From Serpentinicella alkaliphila (lineage in GTDB: Bacteria > Bacillota > Clostridia > Peptostreptococcales > Natronincolaceae), in NCBI RefSeq assembly GCF_018141405.1, contig NZ_CP058648.1, positions 2,123,001-2,187,000 of the forward strand: 64,000 nucleotides of DNA, read 5' to 3'. The notes under the pieces are model-generated. The model saw only the letters and a list, made by a program, of their open reading frames with translations, did no database searches and was not told the origin of the DNA. Positions 1 to 64,000 of this stretch are shown one piece after another; position 1 is the first letter of the stretch; each line of letters opens with the position of its first letter. The translations under genes and the position numbers were made by a program.

Positions 1-576
1 GGGAAAGCAGCGTATTCTGATTCGAACTACCAGCTTCTAGGTAGAATCATAGAAAATGTGACAGGGCAAAATATCGGTGAAGTTTTTCATGACTATATAT
101 TTTCTAAATTGGATTTGCCTAACACCTATGCATATAGTGATGTTAACGATAATACACCCGTACCTTTTTACTATAAATCTCAACAGTTATGGCTACCTCA
201 ATACATAGCATCAGTAACAGTTGAAGGTGGAATTGTTTCAACAGCTGATGAGGTAATGATCTTTTTAAAAGAATTTTTTAATGGGCGATTCTTCCCAAAG
301 GAAAGAATCAATAATTTAAAGCAGTGGAACTTCATTCTGCCACCGCCAGGACTATTTCAATTTGGAATAGGTTTAGAAAAGTTATGGGCACCAAGAATCG
401 TGTCACCATTGAAGCCAATTAAAGAGATAGTAGGTTTTTGGGGACAAACGGGATCTTTTGCATTTTATAATCCCCAAACAGACCTATACTTCTGTGGTAC
501 AACTAATCAGATAAACGGACAAGGCCATAGGTTAGCTGGTAATGCGATGATGAAAATAATCAAATCTGTATTGTAA
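1..576 (+). CDS. Serine hydrolase, beta-lactamase (class C) family, 3' part
   Basis: The reading frame is open from base 1, so the gene starts outside the window; about 191 C-terminal residues are visible. The first residues contain Y-S-D-S-N-Y, matching the Tyr-x-Asn catalytic motif of class C beta-lactamase/esterase-type serine hydrolases, and W-G-Q-T-G-S near residue 150 corresponds to the third (KTG/HTG-like) motif. The Ser-x-x-Lys nucleophile motif would lie upstream. It probably hydrolyses an ester or peptide; the substrate is unknown. It is the first cassette gene, with a 79-bp attC-like site 22 bp after its stop. The family is clear; true beta-lactamase activity is not implied. Confidence 0.8.
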   Translation, partial: GKAAYSDSNYQLLGRIIENVTGQNIGEVFHDYIFSKLDLPNTYAYSDVNDNTPVPFYYKSQQLWLPQYIASVTVEGGIVSTADEVMIFLKEFFNGRFFPKERINNLKQWNFILPPPGLFQFGIGLEKLWAPRIVSPLKPIKEIVGFWGQTGSFAFYNPQTDLYFCGTTNQINGQGHRLAGNAMMKIIKSVL

Positions 577-597
577 GTATCTATTTAAATTGCCAGC

Positions 598-676
598 GCC
601 TAACAGAGGCTTAGTAGACATCGGGTAGAAGGTTTTTAAGGAAAGTCCGACGTCGCTAAGCCTCGAAACGTTATGT
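598..676 (+). repeat. attC-like site A (short type, 79 bp)
   Basis: Left core GCCTAAC (598-604) fits RYYYAAC exactly; right core GTTATGT (670-676) fits GTTRRRY with one mismatch. The arms AGAGGCTTAG and CTAAGCCTC pair almost perfectly, and inside them GAC/GTC can pair again. This is the shortest and most textbook attC in the window, unrelated in sequence to the long repeats downstream but with the same architecture. It separates the serine hydrolase from the DUF6155 cassette. Confidence 0.8.
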
Positions 677-750
677 GAACATTCACCGCTCTTTGTTCTG
701 AGGTATATTTTTTATTTATTAAGTTTTTGATTATGGAGGTAGATTCTAGA

Positions 751-1294
751 ATGGATATAAAAATAACTGAATTAAGAAAATATTTATCTGAAAAAAGTCA
801 TAATGAACTCAAGAATGAAATAATCGATTTATTTAAGAAGAGTAGTGATGTTAAAGAATACTACTTTTTAAAAGTAAAACCTAATGCAGAAAAAGATTTA
901 ATGGAAAAATACAAGAAAATTATTGAGAACGAATTTTTTCCAGCAAGAGGAAATAAGTTTCCAGATTATAAAGTTTTAAAAAAAAGCGGTAAATGACTAT
1001 AAAAAAATATCTCAAAGTCCTAAGTTCTTGGCAGAATTAATGATGCCATATGTTGAAAATGGCGTAGAATTTACTAATTGTTATGGAGATATTGATGAAA
1101 GATTTTATAATAATATCGCAGGTATGTATGAAAAGTCTATAGATGTAATATTAGAAAATAGTTTAGAGAACGATTTTAAAGATAGATGACTAAAAGTAAT
1201 GGAAGAAAGTAGCCATATCGGGTGGGGCTTTGGGATGTTTATGGAAGATTGTTACTACAATAGTATAGGTCTTTGTGAAGACGAAGAAGAATAA
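751..1294 (+). pseudogene. DUF6155-type protein, frameshifted and interrupted
   Basis: The start ATG at 751 follows a GGAGG site at 735-739. Frame 1 gives MDIKITELRKYLSEK and runs to a stop at 994-996. The match continues in another frame from about 975 (AVNDYKKISQSPKF, then NGVEFTNCYGDIDERFY) and ends GWGFGMFMEDCYY at 1294, with an in-frame TGA near 1187. The combined protein of about 180 residues resembles the small cytoplasmic DUF6155 family of unknown function. At least one frameshift and one nonsense codon mean it is inactive unless recoded. It is the second cassette; its own attC appears to be site C, split from it by the recombinase/IS91 unit. Confidence 0.7.
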
Positions 1295-1331
1295 TATTAA
1301 AGCATGGGTTTGGGAACAAGCGGTAAACATC

Positions 1332-1426
1332 ACATAACATTTAGTGGTGTATCAGAAGTTGAGCATAAAAAATCTCGCTTTAATAACGAGAATTCAGAGC
1401 TCAATTTCTGATACACCTTGTTGAAT
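1332..1426 (-). repeat. attC-like site B belonging to the recombinase/IS91 unit, copy 1
   Basis: Read on the minus strand, the left core is ATTCAAC (complement of 1420-1426) and the right core GTTATGT (complement of 1332-1338). The arms GGTGTATCAG (1346-1355) and CTGATACACC (1408-1417) pair perfectly over 10 bp; a second inner stem GTTGAGC/GAGCTCAA and a small CTCG/CGAG stem follow. It lies downstream of the transposase, so it could equally be the hairpin of an IS91-type replication origin end. The same sequence accompanies copy 2. Confidence 0.6.
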
Positions 1427-1579
1427 GATAGCCGCGTGGATATTTACGAGCTATGGAGATTCAATTGATTTTTTCTTTTATATATGATTTCTTCATTAAA
1501 ATTTGACCTAAGTTTAGTGGATACAACTTGAAAATATTCAATATATAACCATTACTAGAGTATGAAGCCCCCTCCCCAT

Positions 1580-1660
1580 AAAAGCATATATTTAAAAAAA
1601 GTATTAAATTATAATAAAGCTAAGAGGAATCAATCATATCTAAAGATAGATCATGCTGAG
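1580..1660. repeat. 81-bp segment, inverted relative to copy 2
   Basis: This segment is the exact reverse complement of 10810-10890, while the sequence to its right (starting ATAGCATATAACC) is in the same orientation in both copies. In this orientation the IS91 transposase frame reads on to a natural C-terminus (SQHDLSLDMIDSS), so this is probably the original state. The palindromic pair TATATGCT/AGCATATA lies across one boundary in copy 2. Confidence 0.9.
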
Positions 1661-2787
1661 ATAGCATATAACCTTTTTTGCAATGAGGACATAAGTGAAT
1701 ATCACTACCCATCATTTTAATAAGTATCTCAGCAGAGGTTAGTAGTAATTTAACCTTAGGATGAACTTTACCAGTTAAAAGTGTAATTAATTTTTTACAC
1801 GATTCTAAGGCTATTTTTTTGTTCTATTACATAATATTCCAAAGTGATGGATTTTAACAAATCTAGGTGGAAGAACATGAAGAAGAAAACGTCTAATAAA
1901 CTCCAAAGCATACAAAGACATAAGCTTCTGTTTGCCACCATCTTTGTAGTCCTTCTATTTAAAAGTAACCATATCATTTTCAACCTTAACAATACGATGA
2001 TTAGAGATAGTGACACGATGAGTATAATTTTCAAGGTATTTCATGATATGACTAGGCTTTTTAAAGTTAGGCTTAGAATCGACATTCCAAGGTATAGAAT
2101 ATAAAAAATCAATAAGCTCCTGAAACTTATTAGGGTCTTTTAAATAGTCGATATCTCCAAAGAAATTTAGCTCATTATTAGCATACAACCGTTTAAGATA
2201 AAAGAGAAATTTACCACGAAATACCGTTCCGAGGACCTTAATATGGATAAAGAATTTCTTTTTCGTTTGAACAAATTTAGTAGAATTCATAGCTAAGCCA
2301 CCACCAGGAATAATACAATGAAGATGAGGGTGAAATATAATGTTTTGTCCCCAAGTATGTAAAATAGAAGAAAATCCAATACTAGCACCTAAATGTTTAG
2401 GATCACTAGAAAGTTCCAAAAGAGTTTCAGAAGCAGCTTTAAACAAAAGATTATATATTTTCTCTTGGTTAAACAGAGTAATTAAGCGTAGCTCTTGGGG
2501 AAGAGTAAAGACTACGTGAAAGTAGTGAATAAGTAGCAAAGATTGCTCTTGCTTATTTAGCCACAGTTCTCTTTTAAAATCTTGACATTGAGGGCAGTGT
2601 ATATTTCTACAGGAGTCGTAGGAAATGATTTCATGACCACATTCTCTGCAAGTATGAACATGGGCATTATGGCAGAAGTGCGGCAGGTCTCAATAGCTTT
2701 CATTACCTTTGATTGATTAATAGTTACCCCATATTTTTCTCGGCACAATGCTCCATACTTATTAAAGATACTTTGGATGTCAGCCAT
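1620..2787 (-). pseudogene. IS91-family transposase, copy 1, inactivated
   Basis: The frame starts MADIQSIFNKYGALCREKYG after an ATG at 2785-2787. After a frameshift it has a Cys-rich zinc-binding stretch (HVHTCRECGHE...CRNIHCPQCQ), then LLLIHYFHVVFTLPQEL and the HUH motif HPHLHCIIPGGG typical of IS91/IS801 rolling-circle transposases. The lesions visible are one frameshift near 2675, a TAG in place of a sense codon at TFK-stop-KDYKDG (about 1955), and a further slip in an A-run near 1806. Copy 2 shares all three. The protein would nick and transfer single-stranded DNA at the element ends, but this copy cannot make it. Confidence 0.85.
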
Positions 2788-2788
2788 A

Positions 2789-3606
2789 TTATTCACCTAA
2801 TGTATTCATAGGACTGATAACATTTAAAATATCCTTGTTGGTCAAATGAAGATAAATACTAGTGGTTTGAATATTAGTATGACCAAGAAGCCTTTGAATA
2901 TAGATAAGATCAACACCAGATTTAAGAAGATGAGTAGCAAAGCTATTCCTTAAAGAATGAATAGAAACATCCTTAATAATACCAGCTCTATTCCTAGCAT
3001 CACGAAAAACAGCCTGCAAAGTACGAGTAGACAAAGGAGCTAAAGTTAACTCATTAGGAAATAACCGATCAGTAGGGCGATATAGCTTAAAATATTCACG
3101 AAGAATTAATAAATTAGAATTACCTAATAAAGAATAGCGGTCCTTATTACCTTTAGCACCACGAATATGAATTTGCATATTAGAACTGTCAATATCAGAG
3201 ACTTTCAGATTACAAACTTCACTAACCCGTAGTCTAGCAGAAGAGGTAGTCATTAAAATTGCTTTGTGCTTTAAATTTGTAGTTAAATCGAATAATTTTT
3301 TGACTTCATCTTTAGATAAAACGACAGGAAGTTTTTTAGCTTTTTAACCCTAGGAACGTTTTACATATTCCAATCACGACCCAAGGTTGTTTCAAAGAAA
3401 AACTTAATAGCACTGTAGGCAGTATTAACAAAAGAAGAGCTTAATTTTCTAACAGTAATACTGTGGAATAAATAATCTCGAATATCATCCTCGGTAAGTA
3501 ATCCAGGAGGTTTAGCAAAATGCTTAGACAAGTGAGATACGTTGGTATTAGGACTATATTCCTTTAAAGTTAAATCCATTTTCATTTTTTCTAATAACTG
3601 AGACAT
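2789..3606 (-). pseudogene. XerD-like tyrosine recombinase, copy 1, inactivated
   Basis: The N-terminal SAM-like core-binding domain (MSQLLEKMKMDLTLKEYSPNT...) ends at a TAA where a Lys codon (DWNMK) is expected. A frameshift follows near 3330 and the catalytic domain continues as KLPVVLSKDEVKKLF...GLRVSEV, with R...HSLRNSFATHLL, LLGH and the tyrosine in TTSIYLH. The catalytic residues R, K, H-x-x-R, H and Y are all recognisable. It lacks the extra alpha-2 insertion expected between boxes in integron integrases, so it is XerD/phage-like rather than classic IntI. This copy also lost 18 bp encoding QKTYLD. It overlaps the transposase start closely, suggesting one transcript. Confidence 0.85.
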
Positions 3607-3730
3607 AATAAAACTCCTTTACAAAATATTTTTGATTCAATATCATCGTAAAGGAAAATGCAAAGTAATGTCTAATAGATATATTCAAAGGAAAAAATGG
3701 TTTTTAAAAGCCACCGCGATTAGCGGTTTC

Positions 3731-3881
3731 GTTCAACAAGCCATTCCCGCAAGGGTGCTTTGTGGGCACGTATTCAGGGAAAGGTCAGAGCACCACACCT
3801 TCTCACTGGGTGCAAGCACCGCCAAGGGGTATTCATTTTTGGTCGAGTTCGAAGGTGTCGGGAATGGCAGGAACGTTGACA
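3731..3881 (+). repeat. attC-like site C
   Basis: The left core GTTCAAC is supplied by the end of the recombinase/IS91 unit; the right end is GTTGACA (3875-3881). The arms GCCATTCCCG and CGGGAATGGC pair over 10 bp. The inner hairpin is GGTGC-AA-GCACC. The box CAGAGCACCACAC and the TTCGAAGG box recur in sites D-F, I-K and M. It probably belonged to the DUF6155 cassette. Confidence 0.8.
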
Positions 3882-3971
3882 CCACAATGCCAAACAGGAC
3901 TTTGGAGTCAATTGATTTATCTGATACTATTAAATACAGATGTAATAAAGTTAATTATAGGAGGGATCGAT

Positions 3972-4865
3972 TTGAAAATGTTAAGTCAGGCTTGTTTTGA
4001 TCAAGCGAGGCAATCGATTATGAAATATGGGAGACCTTTAGAAAAAGCTACTTTAAGAAGATATTTTAGTAAAGGTCCAGAGCAAGATATATTGAATGAG
4101 TTAAAAAAGTTTCAAAATGAAGATGGTGGTTTTGGTCATGGAATAGAATCAGATTTTAGGTTGCCTCTTTCTTCGCCAATGGCTACTTCCGTAGGGATAA
4201 GACTTTTATCCTCCTTAAATGAACTAGAAGAATCAAAAGAGATGATAAAATCGGCAATAGGCTACTTAGAGACATCATTTGATAAAAAAAGGAATGGTTG
4301 GTTTGCTGTCATTAAAGAAGTAAATAATTTCCCTCATGCTTCTTGGTGGCACTTTAACGAAGAAGATAGCATGACAATAATAGATAGGAGTTGGGGAAAT
4401 CCATCTGCAGAGATACTGGCTTATCTTTATAAGTATAGGAATTATGTAAAAACTTTGGATATAGATAGCTTAGTAGAGTATGCAATCAATTACATAGAAG
4501 ATAAACAAGAATTTAACTCGGAAAACGAACTTTTCTGCTACATAAAACTATATGGAGTATTACCTGAGGAATTACAAAAGAGACTGGAAAAAAGAATTAG
4601 CTTTGCTATAAAGCAAGTCATTGTATACGATGAGCAAGAATGGCACGAGTACGTTCCAAGGCCAATTGAATTTGTAGAAAAGATAGATAGTAATAGATTT
4701 GGAGTTTTAGAATCAAAGTTAAATGATAATCTAAACTTTATCGTTGGACAACTTGAATTAAATGGACAAATTAATCCTCCTTGGGGTAAAAGCTATTATG
4801 AAGGTGATTTAAAAGAAGTATACAATGAATGGATAGGAGTATTAACTCTGAAAACCTTGGTATAG
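3972..4865 (+). CDS. Alpha/alpha-toroid (prenyltransferase/terpene-cyclase-like) protein
   Basis: The protein has 297 residues if it starts at the TTG, which lies 6 bp after AGGAGGG; the ATG at 3978 is the alternative. The motif QNEDGGFGHGIE near residue 46 is the QxxDGGFG-type repeat seen in prenyltransferase and squalene-cyclase toroids, and WWHFNEED and NPSAEILAYLYKY fit a helical repeat protein. It lacks a recognisable DxDD or metal-binding catalytic set, so enzymatic activity is uncertain. No signal peptide. It is the gene of the third cassette; its downstream attC is probably site D, now separated by the DDE/ATPase transposon. Confidence 0.65.
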   Translation: MKMLSQACFDQARQSIMKYGRPLEKATLRRYFSKGPEQDILNELKKFQNEDGGFGHGIESDFRLPLSSPMATSVGIRLLSSLNELEESKEMIKSAIGYLETSFDKKRNGWFAVIKEVNNFPHASWWHFNEEDSMTIIDRSWGNPSAEILAYLYKYRNYVKTLDIDSLVEYAINYIEDKQEFNSENELFCYIKLYGVLPEELQKRLEKRISFAIKQVIVYDEQEWHEYVPRPIEFVEKIDSNRFGVLESKLNDNLNFIVGQLELNGQINPPWGKSYYEGDLKEVYNEWIGVLTLKTLV

Positions 4866-5065
4866 AACGGCATTTTATGTGCAACTCAATTGACAAAATC
4901 TATTTGAAATAAATAAAGGATAAACATCAAGTAGTTGACTAAATTCTTGTCAACCTATTTAATGGTTATCCTTTTTATGTTATTATTACAGTCTATATTT
5001 ATTTAGAAAGAAAGACAGAAGTCTCCTCTACCACAATTCAACTTCTGTCCCCATAAAACAATATT

Positions 5066-5578
5066 ATGATAACTCTAATTACAGATAAAATCAATACATT
5101 TAATCAAATTTCATATAATAAATTTCTTGATACTATAAACCTCTACCAATTATCTTGCTCCTGTACCTTGTCTGGCTGCCTTATTAAACATGGTTACTAT
5201 AACCGTTCTATTAAGACACCCGAAGGTTTCATTACACTGTCCATTTTGCGCATGAAATGTAAACGCGTGGCAAGACGCATGCCATATTCCCTAAGTTTAT
5301 CGTTCCTTACTCCCAAATACTTCTTAATGACCATATATCAATGATAAGAGCATATATTTCCAATGATTCATTTGAATCCATTATGACTACCAATGAATAT
5401 ATAGATGAAAGTAACATCAGATATGTTATCAGTATGTATTTAAGGTACTGGAAGGAAGCTCTTCGCTTTCGGATTTTCTATTGCCGATGATATCGTATCC
5501 ATCATAAGACACTGTCTTTCTACATTCAAACGGCAGTTTATGCAGATTAAATGCATACCAAATATTATATTTACATAA
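5066..5578 (+). pseudogene. DUF6431-type transposon protein, frameshifted
   Basis: The 5' part has cysteines in SCSCTLSGCLIKHGYYNR, a zinc-ribbon-like start typical of DUF6431 proteins that precede DDE transposases, then KCKRVARRMPYSLSLSF. The match continues in a second frame (NDHISMIRAYISNDSFESIMTTNEY...VISMYLRYWKEAL) and a third (FSIADDIVSIIRHCLSTFKRQF), ending at 5578. At least two frameshifts, so inactive. The family is known only as a partner of such transposases. Confidence 0.6.
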
Positions 5579-5658
5579 AACCACATAAGCCTGTTTTACC
5601 ATTTGTTTTTTATATTCTAAACTCTAAATATACTTTAAATAGAAGGAGGATTTTAAAG

Positions 5659-6903
5659 ATGAATGATGAAGCAAGAAGAAATATTGCGCTTTTTAGATAC
5701 GGGATCATCGCTCCAATAGTAAGTGGAACCTACGATGAAGATAAAAGTATAAAAGAGTTTTTTTCTGATACGGCTAAAAAAACCTATACCAATCCAAGAG
5801 GTGAAGATACAAAAATTTCTGCCTCAACTCTTGAACGGTGGTACTACAGTTATAGGCAAAGTGGCTTTGATGCCCTTATTCCACAACGAAGGCGTGACAC
5901 CGGACAGCCCAGAAAAATTGACGAAGATATAATGGAGCAGGTTCGCTTTCTAAAAAAGGAATACCCACGAATACCTGCAACTTTAATACATCAGAAGTTA
6001 ATTGATAATGGCACCATAAATAAAGGTGATATATCTCTCTCCACAATCAATAGATTTGTAAATCAAATTAAAATTGAAAATAAATATACAGGTAACAAAG
6101 ATATGAGGCGATATGAAAGAGCCCACATAAATGAAGTATGGTGTGGCGACAGTAGTGTTGGTCCTTATATTAAAATAGATGGAACAAAAAAACGCACCTA
6201 TATCATTGCACTACTTGATGATGCTTCAAGATATATTGTTGGAATTGATATCTTTTTTAATGATACCTTCATAAATCTTATGTCTATCATGAAAACAGCT
6301 GTCACAAGATTTGGAAGACCAAAGATTTTAAATTTTGATAATGGATCATGCTATAAAAATAAACAGATGGAACTTCTAGTTGCAAGGATAGGTTCAACCA
6401 TAAATTACTGTGCTCCATACACTCCAACCAGTAAAGCGAAAGTAGAAAGGTGGTTTAAAACATTGAAAGATCAATGGATGTCTCAGCTAAACATGAGTGA
6501 TTACTCATCTATTGCTGAACTTCGTGAAGCCTTACTAAACTATGTTAATCATTATAATCAGAGCATACATAGTTCTCTTAACGGGTTGTGCCCCCAAGAT
6601 AGGTTCTTTAATGAATCATATCTTATAAAAAGATTACCTGAAGAGTTGATTGAAACAACATTTCTTCTTGAGTACGAGAGGCGTGTATCTGCTGATAACG
6701 TAGTAATGATAGATGAAATTGAGTATGAGGTGCCTTATCGTTATTCAAAACAGAAAGTTACCTTAAGGTATTCACCTGACCTTAGTAAAATCTATGTAGT
6801 TGACAAGCATACCGGTGAACTTACAGCTATAAAACTGTTAAATAAGCAGGAAAATTCACTGATAAAAAGAGAAAAAGTAAAATTTACGGGAGGCAAATAT
6901 TAA
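5659..6903 (+). CDS. DDE-type (rve) integrase-like transposase
   Basis: The protein has 414 residues from the ATG at 5659 with GGAGG 8 bp upstream; frame upstream of this lacks a better start. An N-terminal helix-turn-helix (ISASTLERWYYSYRQSGFDALIPQRRRDTG) is followed by the catalytic core: D in VWCGDSSVG, D in LNFDNGSCYKN, and E in TSKAKVERWFKTLKD. A C-terminal Mu-transposase-like beta domain (YEVPYRYSKQKVTLRY) follows. It would cut and join the transposon ends, with the ATPase encoded 1 bp downstream as partner. The gene is intact. Confidence 0.88.
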   Translation: MNDEARRNIALFRYGIIAPIVSGTYDEDKSIKEFFSDTAKKTYTNPRGEDTKISASTLERWYYSYRQSGFDALIPQRRRDTGQPRKIDEDIMEQVRFLKKEYPRIPATLIHQKLIDNGTINKGDISLSTINRFVNQIKIENKYTGNKDMRRYERAHINEVWCGDSSVGPYIKIDGTKKRTYIIALLDDASRYIVGIDIFFNDTFINLMSIMKTAVTRFGRPKILNFDNGSCYKNKQMELLVARIGSTINYCAPYTPTSKAKVERWFKTLKDQWMSQLNMSDYSSIAELREALLNYVNHYNQSIHSSLNGLCPQDRFFNESYLIKRLPEELIETTFLLEYERRVSADNVVMIDEIEYEVPYRYSKQKVTLRYSPDLSKIYVVDKHTGELTAIKLLNKQENSLIKREKVKFTGGKY

Positions 6904-6904
6904 A

Positions 6905-7711
6905 ATGATCGATTACATTAGCAGATATGGGCTTGACTTTAACCCATTCATAAAGAACACAAAAGATATCGTAGTGGAGACATCTGAATACAATGAAATA
7001 ATCTACAGGCTTAATTATCTTTTAAACAATAAAGGTTTCGGAGTAATTACAGGTGGTCCAGGACGGGGTAAGACTACAAAGCAATTAGAGTGGGTTAATG
7101 GGCTTAATAACTCTTTATACAAGGTTATATATACTTCACTGTCAACACTTACAGTGAGTGAGTTCTACAAACATCTGTCATCAGAACTAGGCCTTGAGCC
7201 AATGCATAAAAAAACAGACAACTTTAAAAATATACAAGCAGAAATAAACAGGTATTCCATTGAGAAACGTATAACCCCAGTAATAATAATAGATGAAGCT
7301 AACTACATCAACAATGCTGTACTTAATGACCTTAAAATGCTTTTTAATTTTGATATGGATTCAAAAGATAGAGCCGTAGTTATTCTTGTAGGCTTGCCTC
7401 AGCTTAATAATACTTTAAGATTAGTTGCTAATGAACCATTAAGACAAAGAGTTACTATAACTATAATCTCGATAGTCTCAAAGAGAGAAGAATCACTTTC
7501 TTATATAAAAGGAAAACTTTCGGGTGCAAAATCTACTTTGGAAATCTTTAACGCCAATGCACTAGAAGCTATAATAAATGCATCAAATGGTATACCAAGA
7601 CTTATTAATAAGATATGCAATTCAAGTCTTATTATTGCTAATAGCAAAAATGCCAATATAGTAGATTCTGACATAGTAATGCTTGCAGTAAATGAAATTG
7701 AATTAGGATAA
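6905..7711 (+). CDS. ExeA/TniB-like AAA ATPase of the transposon
   Basis: A 268-residue protein with Walker A GGPGRGKTT near residue 40 and Walker B VIIIDEAN near residue 125, then a sensor-like VILVGLPQL and the arginine-bearing PLRQRVTI. N-terminal YGLDFNPFIKNTKDIVVE is typical of ExeA-like transposon ATPases. The family regulates target choice and activates the DDE transposase, as MuB, TniB and IstB do. The start ATG is one base beyond the transposase stop, so translation is likely coupled. Intact. Confidence 0.88.
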   Translation: MIDYISRYGLDFNPFIKNTKDIVVETSEYNEIIYRLNYLLNNKGFGVITGGPGRGKTTKQLEWVNGLNNSLYKVIYTSLSTLTVSEFYKHLSSELGLEPMHKKTDNFKNIQAEINRYSIEKRITPVIIIDEANYINNAVLNDLKMLFNFDMDSKDRAVVILVGLPQLNNTLRLVANEPLRQRVTITIISIVSKREESLSYIKGKLSGAKSTLEIFNANALEAIINASNGIPRLINKICNSSLIIANSKNANIVDSDIVMLAVNEIELG

Positions 7712-7943
7712 TAATAAATCCATGGATGTCTTTAAAGATGTTCATGGATTTAAGCGAAATAACATATAACTTAACCTTATTTATTGTGATTATGTTCCAT
7801 TAAGTACGTTGAATAATGTAAAGATTGGTCTTAAAGTAAACATTAAATAAAACGAAGAAGTTAACCGCATTTAATTTGAAGAACAACACCTTGGTAACTT
7901 TAAATCAATTTGAAAGGATATCTGCATAGTTGGTTGTGGCATC

Positions 7944-8120
7944 AACTAACAAGCCCATTCCCGCTAGGGGTGCAAGAAGCACGGTCAGGGAGCAAGTCTT
8001 TGTAGGCACCGTCATGGAGGAGGGTCAGGCACCACACCTTCTTACAGGGTGCGAGCACCGCCAATGGGTATTCCTATGGGGTACAGTTCGAAGGTGTCGG
8101 GAATGGCAGAAACGTTAGAT
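7944..8120 (+). repeat. attC-like site D (longest, 177 bp)
   Basis: Left core AACTAAC (7944-7950), right core GTTAGAT (8114-8120, exact GTTRRRY). The arms CCATTCCCG and CGGGAATGG pair over 9 bp with one extra C on the left arm, like the extrahelical bases of attC. The inner hairpin is GGTGC-GA-GCACC. A short extra stretch near 7975-8010 makes it longer than its relatives. It precedes a GNAT cassette. Confidence 0.8.
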
Positions 8121-8247
8121 AACATAGACTGCAATGCCACACGTCCATGTGCGAATTTCCACGGGTATAAGTATCAGGAGTTTTTATTACTGTCGTATAC
8201 ATTTGAAATGTGTTGTAATTAAGTATATATTATGGAGGCGTAGGAAA

Positions 8248-8715
8248 ATGAACATTCGCAAAGCAACCCTTGACGATATCGACATACTTATGAAACTTCG
8301 AATAGATTACCTGTTAGCTGACAGAGGTAATTTGATAGAAGATGAAGAGAGTGCAATACGTTCACAGTTGACAACATATTATGTAAAACATATTAACCAT
8401 GATTTCATAGCGATTTTAGCTGAAATAGAAAATAAAGTAGTGTCAACAGCATTTCTTGCAATATCAGAAAAACCTGCAAATCCAACGTTCATTACAGGTA
8501 AAACGGGCACTTTGCTCAATGTTCTTACATATCCTGAGTATCGCAGAATGGGGATTGCCAGAAAGGTTATATATCAAATAATTGATGAAGCAAAACAATT
8601 AGGTGTGTCTTCAATTGACCTTTCTGCTACACAGGATGGAAAGGCATTATATGAAAAACTTGGCTTTACTGAAGTAAAATCTAAATATACCTCAATGAAA
8701 TTACAGCTTGTTTAA
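8248..8715 (+). CDS. GNAT family N-acetyltransferase
   Basis: The protein has 155 residues; the ATG at 8248 lies behind TATGGAGGCG. The N-terminus MNIRKATLDDIDILMKLR and the acetyl-CoA binding motif A VLTYPEYRRMGIARKVIYQIIDEAKQ (R/Q-x-x-G-x-G/A type), followed by ATQDGKALYEKLGFTEV, are classic for GNAT enzymes. It transfers acetyl from acetyl-CoA to an amine on a small molecule or protein; the acceptor is unknown. It lies alone between attC-like sites D and E, 128 bp after the D core. Confidence 0.88.
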   Translation: MNIRKATLDDIDILMKLRIDYLLADRGNLIEDEESAIRSQLTTYYVKHINHDFIAILAEIENKVVSTAFLAISEKPANPTFITGKTGTLLNVLTYPEYRRMGIARKVIYQIIDEAKQLGVSSIDLSATQDGKALYEKLGFTEVKSKYTSMKLQLV

Positions 8716-8860
8716 TTTGATATTAGCTGGCTAAATGAATACATTTTTTATTTATTTTTAGTTCTTTCCAAATGTAAAAAGTGTGATTATTGAGAAAGGA
8801 TTCGAGGGATTTATCTGGAGGGCGCTCTAGCGTCCTTTAAGTTGCTGGACAGCCTACATC

Positions 8861-9010
8861 ATCTAACAATACATTTGCATAAATGTGTTGGAAGCACGTT
8901 TATAAGGAGAGGTCAGAGCACCACACTCTTCTCACTGGGTGGCAAGCACTGCCAGGGGGTATTCCTATAATGTCCAGTTCGAAGGCGTCGCAAATCCGGG
9001 GACGTTATAT
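8861..9010 (+). repeat. attC-like site E
   Basis: Left core ATCTAAC (8861-8867, exact RYYYAAC) and right core GTTATAT (9004-9010). The arms pair as ATTTGC/GCAAAT, weaker than in J or M because the right arm reads GCAAATCC. The CAGAGCACCACAC and TTCGAAGG boxes are present. It separates the GNAT and cupin cassettes. Confidence 0.78.
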
Positions 9011-9237
9011 GTCATTCCTACTAAATGCTATTTTGGCAAGTAGAATTATGAGAAAGAAGCAAAACAATAAAATAATCTATATAGTGTAGCAGATTGCAAG
9101 AATAAAATGAACGTTATCTTTATTAAGCAGTATTGGGAACTTAACCTATACTATAGTATTTATTTTTCGTGAAGTTTTGGTGTAAGGATTTATTAATCTC
9201 AAAAAAATTTAAATATGAGGTTGGAAGGAGTAAAAAC

Positions 9238-9573
9238 ATGACAACATTATTTCCTAAACCAATTACTGAGTTGCCAGAGGCAGATATACCAATTAATGGT
9301 ATTAAAGCATATCTGTCACAAGGAGAAAATCATCAGATAATATTTATGAAGTTTGCAGAGGATGTTGATTTGACAGAACATTCACATGAAGAGCAATGGG
9401 GAATAGTTCTTGAAGGCAAGATAGAATTAATAATAGATGGCATAAAAAATACATATTCCAAAGGAGATAGGTATTTTATTCCTAGCGGAGTAAAGCATTC
9501 AGGTAAAATATTTGCTGGATATGCAGATATGACGTTTTTTAATCAAAAGGATAGGTATCAGGCAAAAAGATGA
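9238..9573 (+). CDS. Cupin-domain protein
   Basis: The protein has 111 residues; its ATG at 9238 follows GGAAGGAG. The small beta-barrel signature is visible: EHSHEEQWGIVLEGKIELIIDG (metal-binding H-x-H...E type box 1) and GDRYFIPSGVKHSG (box 2 with the second His). Single-domain cupins bind a metal and a small ligand; the function here cannot be told. It is the only gene between sites E and F. Confidence 0.85.
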   Translation: MTTLFPKPITELPEADIPINGIKAYLSQGENHQIIFMKFAEDVDLTEHSHEEQWGIVLEGKIELIIDGIKNTYSKGDRYFIPSGVKHSGKIFAGYADMTFFNQKDRYQAKR

Positions 9574-9663
9574 TTTGATTTAAGTATGGTACATATAGTG
9601 CAACTGAAAAATTCTTAAGGTGAAAACCAGTGAAATTAAAGAGATTAGAGGCAATGGAACAAC

Positions 9664-9812
9664 ATATAACAATGCATTTGCATAAAGGTGTTGGAAGCGC
9701 AGTCTAGGGTAAGTTCAGTGCACCACACTCTTCTCACTGGGAGCGAAGCTCCGCTAAGGGGTATTCCTATGGGGTCCAGTTCGAAGGCGTCGCAAACACG
9801 GAACCGTTATAC
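9664..9812 (+). repeat. attC-like site F with mismatched arms
   Basis: Left core ATATAAC (9664-9670), right core GTTATAC (9806-9812). The left arm GCATTTGC matches site M, but the right side GCAAACACGGAACC matches site K, so the outer arms pair only in part. The inner hairpin GGAGC-GAA-GCTCC is intact. It looks like a chimera of two repeats. Confidence 0.75.
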
Positions 9813-9874
9813 GAAATTAAGTGCCATGACATGCTGCGGTTACCTAATAAAAATTATAACACTGGAGGTAGAAT

Positions 9875-10612
9875 ATGAGTAAAAAAATGAAAAATTATGG
9901 AATGTTACTTATGGATTATTTTAACGGACACATAGATGCTAAACAAATTCTAAAAAGAGATGATGGTAAGTTGATAAATATCCCTATAAAGATATACTTT
10001 AGGGACTATGATGAACTGATGCCATCTGAAAGAAATTTTTTTCATTATTGCAAAGGGGAAGTTTTGTGCATTGGCGGAGGCACTGGTGTACATAGCCTAA
10101 TATTGCAAGAAAAAGGTTTTGATGTTTTGGCTATAGATATATCAGAAGAAGCCTGTGAGATAATGAAAAGAAGAGGAGTTAAAAAGGTTAAGTGCATTGA
10201 TTTTTATGAATTTGATGAAGGACAATATGAAACAATTGTTTTATTGGGTAGGAATATTGGTATGGTTGGGACTTTAGATAACCTTGAGAGTTTCCTTAAG
10301 CATCTAAAATGTTTCATAAAAGAAGATGGACAAATTTTGCTGAATTCAGTTGATCTTAAAACAGCTTGTGATCAAGATGATTTAAAGTATATGAAAATGA
10401 ATGAAGAAGCCGGAAGATACTACGGAGAAGTTAAGTATAGAACGATTTATGATGATAGAGAAGGAGACACGTTCAACTGGTTATATTTGGACAATGTTAT
10501 ACTGAAAGAATATGCATCGAGCGTTGGAATGGATTGTGAAATCCTAGAACAAGATGATGCTGGAAACTATCTAGTAAGACTTACTAAGCATACGCACTTA
10601 GACTTCGTATAA
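9875..10612 (+). CDS. Class I SAM-dependent methyltransferase
   Basis: A 245-residue protein with ATG 63 bp after the site F core and GGAGG just upstream. Motif I is EVLCIGGGTGVHSLIL near residue 63, followed by the acidic residue in VLAIDIS, and YETIVLLGRNIGMVG as motif IV. The C-terminal half has the usual mixed sheet. It methylates an unidentified small molecule or protein. Its TAA overlaps the GTATAAC core (10607-10613), the point where recombinase/IS91 copy 2 is inserted, so its own attC is probably site H on the far side. Confidence 0.85.
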   Translation: MSKKMKNYGMLLMDYFNGHIDAKQILKRDDGKLINIPIKIYFRDYDELMPSERNFFHYCKGEVLCIGGGTGVHSLILQEKGFDVLAIDISEEACEIMKRRGVKKVKCIDFYEFDEGQYETIVLLGRNIGMVGTLDNLESFLKHLKCFIKEDGQILLNSVDLKTACDQDDLKYMKMNEEAGRYYGEVKYRTIYDDREGDTFNWLYLDNVILKEYASSVGMDCEILEQDDAGNYLVRLTKHTHLDFV

Positions 10613-10700
10613 CATTTAGTGTGTATCAGAAGTTGAGCATAAAAAATCTCGCTTTAATAACGAGAATTCAGAGCTCAATTTCTGATACACCTTGTTGAAT
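10607..10700 (-). repeat. attC-like site G belonging to the recombinase/IS91 unit, copy 2
   Basis: Same palindrome as site B, except that one G is missing at the left edge of the arm. On the minus strand the cores are ATTCAAC (complement of 10694-10700) and GTTATAC (complement of 10607-10613). The right core differs from that of copy 1 (GTTATGT), as expected if bases after GTTAT belong to the recipient site. Confidence 0.6.
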
Positions 10701-10809
10701 GATAGCCGCGTGGGTATTTACAAGCTATGGAGATTCAATTGATTTTTTCTTTTAAAATATGATTTCCTCATTAAAATTTGACCTAAGTTTAGTGGATACA
10801 ACTTGAAAA

Positions 10810-10890
10810 CTCAGCATGATCTATCTTTAGATATGATTGATTCCTCTTAGCTTTATTATAATTTAATACTTTTTTTAAATATATGCTTTT
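10810..10890. repeat. 81-bp segment, inverted relative to copy 1
   Basis: This is the exact reverse complement of 1580-1660. In this orientation the transposase frame meets a stop right after GYML, 15 residues before the end seen in copy 1. The left flank TTGAAAA directly abuts the segment here, whereas copy 1 has about 45 extra bases in between. Confidence 0.9.
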
Positions 10891-12017
10891 ATAGCATATA
10901 ACCTTTTTTGCAATGAGGACATAAGTGAATATCACTACCCATCATTTTAATAAGTATCTCAGCAGAGGTTAGTAGTAATTTAACCTTAGGATGAACTTTA
11001 CCAGTTAAAAGTGTAATTAATTTTTTACACGATTCTAAGGCTATTTTTTTGTTCTATTACATAATATTCCAAAGTGATGGATTTTAACAAATCTAGGTGG
11101 AAGAACATGAAGAAGAAAACGTCTAATAAACTCCAAAGCATACAAAGACATAAGCTTCTGTTTGCCACCATCTTTGTAGTCCTTCTATTTAAAAGTAACC
11201 ATATCATTTTCAACCTTAACAATACGATGATTAGAGATAGTGACACGATGGGTATAATTTCCAAGGTATTTCATGATATGACTAGGCTTTTTAAAGTTAG
11301 GCTTAGAATCGACATTCCAAGGTATAGAATATAAAAAATCAATAAGCTCCTGAAACTTATTAGGGTTTTTTAAATAGTCGATATCTCCAAAGAAATTTAG
11401 CTCATTATTAGCATACAACCGTTTAAGATAAAAGAGAAATTTACCACGAAATACCTTTCCGAGGACCTTAATATGGATAAAGAATTTCTTTTTCGTTTGA
11501 ACAGATTTAGTAGAATTCATAGCTAAGCCACCACCAGGAATAATACAATGAAGATGAGGGTGAAATATAATGTTTTGTCCCCAAGTATGTAAAATAGAAG
11601 AAAATCCAATACTAGCACCTAAATGTTTAGGATCACTAGAAAGTTCCAAAAGAGTTTCAGAAGCAGCTTTAAACAAAAGATTATATATTTTCTCTTGGTT
11701 AAACAGAGTAATTAAGCGTAGCTCTTGGGGAAGAGTAAAGACTACGTGAAAGTAGTGAATAAGTAGCAAAGATTGCTCTTGCGTATTTAGCCACAGTTCT
11801 CTTTTAAAATCTTGACATTGAGGGCAGTGTATATTTCTACAGGAGTTGTAGGAAATGATTTCATGACCACATTCTCTGCAAGTATGAACATGGGCATTAT
11901 GGCAGAAGTGCGGCAGGTCTCAATAGCTTTCATTACCTTTGATTGATTAATAGTTACCCCATATTTTTCTCGGCACAATGCTCCATACTTATTAAAGATA
12001 CTTTGGATGTCAGCCAT
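10889..12017 (-). pseudogene. IS91-family transposase, copy 2, inactivated
   Basis: Carries the HUH motif HPHLHCIIPGGG and the Cys-rich N-terminus, with the frameshift near 11905, the TAG after TFK near 11185 and the A-run slip near 11036 in common with copy 1. Single-residue differences from copy 1 (for example NSTKS for NSTKF, MKYLGNY for MKYLENY) show that the copies have since diverged slightly. The C-terminus is cut by the inversion. Confidence 0.85.
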
Positions 12018-12018
12018 A

Positions 12019-12854
12019 TTATTCACCTAATGTATTCATAGGACTGATAACATTTAAAATATCCTTGTTGGTCAAATGAAGATAAATACTAGTGGTTTGA
12101 ATATTAGTATGACCAAGAAGCCTTTGAATATAGATAAGATCAACACCAGATTTAAGAAGATGAGTAGCAAAGCTATTCCTTAAAGAATGAATAGAAACAT
12201 CCTTAATAATACCAGCTCTATTCCTAGCATCACGAAAAACAGCCTGCAAAGTACGAGTAGACAAAGGAGCTAAAGTTAACTCATTAGGAAATAACCAATC
12301 AGTAGGGCGATATAGCTTAAAATATTCACGAAGAATTAATAAATTAGAATTACCTAATAAAGAATAGCGGTCCTTATTACCTTTAGCACCACGAATATGA
12401 ATTTGCATATTAGAACTGTCAATATCAGAGACTTTCAGATTACAAACTTCACTAACCCGTAGTCCAGCAGAAGAGGTAGTCATTAAAATTGCTTTGTGCT
12501 TTAAATTTGTAGTTAAATCGAATAATTTTTTGACTTCATCTTTAGATAAAACGACAGGAAGTTTTTTAGCTTTTTAACCCTAGGAACGTTTTACATATTC
12601 CAATCACGACCCAAGGTTGTTTCAAAGAAAAACTTAATAGCACTGTAGGCAGTATTAACAAAAGAAGAGCTTAATTTTCTAACAGTAATACTGTGGAATA
12701 AATAATCTCGAATATCATCCTCGGTAAGTAATCCAGGAGGTTTAGCAAAATGCTTAGACAAGTGAGATACGTTGTCCAAATAAGTTTTTTGGGTATTAGG
12801 ACTATATTCGTTTAAAGTTAAATCCATTTTCATTTTTTCTAATAACTGAGACAT
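12019..12854 (-). pseudogene. XerD-like tyrosine recombinase, copy 2, inactivated
   Basis: N-terminal domain MSQLLEKMKMDLTLNEYSPNTQKTYLDNVSHL is complete. The TAA after DWNM (near 12594) and the frameshift in the KKLKN run (about 12560) are identical to those of copy 1. The catalytic part has GLRVSEV, HSLRNSFATHLLKSG, LLGHTNIQTTSIYLH. The order recombinase then transposase, almost touching, matches two-gene IS91-like units known from other bacteria. Confidence 0.85.
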
Positions 12855-12976
12855 AATAAAACTCCTTTACAAAATATTTTTGATTCAATATCATCGTAAA
12901 GGAAAATGCAAAGTAATGTCTAATAGTATATATTAAAGGAAAAATTTGGTTTTAAGCCATCGCGATTAGGAGTTTA

Positions 12977-13140
12977 GTTCAACACAATGCTTCCACTGAC
13001 GGGCGGTGGGGCAATCGTTTGGGGAAGCCGCCCACACTCCGTAAGCCAACCGAGTCGGCAGCTACATTAGCCGACCCAAAGGGTCCCCGGCATGAGTACC
13101 TGTAAGGCTTAGGGGCGTAGGAAGCACCCGTCCGTTATAT
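12977..13140 (+). repeat. attC-like site H (second sequence type)
   Basis: Left core GTTCAAC (shared with the element end), right core GTTATAT (13134-13140). The arms TGCTTCC and GGAAGCA pair over 7 bp. The interior is quite different from the common type, with the boxes GAGTCGGCAGC and ATTAGCCGACCCAAAGGG; the right half of site L is related to it. Probably the original attC of the methyltransferase cassette. Confidence 0.72.
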
Positions 13141-13259
13141 GCCATCCTTGAACAAAGATAGCTGAGGCATTGGGTAAAGAGTAGGGATGTAATGATGTTC
13201 ATAATTTCTGTATTAAGTATAACAATGACTATTTGTACTAAGTGAAGGAGAAGGAAAAT

Positions 13260-13652
13260 ATGAAAAGAGAAATAATAAACCAATTAAAACCCGGATTTAT
13301 ACTTTTCTGTGTTATTTATGCAGTCACAACACTATTTAGTAGTGCTTTGCTACTATACCAAGGACAGCCAACAGATACCAATTTACATATACTGAATAGA
13401 GGTGCTGTGATATTGATAGCTGTCATAACAATTATACTGTTTGAAAAAATAAAGCTTAAAAGTAAAGTGCTATCATATTTTGTACCTTATGCCATTTCAA
13501 TGGGAATTGTGTTTTTGTATGTGTGGATATCAGGATTTATTGAACCATTACATCCAGATGCGTATCGAGATATTTTTCTTAATTTTACGTCAGTAACGAT
13601 TTGCGTAATAATTGTAATAACGATTAAAGATAGGTTGAAAGAAAAAAGGTAA
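13260..13652 (+). CDS. Small four-helix membrane protein (DUF6608-like)
   Basis: The protein has 130 residues; ATG at 13260 follows GAAGGAG, and the GTG at 13242 overlaps the ribosome site and is unlikely. Four hydrophobic segments are visible (about residues 12-33, 47-62, 71-94 and 106-123) with a basic C-terminus KDRLKEKR. It resembles small integral membrane proteins of Clostridia (DUF6608/DUF3021-like); function unknown. Sole gene between sites H and I. Confidence 0.7.
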   Translation: MKREIINQLKPGFILFCVIYAVTTLFSSALLLYQGQPTDTNLHILNRGAVILIAVITIILFEKIKLKSKVLSYFVPYAISMGIVFLYVWISGFIEPLHPDAYRDIFLNFTSVTICVIIVITIKDRLKEKR

Positions 13653-13772
13653 AAGAGAAAAAGATGAGTATAAATTAATTTGGATAATTTGTAGTATCTT
13701 CTAAAGATGTCATTAAGAAATTAGAAAGGAAAGTATTTAGTGGTTATAGAGAGTGTAGAGTTAAAGGACAGC

Positions 13773-13922
13773 ATATAACAAGTCATTCCCGCAAGGGTGC
13801 TGGTGGCACATGTTTAGGGAAAGATCAGAGCACCACACCTTCTCACTGGGTGTGAGCACCACCAAGACGCTATTTCTATGGGGGCCAGTTCGAAGGCGTC
13901 GGGAATGGCAGAGACGGTATCG
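13773..13922 (+). repeat. attC-like site I
   Basis: Left core ATATAAC (13773-13779). The right core is degenerate, GGTATCG at 13916-13922 in place of GTTRRRY. The arms CATTCCCG and CGGGAATG pair perfectly; the inner hairpin is GGTGT-GA-GCACC. The next gene starts only 27 bp after the core. Confidence 0.75.
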
Positions 13923-13948
13923 GCACGGGAAAAATAAGGAGAATGAAA

Positions 13949-14524
13949 ATGATTAAAGGACAACAAGTATCTATTGAGCCATCAAAACTAACAGATAAAA
14001 GAAAAGTATATGAATGGTTATGTTTATCAGAAACAGCTAAGAGCCATATGGGACCACCTAATTTCGATGATACCCCAATACCAAGTTGGGAAGAGTATAG
14101 TGAGGATTTTAAAGATTATTATTTTGACGGCTCGAAACCAAATTTTGGACAGTTATGGATTATAAATGATGGAAATCAAGAAATAGGAGCAATATGTTAC
14201 TCGTCAATCCATTTAAAAGGCAAGAACGCTGAACTTGATATATGGATGAGGACTGAAAAGAACTGTGGAAGAGGTTTGGGTTCAGAGGCAATAAGTATGT
14301 TTTGTGAATATTTAATGAAAAACTATGAAATAGAGAGATTTATCATTAGACCATCAAAAAGAAATGTACGTGCAGTAAGAGCATATGAAAAAGCCGGATT
14401 TATGAAAGTTTCAGATGAAGATAAGCAGAAAGTTGTAAAAGAGTATTTACTTGATGAATATTTAGATATCTATGGACAAGGTGATTATGGAATAGGTGAT
14501 GATGTTGTTTTGGTAAGATATTAA
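13949..14524 (+). CDS. GNAT acetyltransferase (RimJ/AAC(6')-like)
   Basis: The protein has 191 residues; the ATG at 13949 lies 7 bp after AAGGAG, better than the ATG at 13943, which is only 1 bp away. The motif ELDIWMRTEKNCGRGLGSEAISMFCEYL carries the acetyl-CoA loop (R/Q-x-x-G-x-G), and RPSKRNVRAVRAYEKAGFM is motif B. The architecture is that of RimJ/RimL and AAC(6') acetyltransferases. An aminoglycoside as substrate is possible but cannot be shown. Cassette gene between I and J. Confidence 0.85.
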   Translation: MIKGQQVSIEPSKLTDKRKVYEWLCLSETAKSHMGPPNFDDTPIPSWEEYSEDFKDYYFDGSKPNFGQLWIINDGNQEIGAICYSSIHLKGKNAELDIWMRTEKNCGRGLGSEAISMFCEYLMKNYEIERFIIRPSKRNVRAVRAYEKAGFMKVSDEDKQKVVKEYLLDEYLDIYGQGDYGIGDDVVLVRY

Positions 14525-14526
14525 GG

Positions 14527-14712
14527 ATTCGTCATCCTTCACAAATTCTGAATAACGGTGCATATAAAAAATATAGTTTCTTTTGGTATTTCTTTAACAC
14601 AAGATTGTTACGTAAATACCTAGGAAATGGTGTTACAACTATAGCTTTATATCTTGTTAGTAGTTTACTCATCATTGTTGGGTTTTTATTATCTAAAGGC
14701 ATAGTTCAGTAA
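14527..14712 (+). pseudogene. Membrane-protein fragment
   Basis: An open frame without a credible start encodes NNGAYKKYSFFWYFFNTRLLRKYLGNGVTTIALYLVSSLLIIVGFLLSKGIVQ before a stop, with one clear membrane segment at the end. It lies directly after the GNAT stop. It looks like the tail of a lost cassette gene. I do not recognise the family. Confidence 0.35.
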
Positions 14713-14856
14713 CATTTACATACGTTGAATTTAAACATAAATACAATAGAAAGTTAGATTATGTTTTCCATAAGGAATTATTATCTGCTTAACAACTTTT
14801 TTGCAAAATCTTACTTTAGCGATATCTTTTCTTTTAAATATGGCACAAGAAAGTGA

Positions 14857-15081
14857 AATCTGTCAATAGAAAATGGAACAAAGGGTAATCCTTTTAAAGT
14901 TGAGGCGATAGGGAATAAACTAGATATTAAGCCAGGGGAAGAAGTGGTTCTTAAAGTTTTTGCTCCGATAGAAATGTATAAATACAACGAATTGTTAGTT
15001 ATTGATACACCAAGATTAGAAATGAAAGGGTACCTAAATGAAGTCGGTTACAATAATATGTTTCATGGCACAATATATTAA
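14857..15081 (+). pseudogene. C-terminal fragment of an unidentified (probably exported) protein
   Basis: The frame opens after a TGA and reads ENGTKGNPFKVEAIGNKLDIKPGEEVVLKVFAPIEMYKYNELLVIDTPRLEMKGYLNEVGYNNMFHGTIY, then stops. The charged, beta-rich sequence (IKPGEEVVLKVF) resembles an Ig-like or DUF-type extracellular domain. There is no start or ribosome site, so it is a remnant. It ends 46 bp before site J. Confidence 0.4.
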
Positions 15082-15126
15082 AAAAAGGTTTAGTGGCAAT
15101 AGAAAGAATGGTACTAACAGGACGGC

Positions 15127-15267
15127 ATCTAACAACGCATTTGCAGAAGCACGGATTAAGGGAAGTCAGAGCACCACACTCTTCTCACTGGGTGCAAACA
15201 CCCCAAGTGGATATTCCTTTGGGTTGGGGTCCAGCTCGAAGACGTCGCAAATGCGGAGACGTTAGAT
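15127..15267 (+). repeat. attC-like site J (best conserved)
   Basis: Left core ATCTAAC (15127-15133) and right core GTTAGAT (15261-15267) are exact and mutually complementary. The arms CGCATTTGC and GCAAATGCG pair over 9 bp, with unequal spacers of 2 and 5 bases to the cores as in attC. It is followed by a toxin-antitoxin pair on the minus strand. Confidence 0.85.
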
Positions 15268-15302
15268 GACAATTCTCTCCGTCGTTTTTCTGGGGTTTAG
15301 GT

Positions 15303-15614
15303 TTATAGAAAGGTTTTATAGTTTGTTTTATATGAGACAACTCTCATTATTTCAATCACTTGTGAGGAGTCATCTACAAGGTAAAATACTATGTAGGAGT
15401 CGGTAATTAAAATTCTATAACCCTTTGACTTTAGATAAAAATCTCGAGGGACTGTTCCTAGATAAGGGAACAATGATAGAGCTCCAATTGATTCATTTAT
15501 TTTATCGACAAGTTTAATCGCAGAAGGAGGATCATCAATCGAAATGTAGTCTAAGATACCAATGATGTCCTCCGTAGCAGTGGGATAATATATAATTTTA
15601 AATAGGTTAGACAT
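15303..15614 (-). CDS. RelE/ParE-family toxin
   Basis: A 103-residue protein: FKIIYYPTATEDIIGILDYISIDDPPSAIKLVDKINESIGALSLFPYLGTVPRD followed by YRILITDSYIVFYLVDDSSQVIEIMRVVSYKTNYKTFL. This is the ParE/RelE fold (helical hairpin, then a beta sheet ending in an R-x-x-x-Y-like tail). Such toxins poison gyrase or cleave mRNA on the ribosome. Its start overlaps the antitoxin stop by 8 bp. It is opposite in orientation to most cassette genes, as is common for cassettes with their own promoter. Confidence 0.88.
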   Translation of the reverse strand: MSNLFKIIYYPTATEDIIGILDYISIDDPPSAIKLVDKINESIGALSLFPYLGTVPRDFYLKSKGYRILITDSYIVFYLVDDSSQVIEIMRVVSYKTNYKTFL

Positions 15615-15873
15615 GGTATTTACTCCTTAAGGATTTAATAAATTCTTCATGAGTAATAGCAGGAGCATTATTAGTTTTTTCAGCTTCTGCAACAGCAAGT
15701 TTTTCATATAAATCTAATTTTGCTTTAATTTGTTCGAAGTATGCTAAGCTCATTACTACCAAGTCGCCCTTTCCGTTTTTAGTAATGTATATAGGCTCAG
15801 CTTCCTTATGGCAGGCTTCAGATATAGCATTAAAATTATTTCGTAAATCAGAAATGGGAAGAATTTTTGGCAT
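15607..15873 (-). CDS. Phd/YefM-family antitoxin
   Basis: The protein has 88 residues; ATG at 15871-15873 has GAGGTGAT just upstream, better than the GTG three codons earlier. MPKILPISDLRNNFNAISEACHKEAEPIYITKNGKGDLVVMSLAYFEQ is the Phd DNA-binding domain; the C-terminal helix (about 50-88) would wrap the toxin. It neutralises the adjacent ParE-like toxin and represses the operon, probably at the 15909-15926 palindrome. It resembles the antitoxin at 16204 closely. Confidence 0.9.
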   Translation of the reverse strand: MPKILPISDLRNNFNAISEACHKEAEPIYITKNGKGDLVVMSLAYFEQIKAKLDLYEKLAVAEAEKTNNAPAITHEEFIKSLRSKYHV

Positions 15874-15905
15874 CAATATCACCTCAGTATATTTATTATG
15901 ATTAA

Positions 15906-15934
15906 ATTATATCATAATTATGATATGTAGTAAA
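15906..15934 (-). promoter_or_regulatory. Toxin-antitoxin promoter with overlapping palindromic operator
   Basis: On the minus strand a TATAAT (complement of 15906-15911) and TTTACT (complement of 15929-15934) are 17 bp apart. A perfect 18-bp palindrome ATATCATAATTATGATAT (15909-15926) covers the -10 edge and spacer, a likely antitoxin binding site. Confidence 0.65.
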
Positions 15935-15982
15935 TGGAAAACGAAACATTGTAGTAGCATTAGGAGTTAATTGAGAATCATC

Positions 15983-16127
15983 ATCTAACAATGTGTTTAC
16001 AAGGTGCTAAAAGAAAGTTTTTTGGGGAGGCCAGCGCACCACATCTCTTCACTGGGAGCAAAGCTCCACCAAGTAGAAGGGTAAATAGGTCCGGTTTAGG
16101 GACGTCGTAAACACGGAACCGTTAGAC
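15983..16127 (+). repeat. attC-like site K
   Basis: Left core ATCTAAC (15983-15989) and right core GTTAGAC (16121-16127), both exact. The arms GTGTTTAC and GTAAACAC pair over 8 bp, a different sequence from J but the same pairing. The inner hairpin is GGAGC-AAA-GCTCC. It separates the two toxin-antitoxin cassettes. Confidence 0.85.
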
Positions 16128-16144
16128 GACAAACTATATTGAAA

Positions 16145-16173
16145 TTGATTATATATCTATATTTTGATATAAT
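16145..16173 (+). promoter_or_regulatory. Cassette promoter for the second toxin-antitoxin pair
   Basis: TTGATT (16145-16150) and TATAAT (16168-16173) are spaced by exactly 17 bp and lie just behind the site K core, so this cassette brings its own sigma-A-type promoter. The ATATGCATATGATA stretch next to it may be the antitoxin operator. Confidence 0.7.
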
Positions 16174-16203
16174 ATGCATATGATAAAATGGGAGGTGCAT
16201 ATT

Positions 16204-16473
16204 ATGCCATCAATAAGACCTAGTTCTGATTTAAGAAACAATTATAATGAAATATCTAAATTTTGCAACGAGTTTAATGAGCCTGTTTATATAACAAAGA
16301 ATGGGAAAGGTGATTTAGCCGTAATGAGTATTGAAACATATGAGAGACTTGTAGGCAAATTCGAACTATATAAACTATTAGAAGAGGGAATGGAATCTAT
16401 GGAAAAGAAAAGAGTAAGACCATTCGCAAACGCTATAGAAGATATACGGGAAGGCCTAAAAAATGAAAAATAA
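16204..16473 (+). CDS. Phd/YefM-family antitoxin
   Basis: The protein has 89 residues; ATG at 16204 follows GGGAGGTG, and the upstream in-frame ATG at 16174 lacks a ribosome site. MPSIRPSSDLRNNYNEISKFCNEFNEPVYITKNGKGDLAVMSIETYERLVGKFELYKLLEEG is the Phd fold, more than half identical over its first 50 residues to the antitoxin at 15607. It represses its own operon and blocks the toxin encoded 11 bp back from its stop. Toxin-antitoxin cassettes stabilise long integron arrays in Vibrio, a plausible role here. Confidence 0.9.
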   Translation: MPSIRPSSDLRNNYNEISKFCNEFNEPVYITKNGKGDLAVMSIETYERLVGKFELYKLLEEGMESMEKKRVRPFANAIEDIREGLKNEK

Positions 16474-16783
16474 TAATTATAGTATAGAAATTACTGAACC
16501 TGCAGAAGCTGATTTACATCAAATAGCAAAATATATTGCAATAGAGCTATTGGAACCAAAATTAGCAATGAAAGTACTAAATACTATTGAAAAGGCAGTT
16601 CTTAGTCTAGAAGAAATGCCTTTTCGACATCCGGTAGTAAACGATAATAGACTGTGTCAATTAGGAATTAGGCAAGTAATTGTTGATAATTACATAATAT
16701 TTTATGTCATTAATGAAAAGAAAAAACTAGTAACGATAATTAGAATTCTCTATAGAAAAAGAGACTGGTTAAATCTATTGTAA
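16463..16783 (+). CDS. RelE/ParE-family toxin
   Basis: A 106-residue protein: YSIEITEPAEADLHQIAKYIAIELLEPKLAMKVLNTIEKAVLSLEEMPFRHPVVNDNRLCQLGIRQVIVDNYIIFYVINEKKKLVTIIRILYRKRDW. The helical hairpin plus NYIIFYVI...VTIIRILY sheet and the final RDW are typical of RelE/ParE mRNA interferase or gyrase-poison toxins. It overlaps the antitoxin gene by 11 bp, consistent with coupled translation. Confidence 0.9.
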   Translation: MKNNNYSIEITEPAEADLHQIAKYIAIELLEPKLAMKVLNTIEKAVLSLEEMPFRHPVVNDNRLCQLGIRQVIVDNYIIFYVINEKKKLVTIIRILYRKRDWLNLL

Positions 16784-16849
16784 AAGTTGCCAAAAATACA
16801 TAAATAGAGCTGAAACTTCTTATACGTTAATTTTTGCGTGAAGTTCATC

Positions 16850-17022
16850 GTCTAACAGTGCGTTTTCACAAGGGTGTTAGTGGCATGTGTAAAAGGAAGG
16901 GTCAGAGCATCACATCTTCTCGCTAACAGAGTCAATCGCTGCATTAGCCGACTTAAAGGGAGCACCCGGCATTAGCAGCTCATTGTAAGCTCGAAGACGT
17001 CGCAAATGCGAGGGCGTTCTAT
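16850..17022 (+). repeat. attC-like site L, chimeric
   Basis: Left core GTCTAAC (16850-16856, exact); right core GTTCTAT (17016-17022). The left half is of the common type (box CAGAGCATCACATC), while the interior GCATTAGCCGACTTAAAGGG matches site H. The outer arms GCGTTTTC and GCAAATGC pair only in part. A join of two repeat families is the simplest reading. Confidence 0.72.
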
Positions 17023-17108
17023 GAAATGCAGCGGAAAAGCTCGCCGTCTATGGATCATATTTAAGCATGAAGGTTTTTGAAGAAAATCAAATAACTTTGG
17101 AGGAAAAA

Positions 17109-17686
17109 ATGAAGATATTTTATTTTTCAGGCACAGGAAATTCTTATCAAATTGCAAAAAAGATAAGTAACTCATTTGATGATAATGTTGAGTTGATTAG
17201 AATAAAAGACAATGACAACGTTGGAATCATTAAAGATAAAATTGTGAGTATAGTATTCCCCATATATTACTTTGGTTTGCCTGTATTAGTAGAAGAGTTC
17301 ATTAGAGAAATTAATATTTCTGAAGATACTTATCTTTTCATTATAGTTACAAAAGGTGTTTCTCTAGGAGGTGGTGTAAAAACACAGCTAGAAAAACTAT
17401 TTGAAGGAAAAAAGAAGTACAACTATTTTCAATATATAACAATGGGAGATAATTTTGTTCTTGATTTTTGGGATGCAACAAACAAAACTGAAAGATTAAT
17501 TAGAAATAAAAAAGCAACAGCGAAATTATTAAAATAGCAAAGGCAATAAAGAATCATCAAAATAGAAAGAAGTATGCATTTATAGATTACTTTAATTTTA
17601 TTACAAAAAACATACCTAGATACGGATATAACTCATACTCCGCTGAATGTATTTTAGTTTTAGATGAATTAAATTATCATTTTTAA
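17109..17686 (+). pseudogene. EFR1-type flavodoxin/ferredoxin protein, 5' part
   Basis: MKIFYFSGTGNSYQIAKKIS is the flavodoxin FMN-phosphate loop (S-G-T-G-N-S), followed by IVFPIYYFGLPVLVEEFI and FIIVTKGVSLGGGVKTQLEKLFEGKK. A frameshift near 17530 moves the match to another frame (AKAIKNHQNRKKYAFIDYFNFITKNIPRYGYNSYSAECILVLDELNYHF), which stops at 17686. The ferredoxin half is found at 20930-21193, after two insertion sequences. Intact EFR1 proteins pass electrons between an FMN domain and two 4Fe-4S clusters; this one is broken. Confidence 0.8.
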
Positions 17687-17689
17687 AAA

Positions 17690-19440
17690 GCGCCCCTAAT
17701 AAAGAAATCCTCAGGTATTTCTAGGTATTTCATAACGGTTTTGACATTGTCTTCTAAAGGTTTATGATATCCTCGATGAAGGATAAACCGTTAATTTTTA
17801 CAGTAGACGTTGCAACTGAAAAAAATATTCTATAAATTGCCATAAGTGAAGGGCGATCCATCTTTATTTTACCAGGACCAACAATTGTTAATTTATCATT
17901 TTCTAAGCCTCTTCTTACAAGATATTCAGCTACACTTAATAAAAGCATTAGAATAAGTAACAGATAACCCAATGCCTCTACACGTCTAGGTGAATCAACA
18001 AAAAATGAGTTGACAAATTGAGGTGATTTCATGCTTTTTTCATCCTTGGTCACTGCAAAAGTAAAAGTATATTTTAAGCCAACTGTATCCTTGGAAGTAT
18101 CTTGACTAGGTCTACCCCTACGCCTTATTTCTTGGCTTTCTATTTCTATAGACACTTTGTGATACTGGAGTTTATTTAACTCTTGGCGATTTAATTTATT
18201 AATTTCAAGCTGTGCATCTTCTAAACAGGCAAAGCTTCTTTGATTCATAGTTTTAGCTAGTTTTTCTAAGGTTTTGGATTCATTGAGAATACGTTTTTCA
18301 AGGGTCTTTGCTTTCTGAAACTTAAGTTTTTCTGAATAGCATACTGCCATCTTAAGTGGAATTCCTTGATATACACATTCAGTTTCATAGACACGGTAAA
18401 GTGATGGCTTTGTTGATGTTGGAACTTCAACAGTAGGAAGTTCATTAAGGTGTAGCCAGGCATATTCTAGTGCTTTTTTACCTTCTTTTATATTATCTGG
18501 CATACGTGTAATCAGCTCAATACCTAGGGAACGTGATTTTTGTAGGAATGCTTTTGTAAAAGCGGCACTATCAGCAATGTAGAAAAATTCTTCTTGTTCT
18601 AATTCAAACTGCTCCCGTAGCTGCACTGCGCGGTCTAGATAATCAATATTAGAATGCTTATCATCGGCATTACCGGATAACAAAAGTCCGTCAATGCAAA
18701 TGCCTTGAGTTGTGCCCAAAGCAAACTTAATTTGTTTCTTATCAAAGCGCTTTTGTTTTGAGTAACCAAAGGTAATATCAACGACTCCTGCAGTACCATC
18801 ACTTGTTTCATACTGTCCCCACATTACCTTTGAAGTAGTATCAAAGTTAATATTAGAAAGCTTAATGCCATAACGCTTGAAGGCACTTACTGATAACTCT
18901 GAGTACAAAGCTAAGCATCCTGCATCAACCATAGCATCTAGGAAGCCACCAAACCTATCATCATTAAGCTTATTTATATCAATAGGAATGCCAAAAATGG
19001 TTTCAAGATCAGTATTTTGAAAATATTCGTCCATTCGTGATAGAGGGTGATGATCATCTGCCATGTTGATTAGCATTAGTTGAGCCATAATTCCATAGGA
19101 AATATCAGTTGGGCGACCTTGATGTTGTTCTAAATGTTTATTAAAAATTGTATCCAAATTAACTTGTTGACAAAGACCAGCGATGAGTCCAGCTTTACCG
19201 TCATAAAATGATTTGATTTGGCCAAAATCAATCTTCATAAATTCACCTTGTATAATGAAAACATAGGGGAAGTCATTATACATTTTCCTTTCTAGATTAT
19301 TTTCTATATAATCTTTATAGGCGCTGTGGATTAGTTTGTTCACCTACGGCAGCTGTCCCTATACAGCCGACTGTTTCTTTTGAGGCTATAACCACAGCTC
19401 TATGTTCATTTGTTAATTAGTTAGATAACGCTTTGACGTT
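17690..19440 (-). mobile_element. IS1634-family insertion sequence
   Basis: It contains a single long transposase gene and lies inside the EFR1 gene. The exact ends are unresolved; sequence with no coding match runs from about 17690 to the transposase stop and from 19240 to about 19440. Together with the IS110 that follows, it separates the flavodoxin and ferredoxin halves by about 3.2 kb. Confidence 0.7.
17754..19238 (-). CDS. IS1634-family DDE transposase
   Basis: The protein has 494 residues from ATG 19236-19238, which follows AAGGTGA; an in-frame start 35 codons earlier lacks a ribosome site. The N-terminal DUF4277-like part (FYDGKAGLIAGLCQQVNLDTIFNKHL...GRPTDISYGIMAQLMLINM) precedes a DDE core with FDTTSKVMWG, SGNADDKHSNIDYLDR and FFYIADSAAFT. 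The C-terminus has VEALGYLLLILMLLLSVAEYLVRRGL. Family membership is clear from these blocks; the gene appears intact, so the element may be active. Confidence 0.88.
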   Translation of the reverse strand: MKIDFGQIKSFYDGKAGLIAGLCQQVNLDTIFNKHLEQHQGRPTDISYGIMAQLMLINMADDHHPLSRMDEYFQNTDLETIFGIPIDINKLNDDRFGGFLDAMVDAGCLALYSELSVSAFKRYGIKLSNINFDTTSKVMWGQYETSDGTAGVVDITFGYSKQKRFDKKQIKFALGTTQGICIDGLLLSGNADDKHSNIDYLDRAVQLREQFELEQEEFFYIADSAAFTKAFLQKSRSLGIELITRMPDNIKEGKKALEYAWLHLNELPTVEVPTSTKPSLYRVYETECVYQGIPLKMAVCYSEKLKFQKAKTLEKRILNESKTLEKLAKTMNQRSFACLEDAQLEINKLNRQELNKLQYHKVSIEIESQEIRRRGRPSQDTSKDTVGLKYTFTFAVTKDEKSMKSPQFVNSFFVDSPRRVEALGYLLLILMLLLSVAEYLVRRGLENDKLTIVGPGKIKMDRPSLMAIYRIFFSVATSTVKINGLSFIEDIINL

Positions 19441-19514
19441 TTATATATAGCAAGGATACATTTAACATAGGGTTTGTGGAAACATAGCGTACTATATTTA
19501 AGGAGTTGATTACT

Positions 19515-20694
19515 ATGTTATTTGTGGGCATTGATGTTGCCAAAGCTAAACACGATTGTTTGTATCTTAGACTCTGATGGTGTTATTCATACTAATTCTT
19601 TACGTATTTCTAATTCTAAGGAAGGTTTTGATACCCTATATTCTTCTATCCTTTCTGCTCTTACTCCAAGAGTATTAACAACGTAAAAATAGGACTTGAA
19701 TCAACAGGTCATTACAAAGACAAATATCACAAATTATCTGTATTCCAAAGGCTTTCAGGTCACCATCCTAAATCCATTGGCTACTAATCTTTTCCGTAAG
19801 GCTCAAACCCTTAGGAAAACTAAAACAGATAAGACCGACGCTAAGGTCATTGCAACTATGCTCTTTACTGATGAATCTAAATCCTATTCACCAGTATCAT
19901 ATCAGATTCAGGAGCTAAAGTCACTAACAAGACACCGTCATAGAATGGTTAGTTACCGTTCTAGACTTAAACTTTCAGTTAGTCGCTTAATAGATATCAT
20001 TTTTCCTGAATTGCCAAGCTTATTTTGGTCTATACACCAAAGTTCCAGCTATGCATTATTAATTGAATTACCAACCCCCGATAGTATTTACAACTGCAAT
20101 CTGACAAAGTTGACAAACCTAATAAGAACAGCCTCTAAAGGTAAATATAGCAAAGAGAAAGCAATTGCTTTAAAAGAGCTTGCTATCAAATCTATTGGGT
20201 CAAGCAATCGCTCTCTGACCTTCGAATTACAACAAACTATTCGCCTCATACAATCTGTACAAACAGAAATAGATGCATTAGATAATCAAATTAAATTAGT
20301 CGTACAAGAACTCAATACCCCACTCATTACTATTCCTGGCATTGGATATACTCTAGCTGCCATTATATTAGCTGAAATTGGTCATATTGATCGTTTCTCC
20401 AACCCAGCTAAACTTCTTGCATTTGCAGGTATGGATCCTTCTACTTACCAATCTGGGACTTACAATGCATCTAAAACTCCAATGGTTAAGAGAGGCTCTA
20501 CATACCTTAGGTGGGCTATTATGCAAGCATCTAGACTTGTTGCTATGCGCGATAAAGTCTTTAGTGATTATATGGTCAAAAAGCGTTCTGAAGGCAAACA
20601 CTTCAATGTTGCCAGATGCCATGTCGGTAAAAAGTTAATTAGGGTAATTTACTACCTCCTAAAAAACAATACTGCATTTGTTCCACAAGTCTAA
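19515..20694 (+). pseudogene. IS110-family transposase, frameshifted
   Basis: Starts MLFVGIDVAKAKHDC (DEDD-type RuvC-like domain) at 19515 after AAGGAG, but the frame closes after 20 codons. The match continues in other frames (LDSDGVIHTNSLRISNSKEGFDTLYSSIL, then NVKIGLESTGHY) and finally in a long frame from about 19725 with TKTDKTDAKVIATML and LITIPGIGYTLAAIILAEIG...FSNPAKLLAFAGMDPS, the C-terminal helix-hairpin-helix and Ser-containing domain of IS110. At least two or three frameshifts, so inactive. It sits within the interrupted EFR1 gene, not in an attC-like site. Confidence 0.85.
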
Positions 20695-20710
20695 TTTAAT
20701 CTATTTTTTT

Positions 20711-20735
20711 CAGAGCAACTGAGTTGCTCTGTTTG
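20711..20735 (+). terminator. Rho-independent terminator after the IS110 gene
   Basis: CAGAGCAAC-TGA-GTTGCTCTG is a perfect 9-bp stem followed by TTTGT, 17 bp after the transposase stop. Confidence 0.7.
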
Positions 20736-20905
20736 TCATGCATTTTTTTGTAATAGATGTCTTTAAAATTATTTTCTTCATGACTTCTTTAAATACGAAA
20801 TTTTTCTTGACTTCATATAGTTAGTCTCGAATATATTAATATATACTTATTCGAGATGAAATTCAAAAATCCTTTTTGTATATTTATGGAAATTAAAATA
20901 TTTAC

Positions 20906-21193
20906 TTGGTAAATTTAGTTAGGCGGAAAATGAGATATAAAACATATAAACAGAATATTTATTTGAAAGGTAACTTCTTTGTTGTGGATAAAAAACAATG
21001 TATTCTTTGTGAAAAATGTGAGAAATCATGTCCAGTAAATAATATTAAAATAACTACTAAAGTAGAGTGGAAACATGAAAAATGTCAGATGTGTTTAGCG
21101 TGTTTTCATTGTTGCCCCCGAAATGCTGTTAAATATGAAAACAAAGCAAAATGTATAGATACAAAAAATAAAACACAATATTGTAATTATTAG
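20906..21193 (+). pseudogene. EFR1-type protein, 3' ferredoxin half
   Basis: KNFFVVDKKQ-type sequence with CILCEKCEKSCPVNN and CQMCLACFHCCPRNA gives two CxxCxxCxxxCP motifs for 4Fe-4S clusters, ending NYLKY-like at 21193. It lacks its own credible ribosome site. In order and spacing it is the missing C-terminal half of the flavodoxin fragment at 17109. The real continuity probably begins around 20930. It is followed 80 bp later by site M, as expected for one cassette. Confidence 0.75.
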
Positions 21194-21274
21194 GTTTAGA
21201 ACGGATCATGATACTTAGAATAAAAGGGCGGTCGTTAGTGACCGATCTATTCTTCGAAGTCCGCTATATTACAT

Positions 21275-21422
21275 ACATAACAATGCATTTGCATAAAGTT
21301 GCTGGAAGCGTTGTTTAGGGAAAGTTCAGAGCACCACACGCTTCTCAATGGGAGCGAAGCTCCGCTATGGGGTATTCCTTGGGGCCCGGTTCGAAGGCGT
21401 CGCAAATGCGGGAACGTTATCT
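21275..21422 (+). repeat. attC-like site M
   Basis: Left core ACATAAC (21275-21281), right core GTTATCT (21416-21422). The arms GCATTTGC and GCAAATGC pair over 8 bp; the inner hairpin is GGAGC-GAA-GCTCC. The left half is almost identical to site F. Confidence 0.82.
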
Positions 21423-21470
21423 GAAATTCTCTAATTATAAAATAAAGTTTTGTAAAAAGGAGATCTATTG

Positions 21471-22130
21471 ATGTCAGAGAAAAAGGAATTATTGAAAATA
21501 TATTATATTTATATAGGATTATTTGCTCTTACTAATATTGTGAGTTCAATAAGTATTACTTTGATTGATGGGAAGAAAGCATTAATAACTGGAATTATTT
21601 GGGTAATTGCAACGATTCTAATATATTACTTTCTTATCAGCAAAAAAGAGAGTTTGATTATCATTTACTCGACTATTAATGCTATTTTAACTGGAGTTGT
21701 AATAAGTTCTTATTATTCAATAAAATTAGCATCTCCATATAACCCATTAATACTTGTGGTCATGTTTGCAATTTCAATGTTGCTAAATTATAAATTTCTA
21801 ATAAAAATAAAACAGAAAAAAACTTTTATAAAGAATAATATTATAGCTACAACGATAGTCATTATCATTTCTGTGATTGTTTGGATTGTTTATAGCTTGT
21901 CAGTAGGAAGTAGTCTATTATTTATGAATGTTATATATTTATGCTTTAATATTTCACTTTTTAGAGCTATAGATAAAGATTATATATATATTAGGATATT
22001 AGGTAATGCATCTATGCTAATGTTTGGGGGAATTTTGTTTTTTGTAATTCAAGCATTAACAGAAGGAGAAGGAATTGATATCTTTGTTGATAGTTGGTCA
22101 GAAAATTATAACAAGAAAAGAATTAAATGA
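21471..22130 (+). CDS. Multi-pass membrane protein, unknown
   Basis: The protein has 219 residues; ATG 21471 lies 8 bp after AAGGAG. About six hydrophobic segments are visible (near residues 11-30, 36-54, 60-78, 86-104, 122-142, 150-165 and 176-194), separated by short basic loops such as KIKQKKTFIK. The soluble tail is EGEGIDIFVDSWSENYNKKRIK. I recognise no family or transport motif. Cassette gene 49 bp after the site M core. Confidence 0.65.
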   Translation: MSEKKELLKIYYIYIGLFALTNIVSSISITLIDGKKALITGIIWVIATILIYYFLISKKESLIIIYSTINAILTGVVISSYYSIKLASPYNPLILVVMFAISMLLNYKFLIKIKQKKTFIKNNIIATTIVIIISVIVWIVYSLSVGSSLLFMNVIYLCFNISLFRAIDKDYIYIRILGNASMLMFGGILFFVIQALTEGEGIDIFVDSWSENYNKKRIK

Positions 22131-22134
22131 TATT

Positions 22135-22560
22135 TGGTGTATCGAAAGTCGTTGAACTTCAGACAAGTGCATTTAGAGGATTCTATTTATACAAGTAACA
22201 TAGATTGACAGCCTAATAGCGTGCTTCGGCACGAATACTCAAACACATTGTTGAACGAAACCGCTAATCCCGGTGGTTTTTAAAAACCATATTCACCTAT
22301 AATATATACTATTAGACATTACTTCCCCTTTTCCTTTACGATGATATTGCAATAAAAAATATTTAGTAAATGAGGTTTATTATGTCTCAGTTATAAAAAA
22401 AAATGAAAATGGATTTAACCTTAAAGGGATATAGCCCTAAAACCCAAAAAACTTATTCGAACAATGTATCTGACTTACCTAAGCAATTTGCTAAATATCC
22501 TGAGTTACTTACTACTGCCATTGTAAGTAGCGAATTTAGTTAAAATGTTACTCCATTCTT
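22135..22560 (+). mobile_element. Remnant of a third recombinase/IS91 unit, opposite orientation
   Basis: The end GTTGAACGAAACCGCTAAT (22250 on) and the stretch up to ATGTCTCAGTTA at 22382 match the recombinase end of copies 1 and 2 but run on the + strand. The recombinase N-terminus follows with a stop at codon 5 (KKMKMDLTLKGYSPKTQKTYSNNVSDLPKQFAKYPELL) and is truncated near 22520. The flank CTCAAACACATT is an attC left arm read backwards, so the junction type is the same as in copies 1 and 2. A GTGTATC stretch near 22137 recalls the palindrome of sites B and G. Confidence 0.7.
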
Positions 22561-22639
22561 AATCTGAAACTTGGTTTTTCATAACAGGTACCCCCTTAGA
22601 AATTTATACCTGTTATTATAGTAAAAGTGATAAACTTAA

Positions 22640-22757
22640 ACTAGACGTGGATACATTAGGAATTACAGAGCACCACTTCCCTTCACCGGGAGGAAAACTC
22701 CACCAAGGGGTAGGTTTATCGGATCCGGCTCAGGGACTTCGAAACACAAAACCGTTA
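22640..22757 (+). repeat. attC-like site O, left part eroded, split by a group II intron
   Basis: The common-type interior is recognisable (CAGAGCACCACTTCCC, GGGAGGAAAACTCC, ending TTCGAAACACAAAACC). The right core begins GTTA at 22754-22757 and is cut there by the intron start GTGCGCC. After the intron the sequence continues (A)GACTAATGG, so the uninterrupted core would read GTTAGAC or GTTAAGA. The left core and arm are not recognisable. Confidence 0.65.
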
Positions 22758-23228
22758 GTGCGCCAAGTAAAGCTTGGCATTTCTTACAGGGTGAGAGTCC
22801 CTGTCAGGCAAGGTCTAGCCAACTACCTGTATCGAGTGTTGCACCGATGCTAGCGACAGCAAAGGTGAAGCGTACACAGAGAATCAAATAGGCCATAGGG
22901 GAGACCGTAATCCCTGAAGCATATTCAGCCCCGTAAATCGTGTTCCTAGTAAAATAGGAAGAATGCAGATGACGACGTGTTTAACGTTACGGAAGTCAAT
23001 ACAAGAGAATCGTTATTGGTGAGATTCTTGAGGGTCTGTCGGGGTCATAGAACATGGCATGTATGAAGAGGATATCAGGAACTTAGGAGGACCTGTAGGT
23101 TCCAGCAACTGCTGGTAGACCTATCCAACCGAAAAATAGGACGGTCAATGACACTACAGGGTTCGGATCAACTCATAGTATTTTAAGGTTGGGAGAGCCC
23201 ACTACATGGGGAATAGGTTGACAGAAAT

Positions 23229-24844
23229 ATGTACTTCGTAAAGGAAACATTAGCCGGACATGTAGGGCTGGACAAACTAATGCAAACCTCACTGCGAGGA
23301 ATAAGGCAGAAGGCAAAACAAAATAAAAAGCATAGATTTCAAAACCTGTATCAACTACTAAATGAAAATACTTTGACAGAATCTTGGAGGAAATTAAACA
23401 AGAAGGCCTCAGCTGGTGTTGATAAGATAACTGCTAAGGAGTTTGAGTTAAATCTAAAGGAAAATATCAAAGAAATTACCAGTAGTTTAAAGGATAGAAG
23501 ATATCGTGCAAAACTAGTTCGTAGAGTTAACATACCGAAAGGAAACGGTAAAACCCGTCCACTTGGTATTCCGACAATATCAGATAAACTAGTTCAAAAG
23601 GTCTGTCGCCGAAATATTAGAAACTATTTATGAAGAAGATTTTCTAGATTGTAGTTATGGATATCGTCCCAATATAGGGGCGCATCATGCGATAAAAGAC
23701 CTAACTAAAGAGCTACAGTTTAATAAGTATAGCTATGTAGTAGAAGCTGATATAAAAGGGTTCTTTAATGATATTGACCATGAATGGTTAATTAGGATGA
23801 TTGAAGAAAGAGTACATGATAGTGCTATACTAGGCTTAATCAGAAAATGGTTAAAAGCAGGGGTGCTTGACGTCAATCAGCAAGTGATACATCCAGCAAC
23901 TGGAACTTCTGAAGGTGGATTATGCAAAGTTGATGATTATGCAAAGTAAACTCTGCAAAGCATTGAATTGTATAGTGTTTCGAAGAATTTACTTAGCATA
24001 ATATCCTAAGCTGTTTTTAAGTGAAAAGCTTAGGAAGTATCTTTTTTACTTGTTTCAGTCGTATATTTTTCTAAATTCTTTGAAAAATTGTGCTTTGCCT
24101 TATATCTCCAAGTGGAACATTATGCAAAGTAAAATTACAATGACATTTGTATTTATAAGGATTTGAGGTGTTTACTTTACATAATTACTTACTTTGCATA
24201 AGGTGGTATCATTAGTCCGATTCTAGCAAATATATATCTGCACTTTGTTCTAGACTTATGGTTCCAGAAAATAGTAAAGCCTAGATGTGAAGGAGAGGCA
24301 TACCTTTGTAGATACTGTGACGATTTTGTATGTGCCTTTCGATATAAGAAGGATGCAGAAAAGTTCTACGTAGCACTAGGTAATAGATTAGGAAAATTTG
24401 GACTAGAATTATCCAAGGAAAAGACCAATATCATTAGCTTCTCAAGGTTCCGCAAGGAAGAAAATACTCATTTTGATTTTATGGGGTTCGAGTTTAGAAG
24501 GGATGTATCCCTTAAAGGAAAAGATATTATTAAAAGAAGTACTTCCAAGAATAAACTAAGAACTTCCTTGTTGAATTTCAAAGTATGGTGCAGGGAGAGT
24601 CGAGATAAGAGAATGAGGAAAATAACTGAGGGGATATTATAACTACTACGGATTGATTGGAAACTACAAAAGTCTATGGAAATTCTATACTATAGCTATG
24701 GGGATATTATATAAGTGGCTAAATAGACGAAGTCAGAGAAAGAGCTTCAACAGGAGTGAATTCACTAGACTAATGAAACGGTATGGAATATTAAAGCCAA
24801 GGATTTTAGAGAGTGGAAATCAACAGTTAGAATTTCAATTTTGA
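23229..24844 (+). pseudogene. Group II intron reverse transcriptase/maturase, broken
   Basis: The RT0-RT4 blocks appear in three frames: SWRKLNKKASAGVDKIT and RRVNIPKGNGKTRPLGIPT; then ILETIYEEDFLDCSYGYRPN and VVEADIKGFFNDIDH; then TSEGG / IISPILANIYLHFVLDLWF and the catalytic RYCDDFVCAF. The maturase X domain and tail (GYYNYYGLIGNYKSLWKFY...YGILKPRIL) follow. There are frameshifts near 23610 and 24640 and a 282-bp insertion at the GG-IISP position, so the protein is not made and any splicing would need help in trans. Confidence 0.85.
23919..24200. mobile_element. 282-bp MITE-like insertion in the maturase gene
   Basis: The insert begins ATTATGCAAAGT and ends ACTTTGCATA, an inverted repeat, and is flanked by AGGTGG on both sides (23913-23918 and 24201-24206). 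The 12-mer ATTATGCAAAGT recurs at 23936 and 24119, so the ends carry multiple repeats, as in IS21-type elements. It encodes no protein. Removing it restores TSEGG-IISP in the reverse transcriptase. Confidence 0.75.
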
Positions 24845-25067
24845 CTTGCTGAATTACGGAACCGAATATTTCTGAAGATCCCGGTGCGGTAGTTCCGCAC
24901 ACCGGGATCTGTGCGGGTGCGTCGGGTAACTGGCGCGTCTACCGTGACTGTGATAGACTAATGGAATTTTAGAGTGTATTTATAGGGACGTATTAATTAT
25001 AGTTTAGAGTATTTAAAATTGCTATAAGTTAGCAAAGATTATTTATATAACAGAAAGAGGTATATTT

Positions 25068-25526
25068 ATGAAGAAGCCTAAATATAAGAGTGACGTATAC
25101 GCATTCGTATTTTTGTCTTTAGGACTAGGATTTATTTTCTTTGGTTGTTTAAGCTTTATAAATATTATAAAACCGACAGCATATTCATCTGTGCAAGACC
25201 CGATTTTGGCAGGCCAAATATTTTGTTTTTTGGGAACAACTCTTTGTGTTATACAATCAGGATTTAGAATTTTTAGCTATAAACAAGAAAAGTTACATCG
25301 TGAGTTAATTTCAAAGGGGACTAAAACTGTTGGTATAATAGAAAAAATATCTTTACAAAAAGGGATAACATTTGTGAAAAAATCACCATTTATAGTTTAC
25401 TATACCTATTTATATAAAGACAAAATATATCATAACAAAAGTTGCTTATTATGGGATAAACCAAATTTAAGTAAGGGTGATAAGATTAATATTTTTGTTA
25501 ATGACATTGGGCAATCAACATTCTAA
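25068..25526 (+). CDS. DUF3592-like two-helix membrane protein
   Basis: The protein has 152 residues; ATG follows AGAAAGAGG. Two membrane segments (about residues 11-32 and 47-66) are followed by a cytoplasmic or external beta domain with GIIEKISLQKG...PFIVYYTYLYKDKIYHNKSCLLW...KGDKINIFVN, the pattern of DUF3592 proteins. Function unknown. It lies just behind the group II intron and is likely a cassette gene whose upstream attC is site O. Confidence 0.65.
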   Translation: MKKPKYKSDVYAFVFLSLGLGFIFFGCLSFINIIKPTAYSSVQDPILAGQIFCFLGTTLCVIQSGFRIFSYKQEKLHRELISKGTKTVGIIEKISLQKGITFVKKSPFIVYYTYLYKDKIYHNKSCLLWDKPNLSKGDKINIFVNDIGQSTF

Positions 25527-25768
25527 TTATAGTATTTATTATGAGCATAATATTAAGTTGTTAAAATTATAAAAAATTATGATGGATGGCTGATTTTGAC
25601 GAAATTCAAGTTTCAGAGGTTAGAGTAATCACCTGATAATAAAAATGCTTTGAAAAGGGTCGATAGAAATGTTATCAAGGAATTTTATAACAGTATAAAT
25701 GGTTGTTTTATCTGTTTTTTAAGTTCTTTTTTTACACTATTTGGTATAATTACTGTGTATACATGACT

Positions 25769-26101
25769 ATTTAACCTTCTTGAATTAATGGATCATTTAA
25801 GTCTTTAAGAGTAGAAAATTCACCATTGTTGATTTCATTTTGAGTTTCGTTTAGGGCACTAGCTAATTCTTTTTTTTCGTTCAGGCATTCTAGTAGCTTA
25901 GTTTTTTTGAATACCCTTGATTAATCAGATCTCTTATTATTAGACCTTCTAAAATTAGAGGAGATCTTTTTTTCTAAGTATTAATCTACCCTGTTCATCA
26001 ACATAAACAATAAGGTTATCTTTAGGGCGAATATTAGCCTTTTTTCTTAACTCTTTAGGTAATGTAATTTGACCACGTTCATTTATTTACACAACAAACA
26101 T
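25769..26101 (-). pseudogene. AbrB/MazE-type DNA-binding protein, degraded
   Basis: The swapped-hairpin domain reads INERGQITLPKELRKKANIRPKDNLIVYVDEQGRLIL, unmistakably AbrB/SpoVT type. A TAA interrupts the start (MFVV-stop-INERGQ) and further frame changes precede the tail KLLECLNEKKELASALNETQNEINNGEFSTLKDLNDPLIQEG. It was probably an antitoxin or a transition-state regulator. It lies on the minus strand between DUF3592 and site P. Confidence 0.65.
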
Positions 26102-26171
26102 ATATAACCATCCTTTTGTAATTCATAATTTAGAATACTGATTTTCTGATTATATTATATCTTGTTTTGCT

Positions 26172-26282
26172 TGATGTGTTGTTTACAGCATCCCACATCT
26201 ATTCAACCGAGAGCGCAGCTCTACAAAAGCTGAGGGTAAGTGGATCCGGCTTAAAGATGTCTCAAACACAGAATCGTTAGTT
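26172..26282 (+). repeat. attC-like site P, degraded
   Basis: Left side TGATGTGTTGTTTACAG without a clear core; right side TCAAACACAGAATC followed by the core GTTAGTT (26276-26282). GTGTT(G)TT and CAAACAC can still pair. The inner hairpin GAGAGC-GC-AGCTCT is preserved. It is shorter than its relatives by about 35 bp. Confidence 0.6.
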
Positions 26283-26369
26283 GAAAATACAAAATACGGG
26301 TAGGATGTAGAGTCAATGGTTTTGTCTCTTGTTACTGAACAACAGATGTAAATGTTTCGGAAAAGGGAT

Positions 26370-26573
26370 ATGAAATTAGATAAAAAAATTAGAGCAATCT
26401 TTATTGGTGATGTTAGGTTTGATCGGTGTCCTGTTTTTGAGCTAAATATGGAAACGAACTATTTTGAGATGTTAGTCGATAAATAATTTAGATATGAGAA
26501 AGTATGTGTAGAGGAGGATGATGATTTTTTGATTTTCACAGTGGAAAATGACAGGACAGACAGTCTTAGTTGA
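26370..26573 (+). pseudogene. Short decayed cassette gene
   Basis: MKLDKKIRAIFIGDVRFDRCPVFELNMETNYFEMLVDK meets a TAA and continues in the same frame as FRYEKVCVEEDDDFLIFTVENDRTDSLS before another stop. It was probably a gene of some 70-90 residues. No family recognised. It stands alone between sites P and Q. Confidence 0.4.
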
Positions 26574-26656
26574 GAAGTAGTTCTATGTATGACCAATAGT
26601 AATACTTTTATTAGGAGGTGTAAAGTTATACTAAAGAACTAGACATGTTCTAGCAT

Positions 26657-26805
26657 CAAAGCACAAGCCATTTCCATAAGGGTGCTGATGGTCACTTAGT
26701 GAGAAAAAGTTCAGAGTACCACACCTTATAACTGGGTGACAGTAACTCATGGGGTATTAATTGGGGTCCAGTTAGAAGGCGTCGTGAATGGCAGAAACGC
26801 TATCT
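26657..26805 (+). repeat. attC-like site Q, last of the array
   Basis: The left arm GCCATTTCC and right arm GTGAATGGC pair over GCCATT/AATGGC. The interior boxes CAGAGTACCACACC and GTTAGAAGGCGTCG are recognisable but decayed, and the right core GCTATCT (26799-26805) deviates at one base. The left core is missing. No later repeat of this family is visible. Confidence 0.62.
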
Positions 26806-27288
26806 ATAACGCCCTTTGTGACTGAGGATTTTAAAATTATTTTTATTTTAAAAGTAGAAGTGATATATAACAACAATTGAAAGAGCAATAAATTCTATTG
26901 GCAAGATTAGAAGATGTAGCTCTAGAATTAGTGGTTTCTTCTAATAGAGTGGATGACTTAATTAAAAGAAGAGCTAAAGAAATACTGAGAAATAATAAGC
27001 TTAAATAAGAATAGTGGAATTATTAAGGATAGCAGATTTTAATATTGATGAGAATGCTGAGGAGATACCTATATAATATATAGACTCTTTTGTTCATTAA
27101 AAAGGTTTTTAAATAGCAAATTCAAATTTATAAGACACTTGGTAAACAACCATATCTACCGGGAAGGTGCTTTTATAGGGAGTATGAGGCTATAGCTGGA
27201 GATATAATTAATAAGGATACAACAAAACTTAAAACAGGGCAGATGGGATGTTTAAATAGTTTTAACTATTTAGAGAGGAGCAGAACAT
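26806..27288 (+). other. Decayed intergenic stretch at the array edge
   Basis: Only short open frames remain: LARLEDVALELVVSSNRVDDLIKRRAKEILRNNKLK (about 26899-27008) and YKTLGKQPYLPGRCFYREYEAIAGDIINKDTTKLKTG (about 27138-27250). Neither has a good start, and I recognise no family. A GAGAGGAG ribosome site at the end belongs to the flavodoxin gene. Confidence 0.4.
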
Positions 27289-27777
27289 ATGAAGTCCTTA
27301 ATTATTTACTGTTCTAGCTATAAAAATAACACTGAAAAAATTGCACGAGTGTTTTCTGAGAAAATGGATTCGGAGCTAATAAATATAAAGGATATTACTG
27401 ATGTGAATATAATTAGTTACAATTTGATAGGATTTGGATCCGGAGTATACAAGGAGAGCCTGTCACCAAAACTATTTGAATTAGCTGAAAAGCTGGACTT
27501 AAAGAACAAAAATGTATTTGTATTTTCAACCAGTGGTATTGGGATGACATTCTATAATAAAAAACTAATTAAGCTATTAATGGCAAAGGGAGCTGTAAAT
27601 ATAGGTAGCTTCGCATGTAAAGGTAACTTTATAGCACGAGAATTCTCCAATAATAAGCTGTTTGATTATATAGGTAGATTATCACAAGGGCATCCAAATG
27701 ATAGAGACTTTAAATATGCAGAGAGATTTATTGAGAGGGTATTAGATTCACTAGAGAAGAACTCTAAAAATAAATGA
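27289..27777 (+). CDS. Flavodoxin-family protein
   Basis: A 162-residue protein with MKSLIIYCSSYKNNTEKIARVFSEKM, the N-terminal flavodoxin strand and phosphate loop, then NLIGFGSGVYKESLSPKLFEL and FVFSTSGIG. It would carry FMN and act in electron transfer. The C-terminal HPNDRDFKYAERFIERV is typical of stand-alone flavodoxins of Clostridia. AGAGGAG lies 6 bp upstream of the ATG. Expressed alone. Confidence 0.85.
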   Translation: MKSLIIYCSSYKNNTEKIARVFSEKMDSELINIKDITDVNIISYNLIGFGSGVYKESLSPKLFELAEKLDLKNKNVFVFSTSGIGMTFYNKKLIKLLMAKGAVNIGSFACKGNFIAREFSNNKLFDYIGRLSQGHPNDRDFKYAERFIERVLDSLEKNSKNK

Positions 27778-28189
27778 AGCTTATGAAATTGATTATAAAA
27801 TGTATGTTTTAAAGGATATAAAAAGCTGGATGGGTTATAGCATGAAGAATAGTATATAAAGGGGAGTTGTATAGGGTTTGTTATGGAGTCAGAATTAGAG
27901 AATAAATATAATATTTTGTATTCCTTATTATATTTATTGGATCGATTATTTCAACAGGGAAAATATCAAAGTTTTATATTTTAGAGGTATTATGTTCTTA
28001 TCGGATATATTTAATTAGTGGTGGGAGTGCAAGTAATTCTGACTACTCATATTGTACTTATTGATTTATACATGATATTTGCTAATCATATAGTTGAGAC
28101 ATTTTCGTTGGAGTCTCAAACTATGTAAGCGAAAAAAAACCGGAAATATTAAAAGAGCAATACTGTTGATTTAACCAAGGAGGAAGTAC
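27778..28189 (+). other. Non-coding remnant with a strong hairpin
   Basis: No frame of useful length is present; hydrophobic fragments (YNILYSLLYLLDRLF, HIVLIDLYMIFANHIVET) suggest a lost membrane-protein gene. ATAGTTGAGAC...GTCTCAAACTAT at about 28089-28127 forms an 11-bp stem that may terminate transcription. Confidence 0.4.
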
Positions 28190-28453
28190 ATGCGTATATC
28201 CAAACTATTTATAAATTTTATAGTTACTTTATTCGCTATTCAATCGTTGTCAATTTCTTTACTACTAATAACTAGGCACCTAGGGTCAGGATTTGTTATT
28301 GGTAAAGTAGGCACTGTTGGTTTTATGGATTTCTTAGTACCACTGGTTCTTATTTTTTCTGTATTTTATTTTTATAAAGCAAGAGTAGAACCTATGCTAT
28401 ACATTTACATATTAGGTAGTTTTTGGGTAATGTTTAATTTTGTTTTTTTCTAG
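28190..28453 (+). CDS. Small membrane protein, 87 residues
   Basis: ATG after AAGGAGG with good spacing. Hydrophobic stretches at about residues 8-27, 44-61 and 67-86 give three membrane helices, with a short loop TRHLGSGFVIGKVGTVG. No family recognised. The ribosome site is strong and the frame is clean, so it is probably a real gene. Confidence 0.6.
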   Translation: MRISKLFINFIVTLFAIQSLSISLLLITRHLGSGFVIGKVGTVGFMDFLVPLVLIFSVFYFYKARVEPMLYIYILGSFWVMFNFVFF

Positions 28454-28555
28454 ACTTAATCTTTGATAGGAAACAGTAGTATTATAAGTATATCACTTAT
28501 TGAAATTCGAACAAACAATGAATTCATATTTTACGATGAAAAGCGGAGGGCATTT

Positions 28556-28966
28556 ATGACAAATGAAACTGAAGTAGAAAAGGTAATAAATAAATTTTAT
28601 GAAATAATTTCTGGTAAAGCTGAAGACGGGAGGGATTGGTGTGAATTCAGAAGATTATTTTACTCTGAAGACTCCTCCTTAACTTCAATGAAGTATAATA
28701 ATAAGGAATGCATTACAAAACCTTTAAATGTTGAAGAATATATAGTAGTTTTGAGAAATTTTCTAAAGTCTAAAGACTTTTATGAGTATGGATTTAACTA
28801 TGAGATTAAGGTATATGAGAGTATTGCAAATGTTTATAGCGAATATGCAGCTAAACCTAATAAAGAAGACACAGAAATAATTAAACGGGGAGTAAATATA
28901 GCTCAGTTTATTTTTAATGGACTGACATGGAAAATACATAGTATGTTATGGCAAGACCAGGTTTAA
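28556..28966 (+). CDS. NTF2/SnoaL-like protein of unknown function
   Basis: The protein has 136 residues; ATG 28556 follows CGGAGGG, and the longer open frame upstream has no ribosome site. The pattern VEKVINKFYEIISGKAEDGRDWCEFRRLFYSEDSSLTSMKYNN...YEIKVYESIANVYSEYAAKP...RGVNIAQFIFNGLTWKIHSMLWQDQ is that of NTF2-like cone folds (SnoaL/DUF4440). It may bind or turn over a small ligand, which cannot be named. Confidence 0.65.
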   Translation: MTNETEVEKVINKFYEIISGKAEDGRDWCEFRRLFYSEDSSLTSMKYNNKECITKPLNVEEYIVVLRNFLKSKDFYEYGFNYEIKVYESIANVYSEYAAKPNKEDTEIIKRGVNIAQFIFNGLTWKIHSMLWQDQV

Positions 28967-29069
28967 TTACGATTTAATCTTTTCTATTACTGGAGAATTA
29001 CCTAAAATCATAGTTATATAAGAAATAGGAATCTTAACAAATTTAAAGATAATAAGAGGAGAAGCAAAG

Positions 29070-29540
29070 ATGGCTATTGAAAAAGTTAAAGAATATTTTA
29101 AACAATGGAGTATGGAGGATAAGATATTAGAGTTTGATGTTTCAAGTGCAACTGTGGAACTAGCAGCAGAGGCGGTTAAATGTGAGCCTAAAAGAATAGC
29201 AAAAACTTTATCATTCTTTGTGAATAATACGTGTGTTTTAATAGTTACTGCAGGGGATGCAAAAATAGATAATTCAAAGTATAAACAACACTTCGGTACA
29301 AAAGCAAAAATGTTAACAGCGGAGGAAGTCGTTAACTTTACAGGCCATGCTATAGGAGGAGTTTGTCCATTTGGAGTGAAGGATGGAGTTGTAACATTTT
29401 TAGATGTTTCTCTAAATAGATTTACAACAGTATTTCCTGCATGCGGCAGTAGTAATAGTGCTATTGAGTTGAGCATAAATGAACTAAAAAAATACTCAAA
29501 TTCAAAATCATGGGTAGACGTATGTAAAGATTGGAAATAA
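29070..29540 (+). CDS. YbaK/EbsC-type aminoacyl-tRNA deacylase
   Basis: A 156-residue protein with the YbaK domain: AAEAVKCEPKRIAKTLSFF, CVLIVTAGDAKIDNSKYKQHFG, and HAIGGVCPFGVKDGVVTFLDVSLNRFTTVFPACGSSNSAIELSINEL. The invariant K in RIAKTL and the G-x-x-P-F-G loop are present. The family removes wrongly attached amino acids from tRNA, for example Cys from tRNA-Pro. ATG follows AAGAGGAGAAG. Confidence 0.88.
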   Translation: MAIEKVKEYFKQWSMEDKILEFDVSSATVELAAEAVKCEPKRIAKTLSFFVNNTCVLIVTAGDAKIDNSKYKQHFGTKAKMLTAEEVVNFTGHAIGGVCPFGVKDGVVTFLDVSLNRFTTVFPACGSSNSAIELSINELKKYSNSKSWVDVCKDWK

Positions 29541-29719
29541 CAAATATGTAGTTATGTTTAATGACACATGTTTGTTAAGGAACTATAAATGTCGTATCCC
29601 TATTTAGCTTTATCTACAAATTACATTTATTGCTATTGTACTATAGATTTTATTAAACGACTATTTTTCATAAATGTTTTCAGATAGTTTACAAAAGATT
29701 TAGATAAGGACGTGTATTT

Positions 29720-30211
29720 ATGAGTATATATCAATTTTTTTCGAGTGATAAACCTTTAGATGATGTACATAATCCATATATAAAACTAATGTCAATAAAT
29801 GATATGATTGAGAATAATATGGAAATTAATGATTTACTATTAAGAACAACAAAAAATAAAGATGAGAAAATAGTTCTTCATTGTGATTCAGAGGAACATT
29901 TATATGAAATAGAAATTAAAAAAGAGAACAATATTTCAATGAGTTACATTTCAAAGTATACGGACAAACAATATATATCATCTTTAGAGTGGCGTTACAC
30001 AGATAAGAGAGCCGAAGAACTGGTACAATATATTAAAAGTCAATTAAGATATGTTGATGAAATAGAGCTATGGAGTATATGGATGGATAAAAAGATAGAA
30101 GAAATAACTTATCTAGAATTAAATATAAAGGACTTGAATGTTTTTATTGTTAAAGAGGCAATCGGTTCGGGGCTTTATGAAAAGCCCATATGTTTAAGGA
30201 TAACTATCTAG
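29720..30211 (+). CDS. Hypothetical protein, 163 residues
   Basis: A soluble acidic protein: MSIYQFFSSDKPLDDVHNPYIKLMSINDMIENNMEINDLLL, then EIEIKKENNISMSYISKYTDKQYISSLEWRYTDKRAEELVQYIKSQLRYVDEIELWSIWMDKKIEEITYLELNIKDLNVFIVKEAIGSGLYEKPICLRITI. The end resembles small immunity-like or DUF proteins found singly in Firmicutes, but I cannot place it. The ATG has a moderate AAGGACG site. Confidence 0.6.
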   Translation: MSIYQFFSSDKPLDDVHNPYIKLMSINDMIENNMEINDLLLRTTKNKDEKIVLHCDSEEHLYEIEIKKENNISMSYISKYTDKQYISSLEWRYTDKRAEELVQYIKSQLRYVDEIELWSIWMDKKIEEITYLELNIKDLNVFIVKEAIGSGLYEKPICLRITI

Positions 30212-30246
30212 GAATAGTTTAAAAAAGTATACGAGGGGATTTATTT

Positions 30247-30879
30247 ATGAAAAATAGGAATTATACGCGGCTAGTGCTATCAATTCTAATAATAATTTCT
30301 TTAGTTTTTACTGTTGGCTGTAATAAGATAGTAGATAATGATGTTGTTGCATACATTTCACAAAATTCAGGATCAAAGCATGAAAGTACATTTAAAGAAC
30401 TAGGTCTAGGGATATTGTTTGATTTTAATTTAAAGATACCAAGAGCCGAGGAAAGATGGGTTGAGTTATGGGTGGAAGGCTATAATAGAGGAAATATTGT
30501 AGAACCTCCACTAACAAAGCTTTCCTATGGTTTAAAACCAGAGAAAATAGCGGAAGGGCAAATGGGCTTTGGAATTATAAATAGTAATAGCGATAAACCA
30601 TTATTGTTTTTATACTCAGAAGGAATTAGAATAGCACCTCATAGTGTTGATAGTGATATTTTTGTGAAATCTAGTGTGTCTAGTTGGGACTATGCAATCA
30701 GCAGTGGAACATTCAGTCTAGAATCCGAGCAAGAAAAGGTATTAGCAGTATATCGGCAAAATGAAGGACAAATGAGAATGGGCTACAACTATGAAGACGC
30801 AGATGCTATTGATGAGATGATAAGAGATAATGATACTGTACTTCTGCTAAAGATAAGAGTTGATGACAAAATGAAATAA
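30247..30879 (+). CDS. Putative lipoprotein, 210 residues
   Basis: MKNRNYTRLVLSILIIISLVFTVGCNK is a lipoprotein signal peptide with the lipobox FTVGC, cysteine at residue 25. The mature part includes LGLGILFDFNLKIPRAEERWVELWVEGYNRGN, SYGLKPEKIAEGQMGFGIINS and YAISSGTFSLESEQEKVLAVYRQNEGQMRMGYNYED, a beta-rich extracellular domain. No known family. It follows the previous gene by 36 bp with GAGGGG upstream. Confidence 0.7.
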   Translation: MKNRNYTRLVLSILIIISLVFTVGCNKIVDNDVVAYISQNSGSKHESTFKELGLGILFDFNLKIPRAEERWVELWVEGYNRGNIVEPPLTKLSYGLKPEKIAEGQMGFGIINSNSDKPLLFLYSEGIRIAPHSVDSDIFVKSSVSSWDYAISSGTFSLESEQEKVLAVYRQNEGQMRMGYNYEDADAIDEMIRDNDTVLLLKIRVDDKMK

Positions 30880-30941
30880 AATAGTAGGTAAAAATAAGTA
30901 AAATTTTCAAACAAAATCATCCATAATAGGTGGGTTTTTAA

Positions 30942-31472
30942 ATGAAGTTAATACCGAATTGTATATCCTTTTTAAGAATTATTTTGTCTGTGCTTTTATT
31001 ATTCTTTAGGCCACTCAGCCTTTTATTTCACACGATTTATATTATTTGTGGATTAACTGATATTATGGATGGCTATATAGCGAGAAAGATGGGGGCAACA
31101 AGTAGATTCGGTGCTAGACTTGATTCAATAGCTGATTTAGTTATGGTTGGAGTGGTTTTGATAAAATACTACCCAATTGTAAAACTTACAGATCAAATTT
31201 TGATATGGATTATAGCTATTAGTATTCTAAGGTTAGGATCGATAAGCGTAGCTTATATAAAATTTAAAACATTTGCAATTTTACACACATATGGTAATAA
31301 GCTTACTGGTATTGTTTTATTTGTTTCCGTAATTCTATATCCCTCTATTAATAATACAACGGTGATAGCCTATGTGATTTGTATTGTAGCAAGCTTATCA
31401 TCAATTGAGGAATTAATTATTCAAGTTTCCTCGAACAAATTACAATTAAATAAACGAAGTATATTCTTGTAA
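30942..31472 (+). CDS. CDP-alcohol phosphatidyltransferase
   Basis: A 176-residue integral membrane enzyme. The motif DIMDGYIARKMGATSRFGARLDSIAD (residues about 39-64) matches the CDP-alcohol phosphatidyltransferase signature D-x2-DG-x2-AR-x8-G-x3-D-x3-D exactly. Five to six membrane segments surround it. It joins a CDP-activated lipid to an alcohol such as glycerol phosphate or inositol phosphate; the alcohol cannot be told. Located at the membrane. Confidence 0.88.
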   Translation: MKLIPNCISFLRIILSVLLLFFRPLSLLFHTIYIICGLTDIMDGYIARKMGATSRFGARLDSIADLVMVGVVLIKYYPIVKLTDQILIWIIAISILRLGSISVAYIKFKTFAILHTYGNKLTGIVLFVSVILYPSINNTTVIAYVICIVASLSSIEELIIQVSSNKLQLNKRSIFL

Positions 31473-31558
31473 AGAGGACAGAGTTAAATTAAATTAAAAT
31501 AAAATCTCCTAATCTAATATTATTTATTATAAGTATTTAAGAAAGAGAGGGAATGATT

Positions 31559-32302
31559 ATGAATACATTGATAACTTTAATTAATTATTTTTTAAGGCTT
31601 TTACCAGGTTTAGGATTGATATTTTTAGTCTTTATAATGGTTAAACCAAAAGGATATTTAAGAATAGTAATATATATTTTTACATTCATTCTTATGCGGG
31701 ATGCCATGACTCCTTTAGGATTATGGACACTTGGCAAGGTAAATGGGGTTGTATGGTTAAGGATGAGTTCTGATCCACTATTTTTAGTTATTTTAGCAAT
31801 TAATAGTCTCTGTATTGTATTTGCTCTAAATAAATTTGATGAGGAAAACCGTAAGTACTTAATTTGGTTTCGCAAAAGAAAACTTACAGGAATTATATTT
31901 GGGATTGTTGGATGTATTATTGTAATATTACCATTTTTAGTTTTGTATAGAGTTATAGATATTTATGAAAGAGGTGGTATTGTTAATTCAGCCGTTATAC
32001 TGCCATTATTGATGTTCTCCTTATTCGGGAACCTTTTAGAAGAAACTTTATTTCGTGGTTATGTACTTGGAATTTTTAAAAAAAATCAAAGGCTTATGGT
32101 GGCAAGTATTAATACAGGTGTAATATTTGCTTTTTGCCATATTTTTTTAGCAATAACTGTAACTGATATCGGATTTCCAATATTACTATTTACACTTTGG
32201 GAAGGTGTAATTGCTGGGTTAATTGGGGGTAAATATGGAATAATACCTGCAGCTATAACCCATGGTGGTGCTATATTTATTTTGAGTTCAGGTCTTATAT
32301 GA
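31559..32302 (+). CDS. CPBP-family intramembrane metalloprotease
   Basis: The protein has 247 residues; ATG 31559 is 8 bp after GAGAGGG and preferred over the ATG at 31553. Multiple membrane segments are visible and the conserved glutamates lie in LLEETLFRGYVLG, followed by FAFCHIFLA with a zinc-binding His and AAITHGGAIF with the last. This is the Abi/CPBP (CAAX-protease-like) family, often linked to bacteriocin self-protection or protein processing. It is 13 bp ahead of the LUD gene. Confidence 0.88.
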   Translation: MNTLITLINYFLRLLPGLGLIFLVFIMVKPKGYLRIVIYIFTFILMRDAMTPLGLWTLGKVNGVVWLRMSSDPLFLVILAINSLCIVFALNKFDEENRKYLIWFRKRKLTGIIFGIVGCIIVILPFLVLYRVIDIYERGGIVNSAVILPLLMFSLFGNLLEETLFRGYVLGIFKKNQRLMVASINTGVIFAFCHIFLAITVTDIGFPILLFTLWEGVIAGLIGGKYGIIPAAITHGGAIFILSSGLI

Positions 32303-32315
32303 AAGGAGAAGTTTT

Positions 32316-32933
32316 ATGGAAAAAGATACTGTAGAACATTTAATTAAAAGCTTGTCAGAGAGAAATATACAGGGGTATTATTTTGAAAGCTTTAATGAGG
32401 CCAAATTAGAAATTATGAAAATGATTTCTAAACACGAAAGTGTAGGAATTGGTAACTCTGTTACATTAAAGAGAATGGAACTAAGTAATGATCTAATTAG
32501 CAGAGGAAATAATGTTTATGATAAAACACTAGCTAAAAATAAAGAAGAGATTAAAGAAATTAAAAGAAAAGCGCTACTAACGGATTGGTACATCACAGGC
32601 ACAAACGCCATTTCATTAGAGGGTCACATTGTAAATATGGACCATAGTGGTAACAGGGTTGCAGCCATGTTATATGGTCCTAATAATGTAGTTGTTGTTA
32701 TTGGTTCTAATAAAATAACTAAAACTTTAGATGAGGCGGTATATAGAGTTAGAAACATTGCATCCCCTAAAAATGCAAAAAGGGCAGGTATGAATCCTCC
32801 ATGTGTTGATTTGCAAAAATGTATTGACTGTAAGTCACCAGATAGAGTGTGTAATAATTTGGTTGTTATTGAAGGACAAAATGAAAGTAGACGAATGAAA
32901 GTATTTATAGTAAATGAAGAAGAGGGGTTCTAA
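32316..32933 (+). CDS. LUD-domain (LutC/DUF162-like) protein
   Basis: A 205-residue protein with FNEAKLEIMKMISKHESVGIGNSVTLKRMEL, LTDWYITGTNAISLEGHIVNMDHSGNRVAAMLYGPNNVVVVIGSNKIT and a C-terminal cysteine cluster CVDLQKCIDCKSPDRVCNN. This is the LUD superfamily found in lactate-utilisation proteins; stand-alone versions like this occur widely in Clostridia with unknown function. AAAGGAG lies upstream and the previous gene is 13 bp away, so the two may be co-transcribed. Confidence 0.85.
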   Translation: MEKDTVEHLIKSLSERNIQGYYFESFNEAKLEIMKMISKHESVGIGNSVTLKRMELSNDLISRGNNVYDKTLAKNKEEIKEIKRKALLTDWYITGTNAISLEGHIVNMDHSGNRVAAMLYGPNNVVVVIGSNKITKTLDEAVYRVRNIASPKNAKRAGMNPPCVDLQKCIDCKSPDRVCNNLVVIEGQNESRRMKVFIVNEEEGF

Positions 32934-33048
32934 CATATGTTTTTAGATCGAGAAATATTTAAATGTTTTTAAGCTATTAATTTCTTTTATGGATCAACAA
33001 GAAAATCTAAAAATATTTATATGGAAAATAAATAATGGGGTTGATATT

Positions 33049-33465
33049 ATGAAAAAGAAACAACTTTTAGGTTTCATTTTAATTACAGTAATTGTTAGTG
33101 GGATTTATTTTACTGGAGATTATTATTCGGATTTACGAACTTATCGAAAACAAGTAAATGAAATTAACATTGATAGTATAAATATGATGGATATTAAAGA
33201 TGGTACTTACACAGGTAGTTATGAAATAATGTGGATTTCTGCCATCGTTGAAGTAACAGTTTATAATAATGAAATTGTAGGAATAGAATTAATAGAGCAT
33301 AAAAATGATAGGGGCACACCAGCTGAAATAATAACTACTAGAGTAATAGAAACCCAGTCATTAGAGGTAGATGTTATAACCGGAGCAACTTCAAGTAGTA
33401 AAGTGATATTAAAGGCTATAGAAAATGCACTGAAAAGTGGTTTAAAGTCAACTAGATTTTGCTAA
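33049..33465 (+). CDS. Membrane-anchored FMN-binding protein
   Basis: The protein has 138 residues; it starts at ATG 33049, the in-frame ATG at 32989 lacking a ribosome site. An N-terminal signal or anchor (KKKQLLGFILITVIVSGIYF) precedes the FMN_bind domain DGTYTGSYEIMWISAIVEVTVYNNEIVGIELIEHKND...EVDVITGATSSSKVILKAIENAL. TGATSS contains the Thr that carries covalent FMN in RnfG/NqrC-type proteins. It is probably an extracytoplasmic redox carrier. Confidence 0.85.
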   Translation: MKKKQLLGFILITVIVSGIYFTGDYYSDLRTYRKQVNEINIDSINMMDIKDGTYTGSYEIMWISAIVEVTVYNNEIVGIELIEHKNDRGTPAEIITTRVIETQSLEVDVITGATSSSKVILKAIENALKSGLKSTRFC

Positions 33466-33597
33466 GAGAAAATCTAAAAAAAAAACTGTTACTGATTTTA
33501 AGGATATATAGTTTTGTGAACTATGTGTAGTAAGTTTTATATACAAAAAGAAAATATATAAAAACTAATAAATTAATTCTAAGAGGTAATCTAAACA

Positions 33598-33942
33598 ATG
33601 AAAAATGTACAAATAAAATATAAAAGTGGCTTTGTTTTCAATGATGGTCTAAGTCTGAGTAACATAAGAAAAAACCTTCAGGCTGACTGCCAAAAATGTT
33701 TTGGACTGTGTTGTGTTGCGCTATATTTCTCTTCTTCAGAAGGTTTTCCTACAGATAAAGCTGCAGGATATCCATGTCCTAATTTAAGTAAAAACTATAG
33801 TTGCAATGTACACGAAAATCTTATAGAGAGAGGTTTTAAAGGTTGCGTAGCTTATGATTGCTTTGGGGCAGGGCAAAAGGTTGCACAATCTATTTTTCAT
33901 GGAAATGATTGGTATAAATTTCCTCAAAATAAAAATGACATG
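33598..33942 (+). pseudogene. Pentapeptide-repeat protein, 5' part, split by an IS
   Basis: The Cys-rich N-terminal domain reads NIRKNLQADCQKCFGLCCVALYFSSSEGFPTDKAAGYPCPNLSKNYSCNVHENLIERGFKGCVAYDCFGAGQKVAQSIFHGNDWYKFPQNKND, then enters the IS end. Clostridial and bacillar pentapeptide proteins carry this same domain ahead of their repeats. Its continuation is at 35617-36182. Confidence 0.8.
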
Positions 33943-35616
33943 AGTTATGCAGTTCGTGTAAATAAATGTAAATAAGACTGATGTATCGTATATTATAATA
34001 TACTAAAAAATATTTTTGTTTTATATGTCTTGAAATAGCAAAAAAGACTTGACTTTTTAAACCCGCCCCAATAATCAAAGTGAATGGTATTAATAGCCAT
34101 TACTCTTGATGAATGGGTGATAAATATGACTCTTGGGAAACCGAAATATAGAAATTTACAACAAGGAAATGGGGGCGGAACGCCAGTTTTAAAAGCAATT
34201 TGGGATAAATTTGATTTTTCACTTCTGCTTACGCAATCGGGTATTGTAAAACGTAATGGTGTACCCACTTGGCTTATTGCTTTTGCTTATGTGGTAGGAC
34301 TTATTGCTAATAAAAATTCTGTCTCACGTATTTCTGATTATGCTACTAAGGATAGCTTATTACAACCGATGTTTCGGAATCTTAAAATGGCTCAATATAC
34401 CTTTAGCCGCTTTTTTACAACTGATTATAATTGGGGTTTATTTAGTTTTAAAAGAGTACAAAGACTACAACAAGAAGAAGAAACTGCATTTACTGAAGGA
34501 GATGTTATTGTACTTGATGATACAAAGGTGGCTCATGCCCATGGAAAGAAAATCCCTTTCCTTTGTTGGTTATATGATAGCTCCATTAAAATAAATATCT
34601 GGTGTATGAATATAGTTGCTACAACTGTTGTATTAAAGAACGGACTTAAATATCCATTGTTTTGGCGTATTTGGCGTAAGGTAGAAAATAGCGATGAAAA
34701 ACAGACAAAAATAGATCTTTCAAAAGAAATGCTAATGGATATTCGCCGGATTTACACAGGGGTACTATGGGTTGCCATGGACCGCCGGTTTTTATGCAAA
34801 GACTTTTTAATTGGCTCACAGATCATCAATATGATTGGGTTACTAAGGCAAAACGTAATAAAGACTTTATCGAAAAGAAATTGAGAATATTACAGGCCGA
34901 GAACGCTTTATCCCTGTAAAGCCTTCAATGCTTATTAAAGAAGTTTTTTCAAACTTCTTATTAGTGGCTAAAGAGTAAAGTAAGTGCTATATCCATACCT
35001 AATATTTATATCAAGTTACCCTACCGTTTAGTTGGAAAGCAGGGTAAAGTAGTAACTAAGTATCGTTATACGCCTATTGCAAAGCAGTTGTAGCTACAAG
35101 ACTCAAAGAAGATACTGAAATGATGAAGGATGAATTTGAGAAAAACAAAGAGGTTGCGGCTACATATCGTGGGGCTTACCTTTTGATTAGTAATAGGGTC
35201 GATAATCCTGAAGAAGCTTTAGATGCATATATTAAGCGTTGGAGCATTGAGGTTTTTTTTAGAACTGCAAAACAAGAACTGGGGTTGAATTCTTGCCACT
35301 CAACGTCGGAAAGTCATCATTACGCCCATATTGAGCTCATTTTTACAGCAGAAACTTTACTTGTCTATGCAAGATGGGAACTCAATAATAAAGGCGCTGA
35401 AGAAGGCTTCACCCACGGCGAAATGGTCCGAAACTTTTTCAACGCCACATACCGTATCGTTATAAAAGCACAGCAATGCTTTCAAACTATACAAGTACAT
35501 TTTGACACAGAAGTTAGGCAATTTGCAAGACTTATTGATAAATTTTGGCCGAAGAATTTATTGTTAGGTTGGTTTACTGTGCAAAATTCCCAGTATATGG
35601 AGTCAACTGCATAACT
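33943..35616 (+). mobile_element. IS4-like insertion sequence
   Basis: The ends CATGAGTTATGCAGTT (33939-33954) and AACTGCATAACTCATG (35605-35620) are perfect 16-bp inverted repeats; CATG may be the target. The element interrupts a pentapeptide-repeat gene and carries one decayed transposase gene. Confidence 0.85.
34126..35614 (+). pseudogene. IS4-family transposase, frameshifted
   Basis: The frame begins near MTLGKPKYRNLQQGNGGGTPVLKAIWDKFDFSLLLTQSGIVKRNGVPTWLIAFAYV and has the first catalytic Asp in DVIVLDDTKVAHAHGKK. The second block (WVAMDRRFLCKDF) and the C-terminal block YIKRWSIEVFFRTAKQELGLNSCHS with the catalytic Glu and YREK-like pattern are in other frames. Frameshifts lie near 34880 and 35000-35120. 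Inactive. Confidence 0.8.
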
Positions 35617-36182
35617 CATGAAATGAAATGTTTGAGGTATTTTTAAAAATAAGACAGTTACAGGAACTTTTATGGTATCTAACAGAGGTCCTAATGCATA
35701 AGTCCACAAGCCAAATACATATTATAGCTTGTTCACTAATTAGGGAGGCAGAGGATGTAACCTATTTAGATCCTCATTTACTAATTGAATTTGATATTGT
35801 AGGATTACGTAGCAAAGTAAACGATATATTAGTAAAGGCCAGTGAACTAATAAGAGCTGAGGTTATTGATAAAATTAAGATTCAAACAAAACATAAAAAG
35901 ACTATGGGAAAAAAAATAGATTTTATAGGGGCGAAACTTAGAAACAGTAATTTTAATGGTGCAAATTTAAGGGGGGCTTTTCTAATTGCAGCGGATCTTA
36001 GAAATACTGATTTTTCATATGCTGATTTAATTGGAGCAGATTTTAGGGATGCAGATGTAAGAGGAGCAAATTTGAGTAAAAGTATATTTCTAACTCAGGC
36101 ACAAGTTAATTGCTCAAAAGGAGATAAAAGTACAAAAATCCCTGAATTACTTATTAGACCAAAGCATTGGAATATTGGTTAA
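35617..36182 (+). pseudogene. Pentapeptide-repeat protein, 3' part
   Basis: EMFEVFLKIRQLQELLWYLTEVL resumes the linker, then a helical region leads to the repeats: DFIGAKLRNSNFNGANLRGAFLIAADLRNTDFSYADLIGADFRDADVRGANLSKSIFL, about ten A(D/N)LxX pentapeptides forming a right-handed beta helix. It ends at 36182. Joined to 33598-33942 it makes a protein of about 300 residues. Without the 5' part it has no ribosome site. Confidence 0.8.
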
Positions 36183-36195
36183 GGAGTAGATTTAA

Positions 36196-36695
36196 ATGTT
36201 TAGGGAAAAAGTGATTAATGAGATGAAAAAAATATTTATAGATATTCCCTAGGGTGTTGAACATACATTTAATGTTTTAAATAATGTGGGAAAAAATAAT
36301 GGAAGGTCTAGTAGTTGACGAAACTGATAGAGAGTTTTATTAGTATAGAAGCAATATTACATGATATCGGTGCAGTAGAAGTTTTAAAAAAGTATGGTTC
36401 CTTGGATGCACAATATCAGGAGAAAGAAGGAGAAATACTAGCAAAAAAGATTTTATCTGATTTAGGTTATAGTCCTGAACGAACAGTTAGAGCATGTTAT
36501 ATTGTAGGTAACCACCATACTTCCTCAAAAATTGATGGTCTAGACTTTCAAATAGTATGGGAAGCGGATTACTTGGAGAATTTAAAAAGCTTTAAAATAA
36601 ACGAGAAAATTATAAAAAAAATTTCAAAACTAAAAATGGAAAAAAACTTGTATATAAGTATTTTAATATATAGTAAAAAAGTACATTTATATTAA
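36196..36695 (+). pseudogene. HD-domain phosphohydrolase, degraded
   Basis: MFREKVINEMKKIFIDIP meets a TAG, then GVEHTFNVLNN continues with the first metal His; a frameshift follows near 36290, and ISIEAILHDIGAVEVLKKYGSLDAQYQEKEGEILAKKILSDLGYSPERTVRACYIVGNHHTSS holds the HD pair and later His residues. HD enzymes hydrolyse phosphate esters of nucleotides. A frameshift and a nonsense codon make it non-functional. Confidence 0.72.
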
Positions 36696-36708
36696 AGGAG
36701 ATTTGTTT

Positions 36709-37191
36709 ATGCCCAAAAAAACCTATATGGAAAAACTCTATAACTCAGGGGATTTACCAAAAATCGAGTTTATTGATTTTGATAATAAGATGGCAAAACG
36801 ATTTGGCTACGGCAATATGCTTATAGCACCACCTATAGAGTATGATGAAGTAATGAGAAAGATACCAGAAGGAAAATTAACAACTGTGGATGAAGTAAGG
36901 ATGCATCTTTCAAAAAAACATAATGCTGACTTTACTTGTAGACTTACGGCTGGAATATTTATAAATATTGTAGGGAATGCAAGCCAAGAACGAGAAAACT
37001 CAGGTAGTAAGGACATAACTCCCTATTGGCGCACGTTAAAAAAAGATGGTGAATTAAATGAAAAGTACCCGGGTGGAATAGATCAACAAAAAATGTTGTT
37101 AGAATTAGAAGGTCATGAAGTAATAAAAAAAGGTAAGCGATATTTTGTAAAGGATTATATGAATTCTTTATTTCAATTAAATAGCATTTAA
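36709..37191 (+). CDS. MGMT-family (methylated-DNA cysteine methyltransferase-like) protein
   Basis: The protein has 160 residues; ATG 36709 follows AAAGGAG. The sequence KIPEGKLTTVDEVRMHLSKKHNADFTCRLTAGIFINIVGNA...DITPYWRTLKKDGELNEKYPGGIDQQKMLLELEGHEV matches small MGMT-like proteins of Clostridia. The usual P-C-H-R active site is replaced by TCRLTAG, so it may act like an alkyltransferase-like protein that binds DNA without repair, or have another role. Confidence 0.78.
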   Translation: MPKKTYMEKLYNSGDLPKIEFIDFDNKMAKRFGYGNMLIAPPIEYDEVMRKIPEGKLTTVDEVRMHLSKKHNADFTCRLTAGIFINIVGNASQERENSGSKDITPYWRTLKKDGELNEKYPGGIDQQKMLLELEGHEVIKKGKRYFVKDYMNSLFQLNSI

Positions 37192-37224
37192 TTTAAGTAC
37201 GTACTTCGGAAAGAAGGTATTTAT

Positions 37225-37800
37225 ATGCGGATTAAATCATATATATTTCCCGGTTATGTTATTCTGTTGCTCGTTATGTTTATACTACCATTTTATGGTG
37301 CAGAAGGATATGAAATAGCAAAGAATACAACAAGTCAGCTAGGAGCGCAAAATACTCCTAATTCATGGATTATGAATGTAACTTTTTGCATATTAGGAAT
37401 AGGGACAATAGTAGAAGCACATATTCATTTAAAAAGATATTGGGTGCATAAAATTTTATTAACCTTATTTGGTCTGGGATTAATTTCTACAGGCATTTTC
37501 CAGCATGCACCTATTATAGACGGGATACCATATAGTCTTACTGAAGATAAACTACATTCCCTCGCCGCATCAGTAGTTGGCTTTTCATTTACAATGTTTG
37601 CATTTTCCACTGCTTTTATAGAGAAGAATAATAAAAGGCGGATACTAGCCATAATTAAGGGATTAATCTCAATTTTTTTATCAATTCTTATGTTTCAAGT
37701 AACAGACTATACTGGAATATGGCAACGAATTATGTTTATTACTGCCTTTGCTTGGTTAATATACCTATTTTATAGAAACAATTTAAGAAAAGCATACTAA
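37225..37800 (+). CDS. DUF998 family membrane protein
   Basis: A 191-residue protein with about six membrane helices and the DUF998 pattern NTTSQLGAQNTPNSWIMN near the N-terminus and HSLAASVVGFSFTMFAF with a conserved His. Ribosome site GGAAAGAAGG. Members of this family are integral membrane proteins of unknown function, possibly lipid-acting because of the frhodo-like conserved polar residues. Separate transcription unit or read-through from the MGMT gene 33 bp upstream. Confidence 0.75.
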   Translation: MRIKSYIFPGYVILLLVMFILPFYGAEGYEIAKNTTSQLGAQNTPNSWIMNVTFCILGIGTIVEAHIHLKRYWVHKILLTLFGLGLISTGIFQHAPIIDGIPYSLTEDKLHSLAASVVGFSFTMFAFSTAFIEKNNKRRILAIIKGLISIFLSILMFQVTDYTGIWQRIMFITAFAWLIYLFYRNNLRKAY

Positions 37801-37832
37801 AATCCATATTATGTACTTAAGGGAGTGAGATA

Positions 37833-38357
37833 TTGATTATTGAAGCTGAAATAATACATCAACCATATTCAGGAACATTTGAAGAAAAAATCTATGATGT
37901 TCAGAGTCCATGGAAATCAAAGGATTGGACTTGGGTTAAATTTACTAACGAAGACTATACTCAATGGTGTGGGACGTTTAGAGGCTCTTCGAAAAATATT
38001 GCTCTCTCAAAAAAACATAGTTCTATATTAATTCTCACATCAGATTGCTTATTCAAACTTGATATAAAAAATGGAAATATATTAGAGTACGAAGAACAAC
38101 CACTATACACTAATCTTACGGTAACACCTCTTGGGGATTATATTGTATCAGATAATTATGATGTCCAATTAATTCAATCTAGCTTGCTTAATGAAATGTT
38201 AATTAAAAGTCCACTAAAAATGGATAATATAGTCTTTAAGGGCTGGTTAGATGATAAACTACACATTTCTTGTAATGAATTTCAAAATTGGAGTGAGCAT
38301 GTTGAACTTCAACTTAATTGCATTACTCTATCGATCACTAGAATAGATAGATTGTAG
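37833..38357 (+). CDS. Hypothetical protein, 174 residues
   Basis: It starts at a TTG 8 bp behind GGGAGTGAG. The sequence MIIEAEIIHQPYSGTFEEKIYDVQSPWKSKDWTWVKFTNEDYTQWCGTFRG...ILILTSDCLFKLDIKNGNILEYEEQPLYTNLTVTPLGDYIVSDNYDVQLI suggests a beta-propeller-like or WD-like fold, as in small immunity proteins. No catalytic motif. Cytoplasmic; unknown family. Confidence 0.6.
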   Translation: MIIEAEIIHQPYSGTFEEKIYDVQSPWKSKDWTWVKFTNEDYTQWCGTFRGSSKNIALSKKHSSILILTSDCLFKLDIKNGNILEYEEQPLYTNLTVTPLGDYIVSDNYDVQLIQSSLLNEMLIKSPLKMDNIVFKGWLDDKLHISCNEFQNWSEHVELQLNCITLSITRIDRL

Positions 38358-38448
38358 GTAGTTTAATATACTTGTTAATTAAAGCTATATTTTAAATTTA
38401 CTGTAGTTTCAAAGAAATTGGTAGAGAAATAATAACTAAAGGGAGAAA

Positions 38449-39059
38449 ATGACATTTATGTATGAAGTAGAAACGAGATTCTTTTTTGACAGTAAAGAGG
38501 AAGTATTTCACTTAATTCCAATATTAAAATCCTGCTTAAATGTTAAGGTAGAATGGGAAACAATTAATTTTGGACCCAAGTTATTTGAGAGGGATATCAT
38601 ACTTAGAGTTTCTAAAGCCATAGTAAATGGGAATGAAATTATTACCCTAGCTATAAAGAGGCTGATACTGGTAATGTCATCAATGTACGTAAAGAATATA
38701 ACGAAATAATTGCAAGTGGAATTAGGAATAGTAAAATACTTAGTATTTTAGGCGGACGACCTAACTTAGAAAATGTAGATGAAGTTATAGGTGAAATAAT
38801 CAGTTTAGGACATACAAAGTTTATGTCATACAATGGTAATAATATAATCGGTAAATATAGTAATATGGACTTTAAATTAATGCATTGTGATTATCTTAAA
38901 TACAGACTTTTATTAGAGGTTGAAGTCGAAGCAGAAGAAATTGGTGAAATACAGTATAAAGAACAAGATTTAATTAGGTTTATAAATGAATATTCCTTGG
39001 AAAACAGAATGATACAAAAAGAACCGCCTACTTTATTGTATGAAAACATTATAGGCTAA
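38449..39059 (+). pseudogene. CYTH-like (class IV adenylate cyclase-type) protein, frameshifted
   Basis: The first frame gives MYEVETRFFFDSKEEVFHLIPILK...ERDIILRVSKAIVNGNEIITLA; after a shift near 38655 the match continues YKEADTGNVINVRKEYNEIIASGIRNSKILSILGG...GEIISLGHTKFMSYNGNNIIGKYSNMDFKLMHCDYLKYRLLLEVEVEAEE. The start EVETRF and the later E-x-E pattern are CYTH-like (triphosphate-binding tunnel). One frameshift splits it; otherwise well preserved. Confidence 0.6.
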
Positions 39060-39109
39060 AAAAATTTAGAATTACTAATTTCATAATAGATTATCTCTTA
39101 CAACTTTAG

Positions 39110-39135
39110 GATTGACAGATATGTCAATCTTTTTT
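39110..39135 (+). terminator. Rho-independent terminator
   Basis: GATTGAC-AGATAT-GTCAATC forms a 7-bp stem followed by T6, 51 bp after the CYTH-like gene. Confidence 0.8.
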
Positions 39136-39267
39136 CGCTATAAACTTACAAAAAATTGTAAAATAATTAACAAAAATATACAATAGTGTTATATAATCTA
39201 ATAGTTGAATATATATGTTGTAATAGATAGTATTATTTTACAAGGAAGGATTATAAGGGGAAAAGGA

Positions 39268-39726
39268 ATGGGTATAAGAAGAGCTAAAGAAACGGATTAT
39301 GATAAACTAGTAGAGGTTTGGTATCAAGCATCTATTAAAGCACACTATTTTGTAAAGCTTGACTTTTGGACATCTATGAAAGAGGAAATGAAGATAAAAT
39401 ATTTACCTATGTCTACTACATATGTAATCGAAGAAAAAAACACTATTATAGGATTTGTATCTATGGTCGATAATTACTTAGCGGCTTTATTTATAGATAT
39501 AAAATATCAGAGAAAAGGGTATGGTAAGGAACTTTTAAATTTCATAAAAACACAACATAATGATTTACATCTTAAGGTATATCAACAAAATATTAATACG
39601 GTTTTATTCTATTTGAAAAATGGATTTGTTATACTGAGACAATTAATTGACGAGGATACGGACGAGAAGGAATATTTAATGATATGGAGAAATATATATA
39701 GGGATATTAATAAGACAAGGGAATAA
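39268..39726 (+). CDS. GNAT family N-acetyltransferase
   Basis: The protein has 152 residues; ATG 39268 follows AAGGGGAAAAGG, and the earlier in-frame start at 39205 has no ribosome site. GIRRAKETDYDKLVEVWYQASIKAHYFV is the N-terminal arm, and LFIDIKYQRKGYGKELLNFIKTQ is the acetyl-CoA-binding motif A with Q-R-K-G-Y-G. VYQQNINTVLFYLKNGFVIL is motif B. The acceptor is unknown. Confidence 0.88.
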   Translation: MGIRRAKETDYDKLVEVWYQASIKAHYFVKLDFWTSMKEEMKIKYLPMSTTYVIEEKNTIIGFVSMVDNYLAALFIDIKYQRKGYGKELLNFIKTQHNDLHLKVYQQNINTVLFYLKNGFVILRQLIDEDTDEKEYLMIWRNIYRDINKTRE

Positions 39727-39798
39727 TTTCAAAATATTTAATGTTAAGACATCCTTGGGGGGAAAATAAAAATAGAATAATAAATTGGGGGAAAGTGA

Positions 39799-40467
39799 AT
39801 GGAAATTAAAAGAACGTATACAGGTCATTTATTAGGAGTAACCTTATCTGTAGCTTTTATTAATTTTGCATTATCTTCGTTTTTTATAGAAAAACTAAAA
39901 CAACCAATTTATCAAAATATTTTATCAGATGGAATTATAATTTTATTAGCAGGGTTTTTGGGTATGCATCTAGCATTAAAGCATAACCTCCCTTTATGGT
40001 GGAGAAGAATTAAAGATATTTCTCTATTTAAGCAATTTATATCTATAACATCACTTGGCTTAATTATGATAATTTCAAATTCAATAATTTACTATTACCA
40101 TCTAAGTGTTAATGAAAATTCTATAGCTTCAATACCATGGCTACAGTTTTCAAACATGAAAGAAATAATATTATTATCCTTGAGGGCTGGAATTACAGAA
40201 GAGATTGTTTTTAGGTTATTTATATTTACATTCGCAGTTTCTACTGTAAGAAAGATTATACATAGGGATGATTTTTCTATTGTTATAGGTATAATTATTT
40301 CTGCTTTATCCTTTGTACTTTTACATGGAGGATTTAATATAGTAATCTTTATCTATGGGATAATACTTGCCTATATTTATTTAAAGAATGGATTAGTACC
40401 TGCAATTATAGTTCATTTTTTATCAGATGCTATTCCATGGGCAATATTATTTTACTTAAATAAATAA
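39799..40467 (+). CDS. CPBP-family intramembrane metalloprotease
   Basis: A 222-residue protein with 6-8 membrane helices. GITEEIVFRLFIF carries the EExxxR glutamates and arginine; FVLLHGGFNIVIF and IVHFLSDAIPW carry the zinc-binding His residues. ATG follows GGGGGAAAG. It is the second such protease in region 2, not closely similar to that at 31559. Roles of the family include peptide or bacteriocin processing and immunity. Confidence 0.87.
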   Translation: MEIKRTYTGHLLGVTLSVAFINFALSSFFIEKLKQPIYQNILSDGIIILLAGFLGMHLALKHNLPLWWRRIKDISLFKQFISITSLGLIMIISNSIIYYYHLSVNENSIASIPWLQFSNMKEIILLSLRAGITEEIVFRLFIFTFAVSTVRKIIHRDDFSIVIGIIISALSFVLLHGGFNIVIFIYGIILAYIYLKNGLVPAIIVHFLSDAIPWAILFYLNK

Positions 40468-40477
40468 TTTTAAAACT

Positions 40478-40512
40478 AATGCTGTAGATATCATATCATA
40501 CAGCATTAATTA
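40478..40512. terminator. Bidirectional terminator
   Basis: TAATGCTGTA (40478-40487) and TACAGCATTA (40499-40508) form a perfect 10-bp stem with A/T-rich flanks on both sides, between convergent genes. Confidence 0.75.
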
Positions 40513-40520
40513 ATTTTAAC

Positions 40521-40727
40521 TTAGTTTTGCCAAGTACCATCCTCGGTGCAAACTGTTACTGATCCGTCTCTATTTTTTATTTTTGAACCAACTGCATGTT
40601 TTTTATGAGCGTAAATACACGCAGGATTTTTTGTTTCGTTTCCAACGGGCCCATTCGAAAGAGATTCTATATGAGCAGGCGGAGAAATTTCATTAACTGA
40701 GATATTATTGTTATTTTTTCTCTTCAT
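40521..40727 (-). CDS. Small hypothetical protein, 68 residues
   Basis: MKRKNNNNISVNEISPPAHIESLSNGPVGNETKNPACIYAHKKHAVGSKIKNRDGSVTVCTEDGTWQN has two cysteines and the C-terminal pattern HAVGS-x-DGSVTVCTEDGTWQN, similar to small DUF1496-type or secreted cystine-loop domains in which a short strand closes on a final disulfide. AGGTAG upstream is a moderate ribosome site. One of very few minus-strand genes in this region. Confidence 0.6.
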   Translation of the reverse strand: MKRKNNNNISVNEISPPAHIESLSNGPVGNETKNPACIYAHKKHAVGSKIKNRDGSVTVCTEDGTWQN

Positions 40728-40913
40728 AAACTTCCACTACCTTTCGTATAATATGATTAAAAATATACAAGCCTATTATAGATATGTGTAGAGAATAACT
40801 AAAAGACTCAATGTAATAATAACCAGTTATCTATATATAAAATGAATTAAGATTTTCTTATTTAGAGAGAAAGTGTATAAGGAACTAAAAATGAAAATAG
40901 TGGAGGATTTAAA

Positions 40914-41330
40914 ATGCAAGGATATAACTTAATAATGGTATATAACAAAGATGCAAATAAGCTATTAATGTGTAAAAGAAAGAAAGATCCATATTTAGGA
41001 CTTAATAATCTTGTAGGAGGGAAAATTGAACTTAATGAAGAGGGATATTGTGCAGCCTATAGGGAGCTTTTTGAAGAAACAGGTATTGATAGAGAAGATA
41101 TCGAGTTAAAACATCTTATGGATTTTACATATTACTTTCAAAAATGCTACGTGGAGGTTTACGTAGGTAGATTAAAATATGATGTTGCATTAGTTGAAGA
41201 GGAAGAGGAGTTATATTGGTCGGATTTAGAACATAATTTCTTTGATTCGTCTATCTATGCTGGCGAAGGCAATATAGGACATATGATTGAACAGGTAAAT
41301 ATGTATAGACAATTAATACTAGGGAATTAA
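40914..41330 (+). CDS. NUDIX hydrolase (MutT-like)
   Basis: A 138-residue protein whose NUDIX box reads GGKIELNEEGYCAAYRELFEETGI (pattern G-x5-E-x7-R-E-x2-E-E-x-G, with spacing G...E intact). It probably hydrolyses oxidised or other nucleoside diphosphate derivatives; the N-terminal NLIMVYNKDANKLLMCKRKKDPYLGLNNLVGG is like 8-oxo-dGTP diphosphatases. ATG follows GTGGAGG. Intact single gene. Confidence 0.9.
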   Translation: MQGYNLIMVYNKDANKLLMCKRKKDPYLGLNNLVGGKIELNEEGYCAAYRELFEETGIDREDIELKHLMDFTYYFQKCYVEVYVGRLKYDVALVEEEEELYWSDLEHNFFDSSIYAGEGNIGHMIEQVNMYRQLILGN

Positions 41331-41509
41331 GAATGTGCGGATATTGGAACTTTTTAATTTAAAATAAGTCTAATATTCTAAGTTGAATATTAATTGGATA
41401 TCAGTTAGGGGGAAAGTCTGAAAAAAGCACCTAGCATTACCTACAAAGCACTTGGGCATAGCAAACAAGCCATCTGCAGATGACTTTAAAAAAGATATTG
41501 ATCAAGAAA

Positions 41510-43034
41510 TCAAGACGCCTCTTTAATACGATAACCTTGAGTTTTAGCCAATAGAATAGCTTGCTCTACCGTGATCTCACGGGTTACTGGAATAACATCT
41601 GATTTTCTATACAACTCAGAATTATATGGCTCTCTATTTTTGAGGATATTGTAAATAGCAGTAAGAAGCATTCTTGCAATAGCAATAATTGCCTTTTAAT
41701 GACCACGACGACTTTTAAGCCTTAAGTACGGTTTCGGATTTCAGTATGTTTTTCGCTTTTAACTACAGCGTAGCACACTGTACCAGAAGTGGCTTGATGT
41801 AACAGCCAGCTCTTGAAATCCTTACTGACTTTTTCTTTCCTGCACTTTCGTTATTCGTAGGCGTAAGCCCTGCCCAGGAACATAGATGCTTAGCTGTCGG
41901 GAACACGTCCATGTTGGCACCTATTTCGGAGACAACTGTTATAGCGGAAAAGATGTTCTTAAAGGACGGAACAGTTAAGATCAGATTAATTTCTTCAGAG
42001 TAGGGCACGGAAAGAGAAAGGATAATTTTTTCAAGATCTGCTTTGCGTAATTTAAGATCTTCGTAGTGTTGCTTAATTACCTTAAGTTTTTCAGCTTGTT
42101 CAGGCGAGATAAAACCGTCGATGGCAAGCTCCAGTTCGGGGAGTTTAGCTTTCATAGAACCGTGAATGAGTGGTTCTATGTCAAAACTGTTATCCAATGG
42201 ATTTGCCAAAAGTCTGTTAATGATGTTCATGGAACTTGTGCCAAAAGTATTGGAAACTGTAAATTATAATTTAAAAATGTACAATTATTGTATTTTTAAT
42301 GCTTTTTAAAAAAATGTACAAATATTACAATCTAAAATATTAGACGAAGTGAACCATTTACATTGAGAGACATATGTAGTAGCCTCAAATATAGGCATTG
42401 CCTTCGTTGTAAGGCTTGAGTGTAAGGCTTTAGAACTACATATGCAGAGGCTCAATGTCAATGGCTAATATTTTCATTTATATTTTTTGAACATTTTGAG
42501 ATTATAATTTTTATACAAAATTGCATTGTAATTTACAGAAACAACATTTCCAAGCTGAATATTGGATACGGTTAAAGAATTTTGCAGACGGTTTTTCTCG
42601 CTTGACATAAAGTTAGTCAGTTTAAAGCGATAACGCATAAGATCACGAAGTTGCCTGATAGTAAGAGGAGGCATAAAGCTTCCAGCTACAAGATCATGCT
42701 CGAATAAATCAGCAATCCATTTAGCGTCTTTTTTGTCAGTCTTCTTACCACGGATTGCTTTGACGTATTTGGGATGTGCCAGTGTGATATTGCAGGAATC
42801 TTCAAGTACATTGAAAAGTGGAATTCAGTATTTCCCGGTAGACTCCATACAAACATCATTGCAGTTGTTCTTACTAAGCCACTGTAACAGCTCTTTTAGC
42901 CCTTTGGTGTAGGTAGAAAAGCGATGAATTTTGTACGTTGTAACCCCTTTGTTGGTAGAAGCAATACAAGCAACCACGAAGGTTTTGTGGACATCGATGC
43001 CACAACAAGCTGGATAAACAATTTTTACAGCCAT
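41510..43034 (-). pseudogene. IS110-family transposase, frameshifted and split
   Basis: The start MAVKIVYPACCGIDVHKTFVVACIAS is at ATG 43034 after AAAGGAG. CMESTGKY, PPLTIRQLRDLMRYRFKLTNFMSSEKNRLQNSLTVSNIQLGNVV, and SVPYSEEINLILTVPSFKNIFSAITVVSEIGANMDVFPTAKHLCSWAGLTPTNNESAGKKKS follow in different frames, with the tail ending near 41510. Besides frameshifts near 42820 and 41760, a 280-bp MITE-like insert splits it at 42258-42537. DEDD-type recombinase family; inactive. Confidence 0.85.
42258..42537. mobile_element. 280-bp MITE-like insertion inside IS110
   Basis: Ends TGTAAATTATAAT and ATTGTAATTTACA are inverted repeats; the duplicated target GAAAC lies at 42253-42257 and 42538-42542. The core holds a large imperfect palindrome, CATTGAG-ACATATGTAGT at the left and ACTACATATG-CTCAATG at the right, with a smaller GCCT/AGGC stem inside. 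It has no coding capacity and its removal restores NVVS-NTFGTSSM in the transposase. Confidence 0.8.
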
Positions 43035-43337
43035 TGATAAAACTCCTTTCAAAGAATTATAGGGATAGACAGCATTGACTGATTGCCTGGCAATAAAAGA
43101 GTAATGTTTATACAAAGATAAGTCTACGTGCTCTTAGTCACACTTATTTGTGCTTGGAAAGGCAATCTACACATATAAATATGCGGTCACTCCAAAATGG
43201 AGCAGCCCACTCACCTCCTCGTGATTTGTAGTTTGATGTTATCCACTATAGAAATAGAATAATAAAAAAGAAGCCCAAAGCCAATACGTTTCCTAATGTT
43301 TTGGGCCTTGAGCGAAGGGAAAGGAATGGATATAAAT

Positions 43338-43787
43338 ATGAAAAAATTATTAATTATCTTATTAACAGTCTTGTTATTTGCTATAGGGTGTACTAGTACT
43401 CAAACCAAAAATGTACTTAATCCAGATGAAATTATTACTCAATATGCAGAGGCAATATCTAATAAGGATGCTAAAACTATTGTTTTGCTATATGGTGGAG
43501 ATTACGAGTTTATGGAAATATTCTCAGAGGAACAATATCGTAATGATAAGGAAAAGGTAGTAGAAAATTATTTGAAAGTAATTCCCGAAAAGATATATTT
43601 TAATGAAATACAAAGTAAAAATGAGGTAGGTAAAGATGAGTTCGAATATGAAGTAACCTTTAAAACTGAAAATGGTTCTATTTTTGAGGTAGGCGATAGT
43701 GAAACAAGAAATGGAGTATTTAAATATATTGTAAGAAAAGTCGATGGACAATACAAAGTAATGGATGTGCCGCCCTATCAACCATAA
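43338..43787 (+). CDS. Putative lipoprotein with NTF2-like domain, 149 residues
   Basis: MKKLLIILLTVLLFAIGCTSTQTK is a lipoprotein signal with lipobox FAIGC. The mature part IITQYAEAISNKDAKTIVLLYGGDYEFMEIF...YEVTFKTENGSIFEVGDSETRNGVFKYIVRKVDGQYKVMDVPPYQP fits a DUF4829/NTF2-like domain. The ATG at 43338 is chosen over 43326 because the signal peptide then starts normally. The gene is the last before the conserved operon and has its own terminator. Confidence 0.72.
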   Translation: MKKLLIILLTVLLFAIGCTSTQTKNVLNPDEIITQYAEAISNKDAKTIVLLYGGDYEFMEIFSEEQYRNDKEKVVENYLKVIPEKIYFNEIQSKNEVGKDEFEYEVTFKTENGSIFEVGDSETRNGVFKYIVRKVDGQYKVMDVPPYQP

Positions 43788-43811
43788 ATCAGTTTAGAAT
43801 AATTAGTCTAT

Positions 43812-43842
43812 GTGCATTAGTAACCCTAGTGCATTTTTTTAT
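43812..43842 (+). terminator. Rho-independent terminator after the lipoprotein gene
   Basis: TGCATTAG-TAAC-CCTAGTGCA makes a 7-9-bp stem followed by T7. It isolates the accessory genes from priA. Confidence 0.75.
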
Positions 43843-43861
43843 TTAATTTAAATAATGGTAT

Positions 43862-43923
43862 AATTAATTTCTTAAATTAATTTAAGAAATTAATTTAAGA
43901 AATTAATTATAGTTTGATATAAT
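43862..43923 (+). promoter_or_regulatory. priA promoter region with a 34-bp perfect palindrome
   Basis: AATTAATTTCTTAAATT and its exact reverse complement adjoin at 43862-43895, and TTTAAGAAATTAATT is repeated once more to 43908. TATAAT lies at 43918-43923 with a weak TTTAAG-type -35 about 18 bp upstream in the repeat. A regulator could bind here, but A/T-rich palindromes of this kind can also arise by slippage. Confidence 0.5.
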
Positions 43924-43947
43924 AGAATATTAGGAGGTGGGGATAGT

Positions 43948-46437
43948 TTGGAAAACAAAAAATATATAGCAGAGGTAATCGTAAATAATAGTGTTAACAA
44001 ATTAGATAAACTCTTTGATTACATTATTCCCCCACAATTTATAAATATAATAAAAGAAGGTACGAGAGTGCTTGTCCCTTTTGGAAAGGGAAATAGGCAA
44101 TTTGAGGCATATGTATTTGGAGTTAATATTAAATTAGATGAAGATACATCTAAACTAAAAGAAGTAATAAGACCTATTGATGAGGAACCAATTTTGACCA
44201 TCAATCAAATTCATATGATCAAGTGGATGAAAGGTAAATATTTATGCAAGTACATAGAAGCGATTCAGTGCTTAATACCTGCAGGGGTTGTTAATAAGGA
44301 AAAGAGATTTATTTATGTTAACAGAGAGAAATTAAATAATCATAAATATGAAATGACAGAAATACAAAAAGATATAATTAATTATGTAGAGGAAAAAGGT
44401 AAGATAAATGTTGAAAGTCTTTACAAGCGATTTTCGTATAATGAGGTATACAGGGTAATAAAGCAATTAGAAAATGAAGGCATTATAATAATTGAAAATA
44501 AAGTTGATTCGAGAATAGATATAATAAAAGAAAAATATGTTAGGTTAGTTATTTCCAAAGATTTATATAAGGAAGCTTTAGATAGTATTAAGGGAGCGAA
44601 ACGTCAGCAAGAGCTTATGGAGTTTTTAAAGGAAAAAGTAGAAGTAAAAATAAGTGAATTAGTAAATTCCCATGGTTTTGGTAGAACCATAATTAATGGT
44701 TTACTGTCAAGAAATATAGTTGAAGTAATTGAGAAGGAAAGTAAAAGAGACCCACTTCTAAATTTAGAGCTTAAGCCTTTTCCCAAATTAGAGCCCAATG
44801 ATGAGCAAAGAGTTATTATCGAAGAAATAACTGAAGCAATTAATAATAACAGGGTTGAAACTTATTTAATACATGGGGTTACGGGTAGTGGAAAAACAGA
44901 AATTTACCTTCAATTAATAGAAAATACTTTAAATGAAGGAAAACAGGGTATAGTCTTAGTGCCTGAAATATCTTTAACTCCTCAAACAGTAGAGAGATTT
45001 AGAGGTAGATTCAAAGAAGGTATAGCTTTATTTCATAGTGGATTATCAGACGGAGAGCGCTATGACGAATGGAGAAGGGTTGCCTCAGGTGAGGCTAACA
45101 TAGTTATTGGGGCTAGATCAGCAATATTTGCACCATTTAATAATTTAGGCTTAATTATAATTGATGAAGAACACGAACATACCTATAAATCAGACTTAAG
45201 TCCTAAGTATCATGTTAAAGAAATTGCGGAATATAGAAGTAAGCATGAGCAGTCGGTATTGGTTTTAGGTTCTGCTACCCCATCTATAGAAAGTTATTTT
45301 GAAGGAGTAGAGAGTATAGTTAAAGTGAGGGAATTAAAAAATAGAGCAAGAAATGCTAAGCCCCCTAATATCGAAGTGATCGATATGAGACGGGAGCTGG
45401 AATGTGGCAATAAGAGCATTTTAAGTAGAAGGCTTCACAGTGAAATTGAAAAAAATCTAGAGGCAAAAAAACAGACTATTTTGTTCTTAAATCGTAGGGG
45501 ATATTCAACCTTTGTAAGCTGCCGAAGCTGTGGTCATGTTGTTAAATGTAAGCAGTGCGATATATCCTTAACCTTCCATATGACATCTAAGGAATTGCAA
45601 TGTCATTACTGTGGAGATAAGTATACAGCACCTAGAGAATGTCCTGAATGCTCTAGTAAAAATATAAAATATTTCGGTGTGGGTACACAAAAGCTCGAAA
45701 TGTTAATACAGTCCTATTTCCCAAAGGCAGTAATTAGTAGAATGGACTTAGATGCTACTAGTAAAAAAGGTGCCCATAATGAAATCCTAGAGTCATTTAA
45801 AAGTGGAGAAATAGACATTATGATAGGTACTCAAATGATTACTAAGGGATTGGATTTCCCAAATGTTACACTAGTAGGTATAATTACAGCGGATACTATG
45901 CTGAATATGCCGGATTTTAGAGCACCAGAAAAGGTATTCCAACAGGTACTTCAAGTATCTGGTAGGGCAGGAAGAGGCTTTGATGAAGGCAAAGTAATAT
46001 TGCAAACATATAATCCGGAACACTATAGCATAATGCTCGCTGCAAAACAAGATTATATTTCATTTTTTGAAAAAGAGGTTGAACTAAGAAAAGCATTTAA
46101 CTATCCACCCTTTTCAAAACTAATAAATATAACTTTTACTGGAGAAAATGAGAAAGAGACTTATTTGGCTATTAGTAAAATAACTGATAATATAAAATAT
46201 ATATTGAAATCAAAAGGATATACTAATGAACTAGATGATATTGTTTTTGGGCCTAATGAAGGTATGATTTATAGGGTTAAAAACAAATACAGATTTTATG
46301 TCTTATTAAAGAGTAATAAAGAAAACTATACATTACTTAAAGCAATAATAAAGTATTTATTAATAGATAGTAGACAAAAGTTTGTATCTGATAATATAAT
46401 TACAAGTATTGACATGAACCCATTGTTCATAGTATAA
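43948..46437 (+). CDS. priA: Primosomal protein N' (PriA helicase)
   Basis: The protein has 829 residues from a TTG 9 bp behind AGGAGGTGG. The 3'-binding domain (VIVNNSVNKLDKLFDYIIPPQF) leads to Walker A GVTGSGKTEIY (about residue 312), the DEEH box in IIIDEEHEHTYK, and the zinc-binding cysteines CRSCGHVVKCKQCDISLTFH...CHYCGDKY...CPECSS. Helicase C with QVSGRAGRG closes it. PriA restarts stalled replication forks by loading the replicative helicase. In relatives it follows coaBC; here an accessory region stands upstream. Confidence 0.97.
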   Translation: MENKKYIAEVIVNNSVNKLDKLFDYIIPPQFINIIKEGTRVLVPFGKGNRQFEAYVFGVNIKLDEDTSKLKEVIRPIDEEPILTINQIHMIKWMKGKYLCKYIEAIQCLIPAGVVNKEKRFIYVNREKLNNHKYEMTEIQKDIINYVEEKGKINVESLYKRFSYNEVYRVIKQLENEGIIIIENKVDSRIDIIKEKYVRLVISKDLYKEALDSIKGAKRQQELMEFLKEKVEVKISELVNSHGFGRTIINGLLSRNIVEVIEKESKRDPLLNLELKPFPKLEPNDEQRVIIEEITEAINNNRVETYLIHGVTGSGKTEIYLQLIENTLNEGKQGIVLVPEISLTPQTVERFRGRFKEGIALFHSGLSDGERYDEWRRVASGEANIVIGARSAIFAPFNNLGLIIIDEEHEHTYKSDLSPKYHVKEIAEYRSKHEQSVLVLGSATPSIESYFEGVESIVKVRELKNRARNAKPPNIEVIDMRRELECGNKSILSRRLHSEIEKNLEAKKQTILFLNRRGYSTFVSCRSCGHVVKCKQCDISLTFHMTSKELQCHYCGDKYTAPRECPECSSKNIKYFGVGTQKLEMLIQSYFPKAVISRMDLDATSKKGAHNEILESFKSGEIDIMIGTQMITKGLDFPNVTLVGIITADTMLNMPDFRAPEKVFQQVLQVSGRAGRGFDEGKVILQTYNPEHYSIMLAAKQDYISFFEKEVELRKAFNYPPFSKLINITFTGENEKETYLAISKITDNIKYILKSKGYTNELDDIVFGPNEGMIYRVKNKYRFYVLLKSNKENYTLLKAIIKYLLIDSRQKFVSDNIITSIDMNPLFIV

Positions 46438-46449
46438 GGAGGATTTAAC

Positions 46450-46890
46450 ATGGCAACAAGAATAATTAGAACTGATGAGGATCCAATATTAAGAAAAACT
46501 AGTAGAGTAGTTGAGAATATAGATGAAAGAATTCTCGTATTAATAGATGACATGATTGAAACTATGTATAAAGCAGATGGCGTTGGTTTAGCTGCACCTC
46601 AAGTAGGAGTATTGAAAAGAATTATAGTTATAGACGTTGGTGAAGGAGTTATAGAGCTAATTAATCCAGAAATAATAGAAGAGATTGGTGAGCAATGTGA
46701 CTCTGAGGGCTGCTTAAGCTTACCTGGTAAATCAGCAGAGGTTACTAGACCTCAAAAGGTTAAAGTTAAAGGGTTAAATAGAGAAGGTAAAGAGGTTGTC
46801 TATATTGCAGAGGATTTGTTTGCCCGTGCTGTATGTCATGAAGTTGATCATTTAAATGGCATATTATTTATTGAAAGAGTTAAAAAATGA
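46450..46890 (+). CDS. def: Peptide deformylase
   Basis: A 146-residue metallohydrolase with all three motifs: GVGLAAPQVG (residues 39-48), EGCLSLPG (about 88-95) and HEVDHLNG (about 130-137) with the Cys and two His metal ligands. It removes the N-formyl group from nascent proteins. It is 12 bp after priA and 11 bp before fmt, the enzyme that puts the formyl group on initiator tRNA. Confidence 0.97.
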   Translation: MATRIIRTDEDPILRKTSRVVENIDERILVLIDDMIETMYKADGVGLAAPQVGVLKRIIVIDVGEGVIELINPEIIEEIGEQCDSEGCLSLPGKSAEVTRPQKVKVKGLNREGKEVVYIAEDLFARAVCHEVDHLNGILFIERVKK

Positions 46891-46901
46891 GGTGATTTAG
46901 G

Positions 46902-47831
46902 ATGAAAGTGATTTTTATGGGAACACCAGACTTTGCTGTTCCGTGTTTAGAAATGCTAATAAACGAGAAATATAATGTAATTGGTGTATTTACTCAACCT
47001 GATAAACCTAAAGGTAGAGGGAATAAAGTTTTATATACACCAGTTAAGGAAATTGCTTTAAAAAATAATTTAGAGGTATTTCAGCCAATAAAGCTTAGGG
47101 ATAGTGAATATGTCGAATTAATAAGAAAAATGAAGCCAGATGTTATAGTAGTTGTAGCATATGGTCAGATTTTACCAAAGGAAATATTAGATATTCCGCC
47201 TTATGGTTGTATTAATGTTCATGCATCTCTATTACCTAAATACCGAGGTGCTGCTCCAATTAATTGGGCAATAATCGATGGAGAGAAAGTAACAGGTGTC
47301 ACAACTATGTATATGGACGTAGGTTTAGATACAGGAGATATGATTCTAAAAGGTGAAATAGAAATTGGTGAAGATGAGACAGCAGAAGAGCTACATAATA
47401 GGCTATCTATTTTAGGTGCTAAAACTCTTAAGGAAACCTTGGAGGAATTCAAAAAAGGAAATATTAATAGAACAAAGCAAAACCATGATGAATCTACACA
47501 TACTCAAAAAATATCAAAGGATCTTGGGCAAATAGATTGGACAAATCCAGCAGAGGAAATAAGAAATTTAGTAAGAGGTCTCATACCGTGGCCTACAGCC
47601 TATACCTCATATAAGGGAAATATGATGAAAATTTTTAAAGCTAGGGTAGAAAAAGGGCATACTAATAACCCTGGTGAAATAATTGACGTAAATAACAAAG
47701 GTATATTTATAGCGACGGGTAAAGATATATTAATAGTTGAGGAGCTTCAGTTTAGTGGTGGTAAAAGATTAGCGGTAAAAGATTATTTAAGAGGCAATAG
47801 TATTGACAAAAATATTGTGTTAGGGGAATAA
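46902..47831 (+). CDS. fmt: Methionyl-tRNA formyltransferase
   Basis: A 309-residue protein. MKVIFMGTPDFAVPCLEMLI is the N-terminal nucleotide-like strand; CINVHASLLPKYRGAAPINWAIIDGEKVTGVTTMYMDVGLDTGDM contains the catalytic N and H and the SLLP-x-x-RG folate-binding loop. The C-terminal OB-like domain follows (IPWPTAYTSYKG). It uses 10-formyl-THF to formylate Met-tRNAi. Ribosome site GAGGTGAT. Confidence 0.97.
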   Translation: MKVIFMGTPDFAVPCLEMLINEKYNVIGVFTQPDKPKGRGNKVLYTPVKEIALKNNLEVFQPIKLRDSEYVELIRKMKPDVIVVVAYGQILPKEILDIPPYGCINVHASLLPKYRGAAPINWAIIDGEKVTGVTTMYMDVGLDTGDMILKGEIEIGEDETAEELHNRLSILGAKTLKETLEEFKKGNINRTKQNHDESTHTQKISKDLGQIDWTNPAEEIRNLVRGLIPWPTAYTSYKGNMMKIFKARVEKGHTNNPGEIIDVNNKGIFIATGKDILIVEELQFSGGKRLAVKDYLRGNSIDKNIVLGE

Positions 47832-47832
47832 G

Positions 47833-48573
47833 ATGAACTCTAAATTTTTACTTTTACTAAGTAGCGTATTTCTAACAATTATATTATTAATATTTATACT
47901 AGTTTATGTACCATTCCTCAGTGGTTTTTTTGTATATGATTTTATTCAAATAATGTTAATTGTTAGTCTAATAGCTATAAGTCTATGGACATTACACACT
48001 ATTTTAACTATTTCCTTATTGTGCTATAATAAAAAAGTGCCAAGTTTTATGAAAAAAAATACTAGAGCATATTTATTCTTACTATTTCCTGTAATTGAAT
48101 GGATGAGCGATCTTTGGAAGATTAATAAGGATTTTATAAGGCAGACCTATATGAAATTAAATAATGAACTTGTTTTAAGTGATGAAATAAAACTATATCC
48201 AAAGGACGTCCTTTTAATTACGCCCCATTGTCTCCAAAAATCAGCTTGTGAGTATAAAATAACAAACGACGTAAATAATTGCAGAAGATGTGGGAAATGT
48301 AAAGTAAATAGCTTAATTGAGCTCAAGGAAAAGTATGGAGTCAAATTCCAAATTGTATCAGGTGGAACTGTTGCAAGGCAGTCAATAAAGGACGTAAAAC
48401 CAAAAGCAATTATTGCTATTGCCTGTGAAAGGGATTTAGTTAGCGGTTTAAATGATGTGAGGAAAATTCCTCTGATCGCAATAATTAATGATCGTTTAAA
48501 TGGGCCATGTGTTGATACTTCAGTAGATATTGAAGAGGTTGAGAAGGCGATAATTAACTTATTAAAGGAGTGA
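47833..48573 (+). CDS. DUF116 membrane/cysteine protein
   Basis: A 246-residue protein. The N-terminal third has two membrane helices (about 5-30 and 37-60); the rest is cytoplasmic and includes LLITPHCLQKSACEYKITNDVNNCRRCGKCKVNSLIELKEKYGVKFQIVSGGTVARQ and the final IACERDLVSGL...RLNGPCVDT. The four to five conserved cysteines could bind a metal or cluster. DUF116 is well conserved in Clostridia beside fmt; its biochemical role is unknown. Confidence 0.85.
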   Translation: MNSKFLLLLSSVFLTIILLIFILVYVPFLSGFFVYDFIQIMLIVSLIAISLWTLHTILTISLLCYNKKVPSFMKKNTRAYLFLLFPVIEWMSDLWKINKDFIRQTYMKLNNELVLSDEIKLYPKDVLLITPHCLQKSACEYKITNDVNNCRRCGKCKVNSLIELKEKYGVKFQIVSGGTVARQSIKDVKPKAIIAIACERDLVSGLNDVRKIPLIAIINDRLNGPCVDTSVDIEEVEKAIINLLKE

Positions 48574-48577
48574 TAAA

Positions 48578-49270
48578 ATGTTTTTTCCTATGTATTTTGA
48601 TCCAACATATATTATTTTAATACCAGCAATAATATTTACAATGTATGCACAATCTAAGGTAAAATCAACATTTCAAAGATATTTACAAATTAGGGCACAA
48701 AAAGGCTATACTGGTTTTGAAGTTGCAAGAGCTTTGCTAGATAGAAATGGTTTAAGAGATGTTCCGATCGAGCTTTCTCAGGGAAGCTTATCTGATCACT
48801 ATGACCCAAGAAATAGAGTTTTAAGACTATCAAGGGAAGTATATCAAGGGAATTCTATAGCATCTGTCAGCGTAGCGGCCCATGAAGTTGGCCATGCTAT
48901 ACAACATGCTCACGGATATGTTCCCCTAAGCTTAAGAAATGCGATTTTTCCAGTAGCTAGTTTTGGATCTTCAGCGGCATGGATATTTATATTTGCAGGA
49001 TTTATTTTAGCTCTAAATCCACTTATAGATTTAGGTATTTATCTATTTGGTGCTGCTGTTTTATTCCAAGCAGTAACACTACCTGTAGAGTTCAACGCTA
49101 GTAGTAGAGCGATGGATCTTTTAGATGCCAACGGTTTCGTTGTAAGAGAAGAATATAATTCTGCTAGAAGGGTTTTAAACGCCGCAGCATTAACCTATGT
49201 AGCAGCTATGGCTGTAGCAGTATCTCAACTTATAAGGTTGATCATTTTAAGGAATAATAGAAGAAGATAA
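48578..49270 (+). CDS. YugP-type zinc metallopeptidase
   Basis: A 230-residue membrane protein. The zincin motif HEVGHAIQHAH (about residues 98-108) has both zinc-binding His and the catalytic Glu. Membrane segments precede and follow it, and EFNASSRAMDLLDANGF carries the probable third ligand. The YugP family is known in Bacillus and Clostridia as a putative membrane protease; its substrate is not established. A terminator follows the gene. Confidence 0.9.
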   Translation: MFFPMYFDPTYIILIPAIIFTMYAQSKVKSTFQRYLQIRAQKGYTGFEVARALLDRNGLRDVPIELSQGSLSDHYDPRNRVLRLSREVYQGNSIASVSVAAHEVGHAIQHAHGYVPLSLRNAIFPVASFGSSAAWIFIFAGFILALNPLIDLGIYLFGAAVLFQAVTLPVEFNASSRAMDLLDANGFVVREEYNSARRVLNAAALTYVAAMAVAVSQLIRLIILRNNRRR

Positions 49271-49276
49271 AGTAAT

Positions 49277-49303
49277 GAAGGCGTAAAAACGCCTTCATTT
49301 TTA
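49277..49303 (+). terminator. Rho-independent terminator (or attenuator) before rsmB
   Basis: GAAGGCGT-AAAA-ACGCCTTC is a perfect 8-bp stem followed by ATTTTT. It lies 6 bp after the metallopeptidase stop and close to the rsmB ribosome site. Confidence 0.85.
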
Positions 49304-49318
49304 ATAGGAGATGATATT

Positions 49319-50641
49319 TTGAAGGATAGGGAAATAGCATTAAAAATTTTACATACCATTGATTCTAAAGGCGCCTACTCAAATTTAGCTATTAATAAGG
49401 AACTAAAGGATAAGAACATTAGTAATTTAGACCGGGGTTTTATAACTGAATTAGTTTATGGCACCCTAGAGAATAATATTTATATAGATTATGTTATTGA
49501 AAAATTTTCAACTACAAAATTGAATAAAATTAATCTCTGGACTATAAATATTTTGAGATTAGGGATTTATCAGATTATGTTTTTAGATAAAGTTCCTGAT
49601 TTTGCGGCAGTTAACGAATCAGTAAATTTAGCTAAAAAATTTAGTACAAAAACTTCTGGATTTACGAATGCAATACTAAGAAATGTATTGAGAAATAAAG
49701 AAAAGATAGAGCTTCCGGATAAACAAAAAGACTTCGTTAAATATCTTTCTGTTAAGTATTCACATGCGGAATGGATGGTAAAACGTTTTATGTCCTATTT
49801 TACTAAAGAATTTACAGAGGATTTATTTAAGGCAAATAATGAGAGGCCAGATCTATATTTAAGAATTAATACCTTAAAAACAAATATAGAAGCGTGTATT
49901 AAAAGTCTAGAAGAGAAAAATATTGAAGTAAAAAGAAATGATTATATAGAAGAGGCAATAACTGTTAAAGGAATAAATCAATTAGATGAGCTAGAGGAAT
50001 TTAAGTTAGGACATATACATGTTCAGGACTTTGGTTCTATGCTAGTAAGTCGTGTTTTAAATCCAAAAGAAGGAGAATATATTATTGATGTATGCTGTGC
50101 CCCAGGTGGTAAAACTACTCATATGGCTCAATTAATGAATAATAATGGCAAAATATTAGCTAGAGATATTTATGACCATAAATTAAAACTTGTTAAAGAC
50201 AATTCAAAAAGACTAGGAGTAACCATTATTGAAACTGAAGTCTTTGATGGTATGAAGCTAGATGAGGGTCTAATAGAAAAAGCAGATAAGGTTTTAGTAG
50301 ATGCCCCTTGCTCTGGATTAGGTATAATTAGAAGAAAGCCAGAGATAAAATATAGGAAAAAGGCTGATGACTTAAAAGAACTTAGAAAGATGCAGCTAAG
50401 CACTTTACATAATGCTGCAAAGTATGTGAAAATTGGCGGGGAACTTATTTATAGTACCTGTACAATTGACCCTAATGAAAATGAATCAGTTATAGAAGAA
50501 TTTTTAAAAGAAAAAAATGACTATAAGCTTGTGGCAATAGAAGGTTTTGACGATTTTAAACGTAAAGATGGAACTATTCAGCTCTATCCAAATATTCATA
50601 ATACAGATGGTTTCTATATTGCAAGATTAAAAAGAGTATAA
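49319..50641 (+). CDS. rsmB: 16S rRNA (cytosine-967-C5)-methyltransferase RsmB
   Basis: The protein has 440 residues; TTG start after AGGAGATGAT. The NusB-like N-terminal domain (REIALKILHTIDSKGAYSNLAINKELK) is followed by the Nol1/Sun methyltransferase core DVCCAPGGKTTHMAQLM (SAM binding), DAPCSGLGIIRRKPEI (catalytic PC motif) and YSTCTIDPNENE (second catalytic Cys). It methylates C967 of 16S rRNA. Confidence 0.96.
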   Translation: MKDREIALKILHTIDSKGAYSNLAINKELKDKNISNLDRGFITELVYGTLENNIYIDYVIEKFSTTKLNKINLWTINILRLGIYQIMFLDKVPDFAAVNESVNLAKKFSTKTSGFTNAILRNVLRNKEKIELPDKQKDFVKYLSVKYSHAEWMVKRFMSYFTKEFTEDLFKANNERPDLYLRINTLKTNIEACIKSLEEKNIEVKRNDYIEEAITVKGINQLDELEEFKLGHIHVQDFGSMLVSRVLNPKEGEYIIDVCCAPGGKTTHMAQLMNNNGKILARDIYDHKLKLVKDNSKRLGVTIIETEVFDGMKLDEGLIEKADKVLVDAPCSGLGIIRRKPEIKYRKKADDLKELRKMQLSTLHNAAKYVKIGGELIYSTCTIDPNENESVIEEFLKEKNDYKLVAIEGFDDFKRKDGTIQLYPNIHNTDGFYIARLKRV

Positions 50642-50664
50642 GCATACTCTTAGGAGGGTATTAA

Positions 50665-51693
50665 GTGGAAAAAATTGATTTACTAAGTTTAACATTAGAG
50701 GAAGTAGAGAATTTAATTGTATCATTAGGAGAAAAGAAGTTCAGGGGAAAGCAAATATTTCAGTGGGTAAATAAGGGCGTAAAATCTATAGATGAAATGA
50801 CAAATATATCTAAAGACTTACAAAAAAAATTAAAGGATAGGGCCTATATTACTAACTCAACTATATATAAAAAGCAGGTTTCAAAAATAGATGGAACTAC
50901 AAAATATTTATTTGCTCTAGAGGATGGAAACTTAATAGAAGGTGTAATAATGATCTACAAACATGGAATCACCGCCTGTATTTCATCACAAATCGGTTGT
51001 GCTATGGGTTGTAGCTTTTGTGCATCTACTATTAATGGTCTTGTAAGACATCTTAGGGCTGGCGAGATGATAGATCAGATATTATTAATGCAACAAGATT
51101 TAGGTAAAAGAATTTCAAATATAGTATTAATGGGAAGTGGAGAGCCTCTTCACAATTTTGAAGGGGTAATACATTTTTTAAAGATTGTTAATGATGAAAA
51201 TGGTCTTAATATTGGTAATAGACATATGACTCTTTCAACCTGTGGTCTTGTGCCTGAAATAAAAAAATTGGCAGATTTGCAAATTCCAATAAATCTAGCA
51301 ATATCCCTTCATGCGGCTACGGATGAAGTTAGGGTTAAAACTATGCCTATTGCTAAGAAATATTCTATAAAGGAATTAATAGATGGTTGTAAATATTACC
51401 TATCAAAAAACAATCGAAGAATTACCTTTGAATACGCTTTAATAAAGGGCGTAAATGACAGTGAAACCGATGCAAATAATTTAAGTAGCCTATTAAAAGG
51501 GTTACTTTGTCATGTTAATCTAATACCTGTAAATACTATTGATGAGAACAGCTTTAAAAAATCAAATGAAAATCAAATATTAAAATTTCAATCCATCTTA
51601 AGAAAAAGTGGTATTGAAGCAACTATTAGAAGAGAAATGGGTTCAGATATTGATGCTGCCTGTGGTCAGCTAAGGAATAAATATTTAGAATAG
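50665..51693 (+). CDS. rlmN: Dual-specificity RNA methyltransferase RlmN
   Basis: The protein has 342 residues; GTG start behind AGGAGGG. The radical-SAM motif CAMGCSFC (Cx3Cx2C, about residues 112-119), [10 protein letters not shown] and STCGLVPEI match the RlmN/Cfr family, and the C-terminal Cys of [11 protein letters not shown] is the methyl-carrying one. It methylates C2 of A2503 in 23S rRNA and A37 in some tRNAs. Confidence 0.97.
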
Positions 51694-51772
51694 TATGCTT
51701 AGGACAATCGAATTAAGCAGGGATTTGAATAAAGCTGTCGAATAATATATTCGATAGAGGGGGTAAGATATA

Positions 51773-52510
51773 ATGAAAGCGTTTGGATGTACAGATGTTG
51801 GTAAGGTTAGACCAGTTAATGAAGATAACTATTGTATATATGAAGATAAATTTAAATTATATATAGTAGCAGATGGCATGGGCGGACATAGAGGCGGGGA
51901 CGTTGCCAGTTCCTTGGCAATTGAATATATAAAAGAACATTTAATTAAATATATTGAAATAGAAATGGAGCCTAGAGATGTTGAAGGAATAATTTTTGAA
52001 TCATTTAATAGGGCTAACACTGAAGTATACAATAAATCCTTAAAAGAAGAAGATTGTAATGGTATGGGAACAACAGTAACTTTAGCCCTTACCATCAATG
52101 ATAAAGTGTATATTGGACATGTTGGAGATAGTAGAGCCTACTTATATTCTAAAGGAGAAATAAAGCAAATTACTGAAGATCACTCCTTAGTAGCAGAGCT
52201 AGTTAAAAATGGGAGCATTACAGCTAGAGAAGCCCGAAGACATCCACAGAAAAACATTATTACGAGAGCTTTAGGAACGGAAAAAACAATTAAAGTAGAT
52301 ATATTTTCCTTAGACTTTATTGAACAAGATATAATAATTCTTTGTACAGATGGATTAAGTAATTATATAGATGAATTAGAGATAAAAAGTATTATAGACA
52401 AATTGGGAGTGATGAATGAAAGCTGTCAGGAGTTAGTATATTTAGCTAATAAAAAGGGCGGTTGTGATAATATTACAATTATTATAGTAAAAAATACTGA
52501 ATTAGAATAG
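51773..52510 (+). CDS. Stp1/PrpC-type PP2C phosphatase
   Basis: A 245-residue protein phosphatase with the metal-binding blocks DVGKVRPVNEDNY, VADGMGGHRGGDVAS, GMGTTVTLALTI, HVGDSRAYLYS, DHSLVAELV and LCTDGLSNYI. It reverses phosphorylation by the kinase encoded 16 bp downstream. Ribosome site AGGGGG. Confidence 0.95.
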   Translation: MKAFGCTDVGKVRPVNEDNYCIYEDKFKLYIVADGMGGHRGGDVASSLAIEYIKEHLIKYIEIEMEPRDVEGIIFESFNRANTEVYNKSLKEEDCNGMGTTVTLALTINDKVYIGHVGDSRAYLYSKGEIKQITEDHSLVAELVKNGSITAREARRHPQKNIITRALGTEKTIKVDIFSLDFIEQDIIILCTDGLSNYIDELEIKSIIDKLGVMNESCQELVYLANKKGGCDNITIIIVKNTELE

Positions 52511-52526
52511 GAAAGAGGTGAAATAG

Positions 52527-54482
52527 TTGAAAGGTAAAATTCTAAGTGGAAGATATGAAATTTTAGATAAAATTGGTGGCGGCGGCATGGCCATTGTATA
52601 TAAGGCGAAATGTAACCTACTTAATCGATATGTTGCAATTAAAATTTTAAGACCTGAATTTACTACAGATAAGGATTTAGTTGAAAATTTTAAAAGAGAG
52701 TCTCAAGCAGCAGCCAGTCTTTCTCATCCTAATATAGTTAACCTATATGATGTGGGGGAAGATGATGGTGTATATTACATAGTTATGGAGTATATAGATG
52801 GTAACACATTGAAACACTATATAAAAGAACATGGACCCTTAGATCTTGAAGTTATTTTAGATTATGCAACTCAAATTGCATTTGGACTTCAACACGCCCA
52901 CGATAATCATGTGATTCATAGGGATATTAAGCCACATAATATCTTAATTACTAAGGATAATAGGGCGAAAGTTACGGATTTTGGAATAGCTATTGCTGCT
53001 ACAAGTTCAACCTTAACAAATGTTGGGAGCGTTATTGGTTCTGTGCATTATTTTTCTCCAGAGCAGGCTAGAGGTGGTTATACAGATGAAAAGTCAGACT
53101 TATATTCCCTAGGAATAGTTATGTATGAGATGGCTACTGGTAGACTGCCCTTTGAGGCTGAAAACCCGTTGTCTGTGGCACTTAAGCAGACCCAGGAAGT
53201 ACCAGTTCCTCCAAGACAGCTTAATGAAAATATTCCTAAAGGATTAGAAAATATAATTCTAAAGCTGATGCAAAAAGAGCAATCTAAAAGATATCAAAAT
53301 GCAAGAAGCTTAATAGAGGATTTAAATAGATTGAAAAACGATTCTAAATCACAATTAGTTTATGACGACGAGGAAGAGGAAATTGATTCCCCAACACAAG
53401 TTCTACCGGCAGTAAAGGATGAAGATATGAAAAAAGCTAAAAAAAGTAATCCATCTAAGAAAAAATCAAAGAATAAGAAAATTATTATAGGTGCTGTATT
53501 TGCAGCTTTATTAGCAGCCCTGCTATTTACTTTTGCAATTTTTAATGTTATGGACTTCTTTGGAAGAAATGAAGTGGAGGTTCCTGATTTTGAAAATATG
53601 CAAATTGAGGAAGCAAGGCAATTAGCTACTGAGATAAACCTAAAACTTAATGAAGACACTCAGCATAGTACAGAGGTTGATGCGAATAGGATAATTAGTC
53701 AGGATATAACCCCTGGTATGCTAGTAAAAGAAGGTTATCCCGTAAAAGTTGTCGTTAGCTTAGGAAATAGAATGATACCAGTACCTAATATTCTATATAG
53801 AAACGAGGCAGACGCAGTTATATTATTAGAGAACGGGGGCTTTAGAAAAGGCCAAACTAGATTAGCTCATTCAGAGTTTCCAGAGGGTCAAATAATAGAA
53901 CAAAATCCTCAGCCTAGTACACCTACTCCTGCGGGATCTAGAGTTGATTTTGTTATAAGTCAGGGGCCTGAGATAATAACAAATAGGGTGCCTTTCTTAA
54001 TAGGTTTGAGTATAGAGGAAGGAACCAATGCATTAAGTCAAGCTGGTATTGGAATTAGCCGTATTACAAGAGAACATAGTAATGAATTTGAAGAAGGATT
54101 AATTATTAGACAAAGCATCGAGCCATTAACTGAAATACCAGTAACACAAACTATCGAGCTTGTTGTAAGTAGAGGAAGAATAAATAATAACCAAGGTGAG
54201 CCTAATGGAGAACCAGAACAAGGACCTGGACAAGAAACCTCAGCAACACCTTTAACAAGTAGGCAGCTAAGTATTGACTTAAGAGGATATAATGGAAGTG
54301 TTAATGTAGAAATCATAAGGATATCAACTGGAGAAGTAATTGATAGCAGAAAGTATAACATTCAAACACAAGGAAGTACCTATAGCAAAACATTACAGGC
54401 CCCAGCTGGTTCAGGGACAGAATCTTTTCAGGTTTTTGTAAACGGGAATAGACATGGAGATCCAATTCAGTTAGTGTTTTAG
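52527..54482 (+). CDS. prkC: PASTA-domain Ser/Thr protein kinase (PrkC)
   Basis: The protein has 651 residues; TTG start after GAAAGAGGTGA. The kinase domain (about 9-270) has GGGGMAIVYKA, the lysine in VAIKIL, HRDIKPHN, DFGIAI and SPEQARGG. A basic linker (KKAKKSNPSKKKSKNKK) leads to one membrane helix (about 314-336), then three PASTA repeats starting VEVPDFENM, IPVPNILY and RVPFLIGLS, and a small domain. The PASTA part senses muropeptides outside the cell; PrkC governs germination and growth. Confidence 0.97.
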   Translation: MKGKILSGRYEILDKIGGGGMAIVYKAKCNLLNRYVAIKILRPEFTTDKDLVENFKRESQAAASLSHPNIVNLYDVGEDDGVYYIVMEYIDGNTLKHYIKEHGPLDLEVILDYATQIAFGLQHAHDNHVIHRDIKPHNILITKDNRAKVTDFGIAIAATSSTLTNVGSVIGSVHYFSPEQARGGYTDEKSDLYSLGIVMYEMATGRLPFEAENPLSVALKQTQEVPVPPRQLNENIPKGLENIILKLMQKEQSKRYQNARSLIEDLNRLKNDSKSQLVYDDEEEEIDSPTQVLPAVKDEDMKKAKKSNPSKKKSKNKKIIIGAVFAALLAALLFTFAIFNVMDFFGRNEVEVPDFENMQIEEARQLATEINLKLNEDTQHSTEVDANRIISQDITPGMLVKEGYPVKVVVSLGNRMIPVPNILYRNEADAVILLENGGFRKGQTRLAHSEFPEGQIIEQNPQPSTPTPAGSRVDFVISQGPEIITNRVPFLIGLSIEEGTNALSQAGIGISRITREHSNEFEEGLIIRQSIEPLTEIPVTQTIELVVSRGRINNNQGEPNGEPEQGPGQETSATPLTSRQLSIDLRGYNGSVNVEIIRISTGEVIDSRKYNIQTQGSTYSKTLQAPAGSGTESFQVFVNGNRHGDPIQLVF

Positions 54483-54492
54483 GAGGAATTTA

Positions 54493-55371
54493 ATGAAGGA
54501 AGGTAGGTTAATTAAAGGAATCGGGGGATTTTATTATGTGTACATAGATGGCCTTATATATGAATGTAAGGCCAGAGGAATCTTTCGAAAGAAAAAAATA
54601 ACACCTAGTATTGGTGATTTTGTAAGGATTGATGTTATTGATGAAGAAAAAAAGCTTGGAGTACTAGAAGAAATATTAGATAGAAAAAATGAGATGATTC
54701 GACCACCTGTTTCAAATATTGATCAAGCATTTATAGTTTTTTCCTTTATAAATCCAGATATAAATACAATGCTTTTAGATAGATTTACTGTCCTTGCTGA
54801 AAGCAAAGGTTTAGACGTTGTTATATGCTTAAATAAAACAGATTTAGTAAAGGATGAAATTTTAATTAAAGAATTAAATGAAATATATAAAAATAGTGGT
54901 TATAAAATAATAATGACTAGCACTAAAGAGAATAATGGGTTAGAGGAAATAAAAAACTTACTTCACAGTAAAACAAGTGTTTTTGCAGGGCCTTCAGGAG
55001 TTGGAAAGTCATCTATTTTAAAAATATTAACAAATAGAGAACTTGAAATAGGTGATGTTAGCCAAAAGACCGGCAGAGGGAAACATACAACAAGGCATGC
55101 GGAGTTAATTAGAATTAATAGCGATGGATGGGTAGTAGACACGCCTGGATTCAGTTCATTAGATTTAGGAGAAATTGATTCTGAGGAATTATCAGATTTT
55201 TTTCCTGAGTTTAGAGAATATATGACTGAATGTAGATTCGTTTCTTGTAGCCATGTTAACGAGCCGGATTGTATGGTTAAGGAAGCCCTTGAAGAAGGAA
55301 AGATAGCTTTATCGCGCTATGAAAACTATAAAACATTTCTAAAGGAGATAAAAGAAAGTAGGAGGTACTAA
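54493..55371 (+). CDS. rsgA: Ribosome small subunit-dependent GTPase RsgA
   Basis: A 292-residue circularly permuted GTPase: OB domain (GIGGFYYVYIDGLIYECKARG), G4 NKTD (about residue 113), G1 GPSGVGKSS (about 162), G3 DTPGF (about 217), and the C-terminal zinc-finger EC-x-C-x-H-x5-C in ECRFVSCSHVNEPDC. It assists late 30S assembly. It is linked to prkC by 10 bp, a frequent neighbour in Firmicutes. Confidence 0.96.
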   Translation: MKEGRLIKGIGGFYYVYIDGLIYECKARGIFRKKKITPSIGDFVRIDVIDEEKKLGVLEEILDRKNEMIRPPVSNIDQAFIVFSFINPDINTMLLDRFTVLAESKGLDVVICLNKTDLVKDEILIKELNEIYKNSGYKIIMTSTKENNGLEEIKNLLHSKTSVFAGPSGVGKSSILKILTNRELEIGDVSQKTGRGKHTTRHAELIRINSDGWVVDTPGFSSLDLGEIDSEELSDFFPEFREYMTECRFVSCSHVNEPDCMVKEALEEGKIALSRYENYKTFLKEIKESRRY

Positions 55372-55375
55372 GATT

Positions 55376-56032
55376 ATGGTTAAAATTGCTCCATCAATAT
55401 TATCAGCAGATTTTTCAAATCTAATTGCAGATATAAAAAAAGTAGAGGTTGCGGGATGTGAATTACTTCATATAGATGTAATGGACGGGCATTTTGTTCC
55501 AAATATTACCTTAGGTCCCCCTATAATAAAAAGCTTAAAGGGTAAGACAAATATGATTTTTGATGTGCATCTAATGATTGAAAACCCAGATAAGTATATA
55601 AAGGATTTCGTAGAGGCTGGTGCCGATATAATTACAGTTCATAGTGAAGCTTCTGTTCATTTGCATAGAACAATTCAATATATTAAAAGCTTTAATGTTA
55701 AAGCAGCTGTTGCTCTCAATCCAGCTACACCTCTAAAAGATATAGAATATATACTAGATGATCTAGATATGGTATTAATTATGACTGTCAATCCAGGTTT
55801 TGGTGGACAGGATTTTATCATGTCTATGGTTAAAAAAATTGCTGATCTAAAAAGAATGATTGACAGTAAAAATCTTAAAATAGACATTCAAGTTGATGGT
55901 GGTATTAAGCCTAGTAATGTTCATTTAGTTGCAGATGCTGGGGCTAATGTAATTGTTGCAGGTTCAGCAATATTTAATAGTGATAATATAGAAGAAACCG
56001 TAAAGGCCATTAGAACTAATGCATCAAAGTAA
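55376..56032 (+). CDS. rpe: Ribulose-phosphate 3-epimerase
   Basis: A 218-residue TIM-barrel protein with SILSADFSNL, LLHIDVMDGHFVPNITLGP (metal-binding His and Asp), FDVHLMIENP, MTVNPGFGGQ and IQVDGGI. It interconverts ribulose 5-phosphate and xylulose 5-phosphate. ATG 4 bp after the rsgA stop, in the same transcript. Confidence 0.97.
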   Translation: MVKIAPSILSADFSNLIADIKKVEVAGCELLHIDVMDGHFVPNITLGPPIIKSLKGKTNMIFDVHLMIENPDKYIKDFVEAGADIITVHSEASVHLHRTIQYIKSFNVKAAVALNPATPLKDIEYILDDLDMVLIMTVNPGFGGQDFIMSMVKKIADLKRMIDSKNLKIDIQVDGGIKPSNVHLVADAGANVIVAGSAIFNSDNIEETVKAIRTNASK

Positions 56033-56053
56033 ATAATACTAGGGGTGATGCAA

Positions 56054-57196
56054 TTGGATATTATATATTCCAAAAAACTAATAGATATATGCGGAAATAG
56101 ATTATCTATGGAATTAATTAAAGAGGCCTTTGAAGAGGCTATGTTAATTAATAAGAGATTAATTTCAAATAACCTTAAAATCGCATATTTTTTTATCGAC
56201 CCATTAATTAATAGTTTTGAGGCTGCTAATAATTTCTATTTTAATGTTTTAGAATGTGAGTCTATATCTAGAATAAATACCTATAAAAGTGGTGCTAGTC
56301 CAATCCAGGCATTGTGTGATGCGAAGGAGCTAATTGATAATAATCTATACGATGCAGTTTTTATTTTTGGACAAGAACTGTTGCTTTCTAATATGAGAAA
56401 TTATAGGGATGAAGTTAAAAAAGCAATGAATATTTTTGAAGAAAAAGCTCTTATCCAATGCTACAATGAATTGGCTGAGCAGCTTTGTAATGAAGTTGGA
56501 TTGACAGAAGACCAATTTTTAAAAATATCAGATTTGTTATACGATAATTATACAAAGTCTTATAACCAAAACACGGGGTCAAATTCTGTAAGTGAAAGAG
56601 GAAGAGTTTTAGATAATATGAATGCACATCTATTTAAACTAACTGATTGCGCGAATCCTAACATTGACTTTGTTGGAGGTATAGTAGTTTCAAATACCAA
56701 TGCTGCGGAATTATTAGGAATAGATAGGGAGAATAAAACATTGGTTAGTAGTTGTAAATACAATGTAGTAAAAGGTGATCCAAATAATTTAGATAGAATT
56801 ATCGGAAATAAAGGGGAGATTTTTCCACACCTTAAAGAAGCATTTAATGCTGCTCAAGAAGAATCAAAAATTAATGTAGGGACTGAGTATTCAATCGGGA
56901 ATTTATTATTAGAAGTCTATACATGCTATCCACCTATACCTATAGCATTTTTATTATCTACAGAAATAATTAAGGATATTAGTGAGATAGAAAAATTTAT
57001 TAAAGAAAATCAGATGACCGTTAGTGGTGGATTAAACCTGGCTAGAGCACCATGGAATAATCCGGCTTTAAGTGGTCTTATTGATCTGTGTGAAAAAATG
57101 AAAAAACATAAAATTAAATACGGCGTAGTACATGGCAATGGTGGTATAGGAGAGATACAAGGAGTAGCTATTTTAGAACGATACGAAGGAAGATAA
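56054..57196 (+). CDS. Thiolase-superfamily protein of unknown function
   Basis: It starts at a TTG 5 bp behind AGGGGTGAT; the ATG at 56048 overlaps that site. The 380-residue protein has thiolase-like elements: FGQELLLSN, NMNAHLFKLTDCANPNIDFVGGIVVSNTNAAELLG, GLNLARAPWNNPALSGLIDLCEKM and the final VVHGNGGIGEIQGVAILER, like the C-terminal GGxG-type loop of acetyl-CoA acetyltransferases. The normal N-terminal active-site Cys block is not obvious. It sits between rpe and thiN, an unusual place for such a gene. Confidence 0.6.
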   Translation: MDIIYSKKLIDICGNRLSMELIKEAFEEAMLINKRLISNNLKIAYFFIDPLINSFEAANNFYFNVLECESISRINTYKSGASPIQALCDAKELIDNNLYDAVFIFGQELLLSNMRNYRDEVKKAMNIFEEKALIQCYNELAEQLCNEVGLTEDQFLKISDLLYDNYTKSYNQNTGSNSVSERGRVLDNMNAHLFKLTDCANPNIDFVGGIVVSNTNAAELLGIDRENKTLVSSCKYNVVKGDPNNLDRIIGNKGEIFPHLKEAFNAAQEESKINVGTEYSIGNLLLEVYTCYPPIPIAFLLSTEIIKDISEIEKFIKENQMTVSGGLNLARAPWNNPALSGLIDLCEKMKKHKIKYGVVHGNGGIGEIQGVAILERYEGR

Positions 57197-57198
57197 AC

Positions 57199-57837
57199 AT
57201 GAACATAGTAGTTATTACAAATGGTCATATAGGTAATATTAAAAGTCTTATAAAATATATTAACGAATGTGATTATATTATTTGTGCTGATGGCGCTGCG
57301 CGCTATTTAGAAGAGATAAATATAGTACCTAATATGCTAGTTGGAGACTTCGATTCAATTCAATTAGATAATATAGAATGGATGGAAGAAAAAGGTGTTG
57401 GTTTTAATAAATTTCCAACGGAAAAGGACAAAACAGATACGGAGCTTGCTATTGATTTTGCATTAGATAAGAACCCAAGTGTAATTACTTTAATAGGAGC
57501 AGTAGGGTCGAGAGTAGATCATAGTCTAGGGAATATTTTTCTGTTAAAAAAAATACTGGATAATAAAGTTATAGGTAGAATTATTGGTGAAAATCTAGAA
57601 ATGTATTTAATAGAAGATGGTGTGAAAATAGAGGGCGAATTTGGGGATGTATTGTCCCTTATACCCTTGTCAATTGAGGTTAAGGGGGTAACCATCGATA
57701 ATGTAGCTTATCCTTTAAATAAGGCGAATATGAGGCTTGGGAGCACGTGGGGTATTAGTAATGAATTTAAAGAGAGGTCTATAATAGAAGTAACAATAGA
57801 TGAAGGACTTCTTTTAGTAATTAAAACCAGAGAATAA
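57199..57837 (+). CDS. thiN: Thiamine pyrophosphokinase
   Basis: A 212-residue protein with YIICADGAARYLEE, VGDFDSIQLDNIEWM, FPTEKDKTDTELAIDFAL and GAVGSRVDHSLGNIFLL, the conserved blocks of TPK. It transfers pyrophosphate from ATP to thiamine. Two bp separate it from the thiolase-like gene, and a strong terminator follows, so it ends the priA-thiN stretch. Confidence 0.94.
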   Translation: MNIVVITNGHIGNIKSLIKYINECDYIICADGAARYLEEINIVPNMLVGDFDSIQLDNIEWMEEKGVGFNKFPTEKDKTDTELAIDFALDKNPSVITLIGAVGSRVDHSLGNIFLLKKILDNKVIGRIIGENLEMYLIEDGVKIEGEFGDVLSLIPLSIEVKGVTIDNVAYPLNKANMRLGSTWGISNEFKERSIIEVTIDEGLLLVIKTRE

Positions 57838-57840
57838 TAA

Positions 57841-57886
57841 AAAATATGTCTAAAAAATATTCTTTTAGGCATATTTTATTTTTTTG
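57841..57886 (+). terminator. Rho-independent terminator of the priA-thiN stretch
   Basis: AAAATATG-x-CTAAAA and TTTTAG-x-CATATTTT form a long imperfect stem followed by a run of Ts, 3 bp after the thiN stop. Confidence 0.85.
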
Positions 57887-57961
57887 AATATTATTATATA
57901 GTAATGACACTTTTATGCAGTTTTATTTTTTTAAGCTGACTAAAAAGAGGAAGGTGATTAG

Positions 57962-58123
57962 ATGTTTAAAAAAAGAAGGGGATTTGGATTTAGCAGAATA
58001 CTTGGAGTTGTATTTTTTATTATTGGAACAATAATGTTTATTTATATTCTTCCTAGTCATTTCTGGTTATTTATACTTGCTTGTTTATTAATGTGTATTG
58101 GCTTCCTATTTTTCAATTCCTAA
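57962..58123 (+). CDS. Small membrane protein, 53 residues
   Basis: ATG after AGAGGAAGGTGA with good spacing. MFKKRRGFGFSRILGVVFFIIGTIMFIYILPSHFWLFILACLLMCIGFLFFNS has a basic start and two hydrophobic helices. The good ribosome site and conserved position beside rpmB argue that it is real; function unknown. It is too short for usual gene-calling thresholds. A shared terminator follows. Confidence 0.65.
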   Translation: MFKKRRGFGFSRILGVVFFIIGTIMFIYILPSHFWLFILACLLMCIGFLFFNS

Positions 58124-58146
58124 ATAATAATCAAAAAAAGCGAAAA

Positions 58147-58178
58147 GAATCTTCCGTAATGAAGATTCTCTTATTTTG
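58147..58178. terminator. Bidirectional terminator between the small membrane gene and rpmB
   Basis: AGAATCTTC (58147-58155) and GAAGATTCT (58161-58169) form a 9-bp stem with T-rich sequence on the right and A-rich on the left, serving both converging genes. Confidence 0.82.
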
Positions 58179-58186
58179 ATCATCTA

Positions 58187-58378
58187 TTATATAGATCTTT
58201 CAACTTTACCAGATCGTAAACATCTAGTACATACTAAAACTCTTGTTGGTGTTCCCTTAACAATTGCTCTTACTTTTCTTAGATTTGGTGACCAAGTTCT
58301 TTTGTTATGTCTATTAGAGTGACTAACATGATTGCCTGATACTTTTCCTTTTTCACATACACTACATACTTTTGCCAT
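58187..58378 (-). CDS. rpmB: 50S ribosomal protein L28
   Basis: The protein has 63 residues from ATG 58376-58378, which follows GGAGGTG. MAKVCSVCEKGKVSGNHVSHSNRHNKRTWSPNLRKVRA is L28, with paired cysteines near the N-terminus (CSVC) and again at VCTRCLRSG, so this is the zinc-binding type. The frame is open 14 codons further upstream, but nothing there marks a start. Confidence 0.96.
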   Translation of the reverse strand: MAKVCSVCEKGKVSGNHVSHSNRHNKRTWSPNLRKVRAIVKGTPTRVLVCTRCLRSGKVERSI

Positions 58379-58650
58379 TACAAACACCTCCTTCAGTAAG
58401 GCAGCACTTTTAAAACACATTTATATTATCACATCCATATTACAATTGCAATATCAAATTGAAAATATGAATATTAAAAAACATTGAAATGTAGGATAAT
58501 AAGTTAGGATAAACATTTTTTATTGAACTATATTATGTATTAATATAAAATAACTATATAATTATTTATTATATATATTTTGTAAAATTGAGTAAATAAT
58601 TCTATGAAAATTACTAAAGTGTATATATAGTAAAAAAGGGAGGTTATATA

Positions 58651-59007
58651 ATGCCTGGTAAATTAACGAATGATTTTGGAACGGTTTTAATTGATGATCA
58701 TGTACTTGCTTCCATAGCTGGAATATCAGCAATGGAGTGTTATGGACTTGTTGGTATGGCGACCAAGTCTGCTGCAGGTGGATTAGTGGAACTATTAAGA
58801 AGAGACCAGCTAAGTAAAGGAGTAAAAGTATATACAGAGGATGACGAAATTGTAATAGACTTATTTGTAATTGTTGAGTTTGGAACACGAATCTCTGTAG
58901 TTGCAACAAATATTATTGAGAAAGTTAAGTATAGCATTGAAAATTTAACCGGAATGACAGTTAGAAAAGTTAATATCAATGTTCAGGGAGTAAGGGTAGA
59001 AAAGTAA
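58651..59007 (+). CDS. Asp23/Gls24 family envelope stress protein
   Basis: A 118-residue protein: GTVLIDDHVLASIAGISAMECYGLVGMATKSAAGGLVELLRRDQLSKGVKVYTEDDEIVIDLFVIVEFGTRISVVATNIIEKVKYSIENLTGMTVRKVNINVQGVRVEK. It matches the Asp23/YloU family usually found before the DAK2-domain gene, as here. Ribosome site GGGAGG. The family affects envelope homeostasis. Confidence 0.94.
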   Translation: MPGKLTNDFGTVLIDDHVLASIAGISAMECYGLVGMATKSAAGGLVELLRRDQLSKGVKVYTEDDEIVIDLFVIVEFGTRISVVATNIIEKVKYSIENLTGMTVRKVNINVQGVRVEK

Positions 59008-59025
59008 CTTAAGGAGGTACATATC

Positions 59026-60645
59026 TTGAAAGTTGAATATATAGATGGACATCTATTGAAGAGTATGATAATTGCTGGGGCTCAGGCCTTGGAAAATAAT
59101 AAACAAATTGTAAATGCCTTAAATGTTTTTCCAGTACCTGATGGTGATACAGGCACGAATATGTCTTTAACAATGCAGTCTGCAGTTAAAGAGGTTAAAA
59201 ACTGTAAATCTACTGGCCTAAGCGATATTGCTAATGCAGCAGCAAATGGTTCTCTTATGGGGGCTAGGGGGAACTCTGGAGTAATATTATCACAATTATT
59301 TAGAGGTTTTGCAAAAAGCCTTAGGGATAAGGAACAAATTAATACGATAGAACTTGCGGAAGCTCTTAAGCAGGCTTCTGATACAGCATATAAAGCGGTT
59401 ATGAAGCCTACTGAAGGTACTATTCTAACAGTAGCAAGAGAGAGTGCAGAGAAGGCTTTAATTTTGTGTAAAAAAGAAAAAGATATAGCTTTATTTATAG
59501 AGAAGGTAATAGCTCAGGCTGAAGATACCCTAAAAAGAACTCCAGAAATGTTAGCTGTTTTAAAAGAGGCAGGAGTTGTTGATTCTGGAGGTAAAGGACT
59601 TATATATATTTTTCAAGGGGCTTTAGGTGCAATAACTGGAAAAGAAGTAATAGTTGAAGACATTAATGAAATAGATGTTCAAATTGAACAGGAACATGAA
59701 GACTTAGGTGATATTGAGTTTGGATACTGTACAGAGTTTATGATTAACGGTACAGACATTAATATCGAAAAGTTTAAATCTACAATAGTTGATTATGGTG
59801 ACTCAATGCTAGTAGTAGGAAATGAAAGTTTAGTTAAGGTTCATATCCATACTAATCATCCAGGGGCAGTAATGGAGCATGCTTTAAAATTAGGACAGCT
59901 TACTGATATAAAAATTGACAACATGAGAAAACAGCACAGAAATGAATTGTTTGAAGAAAAATCTAGTCAAACTAAACCTAAAGAGAGTAAAAAGTATGGA
60001 TTTGTAACAGTAACGATGGGTGATGGACTTACCAAAATCTTTAAGGATTTAAATGTTGACCACGTTATAGAAGGTGGACAAACAATGAATCCTAGTACAG
60101 AAGATTTTATTAAGGCAATAGAGGATATCAATGCAGATACAATCTTTATTTTACCTAATAATAGTAATATAATTATGGCTGCAAATCAGGCTCAAAAAAT
60201 TTCTAGTAAAAAAGTAGTCGTTATCCCTTCTAAATCAGTACCACAAGGGATTGCTGCGCTAGTTGCCTTTAATGAAGATATGGCAGTGGATAGAAATGAA
60301 GCTAATATGAGCGAAGCACTTAAAAGTGTAGTAACTGGTCAGGTTACCTATGCAGTTAGAGATACTAGTATAAATGATATTTCTATAAGTGAAGGGGATA
60401 TTTTAGGAATAGGAAATAATGAGATTAAGTCTGTAGGTAGTGAAATTCAACAAGTTACTATGGACCTATTAAATAAAATTGTTACAGGGGATCATGAAAT
60501 CATAACTATTTTTTATGGAGCGGAAATTAGCGAAGATGAGGCTAAGGAACTAGCTGAAGAAGTAGAGAGTATCTTTCCTGATTGTGAAATAGAATTATAT
60601 TACGGTGGACAGTCTATTTATTATTATGTATTGTCTGTAGAATAA
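59026..60645 (+). CDS. fakA: DAK2-domain fatty acid kinase (FakA/YloV)
   Basis: The protein has 539 residues from a TTG after AAGGAGG. The DAK2/DhaL domain shows LNVFPVPDGDTGTNMSLTMQSA, GSLMGARGNSGVILSQLFRG and KPTEGTILTV; a C-terminal DegV-like or EDD-type region follows (DADTIFILPNNSNIIMAANQA). FakA phosphorylates fatty acids bound by a DegV/FakB partner, not in the window. The Asp23-FakA pair is widespread in Firmicutes. Confidence 0.93.
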   Translation: MKVEYIDGHLLKSMIIAGAQALENNKQIVNALNVFPVPDGDTGTNMSLTMQSAVKEVKNCKSTGLSDIANAAANGSLMGARGNSGVILSQLFRGFAKSLRDKEQINTIELAEALKQASDTAYKAVMKPTEGTILTVARESAEKALILCKKEKDIALFIEKVIAQAEDTLKRTPEMLAVLKEAGVVDSGGKGLIYIFQGALGAITGKEVIVEDINEIDVQIEQEHEDLGDIEFGYCTEFMINGTDINIEKFKSTIVDYGDSMLVVGNESLVKVHIHTNHPGAVMEHALKLGQLTDIKIDNMRKQHRNELFEEKSSQTKPKESKKYGFVTVTMGDGLTKIFKDLNVDHVIEGGQTMNPSTEDFIKAIEDINADTIFILPNNSNIIMAANQAQKISSKKVVVIPSKSVPQGIAALVAFNEDMAVDRNEANMSEALKSVVTGQVTYAVRDTSINDISISEGDILGIGNNEIKSVGSEIQQVTMDLLNKIVTGDHEIITIFYGAEISEDEAKELAEEVESIFPDCEIELYYGGQSIYYYVLSVE

Positions 60646-60664
60646 GGTTTGAGGAGTGGATTGG

Positions 60665-62710
60665 ATGTTCAATCTTAAAAATAGTATTGGAGAGATAAGG
60701 GGCATCGGTCCTAAAAAAACCTCAAAATTTATAAGATTAAATAAATTTACTATAGCTGACCTACTATACTACTTCCCAAGGGACTATATCATCAAAGACG
60801 ATTCAAAAAAGATTAAGGACTTAAATGAAAATGATGTAGTGTCCATAGTTGTCGAAGTTGCTACACAATGTGTTAGCAAAAGGACATATAAAGGCCTAAC
60901 AATAACCAAGTTTTTAGTTTCAGATGATACTGGAAGTATATGGGTTACTATATTTAATCGTTCCTATATTAGTAAACAAGTAAAGCTTGGGGATGATATA
61001 AGAATAAGTGGAAAAGTAACCAGAGGTAGTGGTAGTTTAGAGTTTACTAATCCAAATATTGAATTCAATAATATATCCAGGGAAGTAAGTTTAATAACTC
61101 CTGTATATTCGACTACAGAGGGGCTTACTCAAGCGGATATATTAAAAATACAAAAAGAGGTTATAGATAAGTATAGTAAAGAGGTCAAGGAGTTTATCCC
61201 TGATGATATAAGGGCAGAGGAAAAGCTATGTAATATAGGGTTTGCCCTTGAAAATATCCATTTTCCAAGTTCTATTAAAAATCTAAAATTAGCTAGATAT
61301 CGTCTTATTTTTGAAGAATTTTTTCTTTTACAATTGTCATTAATGAAAATGAAAAAACATACTTTAAACGAATTTATAGGGAAAGCATTAATAAATAACG
61401 AGGGAATTGACTCGTTTATTTCTAGCTTGCCTTTTGAATTAACCGAATCTCAATTAAAAATTTTGGACGAAATATTTTTAGATTTGGAATCGACTAAATC
61501 AATGAATAGATTGGTTCAGGGAGATGTAGGGTCAGGTAAAACAATAGTAGCAATTATCGCCTTGCTTAAATGTATAATCAATAACTGTCAAGGAGCCTTT
61601 ATGGCTCCTACTGAAATTTTAGCAGAGCAGCATTTTAATATAATAGAAAGTCTTTTGAAACCCTTAGACATAAATGTTGGTTTATTAACAGGGAAGCTAA
61701 AAAAGAGTAGTAAAGAAGAACTACTGCAAAACATTAAAAATGGAGATGTTCAAGTTGTTGTAGGTACACATGCATTAATTCAGGAGAATGTAGTGTTCAA
61801 AGATTTGGCCTTAGTTATAACAGATGAACAACATAGATTTGGTGTTAGACAAAGGGCAATATTATCTAATAAGGGAGATAATCCACATGTATTAGTTATG
61901 TCTGCTACGCCTATACCAAGAACTCTAGCTTTAATTTTGTATGGTGATTTAGATATATCAATAATAGATCAGTTACCTAAAGGAAGGAAAAAAATAAAAA
62001 CTAAGGCAGTGTCTATGGAAAATAAATATAGGGTTTATGACTCTATTAAAAAGGAATTGGATTTAGGTAGACAAGCCTATGTAGTATGTCCTTTGGTTGA
62101 AGAATCTGAAGCTATAGACGCCCAATCTGTAACTGAAAAAGTAGAAGAGCTTAAGATATATTTTCCAAAATACGAGATTGGTATATTGCACGGAAAAATG
62201 AATAGTGCTGAAAAAGATGAAATAATGCTTAGGTTTAAAAACAATGAAATACATATTCTTGTTGCTACGACAGTAATAGAGGTAGGAATTGATGTTCCAA
62301 ATTCTACGATTATTCTTATTGAGAATGCAGAGCGCTTTGGACTAGCACAGCTTCATCAATTAAGGGGGAGAGTAGGTAGAGGTTCGGAGCAATCCTACTG
62401 CTTTCTATTATACAAATCAAAAAATAAAATATCAGAGCAGAGACTAAAAATAATGGAAGAAACAACCGATGGCTTTATAATATCCGAAAAGGATTTAGAA
62501 TTAAGAGGACCTGGAGACTTTTTTGGTATAAGACAGCATGGAATAATGGAATTTAAAATAGCTAATGTTTTCAAGCATATAAAAATCCTAAAAAAGGTTC
62601 AAAATAGAGTGGAATTAATTTTAAAGGAAGATCCTTTATTAACACTAGAAAAATATCCGGCTTTAGGAAGTGTTATTAAGGATAAATTGTTGAACTTTGA
62701 TGGTATTTAG
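60665..62710 (+). CDS. recG: ATP-dependent DNA helicase RecG
   Basis: The protein has 681 residues; the ATG at 60665 lies 8 bp after GAGGAG, the GTG at 60656 overlapping that site. The wedge domain (IRGIGPKKTSKFIRLNKFTIADLLYYFPRDY) is followed by Walker A GDVGSGKT (about residue 286), the DEQH box, SATPIPRTLALI, and helicase motif VI QLRGRVGRG. RecG drives branch migration at stalled forks and complements PriA. Confidence 0.97.
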   Translation: MFNLKNSIGEIRGIGPKKTSKFIRLNKFTIADLLYYFPRDYIIKDDSKKIKDLNENDVVSIVVEVATQCVSKRTYKGLTITKFLVSDDTGSIWVTIFNRSYISKQVKLGDDIRISGKVTRGSGSLEFTNPNIEFNNISREVSLITPVYSTTEGLTQADILKIQKEVIDKYSKEVKEFIPDDIRAEEKLCNIGFALENIHFPSSIKNLKLARYRLIFEEFFLLQLSLMKMKKHTLNEFIGKALINNEGIDSFISSLPFELTESQLKILDEIFLDLESTKSMNRLVQGDVGSGKTIVAIIALLKCIINNCQGAFMAPTEILAEQHFNIIESLLKPLDINVGLLTGKLKKSSKEELLQNIKNGDVQVVVGTHALIQENVVFKDLALVITDEQHRFGVRQRAILSNKGDNPHVLVMSATPIPRTLALILYGDLDISIIDQLPKGRKKIKTKAVSMENKYRVYDSIKKELDLGRQAYVVCPLVEESEAIDAQSVTEKVEELKIYFPKYEIGILHGKMNSAEKDEIMLRFKNNEIHILVATTVIEVGIDVPNSTIILIENAERFGLAQLHQLRGRVGRGSEQSYCFLLYKSKNKISEQRLKIMEETTDGFIISEKDLELRGPGDFFGIRQHGIMEFKIANVFKHIKILKKVQNRVELILKEDPLLTLEKYPALGSVIKDKLLNFDGI

Positions 62711-62713
62711 TTA

Positions 62714-62752
62714 TATTAGACTATTTATTTCAAAAAGAATAAATACTATAAA
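62714..62752 (+). terminator. Weak hairpin after recG
   Basis: ACTATTTATT and AATAAATACT flank a short A-rich loop 5-10 bp past the recG stop. It lacks a long T-run; a weak terminator at best. Confidence 0.4.
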
Positions 62753-62814
62753 TAATATGTAACTATTTGTAAAAAAATATGTTAAAATATAGATAAGCAT
62801 TCAGGAGGATATGA

Positions 62815-63375
62815 ATGAGAGTTATTTCAGGTAAAGCAAAGGGTTTGAAACTAATACCACCTAATGATATGAAAGTTAGACCAACTACTGATAGAATTAA
62901 AGAAGCAATATTTAGTTCTATACAGGGGTATATTGATGGAAGTGTTATTTTGGATTTATTTGCTGGAACTGGTAGTTTGGGGATAGAAGCTCTTTCGAGA
63001 GGATCAAGTAAGGCGTATTTTGTAGATAGCAGTAAGGAATCTATTAAAATCATTAATGATAATTTAGGGAGTACAAAACTAAAAGACGATGCTGAAGTGT
63101 TATTTATGGATGCAAAATTAGCTATTAAGAAGTTGGCTAGAGATGATGTAAAGTTAGATATAATTTTTTTAGATCCTCCTTATAGGGAAGCTCTAATTGA
63201 AAGTATAATTATTGATCTTGTTGATAACAATTTGGTTAAAGAAAACACTATAATTATTGCTGAGCATGAAATTGAGCTAGCCCTTTCAGAAGAAATTAAG
63301 TCCTTTTATAAATTTAAAGAAAAAAAATACGGCAAAATTATTATCTCTTTTTATAGGAGTGAGGAGGAAGACTGA
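62815..63375 (+). CDS. rsmD: 16S rRNA (guanine-966-N2)-methyltransferase RsmD
   Basis: A 186-residue protein with [56 protein letters not shown] (SAM binding) and [12 protein letters not shown] (catalytic DPPY). Ribosome site AGGAGG. It methylates G966 of 16S rRNA; paired with coaD in most Firmicutes. Confidence 0.96.
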
Positions 63376-63376
63376 A

Positions 63377-63853
63377 GTGGGAAAAGCAATTTATCCAGGT
63401 AGTTTTGACCCGATTACAAATGGGCACTTAGACATAATTGAGCGTGCAGCTAAAATTTTTGATGAGGTAATAGTTGTGGTTTTACCAAACGTTAGTAAGA
63501 ATAATTTATTTACTTTAGAGGAAAGAGTAAATCTAATTAAAACTGTAACGAAAAAGTTTAGTAATGTCAGTATAGATAGTTATTCTGGGCTTTTAGTAGA
63601 TTATGCAAATAAAAATAATATTACAAACATTGTTAAGGGCCTGAGAGCAGTTTCAGATTTTGAATATGAATTTCAGATGGCTTTAATGAATAAAAAATTA
63701 AACCCTGAGGTAGAAACGGTTTTTCTAATGACAAGCAATAATAACTCATATTTAAGTTCTAGCATTGTTAAAGAAGTTGTTAAATATGGGGGTTGTATTT
63801 CAGATTTAGTACCACCAGAAGTAGAAAAAGAAATGATTAAAAGATATACATAG
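63377..63853 (+). CDS. coaD: Phosphopantetheine adenylyltransferase
   Basis: The protein has 158 residues from a GTG 9 bp behind GAGGAGG and one base after the rsmD stop. [32 protein letters not shown] has the T/H-x-G-H nucleotidyl-transfer motif, and [19 protein letters not shown] carries the C-terminal I/V-S-S-T/S-like block. It makes dephospho-CoA from 4'-phosphopantetheine. Confidence 0.97.
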
Positions 63854-63877
63854 CTACACATTAAATGGGGGGATTGT

Positions 63878-64000
63878 ATGAATGTTTTAAGGCTAATAGA
63901 TGAAATTGAGGATATTATAGATAGTGCTTCATCAATACCATTATCCCATAAGGTTTTGGTTGATAAGCATGAAATTTTAGAGATCTTAAAGGAAATAAGA
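63878..64000 (+). CDS. Small coiled-coil protein following coaD, 5' part
   Basis: ATG after GGGGGGA. MNVLRLIDEIEDIIDSASSIPLSHKVLVDKHEILEILKEIR, cut by the window end, matches a short helical protein often found next to coaD in Clostridia and sometimes labelled ATPase. It probably forms a coiled coil. Function unknown. Confidence 0.75.
   Translation, partial: MNVLRLIDEIEDIIDSASSIPLSHKVLVDKHEILEILKEIR

Follow-up and report, generated by a model that had tools for sequence, protein, structure and literature searches.

A degenerate group II intron in an attC-like repeat of Serpentinicella alkaliphila, and a non-IIC lineage that very probably homes to the attC right core

The genome of Serpentinicella alkaliphila (G000, the host) is a single contig of 3.26 Mb, and the window analysed here, i.e. 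the whole 64-kb stretch of DNA under study, corresponds to C1:2123001-2187000. An integron-like array of ~63 kb (G000:C1:2085135-2149808) covers window positions 1-26808 and continues upstream. A profile built from seven repeats locates at least 34 attC-like repeats between C1:2086940 and 2149808, every one of them on the + strand; a gene for a tyrosine recombinase of 347 residues lies ~0.8 kb ahead of the first of them. A position-wise listing revealed the outer cores TAAC ... GTTA in most repeats, with flanking bases that match RYYY/RRRY loosely. The window also carries, on the minus strand, a duplicated unit (1955-3253 and 11185-12483, 9.2 kb apart, flanks 99% identical) that combines fragments of two genes, one from the 3' portion of a XerA-like recombinase gene and the other from an IS91-type transposase gene. 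A second, small attC-like locus of the host (L030, G000:C1:2623000-2629000) contains a 3' intron fragment ahead of a cassette of the main array. The features of the intron insertion in the window are as follows (window coordinates, with the basis of each assignment in brackets).

22659-22757, + strand: 5' exon, the right portion of an attC-like repeat with no left core, its last bases being the core CCGTTA (repeat-profile match)
22752-22757, + strand: IBS1, CCGTTA (five of six bases pair with EBS1)
22758-24948, + strand: whole group II intron, degenerate, GUGCG...AC (RF02005 match, both ends aligned with full-length copies from other genomes)
22794-23054, + strand: intron RNA core, domains I to IV (Rfam match, RF02005)
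22982-22987, + strand: EBS1, UAACGU, in a loop of domain I (complementary to the ACGUUA core; in distant RF02005 introns this loop is complementary to the respective 5' exon)
23229-24844, + strand: broken remnant of the intron-encoded RT/maturase, TIGR04416 (profile match to reading-frame pieces)
23602, + strand: insertion of 1 base, RT frameshift (alignment with the four copies of genome G037)
23911-24198, + strand: insertion of 288 bp with terminal inverted repeats TTATGCAAAGT, target repeat GGTGG, edges uncertain by several bases (alignment)
24625, + strand: deletion of 20 bases, second RT frameshift (alignment with the G037 copies)
24877-24909, + strand: domain V (alignment with relatives, fold)
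24941, + strand: domain VI, proposed branch-point A, 8 bases before the 3' end (position, fold)
24949-24960, + strand: 3' exon, the beginning of the downstream cassette (TGTGATAGACTA), which restores GTTATGTGA (3' ends of relatives, empty sites)

The first-pass annotation had placed a group II intron here, with its first bases, GTGCGCC, directly after CCGTTA in the right core of an attC-like repeat, and on both counts it proved correct. The match to RF02005 (group-II-D1D4-6) reaches 132.1 bits (E 3e-37) over model positions 1-225 of 225 and is the sole structured RNA that Rfam identifies in the window. The concatenated reading-frame pieces of the RT remnant score 330.6 bits against TIGR04416 (group_II_RT_mat; cut-off 300), and no endonuclease domain was seen in this remnant. 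The intron starts at 22758; the repeat portion that precedes it matches model positions 52-151 of the repeat profile (E 1.9e-7) and is 80-85% identical to the best-matching intact repeats.

Copies aligned from the first base of the intron were found in G037 (four copies), Natronincola (L036 = L038) and G002; the alignment extends to the last base in the G037 and Natronincola copies, but not in G002. The ends GUGCG...AC, which conform to the group II pattern GUGYG...AY, are present in the window copy and in five full-length relatives, and the full copies of relatives terminate, like the window copy, in CTACCGTGAC. A cassette beginning with GATGACAGACTATCAAA is present in the host in an empty form, directly after CGTTA (CGTTA/GATGACAGACTATC, at C1:2103041 and 2113922), and in a filled form, CGTGAC/GATGACAGACTATC, in L030 (host) and L037 (G037). 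Thus, the 3' ends of relatives and the comparison of a cassette with and without the intron both place the intron end at 24948 (splice site 24948/24949). The earlier reading, in which (A)GACTAAT behind the intron completes the core, was right in that a core is restored, but its boundary has to be moved, since the true end lies about nine bases earlier. Removal of the intron gives the exon junction GTTA/TGTGATAG (GTTA/TGTGA), and the restored core GTTATGTGA also occurs at two further array sites (C1:2105070 and 2108154). In related copies the first bases behind the intron are complementary, as expected of a cassette start, to the left core of the attC that follows (L030, +741; L102/L056, +1612; L108, +1467); the search for such an own-attC left core downstream of the window copy found none, so that its 3' exon is without confirmation by this route.

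The window copy is, to judge from its sequence, a dead relic, because its RT can no longer be made (three breaks) and its domain V is mutated. The latter reads GAUCCC, compared with GAGCCC in most relatives, the change at 24879 turning the triad AGC into AUC. The domain V fold is present, and RF00029 gave no match to the window copy at E up to 1. In domain V of the lineage (e.g. L037, L036 and L030), which RF00029 misses, the loop is UAGUU and the triad G lies in a G.A opposition; other RF02005 introns have G.U at this position, not G.A. The 288-bp element within the RT gene resembles a small non-autonomous transposable element.

Whether the repeats are integron attC sites can be judged without reference to the intron. 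Integron recombination crosses over at G/TT, so a cassette is expected to start with bases complementary to the left core of the attC that belongs to it. In the host array, the start of a cassette agrees with the left core of the repeat at its downstream end at a mean of 4.29 of 6 positions, compared with 2.83 for random pairing and 3.62 for the highest of 2000 shuffles; the attC reading therefore stands independently of the intron. The intron adds to it, as the first-pass annotation had argued, by its insertion in the right core, the restoration of the core on removal, and its presence at the same site in other genera. A different repeat family (e.g. REP-like or terminator), merely targeted by the intron, is very improbable: besides the array-wide agreement of cassette starts, repeats of unrelated inner sequence have nothing in common except the cores and paired arms, and the array is preceded by a recombinase gene whose product has its closest match among solved structures in the integron integrase IntI4 (2a3v). 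What speaks for another family is the recombinase itself, which scores 226.5 bits against the integron-integrase model TIGR02249, below the cut-off of 265, while passing a XerA-like cut-off, and which lacks the IntI-specific insertion between the halves of the catalytic domain (12 residues opposite the 54 residues 186-239 of 2a3v). Relatives of this protein were found in 11 of the 20 genomes of the host family. By these sequence features the array is integron-like and its recombinase IntI-like without the IntI-specific insertion; the recombinase would be active and the cassettes would recombine. The attC-like cassette array, the cassette-end signature and the adjacent recombinase gene are shared with chromosomal integrons, which differ in that the host recombinase is devoid of the IntI-specific segment and the host is a relative of Clostridium. 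Complete integrons are almost unreported among Clostridium relatives; IntegronFinder 2.0 identified one complete integron in Firmicutes, in Limnochorda pilosa (PMC9024848).

The distribution of the intron was analysed in (i) the host family, (ii) the phylum and (iii) IMG/VR. A contig scan gave a single homologue, in Natronincola peptidivorans, which is the closest named relative by intron RT; the others were obtained by genome searches with DNA queries. Among 20 genomes of the host family, 8 contained a total of 23 intron copies or fragments. Wherever the 5' end is intact (19 family copies), the intron follows (C/T)GTTA (CGTTA, 17; TGTTA, 2), and chance is not a sensible explanation for this position. 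A TAAC-headed attC-like stem (score of at least 6) accompanies 12 of the 19, compared with 4.3% of shuffles; in the 7 others the left half of attC is missing, weak or eroded, and a complete attC is absent at L074, L079, L083, L088 and the window copy. In the phylum survey the intron was present in 15 of 398 genomes, and where the 5' end could be read (11 copies), 7 follow CGTTA and five have a strong stem. The 32 IMG/VR matches to a 15-base junction pattern were mostly due to chance; the intron continues, after CGTTA, in four contig stretches only (L117, L121, L134 and L139), three of which, two from the same contig, display perfect 11-bp attC arms. The two, L121 and L139, belong to a 71-kb contig (IMGVR_UViG_3300036987_000202) that thus carries two copies of the lineage at attC-like sites.

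When all copies were pooled, 20 of 34 showed a TAAC-headed stem with a score of at least 6 (4.3% of shuffles). In the host family the intron is oriented in the same direction as attC and, in the host array, as the cassettes; the first base of the 3' exon is variable (T, C or G). The RTs of attC-associated copies form a single clade (support 99/99) in a tree that omits L041, which carries two RTs and lacks a clear 5' end. There are exceptions: the intron follows CCGTTA inside an apparent protein-coding frame in L117, AAGTTA at the end of a frame in L150, and AGTCA in L156, and in L161 no attC is visible. The frame at L117:4577 is possibly phage portal-like, and its expression would require splicing. 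Since some relatives (L117, L150, L156) show no attC, the site does not appear to be obligatory: either attC is preferred, or the six-base match alone may suffice.

The choice of target can be related to the intron RNA. The loop in domain I of the lineage reads UUUAACGUYA, and its UAACGU segment is complementary to ACGUUA, the hexamer with which the usual 5' exon ends; the ACGTTA of most relatives pairs at 6/6 positions and the CCGTTA of the window at 5/6. Further RF02005 introns occur in plasmids of Sinorhizobium and Peribacillus and in other Clostridia. They share the RNA family and have RTs ~42-47% identical to that of the lineage, but they are inserted in unrelated sequences and, where examined, possess a different EBS1. 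In introns of this RNA family at unrelated sites, the same loop matches the respective exon (CGGTTC/GAACCG, GCGTCC/GGACGC, AGAAACA/TGTTTCT, GAGGTG/CACCTC and TTTTCG/CGAAAA). EBS1 thus covaries with the target across RF02005 introns, and because the same loop in distant members complements their own exons, retargeting of EBS1 accounts for the attC habit. The comparison of homologues' sites proposed in the first-pass annotation gave a divided answer: the close homologues lie at attC-like cores, whereas those with ~42-47% identical RTs, from other families of the order, lie at unrelated sites and have a changed EBS1. A related RF02005 lineage in genome G001 (loci L048, L059 and L062) is repeatedly inserted after GAGGTG, possibly at ribosome-binding sites.

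This pairing also lends weight to pure sequence homing, in which any ACGTTA would serve, attC being hit through the many harmless, single-stranded or transcribed sites of an array and its hairpin having no role. The covarying 6-bp pairing, the variability of the bases upstream of IBS1 and the insertions at (A/C)GTTA outside attC (L117, in an apparent coding frame, and L150) all agree with such a process. However, by chance any genome should contain ACGTTA roughly every 4 kb on each strand (an expectation, not a count), yet at least 20 of the 34 copies occupy stem-bearing attC-like sites, and we regard pure sequence homing as a serious possibility, though a doubtful one. The attC hairpin may aid targeting beyond the six-base match.

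The first-pass annotation had linked the insertion to the habit of group IIC-attC introns, and this comparison does not hold. Such introns, according to the excerpted description in PMC7923331, insert into the bottom strand of attC at TTGT/T in the R'' core, in the opposite direction to the cassettes, and combine a class IIC RNA and RT with a 3-4-bp IBS1-EBS1 pairing plus the hairpin. They resemble the present lineage in that group II introns home to attC cores and in that the RT (e.g. of S.ma.I2) lacks an endonuclease domain; the lineage studied here differs in being of the RF02005 family and in its insertion into the top strand, at GTTA/ in the R' core, in cassette direction, with a 6-bp IBS1. 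It is hardly tenable that the intron is a known member of this group, with the attC hairpin replacing IBS2, although it is inserted in an attC core beside a hairpin-forming repeat and has no endonuclease domain. The IIC-type introns of the host itself match RF02001/RF01998, the window intron RF02005. The RT here scores 124 bits against GsI-IIC, where the IIC-type RT of the host reaches 532 bits, and the domain V triad is AGC in relatives of the lineage and AUC in the window copy, not CGC as in group IIC-attC. We therefore rejected membership, given the differences in RNA family, triad, RT, IBS1-EBS1 length, strand, orientation and position.

Non-IIC introns in cassette arrays have been described before. 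In the excerpted text of PMC7923331, UHB.I2 and H.ha.F1/F2 are group IIB introns from hypersaline samples located near attC. UHB.I2 resembles the present lineage in being inserted immediately after attC in cassette direction; by its description it differs in class (CL1), ends (UUGCG..GU) and the poor conservation of exons among its homologues. H.ha.F1/F2 are described there as class E and 5'-truncated. That excerpt reports neither lineage-wide attC specificity nor a match of EBS1 to the core for these introns. In open-licence papers on attC-targeting non-IIC introns and on integrons with Natronincola, nothing relevant was found beyond PMC7923331, and an earlier report is possible.

Three of the G037 copies are 99.4-99.8% identical and have different flanks on both sides, which points to recent mobility of the lineage. 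The same copies bear on the idea that the introns are mainly passengers of cassettes moved by the recombinase, their common position reflecting a few old insertions. The location of the intron three bases within the downstream cassette is in line with this, as is its presence on the same cassette in the host (L030) and in a second genus (L037, G037). Against it, the three near-identical copies precede three different 3' cassettes and follow different 5' attC sites, and the position recurs in many genera; such passive carriage as the main process is very improbable.

The element is very probably a degenerate mobile group II intron (RF02005, not IIC, with an endonuclease-less RT) of a lineage that homes to the right core of attC. 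By the known mechanism of group II introns, its RNA would be transcribed together with the cassettes, spliced with the aid of its own RT/maturase and inserted by reverse splicing between GTTA and the next base of the top strand, after which a DNA copy of the intron would be made at the target site. An array would offer dozens of targets in non-coding repeats, so that insertion would cost the host little. As recombination takes place at G/TTA, the insertion point falls three bases within the next cassette, and the intron would therefore form the 5' leader of that cassette. A more far-reaching account, whose chances we put somewhat short of even, is that of a whole non-IIC lineage, spread across many genera of Bacillota and IMG/VR contigs, whose EBS1 has evolved to match the attC right core; its introns would serve as the 5' leader of mobile cassettes and spread by retrohoming as well as by cassette recombination, in integron-like arrays whose recombinase is devoid of the IntI-specific domain.

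From the sequences compared here, the lineage appears to represent a second type of attC-specialised group II intron, on the opposite strand relative to group IIC-attC. If this is true, a second, separate group II lineage has settled on integron recombination sites, using the other strand and plain pairing rather than the hairpin, and whether retroelements are attracted to attC by its sequence or by its fold would become directly testable. The introns would also provide sequence-based markers of attC in Clostridia, where standard integron searches have yielded almost nothing.
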